Shown piece by piece: positions 1 to 64,000 of a stretch of DNA of 64,000 nucleotides. The stretch lies in the NCBI RefSeq assembly GCF_023973145.1, contig NZ_CP099546.1:1178001-1242000 (forward strand). The letters are read 5' to 3'. The position numbers were made by a program, and so were the translations under genes. This DNA is from Natronosalvus vescus (GTDB lineage Archaea > Halobacteriota > Halobacteria > Halobacteriales > Natrialbaceae). The notes under the pieces were generated by a model, which saw only the letters and a program-made list of their open reading frames with translations, was not told where the DNA came from and made no database searches. Position 1 is the stretch's first letter, and every line of letters starts with the position of its first letter.

Positions 1-155
1 TCAACGCGGCACTTTCTGCGGCACAGATCCTCGCTCGTCAACACGAAACCGTTCACGAGCGGTTACTCGACTACCACGAGCGATTACGCAGCGATGTCGG
101 GGACGTCTCCCGACGACTCCACGACGGCGGCGTCGAGGCCTACCACGATCGGTGA
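1..155 (+). CDS. purE: PurE, N5-carboxyaminoimidazole ribonucleotide mutase, C-terminal end (partial)
   Basis: Only the last 50 residues are inside the window (first full codon at 3, TGA at 153-155). They begin NAALSAAQILA, which matches the C-terminal signature of PurE, where the NAAL-AAQILA helix precedes the end of the protein. PurE catalyses the mutase step converting N5-CAIR to 4-carboxy-AIR in purine synthesis. The last 30 or so residues are rich in Arg, His and Asp and extend past the usual end of the helix. The active site lies upstream of the window and cannot be checked. Too short for the supplied ORF cut-off, so the call rests on this motif. Confidence 0.75.
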   Translation, partial: NAALSAAQILARQHETVHERLLDYHERLRSDVGDVSRRLHDGGVEAYHDR

Positions 156-312
156 ACACATGGTTACTCGAGGGGGGTGCTTCGGGGCTCTCGCTCTCCG
201 CTTTTTTTGATGGCCATCAAACACGGGACTATCATGTTCGGAGACTTTCGCTCGAGCGATCAGGTTACAGGACGGCGCTGGATGGCGAAATCGGGTGAAA
301 AACAAAGAATCA

Positions 313-322
313 ACCCTTATAT
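313..322 (+). promoter_or_regulatory. TATA-like element for the nuo operon
   Basis: An AT-rich box CTTATAT (316-322) interrupts GC-rich sequence about 35 bases before the nuoA ATG at 355. In haloarchaea transcription starts about 25 bases after the box, giving a predicted start near 345 and a leader of about 10 bases. It is the only good box between purE and nuoA. Position-based inference. Confidence 0.45.
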
Positions 323-354
323 GGGTGCGTTTCCAACGGCCGAACGTTACGGAG

Positions 355-768
355 ATGAATGATTGGATAGCCATCGGGGCGCTGGCGCTCGTGGGGCTAC
401 TGATTCCGCTCGGCATGATGGCGGTATCGTATCTCCTCCGACCGAGTGTACCCGAGACGAGCAAACGTGCCACCTACGAGAGTGGCGAGGTGCCGACCGG
501 CGGGACGCGCATCCGGTTTAACATCCAGTACTACATGGTTGCGCTTCTTTTCCTGGTCTTCGACATCGAAACCGTCCTGTTGTTCCCGTGGGCGGTCACG
601 TACACCGATGCGCTGGCAGCCGAGGAGTACGGACTCCTCCACGCGCTCGGGCCGATGCTGCTCTTCGTCGCCATCCTCGTCGTCGGACTCGCGTGGGCCT
701 GGCGCAACGGAGCCGTACAGTGGGCGAAGACGCCCGGACAGGTCGAACCTGAGGTCGATCGACCATGA
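355..768 (+). CDS. nuoA: Complex I subunit NuoA
   Basis: 137-residue membrane subunit of the proton-pumping complex I-like oxidoreductase. Three hydrophobic segments are visible, at about residues 5-28, 60-83 and 95-118. The conserved NuoA loop between the first two (Y-E-S-G region) is followed by a second helix ending in FDIE, typical of NuoA/ND3. I chose ATG 355 over the longer frame from 295, because the upstream residues (MKNKEST...) do not resemble NuoA and 355 follows the TATA box with a short leader and a GGAG. It overlaps nuoB by four bases, consistent with translational coupling as first gene of the operon. Confidence 0.92.
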   Translation: MNDWIAIGALALVGLLIPLGMMAVSYLLRPSVPETSKRATYESGEVPTGGTRIRFNIQYYMVALLFLVFDIETVLLFPWAVTYTDALAAEEYGLLHALGPMLLFVAILVVGLAWAWRNGAVQWAKTPGQVEPEVDRP

Positions 769-1469
769 GTAACGAACCAACCCAACAAATCTACGATAGT
801 ACCGCTCCCTCGACGGACGACCGTGACGCCCGGATGGGAGCCGGCGTCGACGCCCGGATGAACTCGAAACTTCGGGAGGCGTTCGGATCGTCGCCGTTCA
901 TCCTCACCAAGTTCGATCAGTTCATGAACTGGGTGCGCGGATCGTCGATGTTCATGCTGCAGTTCGGGATCGCCTGTTGCAGCATCGAAATGATTCACAC
1001 GTACGCGATCAAACACGACCTCGACCGGTTCGGGGCCGGTGTCCCGCGTGCATCACCGCGACAGGCCGACGTGATTATCGTCCCCGGGACGATCGTCTCG
1101 AAGTTCGGCCCGCGGATGAAACGCGTCTACGACCAGATGCCCGAACCGAAGTTCGTCATCGGCATGGGGTCGTGTACGATCTCGGGCGGCCCGTTCCAGG
1201 AGGGATACAACGTCGTCAAGGGGGCAGAGGAGATCATCCCGGTCGACATCCACGTTCCCGGTTGCCCGCCACGACCGGAGGCGCTCATCTACGGCGTCGC
1301 CAAACTCCAGGAGCGAATCGCCAACGGCGAGTCCTCGCCGGTCGTCGTCAAGCCGTACGAACTCGAGCAGTTCGGCGACCTACCACGGGACGAGTTAGTG
1401 CAAAAGTTGGCCGACCAGATCGACGAGGACGACCTCGTCATGCGCTACAACTGGGCTGATTCACCATGA
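765..1469 (+). CDS. nuoB: Complex I subunit NuoB (N2 cluster protein)
   Basis: 234-residue peripheral-arm subunit that holds the terminal [4Fe-4S] cluster N2, next to the quinone site. The ligand motifs are all present: adjacent cysteines in GIACCSIEM, the cysteine in MGSCTISGGPF, and PGCPPRPEAL. The first 45 or so residues are an acidic haloarchaeal extension with no motif. The start at 765 overlaps the end of nuoA and the stop overlaps the nuoCD start at 1466. The quinone in haloarchaea is menaquinone-type; that is family knowledge, not seen here. Confidence 0.95.
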   Translation: MSNEPTQQIYDSTAPSTDDRDARMGAGVDARMNSKLREAFGSSPFILTKFDQFMNWVRGSSMFMLQFGIACCSIEMIHTYAIKHDLDRFGAGVPRASPRQADVIIVPGTIVSKFGPRMKRVYDQMPEPKFVIGMGSCTISGGPFQEGYNVVKGAEEIIPVDIHVPGCPPRPEALIYGVAKLQERIANGESSPVVVKPYELEQFGDLPRDELVQKLADQIDEDDLVMRYNWADSP

Positions 1470-3124
1470 GCACGGGACTCGAACCCACGCCGGCAGATCT
1501 CGAAGTCACCGAGAGCGAACTCGAGGCGCTGATCGGCGATCGTGCGCTCGCGCGTGACGATCACAAGAACGCCCCTGGATTCGTGATCCGTCCGGACGAC
1601 GTTCAGGACGTGCTGTTCGACCTGCGCGATCAGGCTGGCTTCGATTACCTCTCCTGTGTCACCGCACAGCAGTACGAGGATCGCTACGAGTCGATCTACC
1701 ACCTGAAGAAGTACGCCGACCCGACCCAGGAAGTCAGCGTCGTCGTGCCGACGTCGACCGATAACCCGGTCAGCCAGACGGCCGAACCCGTCTACCGGGC
1801 GGCCGACTGGGCAGAACGGGAGAACTTCGACCTCGTCGGAATCGACTACGAGGGACACCCCGATCCACGGCGCATCCTCCTTCCTGAGACCTGGCAGGGT
1901 CATCCGCTCTCGCACGATTACAACCAGGAGAAACCACAGATCGTCACGCTGGCAGAACACGCGAACCCGCTCCAGGCCGACCAGCGCGATTCGGAGACGG
2001 ACACGATGTTCCTCAACATCGGGCCACACCACCCGGCCACGCACGGTGTGCTCCACGTCAAGGCGGTGCTCGACGGCGAGACCGTCGTCGACGTCGACCC
2101 CGACATCGGCTATCTCCACCGCTGTGAGGAGCAGATGTGCCAGCAGGGCACCTACCGACACCAGATTATGCCGTACCCCGACCGCTGGGACTACGTCTCC
2201 GCCGGGCTGCTCAACGAGTGGGCTTACGCCCGTGCGGTCGAGGATCTCGCGGACATCGAGGTTCCCGAGTACGCCCAGGTCATCCGGACGATGGGTGCCG
2301 AACTGTGCCGAATCGCCGCGCACATGCTGGCGCTCGGGACGTTCGCGCTGGACGTCTTCGGCGACTTCACCGCCGTCTTCCAGTACGCCTTCCGCGACCG
2401 TGAGGTCGTCCAGGACATCCTCGAGGATCTCACCGGCCAGCGGCTCATGTTCAACTACTTCCGGCTGGGCGGGGTCGCCTGGGATCTGCCCGAGCCCCGC
2501 GAGGAGTTCTTCGAGAAGACGCGTGATTTCCTCGATGATCTGCCGGCGAAAATTTCCGAGTACGAGGATCTGATCGTCACAAACGAAATCTTCCAGATCC
2601 GCTGTGTCGACACCGGGATCCTCGAGCCCGAAGTCGCGAAATCCTACGGCGCGACCGGCCCGACCGCTCGTGGATCGGGCATCGACGTCGACCTCCGACG
2701 GGACGACCCGTACGGCTACTACGAGAACCTAGAGTGGGACGTCATTACCGAAGACGGGATGGACAACTACTCGCGAGTGCTCGTGCGCATGGGCGAGGTC
2801 GAAGAGAGCGCCAAGATCATCGAGCAGTGTATCGACCTGCTCGAGGACTGGCCCGAGGACGACCGCGAGATCCAGAGCAACGTCCCGCGGACGCTCAAGC
2901 CGCCAGCCGACACGGAAGTCTACCGCGGCGTCGAGGCCGCAAAGGGCGAACTCGGCATCTACATCCGATCGGACGGGACGGACAAGCCCGGCCGGTTCAA
3001 GATCCGCAGTCCGTGTTTCCACAACCTCTCGACGCTGGGTGAGATGACTCGCGGCGAGTACATCCCCGACCTGATCGCTTCGCTTGGAAGCCTCGACATC
3101 GTGCTTGGGGAGGTGGATCGATGA
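1466..3124 (+). CDS. nuoCD: Complex I fused subunit NuoC-NuoD
   Basis: 552 residues. The first 170 or so match NuoC (30 kDa subunit), containing the DYLSCVTAQQY and HPDPRRILLP regions. From about residue 175 the NuoD (49 kDa) part starts with FLNIGPHHPATHGV, which carries the quinone-site histidines, and ends with IVLGEVDR, the conserved NuoD C terminus. The two subunits are separate in many organisms and fused in haloarchaea and enterobacteria. The ATG sits in an ATGA overlap with the nuoB stop. Part of the peripheral arm that passes electrons to quinone. Confidence 0.94.
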   Translation: MSTGLEPTPADLEVTESELEALIGDRALARDDHKNAPGFVIRPDDVQDVLFDLRDQAGFDYLSCVTAQQYEDRYESIYHLKKYADPTQEVSVVVPTSTDNPVSQTAEPVYRAADWAERENFDLVGIDYEGHPDPRRILLPETWQGHPLSHDYNQEKPQIVTLAEHANPLQADQRDSETDTMFLNIGPHHPATHGVLHVKAVLDGETVVDVDPDIGYLHRCEEQMCQQGTYRHQIMPYPDRWDYVSAGLLNEWAYARAVEDLADIEVPEYAQVIRTMGAELCRIAAHMLALGTFALDVFGDFTAVFQYAFRDREVVQDILEDLTGQRLMFNYFRLGGVAWDLPEPREEFFEKTRDFLDDLPAKISEYEDLIVTNEIFQIRCVDTGILEPEVAKSYGATGPTARGSGIDVDLRRDDPYGYYENLEWDVITEDGMDNYSRVLVRMGEVEESAKIIEQCIDLLEDWPEDDREIQSNVPRTLKPPADTEVYRGVEAAKGELGIYIRSDGTDKPGRFKIRSPCFHNLSTLGEMTRGEYIPDLIASLGSLDIVLGEVDR

Positions 3125-4242
3125 CCGGGGCGCTCGAGTTCCCGCTTCAGGACGGGCCGGTTTTGCTTCCAGAACGACTCGGCGAACTGACCGGTCTCAA
3201 CAACCTCGGATTTGGCGGTGAACTCATCGCGACGTTCATCGCGGCGTTCATCGTCGGTAATCTGATGCTGGCGATGACTGGCGTCGCCGGCCCCTGGGCG
3301 AAACGAAAGATTACGGCTGCCTTTACCGACCGGATTGCAGTCAACCGTGTCGGTCCGTTCGGGCTGTTGATCATCGTGGCCGACGCCGTTCGACTGCTCG
3401 CAAAGGAGAACATCATCCCGGAAAACGTCGATAGACCGGCCTACGACCTCGCGCCGATCGTCGTCGCGGCGTCGGCGATGCTCGGATTCGCCGTCATCCC
3501 GATGGGATCGGGCATCCACCTCGCCGACCCCGAAGTCGGTCTGGCGTACGTCTTCGCCGTTGCCGGTATTGCGAGCGTTGGACTGGTCATGGCCGGCTAC
3601 TCCTCGGCGAACAAGTACTCGCTGCTCGGCGGGCTGCGCGCGGTCGCCCAGAACGTCGCTTACGAGATCCCGCTCGTCGTGACGGGGATGTCCGTCGTCA
3701 TCTTCGCGGGCACCCTCCAGATGAGCGAGATCGTTGCCGCACAGGCGGAAACGCTGATTTCAATCGGCGGCTTCGACATCCCGATGTGGTACGCGTTCGT
3801 CAACCCGTTCGCGTTCGTCCTGTTCCTCGCGGCGAACTTCGCCGAGATTGGACGGAACCCGTTTGACACGCCGGAGGCACCGACCGAAATCGTTGCCGGC
3901 TATCAGACGGAGTACTCGAGCGTCTACTTCGTCCTGATCTACCTCGGTGAGTTCTTACACATCTTCCTCGGCGGGGCGATCATCGCGACGATCTTCCTCG
4001 GCGGGCCGGCCGGTCCCGGCCCGGCTGAACTGGGTATTCTCTGGTTCCTCGTGAAGATCTGGGCGGTCTTCTTGCTCACCCAGTGGCTCCGCTCGGCGCT
4101 CCCCCGCGTCAGAATCGATCAACTCATCGAGATCGGCTGGAAGGGAATGCTCGTCCTCGCGTTCGCGAACCTCGTCCTGACGGCCCTCATCGTGGGGCTG
4201 CTCGAGGCCGATCTCACGCTCACGATGGTGATCTTCGCATGA
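3121..4242 (+). CDS. nuoH: Complex I subunit NuoH
   Basis: 373-residue membrane subunit linking the hydrophilic and membrane arms and forming part of the quinone chamber. It has about eight predicted helices and the conserved loop sequences NRVGPFGLL, EIPL, the FAEIGRNPFDTPEAPTE stretch and the C-terminal LRSALPRVRIDQL. These are diagnostic for NuoH/ND1. It overlaps nuoCD and nuoI by four bases each (ATGA), in the middle of the coupled operon. Confidence 0.95.
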   Translation: MTGALEFPLQDGPVLLPERLGELTGLNNLGFGGELIATFIAAFIVGNLMLAMTGVAGPWAKRKITAAFTDRIAVNRVGPFGLLIIVADAVRLLAKENIIPENVDRPAYDLAPIVVAASAMLGFAVIPMGSGIHLADPEVGLAYVFAVAGIASVGLVMAGYSSANKYSLLGGLRAVAQNVAYEIPLVVTGMSVVIFAGTLQMSEIVAAQAETLISIGGFDIPMWYAFVNPFAFVLFLAANFAEIGRNPFDTPEAPTEIVAGYQTEYSSVYFVLIYLGEFLHIFLGGAIIATIFLGGPAGPGPAELGILWFLVKIWAVFLLTQWLRSALPRVRIDQLIEIGWKGMLVLAFANLVLTALIVGLLEADLTLTMVIFA

Positions 4243-4700
4243 TCGGACTCCTCAAATCGATGGCGGTAACGATGAAACACGCACTGGACGGCAACACGTT
4301 CACGGTGGAGTATCCGGAGACGACTCCGGACGTCTCGCCGCGATTCCGTGGGGTTCACAAGTTCAGCCAGGAGCGCTGTATCTGGTGTCGTCAGTGTGAG
4401 AACGTCTGTCCAAACGACACGATCCAGATCGTGACGGACGATCAGCGCAACGGCGAACAGTACAATCTCCACATCGGGCAGTGCATCTACTGCCGACTGT
4501 GTGAGGAAGTCTGTCCCGTCGACGCCATCTTGCTCACCCAGAACTTCGAGTTCACGGGCGATACGAAACACGACCTCGTCTACAACAAAGAACAGCTGAA
4601 AGCGGTACCGTGGTACAAGGACATCGATCCGCTCGAGTCCCGTGAACCGGATCGCGGCGGCTGGATCGGCGAGGGAGAAGGAGAGGTCGACTACCAGTAA
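4239..4700 (+). CDS. nuoI: Complex I subunit NuoI (two [4Fe-4S] ferredoxin domain)
   Basis: 153 residues from ATG 4239, which overlaps the nuoH stop. An upstream start at 4083 would lie inside nuoH and add residues in a shadow frame. Two cluster-binding motifs are present: CIWCRQCENVCP and CIYCRLCEEVCP, the CxxCxxCxxxCP pairs for clusters N6a and N6b. The protein relays electrons through the peripheral arm to NuoB. The acidic C terminus is usual for halophiles. A 54-base gap follows, the largest in the operon, and could carry an internal signal. Confidence 0.94.
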   Translation: MIGLLKSMAVTMKHALDGNTFTVEYPETTPDVSPRFRGVHKFSQERCIWCRQCENVCPNDTIQIVTDDQRNGEQYNLHIGQCIYCRLCEEVCPVDAILLTQNFEFTGDTKHDLVYNKEQLKAVPWYKDIDPLESREPDRGGWIGEGEGEVDYQ

Positions 4701-4754
4701 CGAGATCAGCCCATCTCGAAATCTACAAAGGGCATACCCAACCAGACAACACCA

Positions 4755-5024
4755 ATGACATACGAGCTGATCGCGTTCGCGCTGTTCGCCGTCGTTACGC
4801 TGGGCAGTGCGGTCGGCGTCGTGCTCTTGCAAGATCCGTGGCATTCGGCGCTCTTGCTGGGCGTGTCGCTGACGAGCGTCGCGGTCTATTACGTGATGCT
4901 GGCGGCCGAGTTCGTCGCCATGATGCAGATTCTCGTCTACGTGGGCGGGGTTCTCATCTTGATCACGTTCGCCGTGATGCTGACGCAAACGGAGGAACCG
5001 GACGAGGAGGTGAGTCGGGCATGA
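4755..5024 (+). CDS. nuoJ1: Complex I subunit NuoJ, N-terminal half (J1)
   Basis: 89 residues with three hydrophobic segments, ending soon after the NuoJ helix MQILVYVGGVLILITFAVML, which contains the bulged pi-helix region of NuoJ/ND6. Bacterial NuoJ is one chain of about 180 residues; here the gene stops after this helix and a second gene supplies the rest. The stop at 5022-5024 overlaps the next ATG (5021), so the halves are translationally coupled. A split NuoJ is known in haloarchaea. Confidence 0.85.
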   Translation: MTYELIAFALFAVVTLGSAVGVVLLQDPWHSALLLGVSLTSVAVYYVMLAAEFVAMMQILVYVGGVLILITFAVMLTQTEEPDEEVSRA

Positions 5025-5413
5025 CGACAGGCCCGAAACTCCGACTCGGGAAAACGCTGGTACCGGGCGTTCTCGCCGTGGTACTGTTCGGAATGATGGC
5101 CCTGATCACGCTGAACACCGGGTTCAGTACCATGGCTGGCTTCCCGGAGGGCATCTCGATCACCTCGGAGATCGGCTACGCCATGCTCGATTACACGGCG
5201 CTCCAGTCCACTGAGGGGGCGATCGGTGACACCGAACCCTTCCTCATTTCGTTCCTGCTGATCGCCATCGTCCTCGACGCCGCACTCGACGCCTCGCTCG
5301 TGCTCGCAAAGCGCGAAGAGGCGGGCGAGCCAGTGACGGCGCTCGCGAGTCAGGCCGACTCGAGACCCAGTGGCGGCGACGCAGCCGCGACCGACGGGGG
5401 TGAGAACCGATGA
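5021..5413 (+). CDS. nuoJ2: Complex I subunit NuoJ, C-terminal half (J2)
   Basis: 130 residues from ATG 5021; the longer frame from 4838 is a shadow of nuoJ1. Two hydrophobic segments (about residues 13-32 and 70-92) flank a loop, followed by a hydrophilic, Asp/Ala-rich tail. It supplies the C-terminal helices of NuoJ. Identity is mainly positional: it lies between J1 and nuoK, overlaps both by four bases, and has the topology expected for the second half of ND6. Confidence 0.75.
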   Translation: MTTGPKLRLGKTLVPGVLAVVLFGMMALITLNTGFSTMAGFPEGISITSEIGYAMLDYTALQSTEGAIGDTEPFLISFLLIAIVLDAALDASLVLAKREEAGEPVTALASQADSRPSGGDAAATDGGENR

Positions 5414-5715
5414 GCGTCGGCATCGAACACTACGTCCTGCTGTCGCTGGCCCTGTTCTGTATCGGGCTGTTCGGCGTTCTGACGCGACGAAACGCACTGA
5501 TGTTCCTGATGTCCGTCGAGTTGATGCTCAACGCGGCGAACATCAATCTGATCGCGTTCGCGTTCTATCACGGCAACCTCACCGGCCAGGTGTTCGCCCT
5601 CTTTACGATGGCGCTGGCTGCGGCCGAGGTTGCCGTCGGACTCGGGATCATCCTGGTGTTGTACCGTAACTTCCGTGACGTCGACGTCACGGTTCCATCG
5701 GAGATGAGGTGGTAA
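5410..5715 (+). CDS. nuoK: Complex I subunit NuoK
   Basis: 101 residues with three transmembrane helices. Conserved NuoK features are present: the glutamate in LMSVELMLNAANINL and the second in the AAAEVAVGLGIIL helix, both part of the proton path. Length is exactly that of bacterial NuoK (about 100). ATGA overlap with nuoJ2. Confidence 0.94.
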   Translation: MSVGIEHYVLLSLALFCIGLFGVLTRRNALMFLMSVELMLNAANINLIAFAFYHGNLTGQVFALFTMALAAAEVAVGLGIILVLYRNFRDVDVTVPSEMRW

Positions 5716-5719
5716 CTGT

Positions 5720-7759
5720 ATGGAAACTGCATTTGAGTTGGCACCGGCGATCGTTCTCCTGCCGCTCGCGGCGTTCGTCGTCGCCCTGCTCTTTGGCGAC
5801 TACATGCCGAAGAAAGGCGCGTTCGCCGGGATCATTGCGACCGCGGGGTCGCTCGCACTGTCGTTATTCGTGCTCGCGGCGGTCGCGGCCGGCGGGGAGT
5901 TTCAGGAGACGTACTTCACGTGGGCGGTCGGTGACGCGGTAAGTGAAACCGGCGAGAGCATGATCGAGTTCACCTTCGGTATCTTGCTCGATCCGCTCTC
6001 GGCGCTGATGCTCGTTATCGTGTCGCTGATCGCGTTCCTCGTGCACGTGTTCAGTCTCGGCTACATGAACGACGAAGGCGAAACCGGGCTGCGGCGGTAC
6101 TACGCCGAACTCGGCCTGTTTACGTTCAGCATGCTCGCGTTTGTCGTCGCCGACAACCTGCTGATGGCGTTTATGTTCTTCGAGCTGGTCGGGCTCTGTT
6201 CGTACTTGCTCATCGGGTTCTGGTTCCGCACCGAATCCGCGCCATCGGCCGCGAAGAAGGCGTTCCTGGTCACCCGCTTCGGTGACTACTTCTTCCTGCT
6301 CGGGGTCGTCGCCATCGGCGCGACCTTCGGCACGCTCGCCTTCCAGGGCGACGGCTCGTTCGTCGCCGCTGCCGGCGAGGCAATCGACAACGGTGAGACC
6401 CTGTTCGGCTTCGGTGCCGAAACCTGGGTCACCATCACCGGCTTGCTGGTGCTGGGCGGTGTGATTGGCAAATCCGCTCAGTTCCCGCTTCACACCTGGC
6501 TGCCGGACGCGATGGAAGGCCCGACCACGGTGTCGGCGCTGATCCACGCCGCGACGATGGTCGCCGCCGGTGTCTACCTCGTCGCCCGGATGTTCGGCTA
6601 CTACGCGCTCAGCCCGACGGCGCTCGCGATCATCGCGTTCGTCGGCGGGTTCACCGCGCTGTTCGCCGCAACGATGGGCGTCGTCAAAGACGACATCAAA
6701 CAGGTGCTCGCGTACTCGACGATCAGCCAGTACGGCTACATGATGCTCGGCCTGGGCGTCGGCGGTTACGTCGCCGGGGTCTTCCACCTGATGAACCACG
6801 CCTTCTTCAAGGCGCTGTTGTTCCTCGGGGCGGGTGCCGTCATCGTGCTCATGCACCACGAACAGGACATGTGGAAGATGGGCGGGCTCAAGGACAAAGC
6901 ACCCGTCGTCTACTACACGTTCCTCGCCGGTGCGCTCGCGCTCGCCGGCATCGTTCCGTTCTCGGGCTTCTGGTCGAAAGACGAGATCCTGTTCGACGCG
7001 ATTATCGTCGGCCTGAACGAGCCGATCATCCTCGCCGCGTACGCGATGGGGCTGCTCGCCGTCTTCTTCACCGGCTTCTACACCTTCCGGATGGTCTTCC
7101 TGACCTTCCACGGTGAGCCACGAACCGACGCCGCGCGCGATCCACACCCCGTCGGCTGGAACATCAAGTTCCCGCTGCTCACGCTGGGTGTGCTCGCACT
7201 CGTCGCCGGTATCGCCAACCTCGCGCCGGTGTACAAGTTAACCGGGATCGAACTCACCTACCTCGAGTTTTGGCTCGACGGGCAGTACGGCGGGTTCGCC
7301 GACCTGACCTACAGCGAGTACAGCGACACGACGCACTACGAGGCGGCGTACATCGCTGGCTCCGAGACGGTGACGCTACTGGTCGCTGCCGGGCTCGGGC
7401 TCGGATTGGCCGTCGCCGGTGCCGTCTTCGCGATGGTGCTCTACAACGTGCCAGAGCCCGTTGCCCACACCGAGAACCTGGGCAGCGCTCGTACCGTCCT
7501 GCGCAGCAACTACTACCAGGACGAGTATCAGGTCTGGATCGCCACGCACCTGACGCTCCCGCTGGCTCGAGCCGCCGACCGGTTCGACCAGACGGTTATC
7601 GACGGCGTCGTCAACGGCGTCTCGAGCGTGAGCCTCTTCGGTAGCGGCCGGATGACGCGGTTGCAGTCGGGTGTCGTGACGAACTACGCGGCACTCATTA
7701 TCGCCGGGTTCATCGCCTTGCTTGTCGTGCTCGGCGTCCTCGGAGGGTGGTTCGTATGA
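5720..7759 (+). CDS. nuoL: Complex I antiporter-like subunit NuoL
   Basis: 679 residues, the largest proton-pumping membrane subunit, with about 16 helices and a long C-terminal lateral helix. Diagnostic stretches include the FFELVGLCSYLLIGFW helix, the HTWLPDAMEGPTTVSALIHAATMV region shared by Mrp antiporter subunits, and GIVPFSGFWSKDEI. Start ATG 5720 is four bases after the nuoK stop. It overlaps nuoM by four bases. Confidence 0.95.
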   Translation: METAFELAPAIVLLPLAAFVVALLFGDYMPKKGAFAGIIATAGSLALSLFVLAAVAAGGEFQETYFTWAVGDAVSETGESMIEFTFGILLDPLSALMLVIVSLIAFLVHVFSLGYMNDEGETGLRRYYAELGLFTFSMLAFVVADNLLMAFMFFELVGLCSYLLIGFWFRTESAPSAAKKAFLVTRFGDYFFLLGVVAIGATFGTLAFQGDGSFVAAAGEAIDNGETLFGFGAETWVTITGLLVLGGVIGKSAQFPLHTWLPDAMEGPTTVSALIHAATMVAAGVYLVARMFGYYALSPTALAIIAFVGGFTALFAATMGVVKDDIKQVLAYSTISQYGYMMLGLGVGGYVAGVFHLMNHAFFKALLFLGAGAVIVLMHHEQDMWKMGGLKDKAPVVYYTFLAGALALAGIVPFSGFWSKDEILFDAIIVGLNEPIILAAYAMGLLAVFFTGFYTFRMVFLTFHGEPRTDAARDPHPVGWNIKFPLLTLGVLALVAGIANLAPVYKLTGIELTYLEFWLDGQYGGFADLTYSEYSDTTHYEAAYIAGSETVTLLVAAGLGLGLAVAGAVFAMVLYNVPEPVAHTENLGSARTVLRSNYYQDEYQVWIATHLTLPLARAADRFDQTVIDGVVNGVSSVSLFGSGRMTRLQSGVVTNYAALIIAGFIALLVVLGVLGGWFV

Positions 7760-9282
7760 TGATCGAGACGCTCCTTGCAGTCACGTTCGCGGGCGCGCTG
7801 GTGACGTTCCTCGCGCCCAACCGTATCGCCGGCAAACTAGCCTTCGCCATCAGTCTGATCCCGGCTGGGCTCTCGCTGTGGCTGTACACGGCGTTCGACG
7901 GCAGCGGCAACGCACTCGTCGATGGCGGCGAACTCGCCTTCGAATCCCAGACGACGTGGATCCAACTCGGCGCCTACGAGATTTCGTGGTACGTCGGTCT
8001 CGACGGCATCAGCCTGCCGCTGGTCGTGCTGACGACGGTGCTCACGACGCTCGCGATCATGAGTTCGTGGACCCCGATCGACATGCGCCAGTCGCAGTTC
8101 TACGGGCTGATCCTGTTCATCGAGGCGAACCTGATCGGCGTGTTCGCGGCACTGGACTTCTTCGTCTGGTTCATCTTCTGGGAGGCCGTCCTCATCCCGA
8201 TGTATCTGTTGATCGGGGTCTGGGGCGGCCCGCGACGGAAGTACGCCGCGATCAAGTTCTTCATCTACACGAACGTCGCGTCGCTGCTGATGTTCGGTGC
8301 GTTCATCACGCTGGTCTTCAGCCTCGACGTGACCTCGTTCGCGCTACCCGAGATCACCCAGGCGATGCTCGACGGCGGCCCAGAGAGCTTCGCCGGCATC
8401 GCCGGATCCACGATCGCCTCGCTGGTGTTCATCGCGATGTTCATCGGCTTTGCTGTCAAGGTTCCCGTGGTGCCGTTCCACACCTGGCTGCCGGACGCCC
8501 ACGTCGAGGCCCCGACGCCCGCGTCGGTGCTGCTGGCAGGCGTCCTGCTGAAGATGGGTACCTACGCCCTGCTCCGGTTCAACTTCACGATGTTCCCGGA
8601 TCAGGTCGCAGCCTACGCGATACCGATCGCAGCCATCGCCGTCATCAGCGTCATCTACGGAGCGATGTTGGCGCTGGCGCAGACCGACCTCAAGCGGATC
8701 GTCGCCTACTCGTCGGTGTCGTCGATGGGGTACGTGATCCTCGGATTGATCGCGTTCACTCACTTCGGCGTCGGTGGGGCGACGTTCCAGATGGTTTCCC
8801 ACGGCCTCATTTCGGGGCTGATGTTCATGGCCGTCGGCGTCATCTACAACGCCACACACACCCGGATGGTCACCGACATGTCCGGGATGGCCGATAAGAT
8901 GCCCATCGCCGTCGGCATCCTCATCGCCGGTGCGTTCGGCTACATGGGGCTGCCGCTGATGAGCGGGTTCGCCGCGGAGTACTTCATCTTCTTCGGGGCT
9001 TTCGGCTCCGAGGTGCTGGCGTACGCACCGCTGTTTACCGCGCTCGCGATGTTCGGCATCGTGATCGTCGCGGGCTACCTGCTGTTCGCGATGCAGCGGA
9101 CGCTGTTTGGCCCGTACCGGCTCGAGACCGACTACGAGGTCACTCGAGCGCCGCTGCACGACGTCGCGCCGATGTTCGTCCTCCTCGGACTGATCATCGC
9201 CCTCGGCGTCGCACCGGAGTTGATCTTCGAAATGATCCTTGATGCAGTTGATCCGATCCTCGCGACTGGAGGTGGTGCCTGA
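7756..9282 (+). CDS. nuoM: Complex I antiporter-like subunit NuoM
   Basis: 508 residues, about 14 helices. It carries the FFVWFIFWEAVLIPMYLLIG helix with the conserved glutamate and the HTWLPDAHVEAPTPASVLLAG motif that distinguishes NuoM from NuoL and NuoN. ATG 7756 overlaps the nuoL stop in an ATGA; the upstream GTG at 7747 lies in nuoL and a second ATG follows at 7759. One of three proton channels of the membrane arm. Confidence 0.95.
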   Translation: MMIETLLAVTFAGALVTFLAPNRIAGKLAFAISLIPAGLSLWLYTAFDGSGNALVDGGELAFESQTTWIQLGAYEISWYVGLDGISLPLVVLTTVLTTLAIMSSWTPIDMRQSQFYGLILFIEANLIGVFAALDFFVWFIFWEAVLIPMYLLIGVWGGPRRKYAAIKFFIYTNVASLLMFGAFITLVFSLDVTSFALPEITQAMLDGGPESFAGIAGSTIASLVFIAMFIGFAVKVPVVPFHTWLPDAHVEAPTPASVLLAGVLLKMGTYALLRFNFTMFPDQVAAYAIPIAAIAVISVIYGAMLALAQTDLKRIVAYSSVSSMGYVILGLIAFTHFGVGGATFQMVSHGLISGLMFMAVGVIYNATHTRMVTDMSGMADKMPIAVGILIAGAFGYMGLPLMSGFAAEYFIFFGAFGSEVLAYAPLFTALAMFGIVIVAGYLLFAMQRTLFGPYRLETDYEVTRAPLHDVAPMFVLLGLIIALGVAPELIFEMILDAVDPILATGGGA

Positions 9283-10868
9283 TGGCTGACCCGTTCGCGC
9301 TCCCAGAGTGGATGGCGCTCGCGCCACCGCTCACGCTCGCGCTGACGGCACTGGTGTTGTTCGGCTACGACAGCATCAATCCGAAGTCGACGAATCGCCC
9401 CGTCCTCGCGGGCATCGCGGCTGTCGGGGCTCTAGTGTCGCTCGCCGCCGCGGTCTGGTTCATCCTGGCCGGCACGGGTGCCGAAAACGCCGACGCTGGC
9501 TACGACCTGTGGTTCGTCGTCGGCGAGGCCCAGGCCGGCACCGGCGCGATCGACCTCTTCGGCGGCCAGCTGATCGTCGATCAGATGGCGCTGTTCTTCA
9601 TGGTCGTCGTCGCCGTCGTCACCGCGCTGGTGGCGATCGCGAGCTACGACTACATGGCCGGACACACCTACCAGGCCGAGTACTACTCGCTGCTCTTGCT
9701 CGCGGCGACCGGGATGTCGACGATGGCGGCGGCCAACAGCCTCGTCACCATCTTCATCGCGCTCGAGCTCGCCAGCCTGCCGTCGTACGCGCTGGTGGCG
9801 ATCCTCAAGGACAACCGCGGAAGCGTCGAAGCCGGGCTGAAGTACTTCCTGATCGGTGCGCTCTCCTCGGCAATCTTCGTCTACGGGATCAGCCTCGTCT
9901 ACGGTGCCACTGGGCACCTGCAACTCGAGGCCATCGCCGAGACCCTCGCCGCCGGCGAGGCCGATGCCTACGGTGGCATCCTCGGCCTGGGCATCCTGAT
10001 GCTCATCGGTGGCTTCGCGTTCAAGACCGCGAGCGTGCCGTTCCACTTCTGGGCACCAGAGGCCTACGAGGGCGCGCCGGCACCGATCTCGGCGTTCCTC
10101 TCCTCGGCCTCGAAGGCGGCCGGCTTCGTGATCCTCTTCCGGGTTTTCACGACGGCGTTCCCGCTCGAGGTCACGACCGACGTCATCGGTCTCGAGTGGA
10201 CGCACGCGTTCATCATCCTGGCTATCGTCACGATGACGGTCGGGAACTTCGCCGCGGCGACCCAGCAGAACGTCAAGCGGATGCTCGCGTACTCCTCGGT
10301 CGGGCACGCTGGCTACGCGTTGATTGGCCTGGCCGGGCTCACCGTCGACGGCGGTGAACTCGTCCTCGGTGCCGCGATGATGCACCTGCTGGTCTACGGC
10401 TTCATGAACACCGGTGCGTTCCTGTTCGTCGCCCTGGCGGAGTACTGGGGTGTCGGACGCACCTTCGAGGACTACAACGGCCTGGCGACACGGGCACCGA
10501 TCGCCTGTACCGCGCTGGCGATCTTCATGTTCAGCCTCGCCGGCATCCCGCCGTTCGGTGGCTTCTGGAGCAAGTACTTCCTGTTCACGGGGGCGCTCGA
10601 GGCCGCCGCCGTCAACAGTGCGATGCTCGCAGTCGCGGCGGCGCTGGTGATTAACAGCGCACTGTCGCTGTATTACTACTCGCGGCTGGTAAAGGCGGTC
10701 TGGATCAACGACCCAGTTGCGGACTTCGAGCGCGAACTCGCCGGGTCGCCGACGGGGCTGTACGCGGCGATCGTCTTCGCTGCCGTGATGACCGTCGTCC
10801 TGTTGCCCGGGTTCGGCCCGGTCGCCGATCTGGCGATCGATGCGGCGAGTGCGGTTATCGTCTCCTGA
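9282..10868 (+). CDS. nuoN: Complex I antiporter-like subunit NuoN
   Basis: 528 residues, about 14 helices, last gene of the operon. It contains the NuoN form of the antiporter motif, PFHFWAPEAYEGAPAPISAFL, and GIPPFGGFWSKYFLF. The ATG shares one base with the nuoM TGA (TGATG). No nuoE, nuoF or nuoG follows, so the electron donor is not shown by this locus. As in other archaeal complexes of the Fpo/haloarchaeal type, NADH need not be the direct donor. Confidence 0.95.
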   Translation: MADPFALPEWMALAPPLTLALTALVLFGYDSINPKSTNRPVLAGIAAVGALVSLAAAVWFILAGTGAENADAGYDLWFVVGEAQAGTGAIDLFGGQLIVDQMALFFMVVVAVVTALVAIASYDYMAGHTYQAEYYSLLLLAATGMSTMAAANSLVTIFIALELASLPSYALVAILKDNRGSVEAGLKYFLIGALSSAIFVYGISLVYGATGHLQLEAIAETLAAGEADAYGGILGLGILMLIGGFAFKTASVPFHFWAPEAYEGAPAPISAFLSSASKAAGFVILFRVFTTAFPLEVTTDVIGLEWTHAFIILAIVTMTVGNFAAATQQNVKRMLAYSSVGHAGYALIGLAGLTVDGGELVLGAAMMHLLVYGFMNTGAFLFVALAEYWGVGRTFEDYNGLATRAPIACTALAIFMFSLAGIPPFGGFWSKYFLFTGALEAAAVNSAMLAVAAALVINSALSLYYYSRLVKAVWINDPVADFERELAGSPTGLYAAIVFAAVMTVVLLPGFGPVADLAIDAASAVIVS

Positions 10869-10879
10869 GCGTCCTCGAC

Positions 10880-10892
10880 TATCGGCTTTTTT
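10880..10892 (+). terminator. T-run after nuoN, probable transcription end
   Basis: Six T residues (10887-10892) occur 19 bases after the nuoN stop, in otherwise GC-rich sequence. Oligo-T tracts serve as archaeal intrinsic terminators. There is no strong hairpin. The next gene has its own TATA-like box near 11012-11020, supporting an operon end here. Confidence 0.4.
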
Positions 10893-11043
10893 CGCGTATC
10901 GCTCGTGTGCTTTTCCTGCGCTTCTCGCCTGTTCCTCACCTTCGGGATCGGCACTCTGGACTCGAGCCTTGTCCTCACGGCAGGCTTCTCGGATGTGCGA
11001 ACCGACCCGGTAGTTTTTACCCGTTAGGGCGGAAAATCGCGGT

Positions 11044-12603
11044 ATGGTGTCCCGGCTCGTCCTCGGGTGCGGGAGCGTCGGACAACGTGTCGTCGAGCGA
11101 CTGCGAGGACGTACCATCACCGCGGGCTCGAGTGGCGTCTCTCCCTCGGTCGTGGTGGTCACACGAGAAAACGGCGTCGTCGAGACGCTTCGCGAAGAGA
11201 ACGTCCGCGCCCGGTGTGCTGACCCGGCCGATCCCGAAGTGCTCGCGTCCCTCGAGGTGCCGGACGTCGTGTTCGTCGCCAGCGACTCGGTCTGGGAGAA
11301 CCGACAGATCCTCGAGGCTGCCCGGGACGCGTTTCCGGACGCGATCACCGTCGCGTATCTGCCGGTTGACGCCGAATCTGTCTCCGACGGGGCGACAGCT
11401 GAACAGTCGGACGATCGACGGGCCATACACGACCTCGCGACGACGGTCGTCGATTCCCGGCGGGCGCTCACGACCTGGCTTCTCGAGCGGACGACCCATC
11501 CAGTGGCACAGAAGGCAATCGATCTCCGAACCCGACTGGCGCGTATCGACGGGACGCTTGCCGTCGTCGCTCATGACAACCCGGATCCGGACGCGATCGC
11601 GAGCGCGGTCGCGTTACGGACACTTGCAGAGTCGATGGGCGTCGATGCCGTTGCCTGCTACTACGGCGAGATTTCCCACCAGGAGAATCGAGCGATGATC
11701 AACCTCCTCGATCTCGAGTTGCGGACGCTCGATCCCGACGAGCCCCTGGGTGAGTTCGATGCGTTTGCACTGGTCGACCACTCTCGCCCCGGCGTGAACG
11801 ATCAGTTGCCGGCGGATCTGGCGATCGACATTGTCATCGACCATCACCCGCCACGCGGGCCGGTTCCGGGGGAGTTCTACGACCTTCGGGAGGGCGTCGG
11901 CGCGACGAGTACGATCATGGCCGGCCACCTCGACCGCTTCGGCCTCGAGATCGATTCCCAGATCGCAACCGCATTACTGTACGGCATCCGTGTCGATACC
12001 AACGATTTTCGCCGCGAACTGTCACAGGCGGATTTCGAGGCCGCAGCACTGCTCTGGCCCCGGGTCGATTTCACGACGCTCTCCCGAATCGAACAACCGA
12101 CGATCGAAGGTGATACGCTCGAGACCGTTGCGCGGGCGATCAAGAATCGCACGCAGCGTGGATCGGTCGTCGCCTCGAGCGCAGGCGAGATCACCGATCG
12201 AGACGCACTTCCCCAGGCGGCCGAGAAACTGCTCTCGATGGAGGGCGTCGATACGACGCTGGTGTTCGGGTTCCGCGAGGAGATGGTGTACGTCTCCGCG
12301 CGAGCCCGTGCCAGCGATATCGACGTCGGCGAGACGCTTCGGGATGCATTCGACCAGATCGGGAGCGCGGGCGGTCATGCCGACATGGCGGGTGCCCAAC
12401 TCGAGATGGGGATCCTGGCCGAGACGGACGACGCCGAGGAGCGCGAGTCGATTCTGAGCGTCGTCGAGGAGGTGATCACCGATCGCTTTTTCGAGGCAAT
12501 CGGCACCCGTCCGGGGACGCCGGTCGGCGTGTACAGCCAGACCAGCGCCATGTTGTTTGGCTCGACCCCTGCTGGTGAGTCGGATGAGGACACGCTCGAG
12601 TAA
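11044..12603 (+). CDS. TrkA-N/DHH family phosphoesterase
   Basis: 519 residues in three parts. Residues 1-120 form a nucleotide-binding fold starting LVLGCGSVGQRVVERL, a G-x-G-x-x-G motif of TrkA-N type. From about 175 a DHH domain follows, with AHDNPDPDAIAS, ALVDHSRPG and the DHH triad itself in IVIDHHPP, all manganese-binding motifs. The C terminus carries a DHHA1-like end with GGHADMAGAQ. Related proteins cleave cyclic dinucleotides, oligonucleotides or pyrophosphate; the substrate cannot be read from the sequence. A TTTTTACC box about 25 bases before the ATG suggests a leaderless transcript. The TrkA-N/DHH fusion is known in haloarchaea and could link the activity to a nucleotide signal. 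Confidence 0.85.
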   Translation: MVSRLVLGCGSVGQRVVERLRGRTITAGSSGVSPSVVVVTRENGVVETLREENVRARCADPADPEVLASLEVPDVVFVASDSVWENRQILEAARDAFPDAITVAYLPVDAESVSDGATAEQSDDRRAIHDLATTVVDSRRALTTWLLERTTHPVAQKAIDLRTRLARIDGTLAVVAHDNPDPDAIASAVALRTLAESMGVDAVACYYGEISHQENRAMINLLDLELRTLDPDEPLGEFDAFALVDHSRPGVNDQLPADLAIDIVIDHHPPRGPVPGEFYDLREGVGATSTIMAGHLDRFGLEIDSQIATALLYGIRVDTNDFRRELSQADFEAAALLWPRVDFTTLSRIEQPTIEGDTLETVARAIKNRTQRGSVVASSAGEITDRDALPQAAEKLLSMEGVDTTLVFGFREEMVYVSARARASDIDVGETLRDAFDQIGSAGGHADMAGAQLEMGILAETDDAEERESILSVVEEVITDRFFEAIGTRPGTPVGVYSQTSAMLFGSTPAGESDEDTLE

Positions 12604-12682
12604 CCTGCGAAGGAGCGGACAGGTCGGTCGCTGTGATACAGAGAGGGCAGCGTTTTTGCCGACCGCTCCCGAGCGTACTGGT

Positions 12683-13477
12683 ATGCCGATTCCCGCCGAC
12701 GGAAAACCTCGGGTCAAAGACTACATGACACGCGACGTGGTAACGGTGTCACCCGATGCAACCGTCGAGTCAGTGGCAACGCGGATCGCCGAGAGCGACG
12801 AACATAGCGGTTTTCCCGTCTGTGATCGCCGTCGAGTCGAGGGGTTCGTAAGCGCTCGCGACCTGCTTCTGGCCGATGACGACGATCCGATCTTTCGGGT
12901 TATGTCACAGGAGTTGATAGTTTCTCACCCGGATATGAAGGTAACCGATGCCGCCCGCGTCATCCTCCGATCGGGGATTCAGAAACTGCCCGTCGTCGAC
13001 GATGCCGGCAACCTCGTCGGAATCATCTCCAATGCGGACGTGATCCGCAGCCAGATCGAACGGGCGACCCCGGAGAAAGTGGGGAAACTGATGCGAACGC
13101 TCGAGAACATTCACGACGTCTCCTTGCGGCAGGATCGACGGATGATCTCGTTGCTCGAGTTGACGCCGACTCAGGGGCGAGTGTACGCGGACGAACTCGA
13201 GGGGCGGAAGTACGAACTCGAACGAGGACTGGCCGAACCGCTCGTAATCATCGATAACGCTGGCACCTTGCTCTTAGCCGACGGCCACCACCGGGTGCTG
13301 GCGGCGAACCAACTCGACATCGAAGAGATGGACGCCTACGTTATCGTGATCGATCACGAACTCGATCTAGGCATGGCCAAAACCGCAGCAAAGGAGGGAC
13401 TCGAGCGGATTACCGACATCGAGGTGGTCGATTACGCGAAACATCCGCTGGTGGAGACGACGAAGCGGTTTCAGTGA
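12683..13477 (+). CDS. Two-CBS-domain protein with ParB/SerK-like domain
   Basis: 264 residues from ATG 12683; the longer frame from 12557 runs back into the previous gene. Residues 1-125 form a CBS pair (VKDYMTRDVVTVSPDATV, then LPVVDDAGNLVGIISNADV), which usually binds adenine nucleotides. The C-terminal half contains ADGHHRVLAANQL, the D-G-x-H-R motif of the ParB/sulfiredoxin superfamily, also found in the archaeal ADP-dependent serine kinase SerK. It could therefore be a nucleotide-regulated kinase or nuclease rather than a partition protein; annotation pipelines often call it ParB. A GTTTTTGCC box precedes the start. Confidence 0.75.
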   Translation: MPIPADGKPRVKDYMTRDVVTVSPDATVESVATRIAESDEHSGFPVCDRRRVEGFVSARDLLLADDDDPIFRVMSQELIVSHPDMKVTDAARVILRSGIQKLPVVDDAGNLVGIISNADVIRSQIERATPEKVGKLMRTLENIHDVSLRQDRRMISLLELTPTQGRVYADELEGRKYELERGLAEPLVIIDNAGTLLLADGHHRVLAANQLDIEEMDAYVIVIDHELDLGMAKTAAKEGLERITDIEVVDYAKHPLVETTKRFQ

Positions 13478-13569
13478 TCGGCGGGGACTCGGACTGGAGG
13501 TTCCTCGGGGGACGAATGTCCGAGACGAAACCCCCTACGTCTATGTCGACTCCGTCCACGTCATCGCGT

Positions 13570-14025
13570 ATGGCCGACCAGAGCGTCGACGACATCGGTA
13601 GTTCCGACACAGCGTCACGCGCGAACGCGCACGCACAGGCGTCCGTTCGCGGCTTGATCGAGGACGACGGGCGCTATCTCGTGTTGAAACACGACATGCC
13701 TTCTGGGCCGATCTGGGGCGTTCCCGGCGGTCGGGCGACCGTCGGGGAGAACCCCCGAGCGGCCGTCGCCCGAGAAGTGTTCGAGGAGACACGTCTCGAG
13801 GTCGACGTCGGTGATCCGCTCGAGGCGTTTTCGTACACCTGGGCTGGGGGTGAGAAGGGCGTCGTCTCGGTGATCTTCGAGTGCACCTGCGTTGGCGGCG
13901 ACCTCGACATCGAGGCGAACACCGATTCCAGCGAACCGATTACCGCTGCTCGGTGGCTCGAGCCCGACGCCGTCGATGACGTGCCGATGGAAGGGGCGCT
14001 TCGTCGGTTGATCCGGAATCGGTAG
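13570..14025 (+). CDS. Nudix hydrolase
   Basis: 151 residues. The Nudix box starts at GGRATVGENP and continues to REVFEETRLEV, matching G-x5-E-x7-REUxEE; the usual glycine after EE is replaced (ETRL). Nudix enzymes hydrolyse nucleoside diphosphates linked to another group; substrate unknown here. ATG 13570 was chosen because the 32 residues upstream are Ser/Thr-rich and motif-less. Other in-frame ATGs at 13516 and 13543 are possible. The gene converges on the lipoprotein gene downstream. Confidence 0.85.
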   Translation: MADQSVDDIGSSDTASRANAHAQASVRGLIEDDGRYLVLKHDMPSGPIWGVPGGRATVGENPRAAVAREVFEETRLEVDVGDPLEAFSYTWAGGEKGVVSVIFECTCVGGDLDIEANTDSSEPITAARWLEPDAVDDVPMEGALRRLIRNR

Positions 14026-14131
14026 TCGATTGGAAAACAGACCCCATCACGAAAGAGGGTCGTGGCCGACCACTGGCAAGAACTACCGCGAGGCCGGCTC
14101 TGTTTCGACGGACACGGCACCCAGCGGCTGG

Positions 14132-15265
14132 CTACCCTGATCCGTACACGAGCACCGTCTCGGTGTCGCTATCATCTGCCGACTCGATTATCACCGGAAA
14201 CTCCTGATTGCGCTCGATCGAGGCGGTTTCGTACCCCAGCCGAACGTTGTCAGCTACGCCTCCATCCAGGTCGACCGTCGTTCGGTCGACGACCTCCGGG
14301 TCGTGGCCCACGAGCAAGCGAATCTCCTGACTGCCGTCGACGTCACTCACGTTTCGAATCTCGGCCGTCACCTCGAGGTACTCTCCGGTGTCGACGGGTG
14401 CGGTGGTGTCGAGGATCTCGATCACGACCCGTGCGTCGACGTTTTCGACCTCGATCTCCTCGAGGCAGGTGCTCGCGTCTGGATTCTCGTGAGTAATCCC
14501 CGCGACTGCCGCGTCGTCAGGGTCGGTCGTCACGCCCGTGATGACGGTGCCGTCCGAGCCGTACTCCGGGATCGTGACGACGATGTCGTCGCTCCCGACC
14601 GCGACGTCTCGACTATCGCCGAGTTCCAGCACGACCGTGCCCGAAAACGGTGCCTCGACGTCCCGACCGAAGGTAACGCCGTCCTCGAGGTGCGTGTTCC
14701 CGTAGAGGCCGTCGTCGTAGAAGCCGGTACTCGCATACACCACGTCGTCGTCGTTGAACGACCCGGTAACCTCCGCTCGAGCACACCCGTCGAACTGAAC
14801 GGTCGGGTCGCCGTCGTGGGCAGAGCCGTTTTCGTCGTCGCTCTCTTCGCCGTCACCGTCCGCTTCATCTTCATCATCGTCCGCTCCATCGACGTCACCT
14901 TCTGCAGACTCCTCATCGTCGTCGCCATCCTCGCGGTCGTCACGCTCGTCGCTCCCATCGGCCTCGCGGTCGTCACGCTCGCCGTCTTCAGCCGACTGGT
15001 CGTCCCCCTTCGAGTCCTCGCTCGAACCGTCGTCCACCGACTCAGTGTCGTCGCCCACGTCCTCGTCCTCGAGTTCGAACTCGTCGTCGCCACCCTGCTC
15101 AGCGTCCGCGTCGAGACAGCCGGCAACCAGCATGAGACCGCCCACAGTCCCCGCGCCGCCGATTCCAGCGAGAAGCCCCCGACGCGTCTGGCACGCGCTG
15201 GCGTGTTGATTTTCGATCCCGTCGTCGCTCGCTCGACCGTCGGTATCGGCTTCCTCGAGCGTCAC
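14132..15265 (-). CDS. Acidic Tat lipoprotein, function unknown
   Basis: 377 residues from a GTG start at 15265 that lies just downstream of an AT-rich box (TTAACCCTTTTA region); no ATG is available in frame. About residue 30 is a twin-arginine signal, TRRGLLAGIGGAG, ending in the lipobox VAGC, so the protein is probably exported folded and lipid-anchored. Residues about 55-160 are almost entirely Asp, Glu, Ser and Gly, a flexible linker that should hold the C-terminal domain away from the membrane. The C-terminal half looks like beta-sandwich repeats (DDIVVTIPEYGSDG, LEVTAEIRNVSD). The last part resembles extracellular CARDB-like domains. No enzyme motif seen. Confidence 0.75.
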   Translation of the reverse strand: MTLEEADTDGRASDDGIENQHASACQTRRGLLAGIGGAGTVGGLMLVAGCLDADAEQGGDDEFELEDEDVGDDTESVDDGSSEDSKGDDQSAEDGERDDREADGSDERDDREDGDDDEESAEGDVDGADDDEDEADGDGEESDDENGSAHDGDPTVQFDGCARAEVTGSFNDDDVVYASTGFYDDGLYGNTHLEDGVTFGRDVEAPFSGTVVLELGDSRDVAVGSDDIVVTIPEYGSDGTVITGVTTDPDDAAVAGITHENPDASTCLEEIEVENVDARVVIEILDTTAPVDTGEYLEVTAEIRNVSDVDGSQEIRLLVGHDPEVVDRTTVDLDGGVADNVRLGYETASIERNQEFPVIIESADDSDTETVLVYGSG

Positions 15266-15484
15266 AGCCCACCAGACACTGATGTCGCTAAAAGGGTTAA
15301 TTGATGAGATCCGAACCAAACGTGTCACAAGATAGGATTGCTCGCATCCCTCGGGCAGTGGCTGCCGTACCCCGATCGCAGTTACCCACCTATCAGCTCG
15401 AGATCCAGTACGTCGAAAACGAGAGCGCAACAGTCGGTCGAAAACGAGAACAACAGACGGTCGAATACGGCCTGTGCGTTCCGG

Positions 15485-17458
15485 TTACTTCCCTTCGAAT
15501 TCGGGGTCGCGGTCGGACTGGAAGGCCGACAGCCCCTCCCAGAGGTCGTCCGTCGTGAACAGGTGGCCGAACGAACTCGCCTCGAGTGCCAGCCCGGCGT
15601 CTGTGTCGTCGCGGCCGGCCAGCATGGCGCGCTTGGAGAACTCCATCGCGATCGGTGGGCCGGCGGCGAGGTCACGGGCGAATTCCCACGCCCGATCCTC
15701 GAACTCCTCGGTGGACACGACCTCGTTCACGAAGCCGTAGTCGTACATCGTCTCCGGCTCGTAGTCGTTTCTCGCGGTGAAGATGATCTCCTTGGCTCGC
15801 CCCTCGCCGACGACGTGTTTCAGGCGCTGGGTGCCGCCCCAGCCGGGGATGAGCCCGAGGTTGTGTTCGGGCTGGCCGAACTGCGAGCGCTCGCTGGCGA
15901 TTCGCATGTCGGCGCAGGTGGCCAGTTCCATCCCGCCGCCGAGGCAGTAGCCGTCGATCGCGGCGAGGACGGGCATCGGGATCTCCTCGAGGCGACCGAA
16001 CACGCGCTGGCCGAGCCGGGAGAGATCCGCGGCTTCGATACCGCTCCCTGCCGCGGCCGTGGAGGCGTCGAAACCGGCCGAGAACGCGCGGTCTTCGGCA
16101 CCAGTGAGCAAGATCGCGCGAACGTCCTCGTCGTCGACGAGCGAGTCGAGCGCGTCGTCGATCTCGTTGATCATATCGGTCGTGATCGTGTTCATGCGGT
16201 GTGGCCGATCGATGACGAGATTGGCCACGCGTCCGTCGATCTCGACCGCGATATCCTCGTAGTCGTAGCCGTCGGTCTCTTCGTCGTCATCGTCGCCGTA
16301 AAAGTTCCCCTCGTCGGCGAAGGTTCGGAGCGCCTCGGATGGCTCGTGTCGCGCCGCATCCGTTTTCTCGTAGGCGTCCTCGAGCGCCTCGAGCAGCTCC
16401 GAGAGGCCGCGACCGTCGGCCATCTTCGCGGGGCCGTCCGGGAAGCCCGCGCCGAGTTTCATCGCCTCGTCGATGGCGTCGGGGCCGGCGACGTCGTCGT
16501 CGATCAGCTGGGCGACCTCGTCGGCCATCACGGCGAGCAAGCGGTCGGCGATCCACTCTTTCCCTTCGTCGGTCGGGATCTGGACGCCGTCACCGTCCTC
16601 GTAGTCGTAGACGCCCTTGCCGGTCTTCTTCCCGAGTTCCTCCGCCTCGACTTTCTCCTCGGTCATCGGACATGGGGCGTACGCGTCGCCGAGAGTCTCG
16701 TGCATGTACTCCTGGACGTGCAGGCCCACGTCGAGGCCGACCTGGTCGGTGAGTTCGAACAGCCCCATCGGGAGTCCCATATCGAACTTCGCCGTCGAGT
16801 CGATTTCCGCGACGGTGGCCTCGTCCTCGTAGACCATCCACGCCGCTTCGTTCATCAGCGGGACGAGGACGCGGTTCACGATGAACCCCGGACTGTCCTT
16901 GTGGACGCGGACGGGCGATTTGTCGACGTCTTCGGCGAGGGCCTCGATCACGTCGAGGGTCTCCTCGTCGGTGTGTGCCCCCGAAATAACCTCGACCAGC
17001 GGCATCCGAATCGGCGGATTGAAGAAGTGCATTCCGCAAAAGCGCTCGGGGCGGTCGGTAACCTCCGAGAGTTCGGTGATCGAGAGACTCGAGGTGTTCG
17101 TCGCGAAGATGGCGTGGTCGGGGGCGTACTGCTCCACCTCACCGTAGACCTCCTTTTTGATGTCCATCTTCTCGGGAACGGCCTCGATGACGACGTCGAC
17201 GTCGGCGACTGCCTCCTCGACGTCGACCAGCGGCGTGATGCGCTCGAGCGTCGCGTCCGCGAGATCGTCGCTAATCTGATCTTTTTCGGCGAGTTTGCCG
17301 ACCGACCACTCGATCTGCTCGTAGCCGTTCCGGACGAACTCCTCGTTGATGTCCCGCAGGGTCACGTCGTAGCCCGCGAGTGCGGCCACTTCCGCGATAC
17401 CGTGGCCCATGTTCCCCGCTCCGAGAACTGCGATGGTGTTGATATCCTCCAGTTCCAT
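15485..17458 (-). CDS. Fused 3-hydroxyacyl-CoA dehydrogenase / enoyl-CoA hydratase
   Basis: 657 residues. The N-terminal half is an NAD-dependent 3-hydroxyacyl-CoA dehydrogenase with [10 protein letters not shown] at residues 10-19 and the GMHFFNPP segment containing the catalytic histidine. From about residue 400 a crotonase domain follows: [12 protein letters not shown] and [11 protein letters not shown] form the oxyanion hole, and the two catalytic glutamates are present in GGGMELA and FGQPEHNLG. It performs hydration and oxidation in beta-oxidation. Domain order is opposite to bacterial FadB and like archaeal fusions. ATG 17458 (MELEDINTI) was chosen over 17512 because the upstream residues are not conserved. 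The acyl-CoA dehydrogenase gene is divergent, 109 bases away. Confidence 0.92.
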
Positions 17459-17567
17459 GGGAACGTATGCGTTTGCAACCGGTTTCAACGTTTCCCTCTC
17501 GACAGGTGACAACTGTTCTCGAGTTTACTACCGGTTACAAAGTTCTTTATCGTTCAGGACAGAATCA

Positions 17568-18725
17568 ATGGCTATGGACTTTGGACTCTCCGACGAACAA
17601 CAACAGATCCGCGAGGAAGTGAAACGCTTCGCCGAAAACGAGATCGAACCCGTTGCTACCGAGTACGACGTCGAGGAAAAGTATCCCCACGAGGTCGTCG
17701 AAAAGGCCGCAGAGATGGGGCTAACCGGCGCCTACATCCCGATGGAGTACGGCGGCGCGGGCTACTCGATTCTCGACACGGCCATCATCACCGAGGAGCT
17801 GTTCGCCTACGATCCCGGCATCGCGCTCTCGATCGTCGCCACCTCCTTCGGCTGTGAGGCGATCATGAACTTCGGAACCGAGGAACAGAAAGAGGAGTTC
17901 CTCGAGCCCGTGGCGATGGGCGAAGCCATCTCTGGGGCCGCGATTTCTGAACCCGACACCGGTTCGGACGTCTCTTCCGTCTCCACGCGCGCCGAGAAAG
18001 ATGGCGACGAGTGGGTGCTCAACGGCACCAAAATGTGGATCACTAACGGCACCGTCGCGGACTTCCTCGTCGTCCTCACGAAGACCGACCCTGACGCCGA
18101 GGGTCGTTACAACGGCTTCAGCCAGTTCATCGTCGAGACCGATCGCGACGGCGTCTCGACCGAGAAGATCACCGGCAAGCTCGGGATCCGCGCCTCGGAC
18201 ACCGCCGAAGTCATCCTCGACGACGTGCACGTCCCCGAGGAAAACCTCGTCGGCACCAAAGACGCCGCCTTCCTCCAGCAGATGCAGTTCTTCGACGAGA
18301 CCCGGACGGCCGTCGCCGCCCAGGGCGTCGGTATCGCGAAGGGAGCGACCGAGGCCGCACTCGAGTACGCCCAGGATCGCGAGCAGTTCGGCCGCTCGAT
18401 TTCGGAGTTCCAGGCCATCCAGCACAAACTCGCCGACATGGCGACCAAGACCGAGGCCGCCCGCAACCTCACCTACAAGGCGGCCTGGAAGGTCGATCAG
18501 GGCGAGGACGTCACCCAGCTGGCCTCGATGGCCAAGGAGTACGCCTCCCGGATCGCCGTCGACGTCGCCGACGAGGCCGTCCAGATCCACGGCGGCGCCG
18601 GCTACGTGAACGACTTCCCGGTCGAACGCCTCTACCGCGACGCCAAGATCACCCAGATCTACGAGGGCACGACGGAGATCCAGAAGAACATCATTGCTCG
18701 GGAGATGCTCGGGAAGGGTTTCTAA
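17568..18725 (+). CDS. Acyl-CoA dehydrogenase
   Basis: 385 residues, the usual length. Family signatures: [13 protein letters not shown] (flavin and substrate loop), GNLV-like VPEENLVGT, and the C-terminal [18 protein letters not shown], which holds the flavin adenine contacts. It catalyses the FAD-dependent first oxidation of beta-oxidation, matching the hydratase/dehydrogenase encoded divergently next to it. ATG 17568 (MAMDFGLS) or 17574 (MDFGLS) both fit; a CTTTAT box at about 17545-17550 places the transcript start at or next to 17568, so the message may be leaderless. Chain-length preference unknown. Confidence 0.93.
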
Positions 18726-19052
18726 CCACCTTTTATTCTGCAGTCTGCTCCGCTGACGGCTCCGCCACACAGCGGAGCGTCCTTCGATAAAAGCTGGGCC
18801 AAAAGCACTCCTCCCTCCGTTCCGGACGCGCTGCGTCCTCCACGTTGGTCGTCGGCCCGTGAGCTTAGCTCGCGGTGAGTGACTGGTCGGCAGCCTGCCT
18901 TCCCCCGGGAGCGTGCGCCTCTCGCTGTCGCTTGAGACGCGCGCTCGGCCATATGTTTGGTTTTCGGGTCTCGTGGGGTCTCGTGGTGTCTCGTTGGATT
19001 TAGTGACTCGAGCACGTTCGTTGATGTGGTGTTCCTCGAGGCGAACGAACAC
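18726..19052. other. Non-coding stretch with hairpin and short tandem repeat
   Basis: 327 bases with no convincing gene. It holds a perfect 9-bp inverted repeat, GCTCCGCTG at 18747-18755 and CAGCGGAGC at 18770-18778, just after the acyl-CoA dehydrogenase. It also holds three near-identical 10-base units of GTCTCGTGG type at about 18968-18997. The hairpin may help end transcription. The frame on the minus strand has repeats and Arg/Ser/Ala-rich composition unlike neighbouring proteins. Confidence 0.5.
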
Positions 19053-19496
19053 TCACTGTGTGCGATCGGTATCGCCATCATCACTGTCCGAATCCGTATC
19101 ACCGTCGTCTGAATCCGTGTCCGTGTCAGTATCGCCGTCGTCACTATCCGAATCCGAATCTGAATCCGTATCCCCGTTAGCATCACCATCGACAGGTGCC
19201 TCTCTCACACGTGAGCCACGTGAACCAGCTCTCCCCGTACTCCGGATGCCACCAGTCGATTCGTCACGCCCATCGAGGGACGGGTCTTTGTCGTCCAGAG
19301 CGGGGTCTCTATCGAGCACGTAGAACACCACGGGTGGCACGACGTACACGCCGATCGCGAGGACGGCGAAGAACGAATCGACGAACACGAGGAGAGCAAA
19401 CATGGCAAACGCCGCGAGGGTCGCTGCATGGATCTTCGTCTCAGTGTACTCGAGGTAAAACCGCCACAGTCCACGGAGCCACTCGCCGGGGCGCAT
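19053..19496 (-). CDS. Small membrane protein with Asp/Ser/Thr repeat tail
   Basis: 147 residues from ATG 19496; the upstream residues in the longer frame (MGGVPTIGK...) look non-coding. Two adjacent hydrophobic segments at about residues 22-42 and 44-62 give a hairpin in the membrane. After about residue 100 the tail is a low-complexity repeat of DGDTDSDSDSD type, encoded by short DNA repeats at 19060-19190 that could vary in length by slippage. No known domain. Composition of the tail is extreme even for a halophile. Confidence 0.6.
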   Translation of the reverse strand: MRPGEWLRGLWRFYLEYTETKIHAATLAAFAMFALLVFVDSFFAVLAIGVYVVPPVVFYVLDRDPALDDKDPSLDGRDESTGGIRSTGRAGSRGSRVREAPVDGDANGDTDSDSDSDSDDGDTDTDTDSDDGDTDSDSDDGDTDRTQ

Positions 19497-19751
19497 TTGG
19501 TATCCTGTGCAACCCAACGGGAACTTCCCTATTGTAGGTACCCCACCCAATCCATCCCAATCTCGGTCAAGCCCAACCTAACAGGTAGAAATCAGTGCCC
19601 AACTGTCTCTCTTCCCTCGGGTTCCTCGGCTGCCGGTCTCTCGGTCGGTTCCTCGAGTGGTGATTCGAACCCGGACGCCACGAGCGGACGGAAACCGTGA
19701 TTCATTCGTCCCGCAGGAACCCTTTTTGAGCACCGGCCCCTACATCCGATA

Positions 19752-20504
19752 ATGCGAGAGTTCGTCTTCGCCCTCGAGTACGACCCCGGCACGAACCCCG
19801 TCGCAGACGTCCTCGAGGCCTACCCGGACACGACCGTCCGTTCGCTCTCCTACCACGTGACGCCCGAGAGCCTCTGGCGGGTCGACCACGCCAGCGGAAC
19901 CGCAGAGGCGCTCGAGGCGCTCGAGGGAGCCTACGCCGACGCGGACTACTTCGCGGACTGCCTCGTCCGCGACGACTGCGGTGCAACCTGTGAAACCCAG
20001 GTACTCGATCGCTCGAGTGACACGCTCGTCGTCTACACGTACTGGGATCGAACCGAGTCGTGTACCTCGGTGCCACACCTTGCGCTCGAACAACTCGGGA
20101 GGGGACTACTGTTCGAAACCTACCGCGAGGGACGCCGTCACCGCTGGCGGATCGTCCTCGACGACACGGCACCGATCCACGACTTCTTCAACGCGATGGG
20201 TGCCGAAGTGGGCGAGTGCACCGGCATCGAGATGCTGCGACTCACCGACGTCGACCCCGACGGCTCGTTCGACGCCGACCGACCCGTCGACAACGACCTC
20301 CCGCCGGAACAACTCGAGGCGCTTCGGGCCGCCGTCGAGTACGGCTACTACGAGACGCCCCGGGACATCGAACTCTCGGAGTTGGCCGAGCGCCTCGAGA
20401 TACCGCGATCGACGCTCTCTTACCGGCTCCGACGCGCTGAAGCCGCGCTCGCGACCGACCGAATCGCCGACGTCTCGCCGCTCGAACCCTCGCCAGTGCA
20501 GTAA
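19752..20504 (+). CDS. Bat-type HTH regulator, probable metal-responsive
   Basis: 250 residues. The C terminus (about 190-240) is the haloarchaeal HTH-10 domain of the bacterio-opsin activator family: LPPEQLEALRAAVEYGYYE, then LAERLEIPRSTLSYRLRRAE as the recognition helix. The N-terminal sensor part contains Cys70, Cys76 and Cys80 (C-x5-C-x3-C), Cys104 and several His. Such a cluster, next to a metal-exporting ATPase 83 bases downstream on the same strand, suggests it senses the exported metal; this is inference. Start ATG 19752 follows an AATCCGATAATG context. Confidence 0.75.
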   Translation: MREFVFALEYDPGTNPVADVLEAYPDTTVRSLSYHVTPESLWRVDHASGTAEALEALEGAYADADYFADCLVRDDCGATCETQVLDRSSDTLVVYTYWDRTESCTSVPHLALEQLGRGLLFETYREGRRHRWRIVLDDTAPIHDFFNAMGAEVGECTGIEMLRLTDVDPDGSFDADRPVDNDLPPEQLEALRAAVEYGYYETPRDIELSELAERLEIPRSTLSYRLRRAEAALATDRIADVSPLEPSPVQ

Positions 20505-20536
20505 TAGTTTAGCTATTGATACAAAGGCCCGAAAAG

Positions 20537-20565
20537 TTGGCGCACGCCAAATAAGCCGTATATCG
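20537..20565 (+). promoter_or_regulatory. Promoter of the P-type ATPase gene with 6-2-6 palindrome
   Basis: A perfect inverted repeat TTGGCG-CA-CGCCAA (20537-20550) is followed eight bases later by a TATA-like GTATAT (about 20558-20563), and the ATPase ATG is at 20588. This geometry predicts a leaderless transcript, with the palindrome directly upstream of the TATA/BRE, where a haloarchaeal activator or repressor would act. The Bat-type regulator gene just upstream is the obvious candidate to bind it. Inference from position and symmetry. Confidence 0.5.
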
Positions 20566-20587
20566 ATCGACCGATTATCAACACCTG

Positions 20588-23245
<2,658 letters not shown>

Positions 23246-23344
23246 GTTACCGACGGCTAATTTATTCGAGTAGCAAGAGGCACCCTCGATGCTCGAGAGA
23301 CGGTGAACGAGAAGTAAACTGACCAAACCTACAAACCGGCTGCG

Positions 23345-24460
23345 TTAGGCCTCGAAGCCGTCCTCGAACCGGAACGTCCCGTCGCGCTGCACGACCTCGT
23401 CATCGACCTCGATGAACGAATCCTCGCTCATGTCGACGATCATGTCGACGTGGACGGCCGAATCGTTGGTCTCGTTATCCTCGCCGACGGTGGAGCCGTA
23501 GGCTCGGCCGACCGCCAGGTGGACGGTGTCGCCCATCTTCTCGTCGAACAACATGTTGTAGGTGAACTTGGTGATATCCCGGTTCATCCCGATACCCAGC
23601 TCACCCAACCGCCGGGCGCCGTCGTCGGTCTCGAGCACCTCAGTAAGCAACCCCTCGTTTTTCGACGCCGAGTGGGAGACGACTTCGCCGTGTTCGAACA
23701 CGAGATGGGCGTCGGTGATCTCCCGGCCCTGGTGGTACAGCGGCATGTCGAACAGTACCTCGCCCTCGACGCTGTCGCGGACGGGGGCGGTGAAGACCTC
23801 GCCGCCGGGAAGGTTACGCTCGCCGTAGTCGTTGAGGGTGTGGTTGCCTGCGACGGACATCGTCAGGTCGGTCGTCTCCCCGCTTTTGATCCGAACCTCG
23901 TCCGCCGGGTCGAGAATCTCGACCATCTGCTGTTGGTGTTCCCGGACGGCATCCCAGTCTTTGTTGACGGCGTCCCAGACGAAGTTCTCGTAGCCATCCC
24001 GTGACATCTCCGCCAGCTGGGCGTTCGCCGGGGCGGGGAACTGGGTGAGACACCAGCGTTTCGACAGGCGCTCGTTCTGGACGGGGCGGTATGCCTGGCT
24101 GTAGGCCGCGCTGACCTCCGGATCGACGTCGCTCGTCTCGGTCGCGTTGTCGCCGGCCCGGATGGCGATGTAGACGTCGGTGTGCTCGATCAACGCGAGT
24201 TCGTGTTCGGGCGTTTCGAACTCGGGGTCGTCGTCACCGGCCTCCTGTGCGGCGGCGCGGAGAAAGGCGCGGTGCTGACGCTTGCCGGCGCGTTTGCCTG
24301 TCGTGATCGGGTTCGCACCGACGTCGCCGATCACCTCGTGGAGGGCGACGACCAGATCCTCGGCGACGGGATGGGCGTCGATCACCACGTTGTCCCCCGG
24401 CTGGAGATCGACGGAGTGGTTCGCGATGACCTGTGCGTGTTCGCGGATTCGCGGATCCAT
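23345..24460 (-). CDS. M29 family aminopeptidase
   Basis: 371 residues from ATG 24460 (MDPRIREHAQV). It resembles the thermophilic aminopeptidase (AmpS/aminopeptidase T) family, metal-dependent exopeptidases releasing N-terminal residues. Visible family features are NLPGGEVFTAPVRDSVEG, containing a conserved metal-ligand Glu, and the later HLVFEHGEVV and HVDMIVDM segments with His and Asp ligands. An ATG at 24481 would add seven residues. The gene is divergent from threonine aldolase with about 98 bases between starts. Confidence 0.88.
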   Translation of the reverse strand: MDPRIREHAQVIANHSVDLQPGDNVVIDAHPVAEDLVVALHEVIGDVGANPITTGKRAGKRQHRAFLRAAAQEAGDDDPEFETPEHELALIEHTDVYIAIRAGDNATETSDVDPEVSAAYSQAYRPVQNERLSKRWCLTQFPAPANAQLAEMSRDGYENFVWDAVNKDWDAVREHQQQMVEILDPADEVRIKSGETTDLTMSVAGNHTLNDYGERNLPGGEVFTAPVRDSVEGEVLFDMPLYHQGREITDAHLVFEHGEVVSHSASKNEGLLTEVLETDDGARRLGELGIGMNRDITKFTYNMLFDEKMGDTVHLAVGRAYGSTVGEDNETNDSAVHVDMIVDMSEDSFIEVDDEVVQRDGTFRFEDGFEA

Positions 24461-24558
24461 ATTCGTGCTTTCGGCGCCCATCCGAATACGTTTTCGTTCC
24501 GAAAGTGGCGCTTTTCCTGCATCGTCGCTTCTTTTGCCGACCGCGATCAAGGGGTGCT

Positions 24559-25575
24559 ATGATCGATCTGCGTTCGGATACGGTGACGACCCCCGACGAC
24601 GCCATGCGCGAAGCGGCCTTCGAATCCCCCGTCGGCGACGACGTCTACGGCGAGGATCCGACGGTGAACGAACTCGAGGCGCGCGCGGCCGACCTCGTCG
24701 GCATGGACGCGGCGCTGTACGTGCCGACGGGGACGATGGGCAACCAGATCGCCGTCCGCGAACACACCGAGCACGGTCAGGAGGTGCTCGCCGACCGGGA
24801 GAGTCACGTCGTCAAGTGGGAACTGGGCGGGATGGCCCAGCACGCCGGCGTCCAGGTGCGGATGGTCGACGGAGAACGCGGCCTTCCGACGCCCGAACAG
24901 CTCGAGGCGGGCTACGTCGCCGAAGACCTTCACCGGCCGGGGACGGGACTGCTCTGTCTGGAGAACACGCACAACGCTCGTGGCGGCCTCGCGATCGATC
25001 CTGATCGGATGGCCGAGACGGTCGCCGCAGCGCGCGAACGGGACGTGCCGGTACACCTCGACGGCGCTCGGGTGTTCAACGCCGCGACGGCCCTCGACGT
25101 TCCCGTGACCGACATCACCCAGCACGTCGATTCCGTCATGTTCTGTCTCTCGAAGGGGCTCGGCGCGCCGGTCGGGTCGATGCTCGCCGGCGACGCCGAC
25201 TTCATCGAGGCAGCCCGTCGAACACGCAAACTCTTCGGCGGCGGGATGCGTCAGGTCGGCGTCATCGCCGGGCCGGGACTGTGTGCCCTCGAGAACGTCG
25301 ACGACCTGGCGGCCGACCACGAGAACGCTCAGGTCTTGGCAGCGGGGTTAGCCGACCTTCCAGGACTCGAGGTGCCGACTCCCGAAACCAACATCGTCCC
25401 TGTTAACGTCGCCGGGACGGGACTCGACGTCGACACCGTCCTCGAGCGACTGCGCGACAGCGGCGTGCTCGCGACACCATTTGGCCCGACGACGATCCGA
25501 TTCTGCACCCACCGAGACGTCTCACGGGATGATATCGAGCAGGCGCTCGAGCGGGTCGAATCGGTGTTCGGCTGA
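24559..25575 (+). CDS. Low-specificity threonine aldolase (PLP)
   Basis: 338 residues. It opens with the family signature MIDLRSDTVTTPD and contains VYGEDPTVN, HLDGARVFNAA and the PLP-lysine segment FCLSKGLGAPVGS (Lys about residue 201). It cleaves L-threonine or L-allo-threonine to glycine and acetaldehyde. ATG 24559 starts exactly at the conserved N terminus; the longer frame from 24433 overlaps the divergent aminopeptidase. High confidence in family, less in substrate stereochemistry. Confidence 0.93.
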   Translation: MIDLRSDTVTTPDDAMREAAFESPVGDDVYGEDPTVNELEARAADLVGMDAALYVPTGTMGNQIAVREHTEHGQEVLADRESHVVKWELGGMAQHAGVQVRMVDGERGLPTPEQLEAGYVAEDLHRPGTGLLCLENTHNARGGLAIDPDRMAETVAAARERDVPVHLDGARVFNAATALDVPVTDITQHVDSVMFCLSKGLGAPVGSMLAGDADFIEAARRTRKLFGGGMRQVGVIAGPGLCALENVDDLAADHENAQVLAAGLADLPGLEVPTPETNIVPVNVAGTGLDVDTVLERLRDSGVLATPFGPTTIRFCTHRDVSRDDIEQALERVESVFG

Positions 25576-25649
25576 AAACGAGTGGTTCGAGACCCTCGAT
25601 ACTTATCCGATCCCGGTGAAACGTTCCTACAAGGAGGTCACAGACGAGC

Positions 25650-26660
25650 ATGCTCACGGTTGCGTGGTTACTGCTGGTGGCGACGGTCGCGACGATACTC
25701 GTTTGGCGAGGCAGTCTGTTTCTCGAGGGCGCTGCCGACAAACTCGCCACTCACTACGGCCTCCCGGCGATCGTCCAGGGCGCGGTGATCGCCGCCATCG
25801 GCTCGAGCTTCCCCGAATTGGCCAGCGTGATCATCGCGACGGTTCGCTACGGCGAGTTCGAACTGGGTGTCGCGGCGATCGTCGGGTCGGCGATATTCAA
25901 CATCCTGATGATCCCGGCGCTGTCGACGCTGGCCCATCGGGACGTGATGGAAGCGACGCGTGCGATCGTCTACCGGGAAGCGCAGTTTTACATCATCGCC
26001 GTGGCCACGCTGTTGCTCACCTTTTCGTTGGCCGTGATCTACGTGCCGTCGGGTGGTGAGGAACTCGTCGGGACGCTCACGCGTCCCCTGGCCCTGTTTC
26101 CACTGGCGCTGTACGGGTTGTACATCTTCATCCAGTATCTCGAGACGAGGGAGTACCAGCCGAGCACCAGCTCGGTTCGCGTCAACAGCCCCAGACAGTG
26201 GGGGTTGCTGATCGTCGGCCTGGTGTTGATCCTCCTCGGCGTCGAACTCCTGGTTCACGCCGCTGTGGAGTTCGGCGTATACTTCGATACACCATCGTTC
26301 CTGTGGGGAATCACCATCATCGCGGCCGGGACGAGCCTCCCCGATGCGATCATCAGCGTACGGGCCGCTCGAGCCGGCGATTCGACGGTCAGTCTGGCAA
26401 ACGTCTTCGGGAGCAATATCTTCGACCTGCTGGTCGCGGTACCGGTCGGCGTCCTCATCGCTGGATCCACGGCGATCGATTTCGCCGTGGCCGCCCCACT
26501 GATGGGGTTTCTCGTCGTCGCAACCATCGTCCTGTTCGCGACCACCCGCACCGACTTCGCACTGACCGATCGGGAAGCGTGGCTGTTGCTCGTCCTGTAC
26601 GCGCTGTTCGTCGCCTGGATGATTCTCGAGAGTACGGGTGTTACACAGATCGTATTGTGA
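25650..26660 (+). CDS. CaCA family sodium/calcium-type exchanger
   Basis: 336 residues, about ten transmembrane helices in two inverted halves. Each half has an alpha-repeat: AAIGSSFPELASVI with GSAIFNILM in the first, and AAGTSLPDAIISV with FGSNIFDLLV in the second. These hold the ion-binding acidic and Ser/Thr residues of cation/Ca2+ antiporters (YrbG-like). Usual Glu of the second repeat is Asp (SLPD). The exchanged ion cannot be decided. ATG 25650 follows an AGGAGGT (25633-25639), a strong Shine-Dalgarno for a haloarchaeon. Confidence 0.88.
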   Translation: MLTVAWLLLVATVATILVWRGSLFLEGAADKLATHYGLPAIVQGAVIAAIGSSFPELASVIIATVRYGEFELGVAAIVGSAIFNILMIPALSTLAHRDVMEATRAIVYREAQFYIIAVATLLLTFSLAVIYVPSGGEELVGTLTRPLALFPLALYGLYIFIQYLETREYQPSTSSVRVNSPRQWGLLIVGLVLILLGVELLVHAAVEFGVYFDTPSFLWGITIIAAGTSLPDAIISVRAARAGDSTVSLANVFGSNIFDLLVAVPVGVLIAGSTAIDFAVAAPLMGFLVVATIVLFATTRTDFALTDREAWLLLVLYALFVAWMILESTGVTQIVL

Positions 26661-26673
26661 CACGGGCTCAAGC

Positions 26674-26686
26674 GGGGGGGGGGGGG
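26674..26686. repeat. Poly-G tract of 13
   Basis: Thirteen G residues in a row lie 13 bases after the exchanger stop, between convergent genes. Such a tract is rare and prone to slippage or sequencing error. It is in no gene, so no phase variation of a product is implied. Confidence 0.9.
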
Positions 26687-26725
26687 AGTGATGAATTCGG
26701 ATCGAATTGTGTGGCGCAACCGACT

Positions 26726-27022
26726 TCAGTCGACGTACAGCGAGTACGCGATGATGAGAAAGCCGCCGAGAACGAGCAGACTCTCAATCAGAATCCCCAG
26801 AGCGAGCGTGACTTCGAGCATCTCGAAGAGGAGACCAGCGAGAACGAATCCGAGGGTAACAGTACCAAAGCCCAACGCGAGCAAGCCGAGTTCGCGTCTG
26901 TGGGTTCGACGGAACGCCTTGAACGTAAAGTACGTAATTGCGCCGCCGACGACGAGGATCAGCGTTTTGACGACCGCCAGCGCGATCATCACGGTGACGG
27001 GGTCGGTATTGTGCGGGCTCAT
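26726..27022 (-). CDS. Small haloarchaeal membrane protein (DUF7521-like)
   Basis: 98 residues with three hydrophobic segments (about residues 10-32, 46-66 and 72-94). The FKAFRRTHRRELGLLALGF segment between the first two helices is typical of small haloarchaeal membrane proteins coded downstream of an HTH gene. It overlaps the wHTH gene by four bases (ATGA), so the two are made together. The function is unknown; the pairing suggests a membrane partner or target of the regulator. Confidence 0.7.
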   Translation of the reverse strand: MSPHNTDPVTVMIALAVVKTLILVVGGAITYFTFKAFRRTHRRELGLLALGFGTVTLGFVLAGLLFEMLEVTLALGILIESLLVLGGFLIIAYSLYVD

Positions 27023-27396
27023 AGTTCTTCGCGCACCTCCGTCCAGAGGTCGGCGAGTCGTTCGTCCGCCGTCCGAGGCGGTCGATCGATGCGGGCCGCC
27101 AGCGACCTGTCTTCATCGAGGGCGATCGTGATCTCGGAGAAGGCGACGGTGTATTTGCTGGCGTGGTGGCCGTCACGGCGAATCTCCGTCGATTCCTCGA
27201 GGAGGGTTGCCTCGGTGAGCAACTCGAGTTTCCGGTACAGTGTCGACTGTGGGATGTCACAGCGAGCGTTGAGTTCAGCGGCGGTCATTGGTTCATCGAG
27301 GTGTCGGATAATGTCTCGGCAGTCAGGATCGTCGAGTGCGCCACAGATCTCCTCGGCCGAGGGGGCAGATTCCGAGGTGATCGGATCCCGTACCAT
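27019..27396 (-). CDS. Winged-helix (ArsR-like) transcriptional regulator
   Basis: 125 residues. The HTH spans about residues 15-75: EEICGALDDPDCRDIIRHL, then MTAAELNARCDIPQSTLYRKLELL as helix-turn-helix, followed by a wing. It belongs to the haloarchaeal family paired with small membrane proteins, as here (four-base overlap with the next gene). No metal site obvious. The target is unknown; autoregulation is likely from family habit only. Confidence 0.85.
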   Translation of the reverse strand: MVRDPITSESAPSAEEICGALDDPDCRDIIRHLDEPMTAAELNARCDIPQSTLYRKLELLTEATLLEESTEIRRDGHHASKYTVAFSEITIALDEDRSLAARIDRPPRTADERLADLWTEVREEL

Positions 27397-27535
27397 TCGA
27401 GCGAACGTTTGTAGAAGGACACTTTAGTCCCATCGATTGGACGGAGTTTCGACTTCAGGAGCGACTCGAGAGCACAGTGTTCGAGGTTCTCACACCGACC
27501 CAACGGTTTTTGATCCCCCGCTCGTCGCCAACACC

Positions 27536-28297
27536 ATGGACGCTGACACGTATTTCGATCAGATCGCCTCGGTGTACGACGCCACGTACGACGGTGCGAC
27601 AGGTGGTGACCTCCCCTTCTATCGTGATCTCGCTCTCGAGGCCGAGGCTGAGGGCCCCGTCCTCGAGGTTGGCTGTGGCACCGGTCGCATTTACCTCGAG
27701 TTGCTCGAGACGGGCATCGACGCCGACGGTATCGACGTCTCGAGCGGCATGCTCGAAGTGCTCAGGGAGAAGGCCGCTGAACGGGGACTCGAGCCGTCCG
27801 TCCGTGAGGCCAACGTCACGATGTTCGATCCCGAGCGATCGTACGCGCTGGTAATCGTGCCGTTCAGGGCGTTTCTCCACCTCCTCGAGACGGACGAGCA
27901 ACTGGCGGCCCTCGATCGCATCTACGAGGCCCTCGCCCCTGATGGCCGGTTGGTGCTGAACATCTTTACGCCAAACTTCGCCGTCATCTGTGAGCGCTAT
28001 GGGACGTGGGAGGAGATCGAGGTGACTGTCGACGGCGACCACTATACCCACCGACGGAAAACCGAACTGACCGACGAGGTCGACCAGCTCGTCACCATCA
28101 GATCGGAGATTCGTACCGAAGACGGTGAGCTGCTCGAAGCCAGCGAGACCGACATCGCTCTCGTCTCGAAACGCGAGTGCGACCTCCTCTTTCGACTGTC
28201 GCCGTTCGAAGAGTGGGGTGTCAACGGCGGTTTCGATGGCGACCCGCTCGAGTCGTCCAGCCAGGAGATGGTGTGGATGGCTCGACGGAGGGCGTGA
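27536..28297 (+). CDS. Class I SAM-dependent methyltransferase
   Basis: 253 residues from ATG 27536; the upstream part of the longer frame (27437) is not conserved in character. Motif I is VLEVGCGTGRIYLELLE, followed by GIDVSSGMLEVL (motif II acidic residue) and a motif IV region VIVPFRAFLHLLETDEQ. This is the Methyltransf_11/25 type with N-terminal YFDQIASVYDATY, common in small-molecule methyltransferases. Substrate not identifiable. Confidence 0.85.
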   Translation: MDADTYFDQIASVYDATYDGATGGDLPFYRDLALEAEAEGPVLEVGCGTGRIYLELLETGIDADGIDVSSGMLEVLREKAAERGLEPSVREANVTMFDPERSYALVIVPFRAFLHLLETDEQLAALDRIYEALAPDGRLVLNIFTPNFAVICERYGTWEEIEVTVDGDHYTHRRKTELTDEVDQLVTIRSEIRTEDGELLEASETDIALVSKRECDLLFRLSPFEEWGVNGGFDGDPLESSSQEMVWMARRRA

Positions 28298-28359
28298 GCG
28301 GTAGAACCGAAACGAAAAACGGAGCCAGCTGAAACGGAAAACGGAGACGACTACCTGAA

Positions 28360-29157
28360 TCAGGCCTCGAGCGCGAGGCCGGCAACCTCGAGTGCCTCGT
28401 CAGGCTCGAGGTTGTCGTGGACGATGCCGGCTACCGCACGCGTGATCGCTTCGGGGTCATCGTGCTGGAAGATCGACCGGCCCATCGAGACGCCCGCGCC
28501 GCCGGCGTCCATCGCGCCGCGAACCATCTCGAGGGTTTCACGGTCGGTGCCGCGGGAGCCCCCGGCGATGACGACCGGGAGGCGCGTGGACTCGATGACG
28601 TGCTCGAAGCTGTCGGCGTCGCCGCTGTAGCCCGTCTTGACGATGTCCGAGCCGACCTCCTCGGCCAGGCGGACGGCGTGGCCGAGCGCCTGTGGGTCGT
28701 CTCCCTCGACGTCCGGGCCGCGGGCGTAGGCCATCGCGAGGACGGGAATGCCGTAGCGACTCGCCTCGGCGGTGAGTTCTGCGAGATCCTCTAGCTGTTT
28801 GGGTTCGTACGTCGAGCCGACGTTGATGTGCAGGGAGACGACGTCAGCGCCGGCGCGGATGGCCTCCTCGACGGTGCAGGTCAACCGCTTGTCGTTCGAA
28901 TCGGGCCCGATGACCGTCGAGGCGTTGACGTGCACGATGTAGCCCGCGTCGTTTTTGTTGGGGTGAACGCGTGGGGCGATCCCTTTCTGGGTCAAGACAG
29001 CGTCGGCCCCGCCGCGGGTGACGCCGTCGATGGTCGATTCGATGTCCTTGAGGCCGGTGACGGCCCCAAGTGTGATGCCGTGATCCATCGGGACGATGAC
29101 GTAGCGTCCGTCCGTCCCGATTCGGTCGAGTCGTGCGTCGAGTCCAGGTGTCGTCAT
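28360..29157 (-). CDS. aroA': 2-amino-3,7-dideoxy-D-threo-hept-6-ulosonate synthase
   Basis: 265 residues of the class I aldolase/FbaB-like family. Features: VPMDHGITLGAV near the N terminus, the lysine of DIVKTGYSGDADSF as likely Schiff-base site, and VVIAGGSRG near the phosphate site. In archaea without DAHP synthase this enzyme makes the first intermediate of the alternative route to 3-dehydroquinate. Its place as last gene of the trp operon, 26 bases after trpA, supports this over fructose-bisphosphate aldolase. ATG 29157 (MTTPGLDARL) is preferred to 29175. Confidence 0.9.
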   Translation of the reverse strand: MTTPGLDARLDRIGTDGRYVIVPMDHGITLGAVTGLKDIESTIDGVTRGGADAVLTQKGIAPRVHPNKNDAGYIVHVNASTVIGPDSNDKRLTCTVEEAIRAGADVVSLHINVGSTYEPKQLEDLAELTAEASRYGIPVLAMAYARGPDVEGDDPQALGHAVRLAEEVGSDIVKTGYSGDADSFEHVIESTRLPVVIAGGSRGTDRETLEMVRGAMDAGGAGVSMGRSIFQHDDPEAITRAVAGIVHDNLEPDEALEVAGLALEA

Positions 29158-29183
29158 ATTGTGAGTGTGTAGCAAAGTGGTGG

Positions 29184-30023
29184 TTATGGCTGTTCTGGTT
29201 CCGGTACGTTTTCACCCGCCCCACGGCGAGCGCCGATCGAAAGTTCGCGAGCCTTCTCCTCGAGCCGTGCCGCAGTTTCTGCGGTCGGATCTCCGTTTTC
29301 GTAGCCGTCTGCGACGATATCGACGAGGGCGCTCCCGACGATGATCCCGTCCGCGCCTGCGGCGACGATCGATTCGGCGTGCTCACCGGTCTTGATGCCG
29401 AACCCGACCGCCTTCGGCACGTCCCACGAAGCGAGGCGCTCGAGGCTGTCGCCGGTCTGATCGGAGACGTCCTCGCGCGCGCCGGTCGTCCCCAGTCGCG
29501 CCTGGACGTAGACGTATCCCGAGACGCGCTCCATCATGCGCTCGAGGCGTTCGCCGCGGGTTGTGGGGGCGACGATGAAGATCAGGTCGAGGCCGAACTC
29601 GTCGCAGGCTTCCCGGAGCGGCCCGGCCTCCTCTGCGGGGAGGTCGGGGACGACGAACCCCTCGAGGCCGACCTCAGCAGCGCGCTCGACGAACGGCCGT
29701 GGCCCCTCTGCTTGTCCGTATTGAAAAATGAGATTGTAGTAGGTCATACAGACCAGCGGCGCCTCCACGTCGAGTTCCTCGACGAACTCGAAGAACCGCT
29801 CGGGCGTCATCCCTGCCTCGAGTGCGCGGATGACCGCTTCCTGGATCGTCGGCCCTTCCGCGATCGGTTCCGAGAAGGGAAGTCCGAGTTCGATCACGTC
29901 GGCCCCACCCCGATCCAGTGACTCGACGTACTCGAGCGAGGCCTCGTAGGTTGGATCGCCTGCGGCGAGATACGGGACGAACGCCGGGCCGTCGGCGAAC
30001 GCGGCGTCGATGCCGTCGGTCAT
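29184..30023 (-). CDS. trpA: Tryptophan synthase alpha subunit
   Basis: 279 residues. It cleaves indole-3-glycerol phosphate to indole and glyceraldehyde 3-phosphate, passing indole to TrpB. The catalytic region reads [15 protein letters not shown]: Glu45 matches catalytic Glu49 of the Salmonella enzyme, but the second catalytic acid, Asp60 in Salmonella, is Glu56 here. The phosphate loops ([14 protein letters not shown]) are normal. The start overlaps the trpB stop (ATGA). The C-terminal 35 residues are a charged extension ending PEPEQP. Confidence 0.95.
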
Positions 30024-31393
30024 CGCAGACCCCCTTCGAACACCGACATGTCCGGTGCCGCGTCCAGGCCTCGAGCGGCTGTCTCCTCGATTACCGTCTC
30101 GAGATCCTTGTCGCCACGACCGGAGACGGTGACGACGACAGTTTCACCGAGCACCTCGTCGGCGTCGTCGACTAGCGCCGCCTCGTGGAGATAGCCAAAG
30201 GCGTGTGCCGTCTCGAGGGCCGGGATGATCCCTTCCTCCGTTGAAAGACGGTGGAAGGCCTCGAGAGCGCTTTCGTCGTCGACGGTGACGGGGGTCACGC
30301 GACCCTCGTCGACGAGGTGGGCGAGTTCGGGGCCGACGCCGGCGTAGTCCAGGCCCGCCGAGACGCTGTGGGACTCCATGATCTGTCCGTGGGAGTCCTG
30401 AAGCAGCGTCGTCCGCGCGCCGTGGAGGACGCCCTCGTCGCCGGTCGCGAGCGTCGCCGAGTTCGGGGCGACGCCCGCTTCCTCGTCGACCTCGAGGGAG
30501 GAGCCGCCGGCCTCGACGGCGTACAGGGAAACGTGCTGATCAGGGACAAAGGTATGAAACGACCCCATCGTGTTCGAGCCACCACCTGCGCAGGCGATCA
30601 CGGAGTCGGGGAGCGAGCCGGTTTGCTCGAGACACTGCGCGCGGGCCTCCTCGGAGATGACCGCCTGAAAGTCGCGCACCATCGCCGGGAACGGATGCGG
30701 CCCGACGACGGATCCGATCACGTAGTGGGTGTGCTCGACTGTTCGCGACCAGTCGCGCATGGTTTCCGAAATCGCCTCTTTGAGGGTGCCGCGGCCGGCG
30801 TCGACCGGGTTCACCTCGGCCCCGTTGATCCGCATCCGGAACACGTTGGGGCGCTGGCGATTGACGTCCGTTCGGCCCATGTAGATTTCACAGGGCATGT
30901 CGAGGTGGGCGGCAGCCATCGCCGTCGCCGTGCCGTGCTGACCCGCACCCGTCTCGGCGATGATTCGTTCCTTGCCCATGTACTTCGCGAGCAGCACCTG
31001 TCCGAGGGCGTTGTTCAGCTTGTGGGCACCGCCGTGAACCAGATCCTCCCGTTTGAGGTATACGTCGCGACCGTACCGATCGCTCAACCGATCCGCTCGC
31101 TGGAGGGGGGTCGGTCGCCCGCCGAACGCCTCGAGTCGCCGTCGGAACTCGTCCATGAACCCGTCCTCGTTCTCGAGGACGTACCGCTGGTAGGCGTCCT
31201 CGAGTTCCTCGAGGGCGGGCATCAGAGCCTCGGGAACGTACTGGCCGCCGAAGCGGCCGAAGGTTCCGTCCTCGGCGTTCGTGTCTCGATTCGAGTCGTT
31301 CGTTATTCGAGCGTCCCTGTGCTCCTCGCTCTCACTGGTCGGGTCCGTGCGCGTTCCCCGCGGTGTGTCAGTTTCAGTGTCAGTATCAGTCAT
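30020..31393 (-). CDS. trpB: Tryptophan synthase beta subunit with acidic N-terminal extension
   Basis: 457 residues. The enzyme core starts at about residue 44 ([13 protein letters not shown]). PLP-lysine is Lys125 in [12 protein letters not shown], and the phosphate-binding [10 protein letters not shown] is present, so it is a standard TrpB1 that joins indole with serine. The first 42 residues are an extra low-complexity segment starting [10 protein letters not shown]. This start is supported by the ATGA overlap with the trpC stop at 31390-31393 and by the lack of another in-frame ATG before the core. The extension is absent from bacterial TrpB and has no motif. Confidence 0.95.
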
Positions 31394-32178
31394 GTCGTTT
31401 CGACCTCCGCCATCGTCAGTCGCCGCGTATTCGATCGTACGTCACCGTCGGTTTCGCCCGCGTGATCCATGAGGGCACTGCCGACGAGCAAGCCGTCCGC
31501 GCCCGCCTCGCGCATCCGGCAGGCATCCTCGGGCGTCGAAATTCCGCTCTCGGCGATCAGGGTCACGTCGTCAGGGACGTGGGGCGCGACGCGCTCGAAG
31601 GTTTCGAGATTGACCTCGAGTTTCGTCAGGTCGCGGTTGTTCACGCCGAGGATGTCGGCACCCGCTTCGAGGGCCACCTCGAGTTCTGCCCGATCGTGTA
31701 CCTCGACGAGTACCTGGAAGCCGCGTTCACGGGCGGCCGCGAGCAGTACTTCGAGGTCGTCGACGAAGCGGACGATGAGCAAGACGAGATCCGATTCGAC
31801 GACGTCGAGCTGTTCCTCGCGAAGGACGAAGTCCTTGCGCAGCACCGGCACGTCGACCGCGTCGCGAACGCGCCTGAGTGCGGTGGGCGAGCCGCCGAAG
31901 TGTGTCGGTTCGGTGAGGACGGAGATCGCTGCTGCACCGCCGTCGACCATCGACTCGGCCAGTTCGACCGGATCGTCCTCACGGTGGCCGTCACTCGTCG
32001 GACTGGTCGGTTTCACCTCGGCGATCACCGGCACGCGGCCGTCACTTTCGGCAGTGGTGAGTGCATCGGAGAAGGGACGTGGCTCGACGGTGATCGGGTC
32101 GGCTGTCGTCGCGTCGCGATTTCGAGCGGCCTCGAGAATCGAGCGGACGGCCGGGGCAACGTCGCCAACAGGTTCCAT
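31390..32178 (-). CDS. trpC: Indole-3-glycerol-phosphate synthase
   Basis: 262 residues, (beta/alpha)8 barrel. Key segments: [14 protein letters not shown] near the N terminus (catalytic Lys of the EVK-SPS motif, here KPTSPT), [10 protein letters not shown] with the catalytic Lys, [15 protein letters not shown] and ESGI. It makes indole-3-glycerol phosphate from CdRP. First gene of the operon. The ATG lies about 25 bases after a TATAAA on this strand, so the message is probably leaderless. Confidence 0.94.
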
Positions 32179-32182
32179 TATC

Positions 32183-32205
32183 GTACATCAATGTACTGAT
32201 TTATA
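32183..32205 (-). promoter_or_regulatory. trpCBA promoter with palindromic operator candidate
   Basis: On the minus strand TATAAA (32205-32200) is followed by a perfect inverted repeat GTACAT-TG-ATGTAC (32196-32183), and then by the trpC ATG at 32178. With the start of transcription expected at or near the ATG, the palindrome fills the space between TATA and start, ideal for repression. The half-sites contain GTACA/TGTAC, close to the TGTACA box described for the TrpY regulator of Methanothermobacter. No trp regulator gene is in the window. Confidence 0.6.
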
Positions 32206-32304
32206 CATAAGGCTTGCGGGATCGGCGGGGGAGGTATCGTTCGAGTCGTCGCAAATCTCCCCCGCATCGGTACCGTATTACGTCGCAACAACCACACAGC
32301 GACC

Positions 32305-33603
32305 ATGCACGTCACTATCACGCCCTCGCGCGTTCGCGGTACCGCTCGAGCGCCACCCTCCAAGAGCTACACCCACCGGGCGATCCTCGCGTCGGGATAC
32401 GCCGCGGAGGCCACCGTCCACGACGCCCTCTGGTCGGCGGACACCCGAGCGACCGCTCGCGCCGTCGAACACTTCGGCGGCGACGTGGCCCGTACAGACG
32501 ACGGTCGCCTCGAGATCACGGGCTTCGACGGGAGACCGACCGTCCCGGACGACGTCATCGACTGTGCGAATAGCGGGACGACCATGCGGCTGGTTACGGC
32601 CACCGCCGCACTCGCGGACGGCACGACCGTCCTCACTGGCGACGACTCCCTCCGCTCTCGCCCACAGGGGCCGCTGCTCGAGGCCATCTCCGACCTCGGC
32701 GGCGAGGCGTTCAGCACCCGTGGAAACGGCCAGGCGCCGCTCGTCGTCACGGGGCCGATCGATGGCGGCACCGTGTCGATTCCCGGCGACGTCTCCTCGC
32801 AGTACATCTCGGCGCTGTTGATGACCGGTGCCGTAACCGACGACGGTCTCGAAATCGCTCTCGAGACGGAACTCAAATCCGCCCCCTATGTCGACGTCAC
32901 GCTCGAGGTGCTCGCCGACTTCGGCGTCGAGGCCGACGCCACGGCGGACGGCTTCGCCGTCGCTGGCGCCCAATCCTACGACCCCGACGGCGGAACCTAC
33001 CACGTTCCCGGCGACTTCTCCTCGATTTCCTACCTCGCCGCGGCAGGTGCCGTCGCCGCGGCCGACGACGAATACGTCCGCGTTCGCGGCGCCCACCCGA
33101 GCGCGCAGGGCGACACGGCGATTCTCGAGATTCTCGAGCGCATGGGGGCCGATCTCACCTGGCATCGCGAGGACGGCACTATCGAGGTCGAACGAAGCGA
33201 TCTCGAGGGCGTGACCGTGTCGGTCGAGGACACGCCCGACCTGCTGCCGACCATCGCGACCCTGGGCGCGATTGCTGAGGGTGACACCCACATCACGAAC
33301 GCGGAACACGTCCGATTCAAGGAGACCGACCGGGTGAGCGCGATGGCCGAGGAGCTGGGAAAAATGGGCGTCGAGACGACGGAAGAACGCGATTCGCTGA
33401 CAATCCACGGGAGTGAGTTCGGCCTCGAGGGGGCGACCGTCGACGGTCGCGGCGATCACCGGATCGTCATGTCCCTGGCCGTCGCCGGCCTCGTTGCCGA
33501 CGGCGAGACGACGATCCGGGGGGCCGAACACGTCGACGTCTCGTTTCCCAACTTCTTCGACGTTCTCTACGATCTCGGTGTGGGCCTCGAGCGGTCGTCC
33601 TGA
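32305..33603 (+). CDS. aroA: 3-phosphoshikimate 1-carboxyvinyltransferase (EPSP synthase)
   Basis: 432 residues. Contains the substrate-binding PPSKSYTHR (Lys20, Ser21, Arg25), [18 protein letters not shown] and [11 protein letters not shown], all diagnostic. It joins shikimate 3-phosphate and phosphoenolpyruvate in the chorismate pathway. Divergent from trpC with 126 bases between starts, so the region between can coordinate chorismate supply with tryptophan synthesis. A GTATTACG box about 28 bases before the ATG fits a leaderless transcript. Confidence 0.95.
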
Positions 33604-33672
33604 GGGCATGAGACACGAGCGATCGGCTTGACCTGATACACGACGCCCGTGCACCTAACTCGGTCTCGAGAA

Positions 33673-35421
33673 TCACCCGGTCTCGAGAATCGTCTCGAGC
33701 ATCGTCAGTTCTTGCTCGAGGTCGTCGTCACCGACGGCGGCCATCTCGCTCTCGAGGTGGTCGGCGAACGTCCGGAGTCGGGTGTCGTACCGATCCGAAA
33801 CCGACAGCGGCACCGACTGCTGTTCCCACTCACCGAGTCGGTGGGATGCCGGGGGGTCGATCCCTTCTGCATCCGCGTCGGCGGTGTCGTCGGGTTCCGT
33901 TTCTCCAGCAGCCACCTTGCGCTCGTAAACCGTCCACTCTCGCAGCAAACTGGCGTACCGCGAGAGGAGAATCGACTTCCGGATCGCGTCGCTTTCGTAC
34001 GTTTCTTCGGCTGTCGGGAACGTGATATGCTCGGTCGTTTCGTGCACCTCACCGTCGCGCGTTTCCCAGCTCGCGGTCAACTCGAGTTCCTCCTCGCCCG
34101 CGTGATCGACGTCGACCTGTACCAGCACGACGCCTCCTCTGGCCTCGCCGTCGGTTCGCGGCGAGGGGAATAGGGTGTTGACGTGCATCAGCTCTCCCGT
34201 GGCTTCGTCTGCGGCCGTCGAGCCGTACACTCTGACGATGGTGGCGTGCTCGGCCTCTAGTTCGAGCGAGAGGTCGTAGACAAGCGGCGTCACCATGTAC
34301 TCGAACTCCTCGTCGAGCCGTCGTTCGAACGCCGATTCGGTGTAGACGCTGTAGTAGTTCGCGCCGCGAACCGACGTGATCTGGTCGATCAGGTCGGCGT
34401 TGAAGTCGACGCCGACGCCGACGACGGTGGTGTGGTGGTTCGCCTCGGCGTTGGCCTCGAGGCTGCTTCGAAGTTCGTCGGCGTTCGTCTCGCCCCAGTT
34501 GATCTGGGCGTCCGTGATCACGATCGAGCGGTTCTCCCTGCGCTCGTGATCTGCTCCTTCGTAATCGGCCATCAGCTCTTCGGCGGCGTCCATCGCCGCG
34601 GAGATATTGGTTCCCCCGCCCGCTCGAATGTCCGCCTGAATGTGACCGCGGATGGCATCCATGTCCGTCTTTCCAACTTTCCGAAGCGGTTTCGCGACGG
34701 CGGCGTCGCTGTTGAACAGCACGACGCCGAATCGATTGTCCGGACGAAGGTGTCGCGTGAGCGAGACCAGGGCGTCTTTCGCGACGTCCATCTTCGGACG
34801 CGTATCGTCCTCGTCGATCTCGCGTTTGTTCCCGTGTTCGTCGTAGTAGTACGCGCCGCCGTACTGGTCGTAGTAGTAGTCGGTGAAACTGGCGCGCATC
34901 GAGCCGGAGATGTCGAGAACGATCACGAGGTTGAGGGCAGGGCGCTCGAAATCAGTTTGCGAGAGCCCGGAGTCGAGGCCGACCGAGAGGAACTGCTCGC
35001 GCTCGTCCGAGAACGGATCCGGGCTCACGGCGGGCGTGTACGTCGGGCAGAACAGCGATGTGCACGAGCCGTCGCCGCCGGTATCGAAGTAGTACTCGTG
35101 GAACAATCCCTCGTAGGCGATGGACGCGGGGGTCGGCAGGTAACCCTCCCTGACGTTCTGCCGGAACGTGGAAACGTCAGCAGCGCCGCCGGCCGCGAGG
35201 CCGATGCTGTCGTCGGCGTCAGCTTCGACGGCCTCGCCGTCGGTTCCACCGAATCTGTTAGCCGATCCGTTCCCCGCATCCGCCGGATCGTACTGCCAGT
35301 CGTCGATTTTCTCGTCCTCGCTCCCAGTAGATCCGGGAAGTGCGGCCTCCGTACATCCGGCGAGCGCCAGCGAACCAACTCCGGCACAGGCCCTGAGCAG
35401 CCGTCGTCGATCGTACACCAT
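33673..35421 (-). CDS. VWA-domain Tat lipoprotein
   Basis: 582 residues. Signal: RRRLLRACAGVGSLALAGC, twin arginine plus lipobox LAGC at about residue 23. A von Willebrand A domain spans about 165-385 with a complete MIDAS: DISGS, the Thr of GGGTNIS and Asp in ITDAQ. A tyrosine-rich insert (YYYDQYGGAYYYDEHGNK) follows the first MIDAS strand, unusual for the fold. A later beta domain (LVQVDVDHAGEEELELTASW) and a helical C-terminal region complete it. Likely surface adhesion or metal-dependent complex assembly; partner unknown. Confidence 0.85.
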   Translation of the reverse strand: MVYDRRRLLRACAGVGSLALAGCTEAALPGSTGSEDEKIDDWQYDPADAGNGSANRFGGTDGEAVEADADDSIGLAAGGAADVSTFRQNVREGYLPTPASIAYEGLFHEYYFDTGGDGSCTSLFCPTYTPAVSPDPFSDEREQFLSVGLDSGLSQTDFERPALNLVIVLDISGSMRASFTDYYYDQYGGAYYYDEHGNKREIDEDDTRPKMDVAKDALVSLTRHLRPDNRFGVVLFNSDAAVAKPLRKVGKTDMDAIRGHIQADIRAGGGTNISAAMDAAEELMADYEGADHERRENRSIVITDAQINWGETNADELRSSLEANAEANHHTTVVGVGVDFNADLIDQITSVRGANYYSVYTESAFERRLDEEFEYMVTPLVYDLSLELEAEHATIVRVYGSTAADEATGELMHVNTLFPSPRTDGEARGGVVLVQVDVDHAGEEELELTASWETRDGEVHETTEHITFPTAEETYESDAIRKSILLSRYASLLREWTVYERKVAAGETEPDDTADADAEGIDPPASHRLGEWEQQSVPLSVSDRYDTRLRTFADHLESEMAAVGDDDLEQELTMLETILETG

Positions 35422-35542
35422 TGTCCTGCTCGAGTCGACGAGAACCGACGAATAAAGCGTATCCCAAGGTGAAACGCCGGTTTTACCCAGCGTGAACGGA
35501 CGTTTTCGAACGACTCACGAGACGAAGGCTTCGACGATCGGC

Positions 35543-36691
35543 TTACGCCGTGGACTGTGGGTGAGAGTGTTTCACCACCCGCTGGACGTCAGAACACTCG
35601 AGCACGAAGTCGTGGTCGAAGGCGGTTGCCGGCGTTTGGTAGCCCGATTCTACTTCGCCGGCGAGCGTCTTTTCGGCGGCCAAAACCACCGACTCGGCCG
35701 TAAACGAGTACGGGTTCGGCGTCGACAGTCGGCCGGTGACGGACTCGGTGCCGTTGGTGACTTCACCCCAGACAACGGCTCGGCCGGTCGTCAGTTCGCT
35801 CCCGTCGGGGCCGTCCATCGTTGCCTCGACGAGTCGTTCGAGCGTCGATTTGACCGGGTCGAACTCGGCCAGCGACTCGAGCGGAGCGCCCGCTTTGAGG
35901 GCATTTATCGTCCGTCTGGTCGAGGCGGCGTACACTCGAACGGAGTCGATGTCCGTGCTGTGGGCCGCCGTGACGACGTCGCCCCAGGGGACGGTCATCG
36001 CCGGTTTAACGCCGACCTCGGAACCGAAATCGATGTCGCGGGTGTCGTGAGCCGTTGGCACTTCGACCAGTCGGCCCCGACGTCTGATGATTCCGCCCGA
36101 ACCGAGCGACTCGACCATGGTCTTCGCTGTCCCGCGCGAGACGGTACTCGAGGTGGCAATCCCAAGGGAGAGCTCAGTAGCGTCGGGGAGTTTCGACGCG
36201 AGAAACGCAGCCAGACAGTCGGAGGTCACGACGTCGAATCCGATCCCTGGCAACACGGTGACGTCCGCGTCAGTGGCTCGCTCGTCCATCGAGGCGAGTC
36301 GTTCGAACACCTGAAACTCGGCGTTGATGTCGAGATAGTCGGTGCCAGCATCGAGACACGCTTCGACCATCGGCTCCGCCGTGTGAACGAACGGCCCGGC
36401 GCAGTTACAGACGACGTCGAACGGCTCGAGCTGGTCGACGAGACTGGTGGTGTCCTGGGTTTCCTCGTCGCTATCGCTCGCCGACGTGGAGTCGTCCCGC
36501 TCGCTGCTGTCGGTGGGGTCGTCGGTCTCGACATCGAAGACTCGATAGTCGAGGTCGAGACTGGTGGCCAGGGTTCGAACCTGCTCGCCGTCTCGGCCCG
36601 CAAGCACTGGGGAGCCACCGTGTGCGACGGCTTCCCTGGCGATCAGTGAGCCAGTGTAGCCGTAGGCACCGTAGATGAGGAGGCCATCCAT
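35543..36691 (-). CDS. Saccharopine dehydrogenase-like oxidoreductase
   Basis: 382 residues. N-terminal Rossmann motif IYGAYGYTGSLIA (G-x-x-G-x-x-G), then CAGPF and YLDINAE, matching the saccharopine dehydrogenase/trans-acting enoyl reductase family. Between the first beta-alpha units is an inserted acidic segment at about 55-80 (ETDDPTDSSERDDSTSASD), probably a surface loop. The reaction is unknown; relatives act on lipids or amino acid conjugates. The gene is divergent from the Rieske gene by 90 bases. Confidence 0.82.
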   Translation of the reverse strand: MDGLLIYGAYGYTGSLIAREAVAHGGSPVLAGRDGEQVRTLATSLDLDYRVFDVETDDPTDSSERDDSTSASDSDEETQDTTSLVDQLEPFDVVCNCAGPFVHTAEPMVEACLDAGTDYLDINAEFQVFERLASMDERATDADVTVLPGIGFDVVTSDCLAAFLASKLPDATELSLGIATSSTVSRGTAKTMVESLGSGGIIRRRGRLVEVPTAHDTRDIDFGSEVGVKPAMTVPWGDVVTAAHSTDIDSVRVYAASTRRTINALKAGAPLESLAEFDPVKSTLERLVEATMDGPDGSELTTGRAVVWGEVTNGTESVTGRLSTPNPYSFTAESVVLAAEKTLAGEVESGYQTPATAFDHDFVLECSDVQRVVKHSHPQSTA

Positions 36692-36781
36692 GTGGCCCCG
36701 GTTCGGGGGGAGTGCCTGTAAACGTCACGTGATCGGGTCGCGGTTCGAAACACGCTTCCGACGGGCCAGAAGCGGGGGTAG

Positions 36782-37240
36782 ATGGCTGTGGAGACACCGT
36801 TTGTCCCACTCGAGGCTGTGCCGACCGATTCGACGATGATCGTTACTGCTCGCGACGAAGACGACACGGAACGCGACGTACTCCGTCATCGTACCGGCGA
36901 CGACGTGGTCGGCTGGCTCGACGCCTGCCAGCACTATCGGCGCGTCCCGATTGGCAAAGACGACGGGGAGACGACGCGAAACGGCGAGTTCGTCTGTGAG
37001 AATCACGGCGCGTACTTCGAGGCCGACAGTGGATTGTGTACGTTCGGCCCCTGTGAAGGGGCACGCCTCGAGGCTGTGGAGGTCGCCGTCGACGACGGTA
37101 TCGTCTACGTGAGCGACGATGTCTACTGCTACACCGGTCTTGGCCTGATCGAACGAGAGTCGGCTGATCGGACATCGACGTCGAACGTACAGTTCTACGA
37201 AGTCGGGGGAAAGAACCGAACCTCATACGGACTGTTGTAA
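36782..37240 (+). CDS. Rieske [2Fe-2S] ferredoxin-like protein
   Basis: 152 residues. The cluster motifs are C49-x-H51 (CQH) and C72-x2-H75 (CENH), with the usual GAYFE and CTFGPCEG following. No transmembrane segment, so it is a soluble Rieske-type electron carrier or the ferredoxin component of an oxygenase rather than part of a bc1 complex. Related small haloarchaeal Rieske proteins stand alone like this. A CxGP-CEG loop near the cluster is conserved. Partner unknown; the neighbouring saccharopine-like enzyme is divergent. Confidence 0.88.
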   Translation: MAVETPFVPLEAVPTDSTMIVTARDEDDTERDVLRHRTGDDVVGWLDACQHYRRVPIGKDDGETTRNGEFVCENHGAYFEADSGLCTFGPCEGARLEAVEVAVDDGIVYVSDDVYCYTGLGLIERESADRTSTSNVQFYEVGGKNRTSYGLL

Positions 37241-37302
37241 CGGTTTTCGGGTGATTTCCGACCGTACGGGAAATCACCGGTGAGCGACTACACTAGACGG
37301 TA

Positions 37303-37662
37303 TCAGTGGGTCGCCAGTGCAACCAGGTCGTTTTCCTGATCGTACTCGAGCAAGCCGGCTTCGACGAGTCGCGGGAGGTGGTCGTGATACAGCGAGATGT
37401 AGACGTCCGCGATCCGTTCGGCCGAGAGTTCGGTGATCGGTCGGTTAGCTTCCTGCTGGGCGACCTCCTCGGCGGCATCGGGCAACGTGAGTTCCTGTTC
37501 GTGAGTTCTGAGAACGTCGTAGAGGAGGCGACGGCGCTGATGGCCCAGTGCTTGCAACACCTCGTCGACTGCCGCCGGTGACTCCTGACGAGCGCTGAGC
37601 CAGTCGAGGGTGTCGGCTGCGAGATCCGTTGCGGTGTCGCTCCGCTGGGTCGGGTGGCTCAT
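37303..37662 (-). CDS. DUF7344-type winged-helix protein
   Basis: 119 residues. VDEVLQALGHQRRRLLYDVLR begins a winged-helix typical of the haloarchaeal DUF7344 family, followed by the YISLYHDHLPRLVEAGLLEYDQENDLVAL wing, in which the last strand ends the protein. These proteins are putative transcription regulators with no known effector. It is transcribed towards the Rieske gene (convergent ends 62 bases apart). Confidence 0.8.
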   Translation of the reverse strand: MSHPTQRSDTATDLAADTLDWLSARQESPAAVDEVLQALGHQRRRLLYDVLRTHEQELTLPDAAEEVAQQEANRPITELSAERIADVYISLYHDHLPRLVEAGLLEYDQENDLVALATH

Positions 37663-37949
37663 CGACAGTCACCTCGAGCAGCGGCGAAATGAGCGAGTAG
37701 AGGTGAGAATCGTCGTCGATTTCGGCCTCGCATTGGTTCCGGGGAGTGAGTCGGTACTCGAGCGAACAGGCGTCCGTTGAAACGGCGACTGGACTCGTCG
37801 CCGGATGCAGGCGCTCGGCAGTCGTTCACTCGATAGTTCATACCGGATGATGAACGCGCTGACTGATATTCGTATCGACTTGGAAATAGTTGTCCGAACC
37901 GTGTGACTGTCAGTCCGTGCAAACGATTTGGGTAGAGTGGTTTCCGTAT

Positions 37950-38252
37950 TCACTCTCGGGCTCGTTCAACCGTAAACACCGGCTCAGCGACGGACTCGCT
38001 CTTGCACTCGGGACACCGGGACGGGAGATTCAGGCGGTCATCGAACCGGTCGAAGCCGCAGTCCCGACACCTCGGCGGCGACACGAGCATCTGTTCGTCC
38101 GTTCCATCGATCGATCGGGCGACGTGCTCGAGGTGGCGAAGGATCGATCCCGTCGTTAAATCGAACTCGCTGGCGAGTTCACTCGGCGTTGCTGGTCGTG
38201 TTCGAAGCGCGTCGGTGAGTCGCTGTCGCGTCGTCTCGTCGGCTTCCCGCAT
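37950..38252 (-). CDS. HTH and zinc-ribbon transcriptional regulator
   Basis: 100 residues. Residues 1-50 form a helix-turn-helix (RPATPSELASEFDLTTGSILRHLEHV); residues 60-85 carry CRDCGFD and CPECKSE, a CxxC/CxxC zinc ribbon. This combination is common among small haloarchaeal regulators. Note that the 287 bases between this gene and the DUF7344 gene contain no ORF I can support. Confidence 0.82.
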   Translation of the reverse strand: MREADETTRQRLTDALRTRPATPSELASEFDLTTGSILRHLEHVARSIDGTDEQMLVSPPRCRDCGFDRFDDRLNLPSRCPECKSESVAEPVFTVERARE

Positions 38253-38360
38253 ACCACGCCGTAGTCGCTACACCGGTTTACATGTACCTCCGGCTGGCTC
38301 GGGATTGCGTCGGGCGTGTGAGAGCCGACGCAAGTGTGTCGGGCGTGTGGGATCGTCACA

Positions 38361-38654
38361 GTGGAGTGGACGGGTTCCGAACGCCCTCGGTATGCTACGG
38401 AATACGACAAACTCGTTCGCGATCGAATCCCAGCGATTATCGACGAAAACGGTGACCGGTCGGTCACCCACGTCGCCGACGATGCCGAATACGAGCGCCG
38501 ACTGCTCGAAAAACTCGAGGAAGAGTGTACGGAGGTTCGCGACGAACTGACGCTCGAGGAACTCGAGGAAACCCGTCGACAGAAGTCGGTCGAGCGTGGA
38601 GGGTTCGACGACCGGATTGTCCTCGAACGCGTGCACGAGAGCGACCCGTTGTGA
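38361..38654 (+). CDS. MazG-like NTP pyrophosphohydrolase, apparently missing its middle
   Basis: About 97 residues from the GTG at 38361 (start uncertain; GTG 38334 also possible, no ATG in frame). The N-terminal YDKLVRDRIPAII and the C-terminal ETRRQKSVERGGFDDRIVLE match the phosphoribosyl-ATP pyrophosphohydrolase-like small family very well. The family normally has some 20-30 residues between them with an ELADVLEV segment carrying the metal-binding ExxD; here EKLEEECTEVRDEL runs directly into TLEELEE. The frame is open, so this is an in-frame deletion near 38535-38560. Probably inactive or altered. Confidence 0.65.
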   Translation: MEWTGSERPRYATEYDKLVRDRIPAIIDENGDRSVTHVADDAEYERRLLEKLEEECTEVRDELTLEELEETRRQKSVERGGFDDRIVLERVHESDPL

Positions 38655-38775
38655 GTGCCCTGGAACGTCGGTAGTTGAGCGACAAGGAACGTCGGTAACC
38701 AGCGTCGGAAGCAGATACGTTAGCAGACCGATGAAAGGGTAAGGGTCTTACATCCCGCAGGTGAATCGATGACGT

Positions 38776-39750
38776 ATGAAGGCCGTCGTGCTTGCCGGAG
38801 GCTACGCGACCCGGTTGTGGCCGATTACCAAACATCGGCCGAAGATGTTTCTCCCCGTCGGTGAGTCGACCGTCATCGATCACATCTTCGCCGAACTCGA
38901 GGCAGACGACCGCATCGACGAGGTGTTCGTCAGCACCAACGAACGCTTCGAAGCCGAATTCGAGGCCCACCTCGCTGAATCGCCGTTCGACAAACCGCGG
39001 CTGTCGGTCGAAGACACCGCCGAGGAGGACGAGAAGTTCGGCGTCGTCGGCGCGCTCGCCCAGCTCATCGACCGGGAGACCGTCGACGACGACCTCGTCG
39101 TGATCGCCGGCGACAACCTCATCAGCTTCGACATCGCCGAGTTCATCGACTACTTCGAACGCCAGGGGACGCCCTCGCTCGCCGCCTACGACGTCGGTTC
39201 GCGGGAGAAGGCAAAATCGTACGGCCTCGTCGAACTCGAGGGAGAGCGCGTCGTCGACTTTCAGGAAAAACCGGACGATCCAAAGAGCACCCTCGTATCC
39301 ATCGCCTGCTACGCGTTCCCCGAAGAGAACCTCTCGTTACTCTCGACGTATCTCGAAGAGGGAAACAACCCCGACGAACCGGGCTGGTTCATCCAGTGGC
39401 TCCAGAACCGCGAACCCACCCACGCGTTCACGTTCGAAGGCGCCTGGTTCGACATCGGGACGCCCGACAGCTACCTCGACGCCGTCGCCTGGCACCTGGA
39501 TGGCGACAATCTGATCGCCGACTCGGCGACCCTCGAGGACGTCACGATCGGCGAGAACGTCCACGTGATGGATGGCGCGACGCTCGAGCACTCGACCGTC
39601 GATCACGCCGTGATCTTTCCGGACGCGACCGTCCGCAACGCCGACATTCGACGATCGATCATCGACGAGGAGACCCGACTCGAGAACATGGATCTTGCCG
39701 GGGCACTCATCGGCGCTCACACGACGATCACGAACGGCCCGCGGGAGTGA
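38776..39750 (+). CDS. Sugar-phosphate nucleotidyltransferase
   Basis: 324 residues. N-terminal LAGGYATRLWPITKHRPKMFLPV is the nucleotide-binding signature of hexose-1-phosphate nucleotidyl/thymidylyltransferases; the sugar site GDNLISFD and WFDIGTP follow. From about residue 250 the hexapeptide-like repeats (ATLEDVTIGENVHVMDGA and so on) form a left-handed beta-helix. It activates a sugar 1-phosphate for glycan synthesis, possibly S-layer glycans, as AglF-like enzymes do in Haloferax; the role is inference. Two 12-base direct repeats lie upstream at 38662 and 38686. Confidence 0.88.
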   Translation: MKAVVLAGGYATRLWPITKHRPKMFLPVGESTVIDHIFAELEADDRIDEVFVSTNERFEAEFEAHLAESPFDKPRLSVEDTAEEDEKFGVVGALAQLIDRETVDDDLVVIAGDNLISFDIAEFIDYFERQGTPSLAAYDVGSREKAKSYGLVELEGERVVDFQEKPDDPKSTLVSIACYAFPEENLSLLSTYLEEGNNPDEPGWFIQWLQNREPTHAFTFEGAWFDIGTPDSYLDAVAWHLDGDNLIADSATLEDVTIGENVHVMDGATLEHSTVDHAVIFPDATVRNADIRRSIIDEETRLENMDLAGALIGAHTTITNGPRE

Positions 39751-39844
39751 CGCCCCTCTCCCGGTCGCCCTTCCGCGGTACTCTCCCCGATACCTGCCCG
39801 TCGCGATGCTATTCGACCACATTGTTCCTCGTGACCCTCTCGAA

Positions 39845-39855
39845 AGAATATATAA
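39845..39855 (+). promoter_or_regulatory. Strong TATA box upstream of the unrecognised gene at 39907
   Basis: AATATATAAT (39846-39855) is the most AT-rich stretch in the area. It predicts a transcript start near 39878-39882. That leaves either a leader of about 27 bases before ATG 39907 or an almost leaderless start at the in-frame GTG 39883. Confidence 0.6.
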
Positions 39856-39906
39856 TCCGGTCGATACACCTATCACGCTCCCGTGTGTTGGCTGTCGACA
39901 AGAGTC

Positions 39907-40596
39907 ATGCCGTCACCGCAGGAGGTGCTCGATCGATGTGCCGACGGAACCCCATACGTGGCCCTGTCGACTGACTTCCTCGAGTTCGACAGACCAGCGG
40001 GTGACGACCCGCTGTTGCTGGTCGCCACGGCCGCAGCCGCGACGACGGGCCAGACGTACGCGACCGGCGTTCAACCGACCGTCGACCAGTTCGAGTCGAC
40101 GCTGATCGAATCCGGTCGAGTGACGACCCTCGACGACCTCGCGACGCTCGACCCCGCCGACGAGGACCTTCAAGAGGTCTTCGGGGCGAGCCGGAGTCGT
40201 ACTGCCCTGCTCCAGATCGCGTCCGTCATCGCTGACCGCCCGGAAGGAGACGAGTTCGAGGCGTTGTGTTCGTGGGCCGCCGAAGCCGACGTCTATCGGT
40301 ACGAGACGGATCCGATCGGCTCCATCTTGGGGGTCGGCCCCTCCTCGTTTCAGTACCTTCGACAGCTCGCCGGCATCGACACCGCGAAAGCCGACCCGGA
40401 TCTCGCGGTACTGCTCGATCGGGTCGAGTCGGATTCACAGACGGGGGTTATCGACACCGCCGAACCGCTACGATCCCTGGCGTCCTGTGAGTGGCTCTCG
40501 CTGACGACCGAGTATCGGATGATCGAGATTGACTGTCTCGCCTGGTGGCTCGAAGCAGACGAAGACGAACGCGTGGCCGTCACCGAACTCGGGTGA
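39907..40596 (+). CDS. Unrecognised haloarchaeal protein with HhH-GPD-like motif
   Basis: 229 residues, soluble, mostly helical. I recognise no family by name. Around residues 145-175 ILGVGPSSFQYLRQLAGIDTAKAD resembles the helix-hairpin-helix plus acidic residue of HhH-GPD DNA glycosylases (V-G-P-x-x-A-x-Y-L, then a D after the loop), but the catalytic Lys position is not evident. An N-terminal region (FDRPAGDDPLLLVATAAAATTGQ) has no match. It might be a degenerate glycosylase-fold protein. ATG 39907 was chosen by codon; GTG 39883 is the alternative. Confidence 0.6.
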   Translation: MPSPQEVLDRCADGTPYVALSTDFLEFDRPAGDDPLLLVATAAAATTGQTYATGVQPTVDQFESTLIESGRVTTLDDLATLDPADEDLQEVFGASRSRTALLQIASVIADRPEGDEFEALCSWAAEADVYRYETDPIGSILGVGPSSFQYLRQLAGIDTAKADPDLAVLLDRVESDSQTGVIDTAEPLRSLASCEWLSLTTEYRMIEIDCLAWWLEADEDERVAVTELG

Positions 40597-40646
40597 CTGG
40601 CCTGGTCGAGGGTTCTGAAACGGTTATACGCTGAGCAGGCGCAATA

Positions 40647-40666
40647 CCACGTCCTTCAGGGCGTGG
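40647..40666 (+). repeat. Left-end hairpin of the tnpB element
   Basis: Stem CCACG.CC / GG.CGTGG around a TTCA loop. It mirrors the right-end hairpin at 42065-42084, differing only in the inner bases. In the IS605 family such subterminal hairpins are bound by TnpA. Confidence 0.7.
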
Positions 40667-40782
40667 ATACGCGCCGTCGATTGATGGAACAATCCACTGC
40701 CTGTTGCATGGCTGGATATTCTATTCCGAATCGGTGCTATTATGTTTTCGACATTCATAACTGGTTATGAGGATAGAATCCG

Positions 40783-42042
40783 ATGCGAACCCACCGAACA
40801 TTCGAGGCGTCGATCACCAACCCACAGCAGGTGAGCGACGATCTCGATCAACTCGGACGGGCCGCGTCGAAACTCTGGAACGTCGGTCGCTACTACGCAC
40901 AAGAACAGTGGGACGAGACGGGCGAGATCCCCGATGACGGGGAACTCAAATCCGAACTCAAAGGCCACGAACGCTACACGGATCTTCATTCTCAATCCAG
41001 TCAGCGCGTTCTCGAACAACTCGCTGAAGCGTTCAACGGCTGGTTCAGAAAGCGTCGGAACGGCGATAGCCGTGCCCGACCGCCCGGCTACCGCAAGCGC
41101 GGTGGCTCCCACCCGCGTTCAACCGTGTCGTTCAAGGCGGCTGGCTTCAAGCATGATGCACAGTTCAACCGCGTTCGCCTCTCGAAAGGGCGCAACCTGA
41201 AAGAACACCGTTCGGACTTCGTGCTGTGTGAGTACGAGCTACGTCCCGACGTAGACCTCTCCGAGTGGGACATTCAACAGGTTCGGGCCGTCCGTAAGTA
41301 CGAAGAGTGGCGGCTTCACTTCGTCTGCCGAAAGTCGATTGATCCCGAACCACCGGGTGACGAGACTGCTGGAATTGACCTCGGCATCTCGAACATCGCC
41401 GCGCTTTCGTTCGGCGGTGAATCGATCCTCTTCCCCGGCAATGCGCTGAAAGCGGACGAATACTACTTCGGACGGAAGAAGGCAAAGTGTGACGATAGCC
41501 GATCCACCGAGCGGCTTCGGCTGGACCGGAAGCGCACGGAACGCCGAACCCACTTCTTGCATACCCTCTCGAAACACATCGTTTCGGAGTGTGTCGAGAA
41601 AGGCGTCGGAACCATCGTCATCGGGAACCTCGGTGGTATCCGCGACGACGAGAACGGCGAGTCTCGTAACTGGGGCAAGCACGGCAACCTCGAGCTTCAC
41701 GGCTGGGCGTTCGACCGCTTCACGTCGATGCTCGACTACAAAGCGGAAGCCAAAGGGATCGACGTGACGGTAGAATCTGAACGCGATACCTCGAAAACGT
41801 GTTCTGCCTGCGGAACCAGAGACGGCAACCAGCGGATCGAACGTGGGTTGTACGTCTGTGAAGAGTGCGATACGGTAGCGAACGCGGACGTGAACGGTGC
41901 GGAGAATATCCGACGAAAAGTAACTCCGAGTCCGTCACCGGATAGGAGTAACGGCTGGTTGGCACAGCCTGCAGTCCATCTGTTCGATCGTAGCGAGGGC
42001 AGTTTCGCCCCGCGAGAACAGGTCGTGGACTGCAAACCGTAA
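40783..42042 (+). CDS. tnpB: TnpB, RNA-guided RuvC-type nuclease family (IS1341 type)
   Basis: 419 residues. The OrfB N-terminal domain is followed by the RuvC fold: Asp199 in AGIDLGISN (RuvC-I), the zinc ribbon with Cys340, Cys343, Cys359 and Cys362, and Asp369 in ANADVNGAENI (RuvC-III). The RuvC-II position, usually Glu in VIEDL, reads VIGNLGG (Gly281-Asn282), so the third acidic residue is missing at its normal place. TnpB proteins cut DNA guided by a right-end RNA and support persistence of the element. Length is normal, with no frameshift. Whether it is active depends on a compensating acid. No tnpA is adjacent. Confidence 0.88.
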   Translation: MRTHRTFEASITNPQQVSDDLDQLGRAASKLWNVGRYYAQEQWDETGEIPDDGELKSELKGHERYTDLHSQSSQRVLEQLAEAFNGWFRKRRNGDSRARPPGYRKRGGSHPRSTVSFKAAGFKHDAQFNRVRLSKGRNLKEHRSDFVLCEYELRPDVDLSEWDIQQVRAVRKYEEWRLHFVCRKSIDPEPPGDETAGIDLGISNIAALSFGGESILFPGNALKADEYYFGRKKAKCDDSRSTERLRLDRKRTERRTHFLHTLSKHIVSECVEKGVGTIVIGNLGGIRDDENGESRNWGKHGNLELHGWAFDRFTSMLDYKAEAKGIDVTVESERDTSKTCSACGTRDGNQRIERGLYVCEECDTVANADVNGAENIRRKVTPSPSPDRSNGWLAQPAVHLFDRSEGSFAPREQVVDCKP

Positions 42043-42110
42043 TATCCCAACGGCGGTCGGGATTCCACGTCGTTTACGGCGTGGAGGATGTCAATCGTTG
42101 CCCGAACTGT
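42043..42110 (+). ncRNA. Probable right-end guide RNA (omega/re-RNA) of TnpB
   Basis: In IS605-family elements the TnpB guide RNA comes from the 3' end of tnpB and the right end, with the guide being the flanking DNA. Here the segment after the tnpB stop folds into the 42065-42084 hairpin. The guide would then start at about 42095 (ATCGTTGCCCGAACTG in the flanking lipoprotein gene). The RNA likely begins inside tnpB, so its 5' end is unknown. Placed by analogy only. Confidence 0.4.
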
Positions 42111-42837
42111 CTTCCCCATCGCTCGCCGTGTCCGACGCCCAGGCGAACTCGTGGGCGTCACCGTCGCCGTCGGTGATGGCGGCCGACCCCTGGCTCGGCG
42201 GCTCGCCGTCGTAGGTCACTCGCACGAGCAGCCCCAGGTCGACGAGCTGTTGGGTACACGCCTCGTCGTCGTCGCTGGTATCGACGGCGGCGGCCGAAAC
42301 CGATAATCCGTCCTCGTCGGTTGCCTCGAGCGAGCGCAACTGCAGCGCGTAACAGCCGTTCGTGCCCTGCGTCTCGAGGGCGAGCACGGTCTCAGCGTCG
42401 AAGTCGACATCGTCGAGGAGCGACTCGATGGCGTCCCGCTCTGTCTCCTGTCGATCCTCGAGGCCGAGATACGACTCGGCCTCGTCTCGGGTGCGGAATG
42501 TTTCGACGGCCGTCTCACCGCCGTCGGCCGTGTACTCGACCGCGTCGTAGTCGGCGACGGTGCCGCTTCCGCTTGGCTCGTCGCCAGACTCCTCGTCCTC
42601 GTCCTCGTCTTCGCTCTCCTCTGTGTCGTCCGTTCCGTCTGTGCCGTCGTTTTCACTACCCTCTTCAGTGTCGTCGGATCCGTTCTCGCCGTCGTTCGTA
42701 TCGTCGGTGTCGTCCGTCTCGTCGTCACCTGGATCACCTCCAGCGCCCGGATCGGACTGGTCGTCGAGACAGCCCGCGAGTGCGGCCGTGCCCGTGATTC
42801 CCGCGCCGATCAACAATCGCCGTCGAGTGAGCGTCAT
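42091..42837 (-). CDS. Acidic Tat lipoprotein, function unknown
   Basis: 248 residues from ATG 42837 (MTLTRRRLLIGAG). Signal with twin arginines and lipobox LAGC at about residue 23; then about 60 residues of Asp/Glu/Gly/Thr linker. The C-terminal domain (about 95-235) has two cysteines, in GTNGCYALQL and DDEACTQQL, that could form a disulfide outside the cell. The start is near-leaderless after a TATAAAT box. The TGA (42093-42091) lies at the very end of the IS1341-type element, so the present C terminus (SSGND) may have been set by the insertion. Confidence 0.75.
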   Translation of the reverse strand: MTLTRRRLLIGAGITGTAALAGCLDDQSDPGAGGDPGDDETDDTDDTNDGENGSDDTEEGSENDGTDGTDDTEESEDEDEDEESGDEPSGSGTVADYDAVEYTADGGETAVETFRTRDEAESYLGLEDRQETERDAIESLLDDVDFDAETVLALETQGTNGCYALQLRSLEATDEDGLSVSAAAVDTSDDDEACTQQLVDLGLLVRVTYDGEPPSQGSAAITDGDGDAHEFAWASDTASDGEDSSGND

Positions 42838-42860
42838 ATCTGCTGATTGTACGGCTGGGG

Positions 42861-42870
42861 ATGTATAAAT
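42861..42870 (-). promoter_or_regulatory. TATA box for the lipoprotein gene
   Basis: On the minus strand ATTTATACAT is centred about 28 bases before ATG 42837, the standard haloarchaeal distance for a leaderless or near-leaderless transcript. Confidence 0.6.
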
Positions 42871-42879
42871 CACGGAAGC

Positions 42880-43309
42880 TAAAACGCGTATTTTACCAAA
42901 CGAACTGACACGCTCGACCCCGTCGCGCCCACCGAATCCTGGGGATATGGTCGCTGAGATCTTCGATTATCGTGAACCCGGGCGGGGGCGGGAAGCCCGC
43001 CCTGGTGAGAGACATGAGCGTACTCGAAGCGGGGGCGAGTCCACTTCGGGTTCGGGCACGGACACAGCACTCGACTGGTCAGCGCGTCGTCACGCTGCCG
43101 GTACCGCCACACACCCAACCGGTGTGATCGTGGTTGCCGACAGGTACGGTGCACCGAGCGCGCACCCGACGGGGTTGCGTTCCCCGCACCCGGTCATCCA
43201 ACGAACGGGGCCTTTGTTATTCTCACGCACACGCTGGTGTATGCAGTCACCACCGTCGACAGGCAAGCACTACCCTGTCGTAGCCGATACCTATACGCTG
43301 GGTGACTCC
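42880..43309. other. Gene-free, GC-rich region with strong hairpins
   Basis: About 430 bases without a credible gene. A perfect 7-bp stem GGGCGGG-AAG-CCCGCCC occupies 42986-43002. A second short stem lies near 43111-43127 (CACACC...GGTGTG) and a third near 43174-43190. The open frames here are Arg/His/Pro-rich and unlike real haloarchaeal proteins. It could be an RNA gene, a remnant of a mobile element or a terminator plus regulatory region. I found no match to RNase P or SRP RNA signatures. Confidence 0.45.
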
Positions 43310-43549
43310 TCAAGCGAGCGTTTGGTCGATGTACTCGAGGATGTTCTCGGATTCGGCCATCGTGACCCCGGTTTCGCCGTCGACGAGGACGGGAACGCCC
43401 CGCTGGCCCGAGACGCGTTTGACCTCGTTTCGATCCGAGTGCATGGCATCCGTCCAGACCGTCTCGTACTCGACGCTGGCGTCGTCGAGTGCGTCGGCGA
43501 CTTTTTCACAAAACGGGCACCCCTCGAGCTGGTACAACGTGCGTGTCAT
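43310..43549 (-). CDS. Glutaredoxin-like (GST N-terminal domain) protein
   Basis: 79 residues from ATG 43549 (MTRTLYQLEGCPFC). The redox pair is CPFC at residues 11-14, the cis-proline is in GVPVLVDGE, and ESENILEYI completes the thioredoxin-type fold. It should act as a thiol-disulfide carrier; haloarchaea use gamma-glutamylcysteine rather than glutathione (family knowledge). The longer frame to 43603 adds non-conserved residues. Confidence 0.88.
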   Translation of the reverse strand: MTRTLYQLEGCPFCEKVADALDDASVEYETVWTDAMHSDRNEVKRVSGQRGVPVLVDGETGVTMAESENILEYIDQTLA

Positions 43550-43753
43550 GAGATAGTAGAAGGATCGATCCACAAAAGAACCGACGTTAACGGCGGTACC
43601 CACCGGTTTCGAGTAGGCTGTCTCTTCCGACCTGCGTGGGCCCCGGGATCGCTTGGAGATTGCCGCTTCTCAGGAAACGTATCGGCGCTCGTGATGATGG
43701 CCGACGTTGCCACACGCCAAACATCAATACCGCTGGCAGGTGTGAACCGTGAT

Positions 43754-44800
43754 ATGTCGACCCGGCCAACGCACCAGGATCCGCTTCGAATCGGCATCGT
43801 CGGCCTCGGCTACATCGGCTCGACCGTCGGTGAACAGTTCCACCGTCAACCCGATGCCACCGTCGCTGCCGTCTGTGATCTCAGCGCCGAGCGGCGACAA
43901 GCGATCGGCGATCGGTTTTCCGTGCCCGAGGATTCCCGGCACGAGGAGTACGCGACGATGCTCGAGGATGCCAAACTCGACGCCGTCCTCATCGGGACCC
44001 CACACACGCTTCACTACGAGCAGGTGGTCGCCGCCCTCGAGCGTGGGCTCCACGTCTACTGTGACAAACCGCTGTCGACCGATCTCGATCACGCTCAGGA
44101 TCTGGTCGAACGAAGCGAGTCGGGGGAGGCGGTGTTGATGGTCGGCTATCAGCGCCACTTGCAGACGGCGTTTCGGCGGGCTCGAAACCGCTTCAGTGTA
44201 CCCGAGGACGAGGAATTCGATCCAGATCCGGCAGGCGAGCCACGGTGGCTCACCGCGTCGATCACGCAGGACTGGATCACTGATTCCGCAGGAACCTGGC
44301 GACTCGACCCCGACCTCTCCGGCGGGGGATTCCTCTACGATACTGGGAGCCACGTCCTCGACGGCGTTCTCTGGACGACCGGGCTCGAACCGGAGTCAGT
44401 CGCCGCGAGTATGGACTTTTACGACGACGACCAGCGAGTCGACAGCCGCGCCCACCTCGACGTCACTTTTCGAAACGGTGCCACCGGATCGTTCTCGTTT
44501 CATGGTTCGGCTCCGTCCGTTCGTGAACACCTACACATCTGGGACGACGACGGGGCGGTCTATCTCGAGGGCAAGCAATGGCGTTCCCGGCGGGTGTTCG
44601 AAATCGACACTGACAGCGGTGAACACCATCCGTACATCGACCCGAGACACCAGCCGTCTCGAGCGGGGGCCTTCCTCGAGAGCGTTCGAACCGGAAGCGA
44701 CCCGCCCGCGACCGCCCGCGACGCGCTGGCAGTGACGGCGCTGACCGAAGCGGCCTACGAGTCCGCTCGATTAGGGGAGCGCGTTCAGATTCAGCTGTGA
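43754..44800 (+). CDS. Gfo/Idh/MocA family oxidoreductase
   Basis: 348 residues. Rossmann motif IGIVGLGYIGSTVGEQF, then the family EKP-like motif as CDKPLSTD, then the C-terminal alpha/beta domain with GGGFLYDTGSHVLDGVLW, in which the GSH-H pattern is near the active site. It is an NAD(P)-dependent sugar or polyol dehydrogenase type; the substrate is unknown. ATG 43754 was chosen: the long open frame upstream (from 42947) has no protein-like sequence and overlaps the glutaredoxin gene. Confidence 0.88.
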   Translation: MSTRPTHQDPLRIGIVGLGYIGSTVGEQFHRQPDATVAAVCDLSAERRQAIGDRFSVPEDSRHEEYATMLEDAKLDAVLIGTPHTLHYEQVVAALERGLHVYCDKPLSTDLDHAQDLVERSESGEAVLMVGYQRHLQTAFRRARNRFSVPEDEEFDPDPAGEPRWLTASITQDWITDSAGTWRLDPDLSGGGFLYDTGSHVLDGVLWTTGLEPESVAASMDFYDDDQRVDSRAHLDVTFRNGATGSFSFHGSAPSVREHLHIWDDDGAVYLEGKQWRSRRVFEIDTDSGEHHPYIDPRHQPSRAGAFLESVRTGSDPPATARDALAVTALTEAAYESARLGERVQIQL

Positions 44801-45183
44801 GGTGGCGACCTCGAGTCGTCGACTGACCGGTGTCGTGGTGCCAACGGGGGCGTACAATCCACGCGGTGCGGCGGTTGGCTGGCTGTGAGCGGTTCATCCT
44901 CGTGCCAATACCGTACGCTATCGATCGGAGAGGATACTCGCCCAGTACTGTCGGGGAAGTATACTGTACTGGCCTGGCAAACCGTCGTAAACGACAGCTT
45001 TCGCTCGAGTAGGCGATGGTAACCGGAAGCACATCAGGTGACGAAGGGGATCGCTGCTCGGAGATCGCCACGTGTGCTTGTGGTGCGTCTCCTGAGCGCA
45101 ATCGGTAGTAATCGGTTCATAGGAACGGTCTCGTCGTCGGTACCGTCTAGATAACTACGAGTGGTCTCGATGTGTCGCCAGCT
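44801..45183. other. Region without a supported gene
   Basis: 383 bases between the oxidoreductase and the zinc-ribbon gene. Only short frames occur, including a 30-codon frame at 45016-45108 with two Cys near its end, which I cannot support. No tRNA-like structure or strong repeat was seen. Confidence 0.5.
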
Positions 45184-45399
45184 ATGATCGAGTGCACCAA
45201 CTGTGACACCGCACAGTTCCTGCAGATCACCCAGAGCCGCGTCTACTTCGAGGACGGGGAGTTGATCAACGAGATCATGGAAACGTACGAGTGTACACTC
45301 TGTGAGTCGACCGGGCGGTACACTTACAGCGAAAATGGGGAGGATCCGATCCTCGACGGTGACGTCACTGTCACCTCCGAACGGCCAAAGTTTGCGTGA
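45184..45399 (+). CDS. Small zinc-ribbon protein
   Basis: 71 residues from ATG 45184. CTNCDTAQFL and CTLCESTGRY give CxxC...CxxC for one zinc. The rest is acidic with a beta-rich tail. Very small zinc-finger proteins are abundant in haloarchaea and mostly uncharacterised. The frame start at 45172 (GTG) would add only MSPA. Confidence 0.75.
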   Translation: MIECTNCDTAQFLQITQSRVYFEDGELINEIMETYECTLCESTGRYTYSENGEDPILDGDVTVTSERPKFA

Positions 45400-45619
45400 C
45401 AGGTGCGGTGGCGGTGGTCACCATCACGCACGACTTTCGTAACGATAGACTCTCCATCACGTACGGCTTGCAGCACCATTGGGAGAACCGATCCGCCAGC
45501 GTCCTCGAGTGTCACCACGAATATCGCTCGAGACACGCTTCGTATAGCGATTCGTGGACATCCTGAGACACTCGAGCGGAGACGGCAGCGCGTGCGTGTC
45601 TCGAGTTCCACGAATCACA

Positions 45620-45952
45620 TTACTGTTCGGCCGACTCCGCGTTCCACCCCCATCCCTGAGCGAATCGTTTCGTGAGCACGCTCAATACGAACAACGTGAC
45701 GAGCAACCCACCCAGGGCGAACGGATGGTACCCAATCAGCAACTGCCAGAGTCCGTAGCCGATCGTTACGACTCCCATGAGAAGGGCCGTCGCTCCCGCC
45801 CGTCGGGAGACGTATGCCGGATCGACGTCGTCGTCGTAGTGGACGTGGAGGTCAGGCCGTCCCCGAAACGCGATAAAGTAGGCGGGGATTAAGATGACGG
45901 TACCGGCCACGAGCCAAAACAGCCCCATCACGACGTCGAACGAGACCATCAT
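45620..45952 (-). CDS. Membrane protein of unknown function (DUF3784-like)
   Basis: 110 residues with three hydrophobic segments (about residues 5-28, 52-72 and 77-95). FIAFRGRPDLHVHYDDDVDP and the following VSRRAG lie between the first two, as in small three-helix DUF3784-type proteins. ATG 45952 or 45949 are equally possible; the longer frame starts at a GTG at 45958. Divergent from the Lrp-type regulator, with about 120 bases between. Confidence 0.65.
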   Translation of the reverse strand: MMVSFDVVMGLFWLVAGTVILIPAYFIAFRGRPDLHVHYDDDVDPAYVSRRAGATALLMGVVTIGYGLWQLLIGYHPFALGGLLVTLFVLSVLTKRFAQGWGWNAESAEQ

Positions 45953-46074
45953 CTCCACTTCGGTCAGGCGGGCGAATAAGCGCGCCGATCGCTTCCAGTG
46001 AACAACGCTCGACTCGAGTGCGAATCGCTTTTCGGATACAAAAGATATTTTCCCGTCGAAGCAAAAGAGATGGT

Positions 46075-46503
46075 ATGAGCACCCGTCCGACGGAAGATCG
46101 TATTCTCGAAGTTCTCGAGGAGGACGCCCAGGCGTCCTACGCAGAAATTGCGTCTCGAGCCGACGTGTCGAAGCCGACGGTCAGGAAGTACATCAATCAG
46201 CTCGAAGCCGACGGCGTGATCGTGGGGTACTCCGCCGACGTCGACCCGAAGAAGCTATCGAGTCAGACCATTGCACTGGTGGGAATCGACGTGGCCAGCG
46301 AACGCTACGTGGAGGCGACCCGGGCGCTGAAAGCCCTCGAGTCGGTCGAAGCGCTGTACAGCTCGAGTGGTGACCACATGCTAATGGCCGAAGTTCGTGC
46401 GGCAAACGGCGACGAGTTAGGAGACATCATCGCGACGGACATCCTCGAAATCGGGGGCGTCACCGCGGCCCACCCCTCGTTCTTGCAAGAGCGGCTCAAG
46501 TAG
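46075..46503 (+). CDS. Lrp/AsnC family transcriptional regulator
   Basis: 142 residues from ATG 46075. N-terminal wHTH (EDRILEVLEEDAQASYAEIASRADVSKPTVRKYINQL) and a C-terminal RAM domain (IALVGIDVASERYVEATRAL, SGDHMLMAEV). It probably binds DNA as a multimer and senses an amino acid. An AAAAGATATTTT element at about 46039-46050 is the likely TATA box. Confidence 0.9.
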   Translation: MSTRPTEDRILEVLEEDAQASYAEIASRADVSKPTVRKYINQLEADGVIVGYSADVDPKKLSSQTIALVGIDVASERYVEATRALKALESVEALYSSSGDHMLMAEVRAANGDELGDIIATDILEIGGVTAAHPSFLQERLK

Positions 46504-46598
46504 GTTCTGTCTCGTTGGCGTGACGCCATCTCCCCATCGTCGCTCGAGCGAGCGCCGGCGGTTACACTGTTTTCACTGTTGCCCTCGTACGACCACCG

Positions 46599-47129
46599 AT
46601 GGCGACCTACGAACGATCGACTCGCGTCCGCGCACCGCTCGAGGCCGTCTGGGACTTTCACTCACGTACTGACGGACTCGAGATGCTTACACCCTCCTGG
46701 ATGAACCTTCGCGTCGAGGCCGTGATCGGGCCCGACGGCGAACGGAACCCCGAGCTGCTCGAGGCCGGATCGGAGGTCGACCTGTCGATCCGCCCGTTCG
46801 GTGTCGGGCTGCGCCAGCACTGGACGTCGCTCATCACCGAGCGAGAACGGCGACCGGGGCGGGCCGCTTTCACCGACGAGATGATCCACGGGCCGTTCGA
46901 CACCTGGGTACACACTCACGCTTTCTTCGCGGACGGCGACGAGACGATCGTCCGTGACCACGTCGAGTATGCGTTGCCGTACGGTGGTCTCGGAGCACTG
47001 GCAACGCCGTTCTCGGTCGTCGGTTTCGAGGGGATGTTTCGGGAACGCCACGAGCGAACGACGGAGGTGCTCGAGGTCACGTCCCCGGACGCGGTCGACG
47101 TCTCGATCGAGACCCAGGAAGGGCCGTAA
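46599..47129 (+). CDS. SRPBCC superfamily protein
   Basis: 176 residues. Begins MATYERSTRVRAPLEAVWDFHSR, the typical START/SRPBCC opening, with PFDTWVHTHAFFADGDETIVRDHVEYALPYG in the C-terminal half that forms the ligand pocket wall. Similar proteins bind small hydrophobic ligands or resemble the C-terminal part of the TIGR01777 cell-division family partner. Ligand unknown. Confidence 0.85.
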   Translation: MATYERSTRVRAPLEAVWDFHSRTDGLEMLTPSWMNLRVEAVIGPDGERNPELLEAGSEVDLSIRPFGVGLRQHWTSLITERERRPGRAAFTDEMIHGPFDTWVHTHAFFADGDETIVRDHVEYALPYGGLGALATPFSVVGFEGMFRERHERTTEVLEVTSPDAVDVSIETQEGP

Positions 47130-47226
47130 CCACACGAAACCACCCCCGTCGAGTCTCCAGGAAGTGACGAACCGTCGGGATTGCGACATTCGTCACTGCT
47201 TTACTATCACTCGCGTATGATTCGAC

Positions 47227-48135
47227 GTGTTCCGGCGCGACGTGTTCGACCAGGCAGACCTCGAGGTGACCCCAGCCGCTGCCCTCGCGTTCGCCGTTTT
47301 CGCCGCGAGTACGAGCGCGATCCTGGTTCGCTGGAGCGTCGCGCCGAGTTCGGTTGCGGCACTCTACCGGGTCGTCTTCACGACGGCGATCGTCGCGCCG
47401 ATTGCCCTCATCTGGCACCGACACGAGTTCGCCCGCCTCTCCTGGCGTGATCTGGCTGGCGCGACCATCGCCGGGGTCGCCCTCGCCGTCCACTTCGCGG
47501 CCTGGTTCGAGAGTCTCAACTACACGAGCGTCGCGGCAAGCGTCACATTGGTGCAAACACAGCCCCTCTTCGTCGCGATCGGGGCCGCACTCCTACTGGG
47601 CGAGTACGTCGATCGCCGGACGGTGCTCGGCATCCTCGTCGCCATCGGCGGTGCTGCGGTGATGTCCTTCGGTGGCGCTGGTGAAGCACCGATCGCCGAC
47701 GCGACGCTCTACGGGAACAGCCTGGCTATCCTCGGCGCGATTACCGTCGCCGGCTACGTGCTCGCCGGGCGCTCGATCCGCCAGCGCGTCTCCCTGTTCC
47801 CGTACGTGACGGTCGTCTACACCGCGTGTGCGATCACGCTGTTCGTACTCGTCGGCGTCCAGGGTCACGACTACCTCGCCTACCCACCTCGAGAGTGGCT
47901 GCTCTTTCTCGCCATGGCGGTCGGGCCCGGCGTACTGGGCCACACCGTCGTCAACTGGGTGTTGAAACACCTCGAGTCGGTCGTGGTCAGCGTCACCTGG
48001 CTGGGCGAACCGGTCGGATCGACGGCGTTGGCGTTCGTTCTCCTCTCTGAGGTGCCCGACGTCGTGACGGTCGTCGGGGGTGCCGTCGTGTTAGCCGGTA
48101 TTTACTGGACGACAGTCAGTCGACATATCGACTGA
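47227..48135 (+). CDS. EamA/DMT family transporter
   Basis: 302 residues, ten helices in two EamA repeats: SSVAALYRVVFTTAIVAP to FVAIGAALLLGEYVD in the first half, and VSVTWLGEPVGSTALAFVLLSE closing the second. A drug/metabolite exporter; substrate unknown. A stop lies at 47218-47220 in this frame, so GTG 47227 is the first possible start; GTG 47242 is the alternative. No ATG is available. Confidence 0.88.
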   Translation: MFRRDVFDQADLEVTPAAALAFAVFAASTSAILVRWSVAPSSVAALYRVVFTTAIVAPIALIWHRHEFARLSWRDLAGATIAGVALAVHFAAWFESLNYTSVAASVTLVQTQPLFVAIGAALLLGEYVDRRTVLGILVAIGGAAVMSFGGAGEAPIADATLYGNSLAILGAITVAGYVLAGRSIRQRVSLFPYVTVVYTACAITLFVLVGVQGHDYLAYPPREWLLFLAMAVGPGVLGHTVVNWVLKHLESVVVSVTWLGEPVGSTALAFVLLSEVPDVVTVVGGAVVLAGIYWTTVSRHID

Positions 48136-48192
48136 CTCGGCGTCGAACAGAAAGAAAACCTTAACAAACACCTTCGGACGTATTTCGAAAAA

Positions 48193-48462
48193 ATGGATTC
48201 AGGGGGAGAACAATGGAACTCACCGTTCAATCCGGAGCCAAGCATCGCCGTTATCGAGGCCGTTGCAGAAGCCGAAAACGTCCCTCTCGAGGAGTTGTGC
48301 CCGCCGGAGTACCCGCCGCTTCACGACGTGATCAACACCGACGCCCTCGACCAACTGTTCGAGTCGCCGGCGACGGACGTCACCGTCACGTTCCCTTATC
48401 TGACGTATCAGATATCGCTCGAGAGTAACGGACACGTCGAAATCGATGTTCGCGAAGAGTGA
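48193..48462 (+). CDS. HalOD1 output-domain protein
   Basis: 89 residues. The core (about 18-85) reads AVIEAVAEAENVPLEELCPP, then LHDVINTDALDQLF, then VTVTFPYLTYQISLESNGHVEI, the pattern of the haloarchaeal output domain HalOD1. Such domains occur alone or attached to signalling proteins and have no known activity. A second member is at 56038. A CCTTAACA element at about 48158 may be the promoter. Confidence 0.75.
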   Translation: MDSGGEQWNSPFNPEPSIAVIEAVAEAENVPLEELCPPEYPPLHDVINTDALDQLFESPATDVTVTFPYLTYQISLESNGHVEIDVREE

Positions 48463-48575
48463 AGCCAGGACGGTGTTGGTCGTGGTGTCTGGTGACCACT
48501 GCTTCGTTGCTGGCCAATCAAATTTCTGACAACCTCGCTATATTGTCGAAACATCATTACTCATCTGGCGATTAA

Positions 48576-48594
48576 CAGGAGGCACGATCTCCTG
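48576..48594. repeat. Short inverted repeat upstream of the J-domain gene
   Basis: CAGGAG at 48576-48581 and CTCCTG at 48589-48594 with a seven-base loop, about 70 bases before the likely TATA box (TTTTTACG at about 48657-48664). It could be a regulator site or a terminator for the HalOD1 gene. Confidence 0.35.
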
Positions 48595-48683
48595 TTTGAA
48601 AACGAATTGGTGTTTCGTGGACGGTGGCCAACGACTACGATAATCGAAAATATTCATTTTTACGGGGCATATCTGTGTCGTAT

Positions 48684-49406
48684 ATGGAGAGCCACTACGA
48701 CGTGCTCGGAGTCTCGCCGGATGCCGATTTAGACGAGATCCGGGCGGCGTACCGCCGTTTGTTGAAACGGCACCATCCAGACCAGGGTGGCTCTCGCGAC
48801 CAGTTTCTTCGAATCAAGCAGGCGTACGAGACAGTTGTGGGCGAACATCCCGACGAGTGGGCTGGTGACGGCACGATACCCTACGGCGAAACCGACCGGA
48901 CGTACGATCCATCGGACACCAAGCCGCCGGGGGCGGTCGGATTGCAGGTCACGGGAACGGTGCTGACACTGACGCTCGTCGCGCTGGTTCACGACGTCAC
49001 GCTCGAGGAACTCCTCGAGAAACCGGTTCCCGGTGGCGGCAAGCGGACGGTTGCGTTCTTCACGGTGCACAACACGAGCGAGCGGCCGGTGACCTGGCGC
49101 GGGCACGTCCAGACGAGTTTTGTGGGCGACGACGGGTTTCTCTACGAAGGGTCGAATATCCTCCGCCCTCACACGTCGGCCCTTCCAGATCGGTGGTGTG
49201 CGGTAGCGACGCCGATTCCGCCGGGGAAAGCACTCGATGCGGTCGTCGTCGGCCAGGAGATTCCCGACGACGTCAGCGTCGAGCGCGTCGTCTACACCCA
49301 GGCGTACGTCACCGACGACGGCGAGCGGGAAACAGAACAGTCGCTGTTCAGGATCCGGCCCCGCGTCAGGGAGAGCCTGGACGAGCTTCCGTACGACCGC
49401 CGATGA
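48684..49406 (+). CDS. J-domain protein with beta-rich C terminus
   Basis: 240 residues from ATG 48684. Residues 1-60 are a J domain with HPD in RRLLKRHHPDQGG, the motif that stimulates Hsp70 (DnaK) ATPase. The rest is not DnaJ-like: no G/F region, no zinc domain. Instead it has a hydrophobic segment (VTGTVLTLTLVALVHDVTLEELL) and beta strands (RTVAFFTVHNTSERPVTWRGHV), like exported DUF4352-type folds. A specialised co-chaperone of unknown client. A TTTTTACG box precedes the start by about 25 bases. Confidence 0.8.
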   Translation: MESHYDVLGVSPDADLDEIRAAYRRLLKRHHPDQGGSRDQFLRIKQAYETVVGEHPDEWAGDGTIPYGETDRTYDPSDTKPPGAVGLQVTGTVLTLTLVALVHDVTLEELLEKPVPGGGKRTVAFFTVHNTSERPVTWRGHVQTSFVGDDGFLYEGSNILRPHTSALPDRWCAVATPIPPGKALDAVVVGQEIPDDVSVERVVYTQAYVTDDGERETEQSLFRIRPRVRESLDELPYDRR

Positions 49407-49451
49407 CCCGTCTCGAGAGCCGGCCACTGTCACGTGGACTGAGGGTTCCGC

Positions 49452-50789
49452 TCACCGTTGTAAGCTCGCCGCTTCCGCTCGAAGCCGCTCGACGACGTCG
49501 GGTCGACCGGCACACTCGAGCGTGATCGTCTCGCCGGCGTAGGTCACGTCTGCGACGACCGTTCGATCGTACGCTCGGGAGACGAGTGCCATCGCGTCGT
49601 CACCAGCTGGAAGCTCGAGGGTTGCCCGTTCCGTGGGCAGTCGATCGACGACCTGTGTACGGAGTGCCTCGAGATTCGTCCCGTCGCGAGCGCTGAGCGG
49701 CAGCACCGTCGAGACGTATGATTCGGCGAGCGTGCGACGTCGTTCCTGTTCGGCCTCGGTCAGACGATCGACTTTGTTCAGCGCCGTCAGTAGCTGGTCG
49801 TCGTCGACGCCGTGTTCCTCGAGCACGTCGAGTGAAACCTGGAGTCGTCGCTCGAGCGTTTCGGGTGGGTCGCTCCCATCGACGACGAGCACGACGACGT
49901 CGGCTGCACTCGCCTCCGAGAGCGTGGCGCTGAAGGAGGCGACCAGGTCGTGGGGCAAGTCGTCGACGTAGCCGACGGTGTCGGTGAGCAACACCGGCCG
50001 CCTGCCGAGAGTCGACCGTCGAGTGGTCGTCTCGAGGGTTTCGAACAGTCGGTCGGCGACGCTCGCGGTGGCGTGTTTTTCGGAGCCAGTGTCGCCGGTT
50101 CCGTCCGGGTCAGGCTCGTGTTCGACCGTCGACTCCAGTTCGAGGTCGTCGGCAAGCTGGTGCAGCAGCGTCGACTTCCCGGCGTTAGTGTAGCCGGCGA
50201 TCGTCACGAGGTCGAACCCCTGCTCGCGGCGTTGCTGGCGGAACTGCTCGCTCGGATCCGGGAGGGACGCCAGTTCCCGCTCGAGGCGAGCGATTCGGTC
50301 TCGAACGTCGTAGACCGGGGTTCCGCTCTCGGTAACCCGGTTGAGCATCCCTTCCTCGGTCGTTGCGATGAGCCGCGGCAGGTCGTACCGAAGCTGGGCG
50401 AGTTCGACCTGCAGGCTCGCTCGCCGGGCGCCGGCACCCATCTCGAAGATGTCGAGAACGAGTCGGTGGCGGTCGATCACCGCTATTCCGTCGGGGAGCG
50501 CGTCGACGATGGCGTGGTGCTGACTCGGCGTGAGCCGTGCGTCGACGATGACGGCTTCGATTGCGGTTTCGGTCGCCAGGGTGGCCAGTTCCTCGAGCCG
50601 GCCCGCACCGAGGTAGCTCCCGGTGTCGGGGTGACCGGGCTGCGTAACGGCCTCCTCGACGGTGTAGCCGGCTGCTCGAGCGAGGTCGGCGATTTCGTCG
50701 GTCGAGACGGGGGTGGTAGTGTCGCGAGAGACGACGAGTGCGGTCGTGTTGCTGTGCGTCGCTGCAGTGTCGCTGGATGGTCGTGACAT
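49452..50789 (-). CDS. hflX: GTPase HflX
   Basis: 445 residues. The N-terminal HflX domain (TEEGMLNRVTESGTPVYDVRDRIARLERELA region) is followed by the GTPase: P-loop GYTNAGKSTLL, switch DTVGYVDDLPHDLVASF, and NKVD (G4). HflX binds the ribosome and can split stalled or stressed ribosomes. The G domain has a long acidic insert (EHEPDPDGTGDTGSEKH) between the P-loop and switch I, absent from bacterial HflX. Initiates at ATG 50789. Confidence 0.92.
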   Translation of the reverse strand: MSRPSSDTAATHSNTTALVVSRDTTTPVSTDEIADLARAAGYTVEEAVTQPGHPDTGSYLGAGRLEELATLATETAIEAVIVDARLTPSQHHAIVDALPDGIAVIDRHRLVLDIFEMGAGARRASLQVELAQLRYDLPRLIATTEEGMLNRVTESGTPVYDVRDRIARLERELASLPDPSEQFRQQRREQGFDLVTIAGYTNAGKSTLLHQLADDLELESTVEHEPDPDGTGDTGSEKHATASVADRLFETLETTTRRSTLGRRPVLLTDTVGYVDDLPHDLVASFSATLSEASAADVVVLVVDGSDPPETLERRLQVSLDVLEEHGVDDDQLLTALNKVDRLTEAEQERRRTLAESYVSTVLPLSARDGTNLEALRTQVVDRLPTERATLELPAGDDAMALVSRAYDRTVVADVTYAGETITLECAGRPDVVERLRAEAASLQR

Positions 50790-51153
50790 CGGTCTGTCGT
50801 TCTGTGCCGGAACTGCGGGTGGTTCCAGCAGGGCGATTCGACGGTCACCGGTTCACCGATGGCCGTCGCTCGGTTCCGACTGTCATTCCGGGTGTCCAAG
50901 CGACTATCGAGTGTTCATCCGACTAACGGGAGCCCACCGATCGCTCGGCGGACACTGTCGTCGCTCGACGACGGCGCGAGACGACCCGGCTCAGCGGAAA
51001 GAAAGGGTCTCCATTCGTCGTTCCGACACACTCGAGGATGCCGGAAAGTCGTTTCGGTGGTGTGTCAAAGGATCACGTAGTCGTCTGGAATCGGCACCGC
51101 TACACATGTGGAATGATCGCTCGAGTCGGCTAAAAAGAAGTCCCTGACCGGGC
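50790..51153. other. Region without a supported gene
   Basis: 364 bases upstream of hflX and downstream of the DUF3194 gene. I see no credible ORF, RNA structure or repeat. An A-run at 51133-51138 may act, on the minus strand, as the T-rich end of the prefoldin/DUF3194 operon. The promoter for hflX should lie at its left end. Confidence 0.5.
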
Positions 51154-51423
51154 TTACTCGCCGAACAGGTCGTCGACGGCCGACCGGGCCGCGAGAGCGG
51201 CATCGTCGGCGACGTCGTCAGGGGAGCGTTCCGTCGCATCTTCAGGAACGTTCAGGTAGACGTCGACCTCGAGGACGCCATCCTCGAAGATGACGGTGAC
51301 GTCGTAGTCACGGACGGCCGACTGCTTGTACGCCGAGAAGATGACGTCTTCGGCGGCGTCCGATGCCGTCTGGACGACGGTCTCGTCGGACGGCTCCGAT
51401 GCGGTCGACGGATCGGGCGTCAT
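51154..51423 (-). CDS. DUF3194 protein
   Basis: 89 residues. The core ASDAAEDVIFSAYKQSAVRDYDVTVIFEDGVLEVDVYLN matches the archaeal DUF3194 family, coded next to prefoldin beta in many euryarchaea. It starts one base after the pfdB stop. Function unknown; the fold is likely alpha/beta with a beta hairpin. Confidence 0.8.
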   Translation of the reverse strand: MTPDPSTASEPSDETVVQTASDAAEDVIFSAYKQSAVRDYDVTVIFEDGVLEVDVYLNVPEDATERSPDDVADDAALAARSAVDDLFGE

Positions 51424-51816
51424 TTACGCGCCGCCAGCACCCGGGCCGCCTGGGCCTGCCGGGCCGCCGCCCATCCCGCCGAGCATGTTCTGCAGTTCAT
51501 CCTGCAGGCTCTCGAACTGGTTCTGGACGCGCTCTTCCTGTTTCTCGAGGGTCTCGAGGCGGATCTCGAGCGTGTTCACCTTGTCGTCGAGTTGCTCCTG
51601 GGCCTCGTCGTAGTCGGTCTGGACGAACAGTTCGCCGACCTGGCGGTACATGGTCGTCTCCTCGTCGACACCGTCGAGTTCGTCGAGGGCCGCTTCGGCG
51701 TCGTTGAGTGAGGATTCGGCCTCCTGTTTCTGAACGGCGACCGTCTGTGCGGTCTCCTGGAGATCCTGCAGTTGCTCGATTTTCTCCTGTGCCTCCGGCG
51801 GCAGATTGCCTTGCAT
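51424..51816 (-). CDS. pfdB: Prefoldin beta subunit
   Basis: 130 residues. Two long coiled coils (about 5-55 and 70-110) around a beta hairpin; [20 protein letters not shown] and YRQVGELFV are diagnostic. Prefoldin is a hexamer (two alpha, four beta) that delivers unfolded proteins to the thermosome. The C-terminal Gly/Ala/Pro tail ([18 protein letters not shown]) is a flexible extra. Confidence 0.93.
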
Positions 51817-51864
51817 ACTTCGACCGTTGCCCTCCGCACTGATAAAGCCAAGCTTTGCTCTTCG

Positions 51865-52659
51865 TCAGCGACGTCGGGTACGTCGGCTGGATGACTGCCC
51901 GTGCAGCCACGCCTCGAGCCTGTCGACACATTCGGTGGGCATCGCGGCCAGAACCGGCCCACCACCGTCGCTTCGAGCGATCCAGACGATGGTGGTGTCA
52001 CCGAGCCCCCAGCGTCGGATCATCCAGTTCGATTCCGCCGCCGGCGATCGCTTCAGTTCGTGCGTCGTCTCGAACTCTCCGAACCATCGCCGGCCGCTCG
52101 TTCTTTCGTGAGGGAACGAGGTCACCAGGAGCCGATCGTCGGTGAGTCGGCCGGTCGTCGGCAGCCACCACCGCAAGCTCACGATCGCGACGTAGACACC
52201 GCCGATCGGTACCAGATACCAGAACGACGACCGCTCGAGGCCGATGGCGAGTGCGAACCCAGCGGCGTGGACGAGGGCACCCAGTCCCGCGAGAACGACG
52301 AGGTGCCACAGCGGCGCGTGTTCGACGACCGATCGCTCAGGGTCGCTCGGCTCCGGCAGTCGAACCCGGAGGAACGCCCGACCGGTGTTCGATCGCGAGA
52401 GCAAAGAGAGGAGCCAGCCTAGCACGAGGAGACCAGCAACCCCGCTCCCAGCGATGAGGGTGAGTTGGGTACTGCTCGCTGCGACACGCCCCTCGAGGAG
52501 CAGTGCGAGCGAGCCGGCGAATAGGAGGGCGACGAAACCGCCGAAGATCGACCACGAGAACCCGAGCAGTCCCTGGAGGAGTCCCGAGTTCGAGGGTGTC
52601 AGCTGCCACTCGATCGGATCTTCATCGGTCGGTTCGTCAAGAGACGCTGTTGAAGTCAC
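51865..52659 (-). CDS. Membrane protein of unknown function
   Basis: 264 residues. Four hydrophobic segments at about 30-55, 60-85, 117-137 and 145-165. The C-terminal third is soluble and contains WIARSDGGGPVLAAMPTECVDRLEAWL. Its ATG overlaps the Pcc1 stop by four bases, so it is cotranslated with the KEOPS gene within the information-processing cluster; no specific function follows. Confidence 0.7.
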   Translation of the reverse strand: MTSTASLDEPTDEDPIEWQLTPSNSGLLQGLLGFSWSIFGGFVALLFAGSLALLLEGRVAASSTQLTLIAGSGVAGLLVLGWLLSLLSRSNTGRAFLRVRLPEPSDPERSVVEHAPLWHLVVLAGLGALVHAAGFALAIGLERSSFWYLVPIGGVYVAIVSLRWWLPTTGRLTDDRLLVTSFPHERTSGRRWFGEFETTHELKRSPAAESNWMIRRWGLGDTTIVWIARSDGGGPVLAAMPTECVDRLEAWLHGQSSSRRTRRR

Positions 52660-53021
52660 GGCTCACTTGAGGTGGAGTTGGAGGGGGGTGTAGAATCGCT
52701 CGAGCGATTCGAGGATCGGCCGCCGTCGGTGTCGGGTTCGGGGTCGGCGTCGGCGTCGGTACCCGCCAGGTGGGACGAAGCAATCGCCGCGGTTCGCTCG
52801 GCGACGTCGACCAGGGAGAACCAGGTATTGAGTGCCGCTCGAAGCGCCGTACTGTCTCGTGCGCGGATGTCGACGGTCACGGTGGTGTCATCACGATCGA
52901 TCGTCGCCCGGGATCGATCGTCGTCGATCTCGCCGACCTCGCGGGTGACTGCCTCGGTCACGACGGTCGCTCGTGCTGTGGTCTCGTAGTCGAACTCGAG
53001 GGTCGCGTTGTGAGGAAACAC
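52656..53021 (-). CDS. pcc1: KEOPS complex subunit Pcc1
   Basis: 121 residues. The conserved core is the first 80 or so: ATLEFDYETTARATVVTEAV, then VDIRARDSTALRAALNTWFSLVDVAERTA, the Pcc1 signature. KEOPS makes the universal tRNA modification t6A; Pcc1 is the dimerising subunit. The C-terminal 40 residues are a Ser/Asp-rich tail with no motif. Sixteen bases separate it from the rpoP stop. Confidence 0.88.
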   Translation of the reverse strand: MFPHNATLEFDYETTARATVVTEAVTREVGEIDDDRSRATIDRDDTTVTVDIRARDSTALRAALNTWFSLVDVAERTAAIASSHLAGTDADADPEPDTDGGRSSNRSSDSTPPSNSTSSEP

Positions 53022-53037
53022 CGGAAAAACTAGCGAC

Positions 53038-53172
53038 TTAGTTGACGTCGACGGTCTTGACGTCCCGGCTGCGCTCTTTCAGGAGGACGCGGTGACCGCA
53101 GTAGGGACAGCGAACGCCCCCGTACTCGTCGAGCTGTACGTCGCGTTTGCATCGGGAGCACTTGTAGCTCAT
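53038..53172 (-). CDS. rpoP: RNA polymerase subunit RpoP (Rpb12-like)
   Basis: 44 residues, below the usual ORF cut-off, read directly from the minus strand. [12 protein letters not shown] and [18 protein letters not shown] give zinc ligands Cys5, Cys8, Cys22 and Cys25 and match archaeal subunit P (Rpb12), which stabilises the RNA polymerase assembly platform. The order L37Ae-RpoP-Pcc1 is common in euryarchaea. Confidence 0.93.
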
Positions 53173-53210
53173 ATGTGTGTAATAGGGGTGGAGTGCCGTA
53201 TGCGTACCGA

Positions 53211-53480
53211 TTACTCGTTCTCCTCGCCCAGGGCGGCACGGATCGACCGTCGAACCGTCTCGCCGGCGGGGGTCTGCGGGCGGTAGGCACCGCCAGCAAA
53301 GACTTCGCCCGTTTCCTCGTTCTTCCAGATGCCCGTCCCAATACGGGTGACGTCGTCGCCGTCGACTTTCGACGATCGCATGTCGTGTTCAATCTCCGTG
53401 ACACGTCGGCGGGCGACGCGTCCGTATCGCGCTCCGAAACGGCCGGCACTGCCGACCCGTCCTCGCTGCTTTTCGGCCAT
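53211..53480 (-). CDS. rpl37ae: Ribosomal protein L37Ae lacking its zinc ribbon
   Basis: 89 residues from ATG 53480. Opens with [18 protein letters not shown] and ends [22 protein letters not shown], clear L37Ae. The family zinc ribbon (two CxxC pairs between these segments) is absent: the region reads [23 protein letters not shown], with no cysteine in the whole protein. Length is near normal, so the cysteines were replaced, not deleted. Located next to the zinc protein RpoP. Confidence 0.92.
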
Positions 53481-53621
53481 AGTATCGATCACTATCCCCG
53501 GCGTTCTGATAAAGGTGTTGAGTTCGATCCGCTGGTACGCTTCCCGTCCCACGCATCGGCTGGTGATCGAAATAGATCCCCGTCACCTGATATCGCTTAC
53601 CAAATTCGCCCTGGAAACGCA

Positions 53622-54344
53622 CTACTCGTCCTGCAAACCGGCCTCGAGCAACGCTTCGTTCAGGTCGGCCCGAACGGCCTCGCCCAGCTCGCGGTCACGC
53701 GCCGTGGTAACGATCCGATTCTCCTGGACGCTCGAGCCATCGCGCAGAAGCATTCGGACGTTCCCGCCGTCGTCCGCTCTCGTTACCTTCGCTCGGAGCC
53801 CCGACTGGGAGCCGGTGCCGCCGGCGTCGATCGGTCCGGGGATCACCTTCTTGACGTGGGGGTGTTCGGCGACGGTCTGGATCGCGCGCATTCCCGTTCG
53901 TCCACCGATGAGCGTCGAGTGACTACCGCCGATCTTCTCGGCGGGTGCCAGGTCGACCACGTCGAGCGCCCGGTCGCCGCGGCGCTCGAGCACTGCGGTG
54001 ACGGGGTCGTCGTCGGTGACCCGGTAAAACGTGTAGTGGGTGTCCTCGCGAACGGCCTGCACGACGTCTCGGTCACCTGCCGCGTACACCTCCTCGGGGC
54101 GCTTTCGTCGCAGTTCGTCGCCAAGCAACCCGGCGAAATTCCGCAGTTCGACGATTGCGAGGTCGCCTTCCTCGGGGGCGGTGGTGATCGTCGTCTCCCC
54201 CAGAACGTCCTCATCGTCGAGCATCGTCAGTGTCGCCCGGTCGCGGGCCGCCTCGAGCACCACCGTCTCGGTGCTTCCCTCTCGGCAGACGAGACAGAAG
54301 TCGCCGGGTTTCTCGAGGGGCGATCCGCAGTGGCGACACTCCAT
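53622..54344 (-). CDS. DUF2103 protein with N-terminal zinc ribbon
   Basis: 240 residues from ATG 54344. N terminus CRHCGSPLEKPGDFCLVC is a zinc ribbon; the rest has the DUF2103 features GGSHSTLIGGRT and VKKVIPGPIDAGG. A nucleic-acid role is likely from the operon (truD, L37Ae, RpoP), but the function is not known. The longer frame to 54413 overlaps the truD end. Confidence 0.8.
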   Translation of the reverse strand: MECRHCGSPLEKPGDFCLVCREGSTETVVLEAARDRATLTMLDDEDVLGETTITTAPEEGDLAIVELRNFAGLLGDELRRKRPEEVYAAGDRDVVQAVREDTHYTFYRVTDDDPVTAVLERRGDRALDVVDLAPAEKIGGSHSTLIGGRTGMRAIQTVAEHPHVKKVIPGPIDAGGTGSQSGLRAKVTRADDGGNVRMLLRDGSSVQENRIVTTARDRELGEAVRADLNEALLEAGLQDE

Positions 54345-54412
54345 AGCCGGGATTGCCCCCGCGGGATTAAAACGGACGTGTTTCGAGGTGGCGCGACGGC
54401 TCCTATGACCCA

Positions 54413-55774
54413 CTATCCCAGATCGACCGGATCACACTGCAAGTACTCCCGCATCACGGCTGTCGCGTACGACCCCTTCGGCAGCGAAAACGAGAACGTG
54501 CGGGGATTGTCTTCGACCGTGAGCGCCGTCCGGACGAGGATCGCTCGCCGCGTCCCGGTCGAGTCGAACTCGCCGGGCAGGTCGAAATCGGCTTGCTCGA
54601 GGTTCAGGTCGTCCAACACAGCCCGTTCGATCTCGCCCGGTTCGCAGTCGGCGAGGGTCGTCTCCGTTCCGACGAGGGGCGCGGTGACGAACGCCCGGCC
54701 GCGCTCGCAATGGCGGGTCACCGATTGCACGCGGCGCTCGTCGACGCGCTGGCTGCGATCGACGTCCGGAAGTTCGAGCCCTTCGGGGGCATCCCGGTCG
54801 GCGAAACAGACGACGTCGCCGGCGACGGGTCGGTCGAACGGCAGGCCGCGTTCGAGGCGCGTGCTGAGTATCCGGTTGAACACGAACGACTGGGCAGCGT
54901 GGACGAACAGCCGCTGAAGGTTCGTGGGAAGGCGCTCGAGGGCACCACGAAACGTCGAGGCGTCCGGCTCACCGCCGTGTTCGGCGAGTTCGTGCAGCAT
55001 CGACCGCTCGTACTGCAGTCGGTTTGGAAACCGTTCGAGAGCGGTCTGCCAGTCGCGAGTCTTCTCGACGAACGCGCGGGCCGCCTGGGTATCATCGGGT
55101 TCGGCCGCCGTCGGTCGCCCCAGGTAGGCCATGACGGCACCTTCCCAGTCGCCGCGGACGATCTCGAGGCCGACTTCGTGGGTGATCGGCCGTTTGCTTC
55201 CGAATCGTTGCTGGCCGAAGACGTTGGGGACGCCCACCGTGATCGGGTCGCCGAGTGCGGGGTCGGCGTCGGTTCCAGCGAATGCGGCGAGGTCGTCCGT
55301 GATGGCGAGTGTGTTCGTGGCACTCTCGTCGTCGTGATCGCTCACGACCAGTTCGAACGCGTTCCCCGCCAGGTCGCCGAACTCGAGGGAGCGACCCGCC
55401 CGCCCGAGAATCTCGATGTCGGCACGATTGAGTTCGGGAATGTCGGTCGGTTCCGCGCCGTAGACCGAAAAGAGCTGAGTGGTCACCGCTCGCTTGTCCT
55501 TTGTGCCCGCCCAGGACACGCGTTCGCGGGAGACGCCCAGGCTGTCGGAAAGCCGTCGGGCGAAGTCGTTGGTATCCCAGCCACGGAGCGTCGCCCGGAA
55601 CACGAGGTGGGGGTAGGCGTCCATCGAGGTGTCCACCGGCTCGGTCGAAAATCGTTCGAGTTCGCGGACGCGAAAGTGGTCGTCCCGGGCGCGTAACCGG
55701 CCGCCGGTGCCGTCGGTGTCGGAGACGTAGTACTCGATGCCGACGGCCTGCTCGGTTGGGTGGGCGTGACGCAT
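54413..55774 (-). CDS. truD: tRNA pseudouridine synthase TruD
   Basis: 453 residues. The catalytic motif [12 protein letters not shown] holds the Asp nucleophile. [19 protein letters not shown] and the C-terminal [16 protein letters not shown] are TruD signatures. It converts U13 of tRNA (or U35 of tRNA-Tyr as Pus7 does) to pseudouridine. Start ATG 55774 (MRHAHPTEQ) was chosen; the frame from 55876 is Arg/Pro-rich. Confidence 0.93.
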
Positions 55775-55849
55775 TCGTTGCTCGAGTGGGCCTCCGGGGC
55801 GACGGGGCAAAGTTGCCACGGTTCCTACGCCGCTACGACGAATCGCCGA

Positions 55850-55908
55850 ACGATTCGGATGGAACGCCTCGAGCACGATTCGGATGACTCGTCGTGCACG
55901 ATCCGATG
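55850..55908. repeat. Three spaced repeats of an ACGATTCGGATG unit
   Basis: ACGATTCGGATG at 55850-55861 and 55875-55886, and a diverged ACGATCCGATG at 55898-55908. Spacing of 25 and 23 bases is about two helical turns. They lie upstream of truD (minus strand) and of the HalOD1 gene at 56038 and may bind a regulator. Confidence 0.45.
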
Positions 55909-56037
55909 GTATCCGTCCGAGCAGTTCGTGCCGTTCGAGAGGGGGCAGAGCCGTCTACGGTGATGACAGTTCGATACACCTCATTCTCATCTCTCGTGTC
56001 ACTGACATTCTTTAGATTGTCTACCGAACTGGCGGGT

Positions 56038-56364
56038 ATGGCTGAAAAACATTCGCCGGAGGACTTCGACAGCGAGACTGAATCGCCGTCACACCGGATT
56101 CGCCACCGTCAGATCCAGCCAGACCCTGACGACCCGTATCTCGCTGTCGTCCACCCGATTGCCGAACTCGAGGGCCGTCCGGTCGAGGAGATGCCGCCGC
56201 TGTATCAGTACGTCGACCACCTGCTCGAGAACCTCTTCGACGAGCCACCGGCTGAGAAAGCACAGGTGCAACTCTCCTTTTCGTACTACAACTACCGAGT
56301 CCAACTCGATCAGCAGGGGAACATGACGATCATCCGCCAGGGCGAGACGATCGATCTCGAGTAG
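56038..56364 (+). CDS. HalOD1 output-domain protein
   Basis: 108 residues from ATG 56038. The core DPYLAVVHPIAELEGRPVEEMPPLYQYVDHLLENLF, then VQLSFSYYNYRVQLDQQGNMTI, is the HalOD1 pattern, and resembles the protein at 48193 though the two are clearly diverged. Located upstream of a histidine kinase and response regulator, so a signalling role is plausible. A CTTTAG sequence about 28 bases before the ATG may be the TATA box. Confidence 0.75.
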   Translation: MAEKHSPEDFDSETESPSHRIRHRQIQPDPDDPYLAVVHPIAELEGRPVEEMPPLYQYVDHLLENLFDEPPAEKAQVQLSFSYYNYRVQLDQQGNMTIIRQGETIDLE

Positions 56365-56469
56365 CGACAAGCGTTCGCGAGGGCCGTAAAAGCAATCAGG
56401 TGGGCCGCCAATTCGTTTTACAACCGCCGGAATGTGTCTCGTACGCTTCCACGCGTCGACTGTAGCGAA

Positions 56470-56493
56470 AAATCGGGCCCCGACGCCCGATTT
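56470..56493. terminator. Strong 9-bp hairpin after the HalOD1 gene
   Basis: AAATCGGGC (56470-56478) and GCCCGATTT (56485-56493) around a six-base loop, ending in TTT on the plus strand and, by symmetry, on the minus strand. It resembles a bidirectional terminator between the HalOD1 gene and the histidine kinase unit. Confidence 0.45.
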
Positions 56494-56586
56494 CCCCAGT
56501 AGTGTAGGCGTGGAACCCCACTCGATGGCATACCCAGTCCGTCAGCTGGGTGGAACGCTGTCCCGGTACTCGTCCGTCTCCGCTCG

Positions 56587-56724
56587 GTGATCGACGACCT
56601 GGCCGGAGCCATCGCCCATCGGACTCACCGGCTACTCGACGGTCCGGACTCACCGACAGTCGTGGGAGGCGACGACGTATCGATCGCCTCACCCCGGCAA
56701 CGCGACGATCGAGGCTCCGAATGA
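56587..56724 (+). CDS. Candidate 45-residue ORF coupled to the histidine kinase
   Basis: A GTG-initiated frame (MIDDLAGAIAHRTHRLLDGP...) that ends in an ATGA overlap with the kinase ATG at 56721, the same coupling used by real gene pairs in this window. It has a helical, amphipathic first half. I recognise no family and it could be a chance frame or the 3' end of a decayed gene; the frame is open back to a TAG near 56508, with no ATG. Confidence 0.3.
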   Translation: MIDDLAGAIAHRTHRLLDGPDSPTVVGGDDVSIASPRQRDDRGSE

Positions 56725-58718
56725 ACGACAGTTCCAACACGGATACAACGAAGTCGACTCAGGGACGCCCTCGCGTCCTCTGTGTGAGCGCCGACCGGAC
56801 GACGCGAGCGGCCGTGACCCGGGCGCTGGTCAACAGCGACGTCACTGTCGCCATCGCTCAGTCGTCCACCGATGCGATCGGCCGGCTCGAGTGTGATAGG
56901 GTCGACGCGATCGTCGTGGACGCAGCCACCGTTGGGAACGATCACGGGCTGCTCGACGACGTCGAATCACGGTGGCCGGAAATCCCGGCGTTCGTCCACT
57001 GGACTGGAACTGACCCACAACAGCGACACCTCCTCGGCGAGATCGTCAGCCGTACGCCGGTAACGGGTACTGCAAACGCGCTGTCGACGACGATCGTTAG
57101 TCGGCTCGAGAGCGACACAGCGCCACCACTCGATCGAATTGCCGGCCGGGTGAAACGGCGTCTGGCGGACGCTCGCACGGCCGGCGAGATCGAACGGGCC
57201 GTTCGGGAGACGCTCACCGACGACGACGACCGCTACGTCTTCGCCTGGCTCGGTGAGTACGACCCCGGGGAAAGGGAAATCATTCCGTGGATCACGGATC
57301 GAACCGGTGTCGACTGGCCCATGCAACGAACGTTTCCGATCGGTTCCGGTCGCGAGCCCCTCCTCGAAGACGTCCTTCGAACGCGGGAGCCCCGGGTCGT
57401 CGACCGAATCGACCGAAACGAGCGACGCGTTCCACTCGGCACGGACGCACTCGATCGGGGAGCGGCGTCGGTTGCCGTCCTGGCGCTGGCGACTGCCGAA
57501 GAGCGATTCGGCGTGCTGGTGGTCTACGGCACGTCAGCGTTCACCGACGAACAGCGGCGGACGATCGAATCGATCGCCGAGACGGCATCCTACGCGCTCG
57601 AGTCGATCGCGATCCGGGGCCGGCTCTCACAGCAAGAACAGTCGCTTCGACGGTACGAACGCCTCGTCGAGGCGGCGGGTGACGGGATGTACGTCGTCGA
57701 TGGCGACCGCCACTTCACGACGGTCAACGACGCGCTCGTCGAGATGACCGGCTACAGCAGAGAAGGACTGCTCGGCGAGCCGTTGTCGCTGCTGTTCACC
57801 GAGCCGCAGGGCGATGAGGTCGAGGACAGGGTGACCGAGGGAGAGCCTATCGAAGACGATGTGTCCAAGGGCGGAACCCGACAGACCGATCATCCACTCG
57901 ATCGACTCGTCGCAGACGGCGAGCCCACGACGACGTTCGAAACCGTCCTCGAGACCAAATCCGGGACGACGATCCCCTGTGAAACCCAGGCTGCGCTCGT
58001 CGCCGCGGACGACACGTTCCGCGGCATCGTCGGTGTCGTCCGTGATATCACCTGTCGAAAGCGCCGTGAGCGACGCCTTCGCGAGCAGAACGAACGCCTC
58101 GATGCGTTCGCCGGGATCGTTAGCCACGACCTCCGAAACCCGCTCGGGGTCGCCCAGGGCTATCTCGAGTTAGCCGAGGAAACTGGCTCGACCGACCACC
58201 TCGAGACAGTTCACGAGGGGCTCGATCGAATGGAGGCCATCATTGCGGACGTGCTAACGGTCGCTCGAGAGGGCGAGTGGGCCGTCGACGTCGAGTCCCA
58301 CGACCTCGAGTCGGTCGTGACGGAGGCCTGGGAAAACGTCTCGGTCGACGACGCGAAACTCGAGATCGACTCCACGATCACACTCGAGGCGGATCGTTCG
58401 CCGGTGCTCAGGCTGTTCGAAAACCTGTTTCGAAACGCTGTCGAACACGGGATCGAACGGTCGGGGGACGCGACACCGCTTACGATCCGGGCTGGTCGGC
58501 TCGAAGAGACCCCCGGCTTTTACGTGGCCGACGATGGGGCCGGTATTCCGGCGTCGATACGCGACGACCTCTTCGACGCCCAGGTGTCGACCGGTTCGGA
58601 GGGGATCGGACTTGGTCTCTGGGTCGTCAAAGAGGTGGCCGACGGCCACGGCTGGACGGTGCTGGCGACCAGCGGACCGGACGGAGGGGCCCGATTCGAG
58701 TTCCGTTTCGAGAATTAA
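56721..58718 (+). CDS. Receiver-like/GAF/PAS histidine kinase
   Basis: 665 residues from ATG 56721. Domains in order: receiver-like fold (about 15-130), with IVVDAATVG at the phospho-acceptor strand but CVSADRT in place of the usual acidic pair, so possibly a pseudo-receiver. Then a GAF domain (about 155-300), a PAS domain (about 310-445), HisKA with the phosphorylated His in GIVSHDLRNPLG (about residue 467), and HATPase with NLFRNAVEHG, DDGAGIP and GIGLGL. No transmembrane segments: a cytosolic sensor. Its stop and that of the convergent HalX gene share the same TTAA. Confidence 0.88.
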   Translation: MNDSSNTDTTKSTQGRPRVLCVSADRTTRAAVTRALVNSDVTVAIAQSSTDAIGRLECDRVDAIVVDAATVGNDHGLLDDVESRWPEIPAFVHWTGTDPQQRHLLGEIVSRTPVTGTANALSTTIVSRLESDTAPPLDRIAGRVKRRLADARTAGEIERAVRETLTDDDDRYVFAWLGEYDPGEREIIPWITDRTGVDWPMQRTFPIGSGREPLLEDVLRTREPRVVDRIDRNERRVPLGTDALDRGAASVAVLALATAEERFGVLVVYGTSAFTDEQRRTIESIAETASYALESIAIRGRLSQQEQSLRRYERLVEAAGDGMYVVDGDRHFTTVNDALVEMTGYSREGLLGEPLSLLFTEPQGDEVEDRVTEGEPIEDDVSKGGTRQTDHPLDRLVADGEPTTTFETVLETKSGTTIPCETQAALVAADDTFRGIVGVVRDITCRKRRERRLREQNERLDAFAGIVSHDLRNPLGVAQGYLELAEETGSTDHLETVHEGLDRMEAIIADVLTVAREGEWAVDVESHDLESVVTEAWENVSVDDAKLEIDSTITLEADRSPVLRLFENLFRNAVEHGIERSGDATPLTIRAGRLEETPGFYVADDGAGIPASIRDDLFDAQVSTGSEGIGLGLWVVKEVADGHGWTVLATSGPDGGARFEFRFEN

Positions 58719-59299
58719 GATTGGGGGCCGTTTTCGGTCTGTAAATCCTGGAAGGCGCCGACGAAATCATCGTGAGAGGACATATCTGAGACCGTTTCGT
58801 CGACCTGTTCGCGGAGCGTTTCGACGCGGTTGCTGAGTTCCTGGTACTCCTCGTGATCGGCCAGTTCGCGGTCGGCCTTTTCGGACTCGAGTAGCGCCTT
58901 CTTCGAGACGAGGGCGTAGTACTCCTGAATGTCGCTTTTGTAGTTCGATCGAGTCGATACATTCGCCACCATCTCGAGGAGTTCGTCCTTCGATACGGGC
59001 TTGACCAGATAATCGTCGAAGCCCATCTCGATGATGTCGAAGTCGGGGTCGACAGCGGTGACCATCACGACCCGACAGTCGTAGCCCTCGTTCCGGATCT
59101 CCTGGAGAACTTCGTCGCCGGAGAGACCGGGCATACGGCGATCGAGCAAAACCACCTCGACGGAGTCGGACATCTTCTCGAGGGCCTCCTCGCCATTGTA
59201 GGCCGTAGCGACGGGTCGATCCGTCCCTAGCCAGGCCGCAAAGAGATCGGCGAGGCGGGACTCATCGTCGACGACGAGCACTTCAGGCTCGTCAGTCAC
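58715..59299 (-). CDS. HalX-domain response regulator
   Basis: 194 residues. Receiver domain 1-120: VLVVDDESRL (acidic pocket), VVLLDRRMPG (phospho-acceptor Asp), VTAVDP and VKPVSKDEL (Lys). The C-terminal 70 residues form the HalX domain, YYALVSKKALLESEKADREL and following helices. HalX regulators occur only in haloarchaea and their output is unknown. Encoded convergently with the kinase, a plausible but unproven partner. Confidence 0.9.
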   Translation of the reverse strand: MTDEPEVLVVDDESRLADLFAAWLGTDRPVATAYNGEEALEKMSDSVEVVLLDRRMPGLSGDEVLQEIRNEGYDCRVVMVTAVDPDFDIIEMGFDDYLVKPVSKDELLEMVANVSTRSNYKSDIQEYYALVSKKALLESEKADRELADHEEYQELSNRVETLREQVDETVSDMSSHDDFVGAFQDLQTENGPQS

Positions 59300-59446
59300 C
59301 GAGGGCCCCCTCCGTTCTCGTCTTCATTTCAACCACGCGTACCAAATGGTGGCTCTGGTTGATAAATCTCGCGACCAAAACACAGATTTCTTACATGACT
59401 CCCGTAAAAACCCGCTGGTTTAGTATCGGGCTCTCCACGGTGGGGT

Positions 59447-60679
59447 ATGGCATCGTCGTTCGATTCGCTCTCGACCCTCTGTGAACGACTGGGGGAACGC
59501 TCGTTCGATCGCCCGCCTGCGATCGTCTGCAATGCGCACATCACCGGCTGCAGCGTCGCACGAGCGCTCGCTGCCCACGACGTCCCGATCATCGCGCTCG
59601 ACCGAAACGGGGACGGGGTGGCACCGTACGCGGACGCCGTGGTCGCAGCGGGGGAGGTCACCTTCCCGCTCGACGACCTCGACGGATTCTGCGAGGATAT
59701 CGAGCGGGTTTCCAGTTCGCTCGTTCACGATCCCGTCGTATTCCCCTGCATGGACGAGTGGGTACACGCGCTCGCCGAAACTGAACCCGCGGGCGTCCGA
59801 CTCCCCTTCGCTGCCCAGGACGTCATCGACACCGTACTCGACAAAGAGTCGCTGTACGCACTCGCCGAGGAACTCGAGGTGCCCTACCCGGAGACCTACC
59901 GACTCGCGGAGATCGATCCGCTCGAGGCCGCTGCGGCGCTCGAGTACCCGTTCGTCGTCAAACCCGCGAGAAAGCGCGAGTTCGAGGAGCTCCTCGGGAC
60001 GAACGTCGTCGAAGTGGCCGACGAGGAGGCGTTCCTGGAGGTCGTCGAGCGGGCTCGAGCCGCGGACGTCCGGGTCATGGCCCAGGAGAAAGTACCCATC
60101 GCGACCGGTGACGATCGGTCGTTCGCCTCGTACGTCTCCCCCGAGGGCGAAACGATCGGCGTGGTCGGCAATGCTCGCGTCCGCTACCCGCGGGCCTACG
60201 GAACGTCGTGTGTCGTCGACGCGGTGACCGATCCGGTGCTGGAAGACCGCGCTCGGTCGGTACTCGAGGCGTCCGGCTATTACGGTATCAGCGAAGCCGA
60301 ATTCGTCTACGATACGGATCGCGAGGAGTACGTCCTGCTGGACGTCAACACCCGACCGTGGAAGTGGATCTCGATGCCGGTCGAAGCCGGAGTAAACCTC
60401 CCGTACGCGGCCTATGCGGACGCCGTCGGCGAGTCGTACGCGGCCGGAGAGTCCCACGAGGCCCGCTGGGTCTATCTTCGAGATTACCTGTCCCTGCTCG
60501 CCGGCGATCCATCGGCGAACGACGTCCTCGACAGGGAACAGTGGCGGTTGTTGCTCTCGGGGGCATTCGAGACGACCCGTGGCCTGACCACCGGGGTGTA
60601 CCGTCCGTCCGATCCCGGGCCGACGTTACAGTTGCTCGAGACTGAGTTCGGGGGCCCCGAGTACTACTGTTCGTGTTAA
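59447..60679 (+). CDS. ATP-grasp carboxylate-amine ligase-like protein
   Basis: 410 residues. The N-terminal region binds a substrate (IVCNAHITGCSVARALAAHDVPIIALDR). The ATP-grasp core follows with PFVVKPARKREFEELLGTNV, AQEKVPIATGDD and the Mg-binding LLDVNTRPWKWISMP. It resembles D-aspartate ligase/PylC-like ligases that form amide bonds by acyl-phosphate. Substrate unknown. An AAAAACCC box is about 38 bases upstream. Confidence 0.85.
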   Translation: MASSFDSLSTLCERLGERSFDRPPAIVCNAHITGCSVARALAAHDVPIIALDRNGDGVAPYADAVVAAGEVTFPLDDLDGFCEDIERVSSSLVHDPVVFPCMDEWVHALAETEPAGVRLPFAAQDVIDTVLDKESLYALAEELEVPYPETYRLAEIDPLEAAAALEYPFVVKPARKREFEELLGTNVVEVADEEAFLEVVERARAADVRVMAQEKVPIATGDDRSFASYVSPEGETIGVVGNARVRYPRAYGTSCVVDAVTDPVLEDRARSVLEASGYYGISEAEFVYDTDREEYVLLDVNTRPWKWISMPVEAGVNLPYAAYADAVGESYAAGESHEARWVYLRDYLSLLAGDPSANDVLDREQWRLLLSGAFETTRGLTTGVYRPSDPGPTLQLLETEFGGPEYYCSC

Positions 60680-60845
60680 TGGGTGTGTCAGCGGCCCGGA
60701 TCCACCGGTAAGCGATCCATGGGGGACAATCGCGGAATTCTCTGAGCCGATTCGGTGACGCGTCCTCGAGTGACGGAATCGAGTCCCCTGAACCGCTTCT
60801 TACCGGTGTCACGCCACTTTTGTTGGGGGAACAGTAAGCAGGTTC

Positions 60846-62201
60846 ATGAGCACGCAGCCGCTGCACTTCAATCTCTTTACGATGAACGCCGTCGAGCACG
60901 TCTCGCCGGGCACCTGGACGATCCCGGGTGACCAGTCCCATCGCTACACCGATCGCGACTACTGGACGTCGGTCGCACGGACGGCCGAACGGGGTGGCCT
61001 CGACGCGATCTTCTTCGCCGACGTGCGCGGCATCTACGACGTGTACGAGGGGAACCGCGACCCGGCGATCGAACGCGCGATTCAGACCCCGTCGAACGTC
61101 CCGCAGGCACTCGTCCCCGCGATGGCCGAAGTGACCGATCACGTCGGCTTTGCCGTAACCCGATCGACTTCCTACACCCACCCTTACCAGCTCGCGCGCG
61201 AACTCTCCACGCTCGATCACGTCACCGACGGCCGGATCGCGTTCAACATCGTCACCTCCTACCTCGAGAGCGCCGCTAGGAATCTCGGCCTCGAGGGACG
61301 CATCGAACACGACGAGCGCTACGACCGGGCGGACGAGTTCATGGACGTCTGTTACCGGCTCTGGGAGGACTCCTGGGAGGACGACGCGATCGTCCGCGAT
61401 GCCAACCCGGGGACGTACACCGACCCGGAAAAGGTGCACGCGATCGACTTCGAGGGCGAGTACTTCTCCGTACCGGGGCCTCACGGCTGTGAGCCCTCGC
61501 CCCAGCGGACGCCGGTTCTGTATCAGGCGGGGTCGTCCGATCGGGGTCGTCGGTTCGCCGCCTCGAACGCCGAGGCCGTGTTCGTCTCCCAGCCGACGAA
61601 GGAGGCGACCAGAGCGTACGTCGAGGACATGCGCGAACGGGCCACTGCTGCGGGTCGCGACCCCGAGTCGATCAAGTTCTTCCCGGGGATCGTCGTCATC
61701 ACGGGCGAAACGGAGGCCCTCGCCCGTGAAACACACGAAACATACCGCGACCACGTGAGCGTCGAGGGGACACTCTCGTTGTTGAGCGGCTTCATGGACA
61801 CGGATCTCTCCACCCTCGACCCCGATCAGCCGGTCGAGCACATCGAGACGGACGCGATCCAGGGAGCGATCAACGCGTTCACGAAAAACGATCCCGACCG
61901 CGAGTGGACGGTCGGCGAGGTCGCTCGTTTCGCCGGGCTCGGATCGACCTCGCCGGTGCTCGTCGGATCGCCGGAACAGGTCGTCGACGAACTCGAGGAC
62001 TGGCGCGACGAGGTCGGGATCCACGGATTCAACCTGAAGGAGGTGACGCGCCCAGGGACGCTCCAGAAATTCGTCGACCTCGTGGTACCGGTGCTCCGCG
62101 AGCGCGGACTGATCAGGACGTCCTACGAGGGTTCGACGCTCCGGGAGAACCTGCACGGACAGCGACAATTGGCGGCGGATCACCCCGCGCGCCGGGAGTG
62201 A
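60846..62201 (+). CDS. Flavin-dependent monooxygenase, NtaA/SnaA/DszA family
   Basis: 451 residues, luciferase-like TIM barrel. Family features: LHFNLFTMNAVEHVSPGTW at the N terminus, GLDAIFFADV, RIAFNIVTSYLESAARNLG and TPVLYQAGSSDRGRRFAA. Members oxidise chelators (NTA, EDTA), sulfur heterocycles or similar molecules with FMNH2 supplied by a separate reductase. No reductase gene is next to it. The substrate is not predictable. Confidence 0.9.
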   Translation: MSTQPLHFNLFTMNAVEHVSPGTWTIPGDQSHRYTDRDYWTSVARTAERGGLDAIFFADVRGIYDVYEGNRDPAIERAIQTPSNVPQALVPAMAEVTDHVGFAVTRSTSYTHPYQLARELSTLDHVTDGRIAFNIVTSYLESAARNLGLEGRIEHDERYDRADEFMDVCYRLWEDSWEDDAIVRDANPGTYTDPEKVHAIDFEGEYFSVPGPHGCEPSPQRTPVLYQAGSSDRGRRFAASNAEAVFVSQPTKEATRAYVEDMRERATAAGRDPESIKFFPGIVVITGETEALARETHETYRDHVSVEGTLSLLSGFMDTDLSTLDPDQPVEHIETDAIQGAINAFTKNDPDREWTVGEVARFAGLGSTSPVLVGSPEQVVDELEDWRDEVGIHGFNLKEVTRPGTLQKFVDLVVPVLRERGLIRTSYEGSTLRENLHGQRQLAADHPARRE

Positions 62202-62561
62202 TCGGTCTTCGAACGCACTCCCTTACGACGAAACCGTATCCGGGCCGGTGACAGAGTGGGGTCGGTGCTCGTTGATCGTGCTGACGCTCCGTTGAACGGA
62301 TCCTTTCGGAGCATGAAACGGAACGACTGCCGGTTGCGTGTACTCTGGTTGGTGAGACGCTTTCACTTTTTCGAGGATCAACTCTCGTTCGCTACGTCAC
62401 GTATTTGCTCGAGTATCTGTACCGGTATTGCGGCGCTCTCGCGATTGGGGAACCCAATAGCGTGGATCCGGTAAGTCAGCGGTCGTCGGAAACAGAAACG
62501 CGGCTTGCAGATGCAGCGCCAGTCCACAAACGGCTCCTTGCCCCAGTACCGATTGTTCGCT
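62202..62561 (+). promoter_or_regulatory. Upstream region of the gas-vesicle operon
   Basis: 360 bases with no gene, presumed to hold the gvpA promoter. Noticeable elements: an inverted repeat GCTCCG/CGGAGC (62286-62291, 62307-62312); TGAAACGG at 62314-62321, identical to one half of the GvpE activator site described for Halobacterium, though without the second half and about 240 bases upstream; and a perfect ATTGGG-GAA-CCCAAT (62444-62458) about 105 bases before the ATG. I see no convincing TATA box; assignment is tentative. Confidence 0.4.
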
Positions 62562-62849
62562 ATGACATCACCACAACGCCGTCCTGACTCCTCGAGCCTC
62601 GCAGAAGTCCTCGACCGAATCCTCGACAAAGGCGTCGTCATCGATATCTGGGCTCGCGTCTCGGTCGTCGGGATCGAACTCCTGACCATCGAGGCGCGTG
62701 TCGTCGTCGCCTCGGTCGATACATTCCTCCACTACGCCGAGGAGATATCGAAGATAGAACGAGCAACGTCCGAGGGCGACCTCGAGGATCTCGAGGAACT
62801 CGAGATCGAACAGCGACCCGAATCGTCCCCGCAATCGGCGGCAGAGTGA
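62562..62849 (+). CDS. gvpA: Gas vesicle structural protein GvpA
   Basis: 95 residues. [52 protein letters not shown] is the GvpA core almost unchanged, the protein that forms the ribs of the gas-vesicle wall. ATG 62562 was chosen because [15 protein letters not shown] matches the family N terminus; the longer frame from 62505 does not. The C-terminal 25 residues after the core are an acidic, longer-than-usual tail (Halobacterium GvpA is 76 residues). The stop is 9 bases before gvpN. Confidence 0.95.
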
Positions 62850-62858
62850 TCGTCTCGA

Positions 62859-63923
62859 ATGGGCCCTGATTCAGCCAGTCGCGACCGAAAAGTCCGCGGA
62901 CGAAAGATCCGGAGCGACCGGAACGTCAAGGAACGGCGACGGGCGAAAAAGCGCCAGCAACAGGCGCGTTCAAACGGTGCCCAATCGAACGGAACGACCG
63001 GAAGCGCTCGCGAAATTCTTCGATCACCGGAAGACGTCATGCCCGACCCGTTCGTCACGACCGATGCCGTTTCCTCGCTGGCCGACCGAATCGATGGCTG
63101 GCTCGAGGCGGATCAGCCCGTCCACGTGATCGGCCCGACCGGCTGTGGAAAGACGGCCCTGGCGCTCGCCTCGGCCGCCCAGCGCGGTCGGCCAGTCGTC
63201 TGGATCGACGGCGACGAGGCCGTCGACACCGCGGCGCTCGTCGGCGATCACGCCGGCGGGGAGAAGTACCTCGAGGACGACCGGTACGTCAGCGGCGTCC
63301 ACAAGCGTACCGAAGTCGTTCGTGAACGGTGGGTCGACAACCCACTCTCGGTCGCCGCCCGGGAGGGCGCGACGCTCGTCTACAACGAGTTCTCGCGCAG
63401 CGATCCCGTCGCCCACAACGTCTTGTTGTCCGTGTTCGAGGAGGGCATCCTCGAGCGCCCCGGGAAGCGCGGCGACGACCGGAAGATCGACGTCCACCCC
63501 GAGTTCCGCGCGATCCTCACGTCGAACACCGCCGAGTACGCCGGCGTCCACGAACCGCAGGACGCCCTCCTCGATCGGATGGTCGGCGTCCACGTGGACT
63601 ACTACGATTTCGAGACGGAGTGCGAAATCGTCGCCGCCCACGTCGACGCTACTCGAGAACGGATCGAACACGTCGTCGAGGCGACTCGGCAGCTACGCGA
63701 GGAACTCGACATCGTCGTGGGTACTCGTGTCGCGATCACCGCTGCGAAGGGGCTCGCCGTCTTCGACGGTTCGGTGAGTGATGCCGACGCAGACGGCGAC
63801 GAAGTCGATCACGCGGTACTGACGAACGTCTTCACCGACGTGCTGTCGCCGAAAGTGGCTGGCAACGAGGACGGTGACCACGATGTCGCCAGCCTCGAGT
63901 CGACGGTCTCGAGTGCTCTCTAA
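62859..63923 (+). CDS. gvpN: Gas vesicle protein GvpN (AAA+ MoxR type)
   Basis: 354 residues. Walker A GPTGCGKTALAL (about residue 93), NEFSRSDPVAHNVLLSVFEEG (Walker B region), and LTSNTAEYAGVHEPQDALLDR (sensor 1). GvpN is an AAA+ ATPase needed for efficient gas-vesicle growth. The first 60 residues are a very basic extension (RKVRGRKIRSDRNVKERRRAKK), rare in an acidic proteome. It follows gvpA directly; no gvpC between. Confidence 0.93.
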   Translation: MGPDSASRDRKVRGRKIRSDRNVKERRRAKKRQQQARSNGAQSNGTTGSAREILRSPEDVMPDPFVTTDAVSSLADRIDGWLEADQPVHVIGPTGCGKTALALASAAQRGRPVVWIDGDEAVDTAALVGDHAGGEKYLEDDRYVSGVHKRTEVVRERWVDNPLSVAAREGATLVYNEFSRSDPVAHNVLLSVFEEGILERPGKRGDDRKIDVHPEFRAILTSNTAEYAGVHEPQDALLDRMVGVHVDYYDFETECEIVAAHVDATRERIEHVVEATRQLREELDIVVGTRVAITAAKGLAVFDGSVSDADADGDEVDHAVLTNVFTDVLSPKVAGNEDGDHDVASLESTVSSAL

Positions 63924-63951
63924 TCCACAGATCGAATCACCCATTCCAACG

Positions 63952-64000
63952 ATGGCCGAAGCACAATCACAAGCAACCGACCAATGCAAGGCGCTCACAG
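63952..64000 (+). CDS. gvpO: GvpO, N-terminal end (partial)
   Basis: ATG 63952 after the gvpN stop opens a frame MAEAQSQATDQCKALT that runs off the window. In haloarchaeal operons gvpO follows gvpN, and the hydrophilic start fits, but 16 residues are too few for proof. Identity is positional. Confidence 0.55.
   Translation, partial: MAEAQSQATDQCKALT

What the first reader, a model, noticed from the sequence alone, without database searches (positions are those of the whole stretch)
41383..41895. TnpB without the usual RuvC-II glutamate
RuvC-I Asp199 and RuvC-III Asp369 are present, but the Glu of VIEDL is Gly281 in VIGNL. Known: relocated catalytic acids and inactive TnpB-like regulators both exist. 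So this protein is either an alternative-site nuclease or a dead RNA-guided DNA-binding protein.
Basis: partly seen in the sequence, partly recalled or inferred. Interest (0 to 1): 0.55.

Follow-up and report, generated by a model that had tools for sequence, protein, structure and literature searches.

The report
Ordinary TnpB with relocated catalytic glutamate
A small RNA-guided DNA-cutting enzyme from a salt-loving archaeon looked as if it had lost one of its three metal-binding residues, but that residue sits at a second, already described position in the protein, so the enzyme is most likely an ordinary active nuclease of a mobile element.

Summary
The protein (window 40783-42042, +, 419 aa) is a TnpB with D199, D369 and Gly at 281, where most TnpBs have the RuvC-II Glu. 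But E333, in ERDTSKTC (Glu, six residues, first zinc-finger Cys), fits the 'alternative Glu' (Ealt) already described for Fanzors and some TnpBs (Yoon et al. 2023, PMC10711439). Of 125 aligned TnpBs, 84 have Gly281+Glu333, 40 have Glu281 and no Glu333, none has both, and one truncated row has Gly281 and a gap. The finder's own refuter is met in sequence; metal-site distances could not be measured. The element looks intact: left-end palindrome, end-to-end Rfam omega-RNA match (RF02656), TTAT left flank, TCAA right end. Four of six congener stretches fetched show the empty syntenic site. Codons 1-378 evolve at dN/dS about 0.1 against seven relatives, and dS drops where the gene overlaps the RNA. 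Best reading: an ordinary DPhiG/Ealt TnpB of an IS200/IS605-type element without its own TnpA, probably an active RNA-guided nuclease (cleavage not shown). A dead regulator is unlikely. Interest is low.

The parts
40628..42094 (+). IS200/IS605-type element carrying tnpB only (1467 bp)
   Evidence: Ends where 12 related copies stop resembling the window's flanks (one search printed the right end one base too far, corrected from the sequence); empty syntenic site in 4 of 6 congener stretches fetched
40624..40627 (+). TTAT, left flank: presumed insertion target and TAM
   Evidence: TTAT in 12 of 13 rows (L035 and L036 have the same flanks, so not all are independent); target and TAM role inferred
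40646..40666 (+). left-end palindrome ACCACGTCCTTCAGGGCGTGG
   Evidence: one match in the window, 0.01 expected; largely conserved among copies
40783..42042 (+). tnpB, 419 aa, RNA-guided endonuclease family
   Evidence: NF040570 E=3.4e-60, 204.4 bits against a cut-off of 100; PF01385 and PF07282 over cut-off
41377..41379 (+). D199 codon, RuvC-I (DLG, i.e. DPhiG motif)
   Evidence: strand 194-200 of the model
41623..41625 (+). G281 codon, place of the canonical RuvC-II Glu
41779..41781 (+). E333 codon, relocated catalytic Glu (Ealt), ExxxxxxC
   Evidence: just after strand 327-332; catalytic role inferred
41800..41868 (+). zinc finger, C340, C343, C359, C362
   Evidence: C343, C359, C362 invariant in 80 rows; C340 at least 90%
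41887..41889 (+). D369 codon, RuvC-III
   Evidence: helix 368-378 of the model
41918..42094 (+). omega-RNA scaffold (Rfam sot0042 hit 41918-42085; extension to the right end is inferred)
   Evidence: RF02656, model positions 1-174 of 174, 108 bits against a gathering score of 88; fold z -5.57; reduced dS in the overlap
42095..42114 (+). presumed guide: element's right flank (length of 20 assumed)
   Evidence: position after the conserved TCAA right end; TTAT plus the first 16 guide bases has no other match in the genome within 3 mismatches

Best explanation
This is an ordinary TnpB whose RuvC site is D199-E333-D369. The second metal-binding acid has moved from the strand that now ends in G281 to the position just after strand 327-332, in front of the zinc finger (E333). 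Shown: the sequence, the conservation, the mutual exclusion of the two Glu positions, the omega-RNA match, the element ends and the empty sites. Inferred: that E333 binds metal; that TnpB binds the RNA that begins inside its own 3' end and runs over the right end, uses the flank beyond TCAA as guide, recognises TTAT as TAM, and cuts DNA that lacks the element (excised donor joint or empty allele), so that repair from an occupied copy keeps the element. The element has no TnpA of its own, so movement would need a TnpA in trans.
For: E333 fits the published Ealt signature ExxxxxxC. 281=G in 81 of 81 close rows and 333=E in 79 of 79 with a residue. By tblastn over the fetched loci, 107 of 108 matching stretches with at least 50% identity that cover 333 have Glu there (some loci counted twice). 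Mutual exclusion in 125 rows: 84 G/E, 40 E/non-E, 0 both, 1 truncated. Both GAA (52) and GAG (27) encode residue 333, so it is kept despite silent change. In a 57-row tree the Ealt rows form one side of a branch, 96/85. The model (mean pLDDT 82.5) puts E333 directly after strand 327-332; [quoted passage not shown] PMC10711439 assigns Ealt to Fanzors, and in the Fanzor SpuFz1 E541, D383, N385 and D606 coordinate magnesium (PMC10432273, passage). dN/dS is 0.08-0.12 in codons 1-378 against 7 relatives.
Against: The close homologs are Ealt throughout, so conservation shows that E333 matters, not that the enzyme cuts double-stranded DNA. One partial relative, L088 (match to residues 327-419 only), has Gln at 333, and one relative, L080, has Asn at 199. 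No tnpA lies in the element. PMC12558985 (passages) says that H. [quoted passage not shown]
Confidence: 0.9

Rival explanations
1. A nuclease-dead TnpB used as an RNA-guided DNA-binding repressor (TldR-like).
For: Canonical Glu absent; no tnpA in the element.
Against: The three acids of the Ealt triad are present and conserved. TTAT plus the first 16 guide bases has no match elsewhere in the genome within 3 mismatches, only the element's own right flank; a shorter or looser target is not excluded. The locus is an insertion absent from four congeners, and related copies sit at unrelated flanks.
Confidence: 0.05
2. An alternative-site nuclease using a different acid near RuvC-II, such as position 282, D288 or E290.
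For: Among the 80 close rows other than the query, position 290 is acidic in 76 and position 288 in 75.
Against: Position 282 is Asn in the window's own protein and Asn or Lys in 11 of 81 rows. Residues 287-306 are a stretch of pLDDT under 50 in the model. Only D125, D145, E333 and D369 are acidic in every close row with a residue there; D125 and D145 lie before the RuvC-I motif.
Confidence: 0.02
3. A decayed, inactive copy.
For: Several related copies in the 61 genomes searched are interrupted by stops or partial.
Against: Open frame of full length, dN/dS about 0.1 in codons 1-378 (this averages over the time since the copies parted, so very recent decay would not show), end-to-end omega-RNA match, both ends present.
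Confidence: 0.05

Closest known systems
DPhiG/Ealt TnpBs (Yoon et al. 2023, PMC10711439; section 23 and passages read)
   Same: DLG motif at RuvC-I, Glu six residues before the zinc-finger Cys, canonical Glu absent
   Different: No difference found; the word 'archaea' does not occur in that main text, so whether this haloarchaeal group was in their tree is not known to me
Fanzor and pro-Fanzor (DPG/Ealt)
   Same: Relocated Glu; mimivirus Fanzor2 9b0l aligns with Z 19.9, 353 residues, rmsd 4.9
   Different: D199 is followed by Leu, not Pro; archaeal, with ends that look like IS200/IS605 and not IS607 (recalled)
ISDra2 TnpB (8exa; 8h1j)
   Same: Overall fold: 8exa Z 21.8 over 317 residues, rmsd 5.0; 8h1j Z 22.6 over 342, rmsd 5.3. 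D191 and D361 presumably correspond to D199 and D369 (inferred)
   Different: ISDra2 has the canonical Glu E278 (PMC10097598, passage)
Haloarchaeal IS200/IS605 elements with sotRNA (RF02656)
   Same: Same RNA family, overlapping the 3' end of tnpB
   Different: None seen

Membership tests
TnpB (NF040570) | Whole-protein match above NCBI's cut-off | tested here: met
   204.4 bits against a cut-off of 100
TnpB (NF040570) | Fold of TnpB/Cas12f with RuvC and zinc finger | tested here: met
   7wju Z 26.7, 8h1j Z 22.6, 8iaz Z 22.5 (a second look at Foldseek's matches); PF07282 over cut-off
DPhiG/Ealt TnpB clade | D-hydrophobic-G at RuvC-I | tested here: met
   D199-L200-G201
DPhiG/Ealt TnpB clade | Glu six residues before the first CxxC, canonical Glu absent | tested here: met
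   E333-RDTSKT-C340 and G281
DPhiG/Ealt TnpB clade | Separates from Ecan TnpBs in a tree | tested here: met
   57-row tree with the columns around 281 and 333 left out, 96/85; no published DPhiG/Ealt reference sequence was in the tree
DPhiG/Ealt TnpB clade | RNA-guided DNA cleavage | not testable with these tools
   needs a bench assay
Fanzor / pro-Fanzor | DPG at RuvC-I together with Ealt | tested here: not met
   DLG in this protein; no DPG in the rows printed
TldR (nuclease-dead TnpB regulators) | RuvC acids lost | tested here: not met
   D199, E333 and D369 kept; the definition of TldR is recalled, that paper was not held
IS200/IS605 element | Subterminal palindrome, short T-rich sequence at the left flank, TCAA-like right end | tested here: met
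   likeness to IS608 ends is recalled
IS200/IS605 element | Own Y1 transposase TnpA | tested here: not met
   Five Y1_Tnp matches in the genome, two with an internal stop, none in the window; tnpB-only (IS1341-type) elements are known (recalled)

The most novel reading that the evidence does not exclude
The moved Glu changes what the haloarchaeal enzymes do, for instance cutting or nicking the target with little or no collateral single-strand cleavage, so that this archaeal clade differs functionally from the Ecan TnpBs in the same cells. (PMC10711439 suggests reduced trans-cleavage for pro-Fanzors and Fanzors; passage.)
Probability: 0.15. Interest if true: 0.4.

Novelty: already known. Interest (0 to 1): 0.1.

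Why it matters
It removes a false lead: a TnpB without the VIEDL glutamate should not be called dead unless the ExxxxxxC position is empty too. In 124 of the 125 proteins aligned here the two positions are exact alternatives, the last row being truncated, which gives a quick check for genome scans. The same genome holds both kinds, a natural pair for comparing the two active-site layouts.

Tried and rejected
Dead regulator: rejected on the intact D-E-D set, the lack of another genomic match to TAM plus guide, and the empty sites in congeners. Another acid near RuvC-II: rejected because position 282 varies to Asn and Lys. Pseudogene: rejected on dN/dS and the ends. Exact insertion point from the empty sites: the intergenic DNA is too divergent for base-level proof, so the ends come from the copies. 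Of six congener stretches, four (G002, G006, G007, G003) showed both flanks with the element missing; two (G004, G001) showed the left flank only and decide nothing. Overlay of active-site atoms: not possible, no coordinates in the box. A comparison of the downstream gene's C-terminus with congeners matched nothing. SpuFz1, the Fanzor whose Glu coordinates metal (PMC10432273), is not in the 50 rows shown; that list excludes nothing. Literature searches. Two papers that I asked for by DOI from memory (meant: the PNAS survey of TnpB and Cas12 diversity, and the TldR paper) were not held, so what I say of TldR is recalled.

Rows dropped before counts: one search kept ORFs of at least 330 aa, 106 of 156 hits, 100 distinct, giving 100 rows with the query; one search added 25 rows out of 27 hits from 30 further loci (ORFs of at least 300 aa, identical ones left out); the tree used 57 of 125 rows after thinning at 85% identity and dropping rows under 300 aa; the alignment for the model had 80 rows. 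works on stretches and counts loci fetched twice. One search used 7 relatives of equal length out of those fetched; the overlap with the RNA is only 41 codons, and dN/dS there is 0.13-0.47.

Full report
What is there. The finding lies in a 419-codon gene, window 40783-42042 on the + strand. The protein is a TnpB: NF040570 'RNA-guided endonuclease TnpB family protein' at E=3.4e-60, PF01385 and PF07282 above their cut-offs.

The missing glutamate is not missing. Yoon et al. 2023 (PMC10711439; section 23 and passages read) describe two layouts of the RuvC triad in TnpB-family proteins: the canonical Glu about 50 residues before the zinc finger (Ecan), and an alternative Glu six residues before it (Ealt), which they search for with a pattern that contains ExxxxxxCxxC. 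They find Ealt in Fanzors and in TnpBs, in two clades, one with DPG and one with D-hydrophobic-G at RuvC-I. The window's protein reads E333-RDTSKT-C340 and D199-L-G, so it fits the second. Their sequences were not compared directly here.

Conservation. Of 81 full-length rows at 50% identity or more (query included), 281 is Gly in 81; 333 is Glu in 79 and gapped in two. A tblastn check over the fetched loci gave Glu at 333 in 107 of 108 matching stretches and Gly at 281 in 107 of 107; the one exception, L088, matches residues 327-419 only and has Gln. One relative, L080, has Asn at 199. With the rows under 50% identity, 125 in all, the two positions exclude each other: 84 rows G281/E333, 40 rows E281 with Pro, Ser, Ala, Gln or Arg at 333, one truncated row, none with both. 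The same genome holds both kinds, among them Ecan TnpBs such as L010, L014 and L020, and a second, distant Ealt protein, L013. In a tree of 57 rows built without the columns around the two positions, the Ealt rows form one side of a branch with support 96/85; two long branches (L177, L053) make deep placements unsure, and one origin is allowed, not proven.

Structure. The AlphaFold2 model (80 sequences, mean pLDDT 82.5, pTM 0.63) has D199 in strand 194-200, G281 in strand 275-282, E333 directly after strand 327-332 and D369 in helix 368-378. [quoted passage not shown] In a second look at Foldseek's matches the model aligns best with AsCas12f (7wju, Z 26.7, rmsd 4.4, 353 residues), then with TnpB 8h1j (Z 22.6, rmsd 5.3, 342), ISFba1 TnpB 8iaz (Z 22.5), ISDra2 TnpB 8exa (Z 21.8) and mimivirus Fanzor2 9b0l (Z 19.9, rmsd 4.9, 353).

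The element. An alignment with twelve other copies shows where likeness stops at the flanks: TTAT at 40624-40627 on the left (12 of 13 rows; L034 has lost its left end) and TCAA at 42091-42094 on the right (13 of 13); L035 and L036 share their flanks (one search printed the right end one base too far, corrected). The element is thus 40628-42094. A left palindrome lies at 40646-40666. Rfam sot0042 (RF02656), the haloarchaeal sense-overlapping RNA that PMC12558985 (passages) reads as omega-RNA, matches 41918-42085 over all 174 model positions at 108 bits against a gathering score of 88, and the strand folds better than 200 of 200 shuffles (z -5.57). The neighbouring genes lie next to each other without the element in four congeners, G002, G006, G007 and G003; stretches of two more, G004 and G001, are undecided. 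The next best full-length copy in the same genome is 64% identical. Five Y1 transposase matches are in the genome, two with an internal stop and none in the window, so any movement would need one in trans.

Is it maintained? Against seven relatives, codons 1-378 give dN 0.03-0.06, dS 0.36-0.53, ratio 0.08-0.12. In codons 379-419, which overlap the RNA, dS falls to 0.12-0.25 in the same comparisons, a drop of about two- to threefold, while dN stays alike (ratio 0.13-0.47); this rests on 41 codons. Both the protein and the RNA look constrained since these copies parted. Residue 333 is coded by GAA in 52 and GAG in 27 rows.

How it probably works. By analogy with ISDra2 TnpB (recalled): the RNA's guide is the DNA right of the element, the TAM is the TTAT left of it, and the target is the joint left after excision, or an empty allele. 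TTAT plus the first 16 guide bases has one match in the genome within three mismatches, the element's own right flank. That fits self-targeting for retention better than regulation of another gene, though shorter targets are not excluded. Cleavage itself is not shown.

Verdict. Interest 0.1.

Noticed in passing
L013 (own genome) and an ORF on the - strand of L046 (Halobellus rufus): A second, very distant Ealt TnpB lineage (about 23-26% identity to the query, SEAWTSQ before the zinc Cys) in haloarchaea; L177, from a genome related at phylum level only, is Ealt as well.
   Followed up: partly
G006:C1:585898-586424 and G002:C1:693159-693681: Matches to the left and the right end of this element lie about 0.5 kb apart on the same strand, with no match to tnpB between them in the listing: possibly mini-elements that use the same ends.
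   Followed up: no
window 42091-42873 (-): The stop codon of the downstream ORF (42091-42093 on the minus strand) lies inside the element's terminal TCAA, so the insertion may have supplied that stop (read; the comparison with congeners matched nothing).
   Followed up: partly
window 39883-40596 (+): 237-aa ORF just left of the element without a Pfam or NCBIfam match at E up to 1; DNA matches at this place in six congeners.
   Followed up: no
window 41918-42042: Synonymous divergence drops about two- to threefold where tnpB overlaps the omega-RNA (seven comparisons, 41 codons), a possible way to find the 5' end of omega-RNAs.
   Followed up: partly
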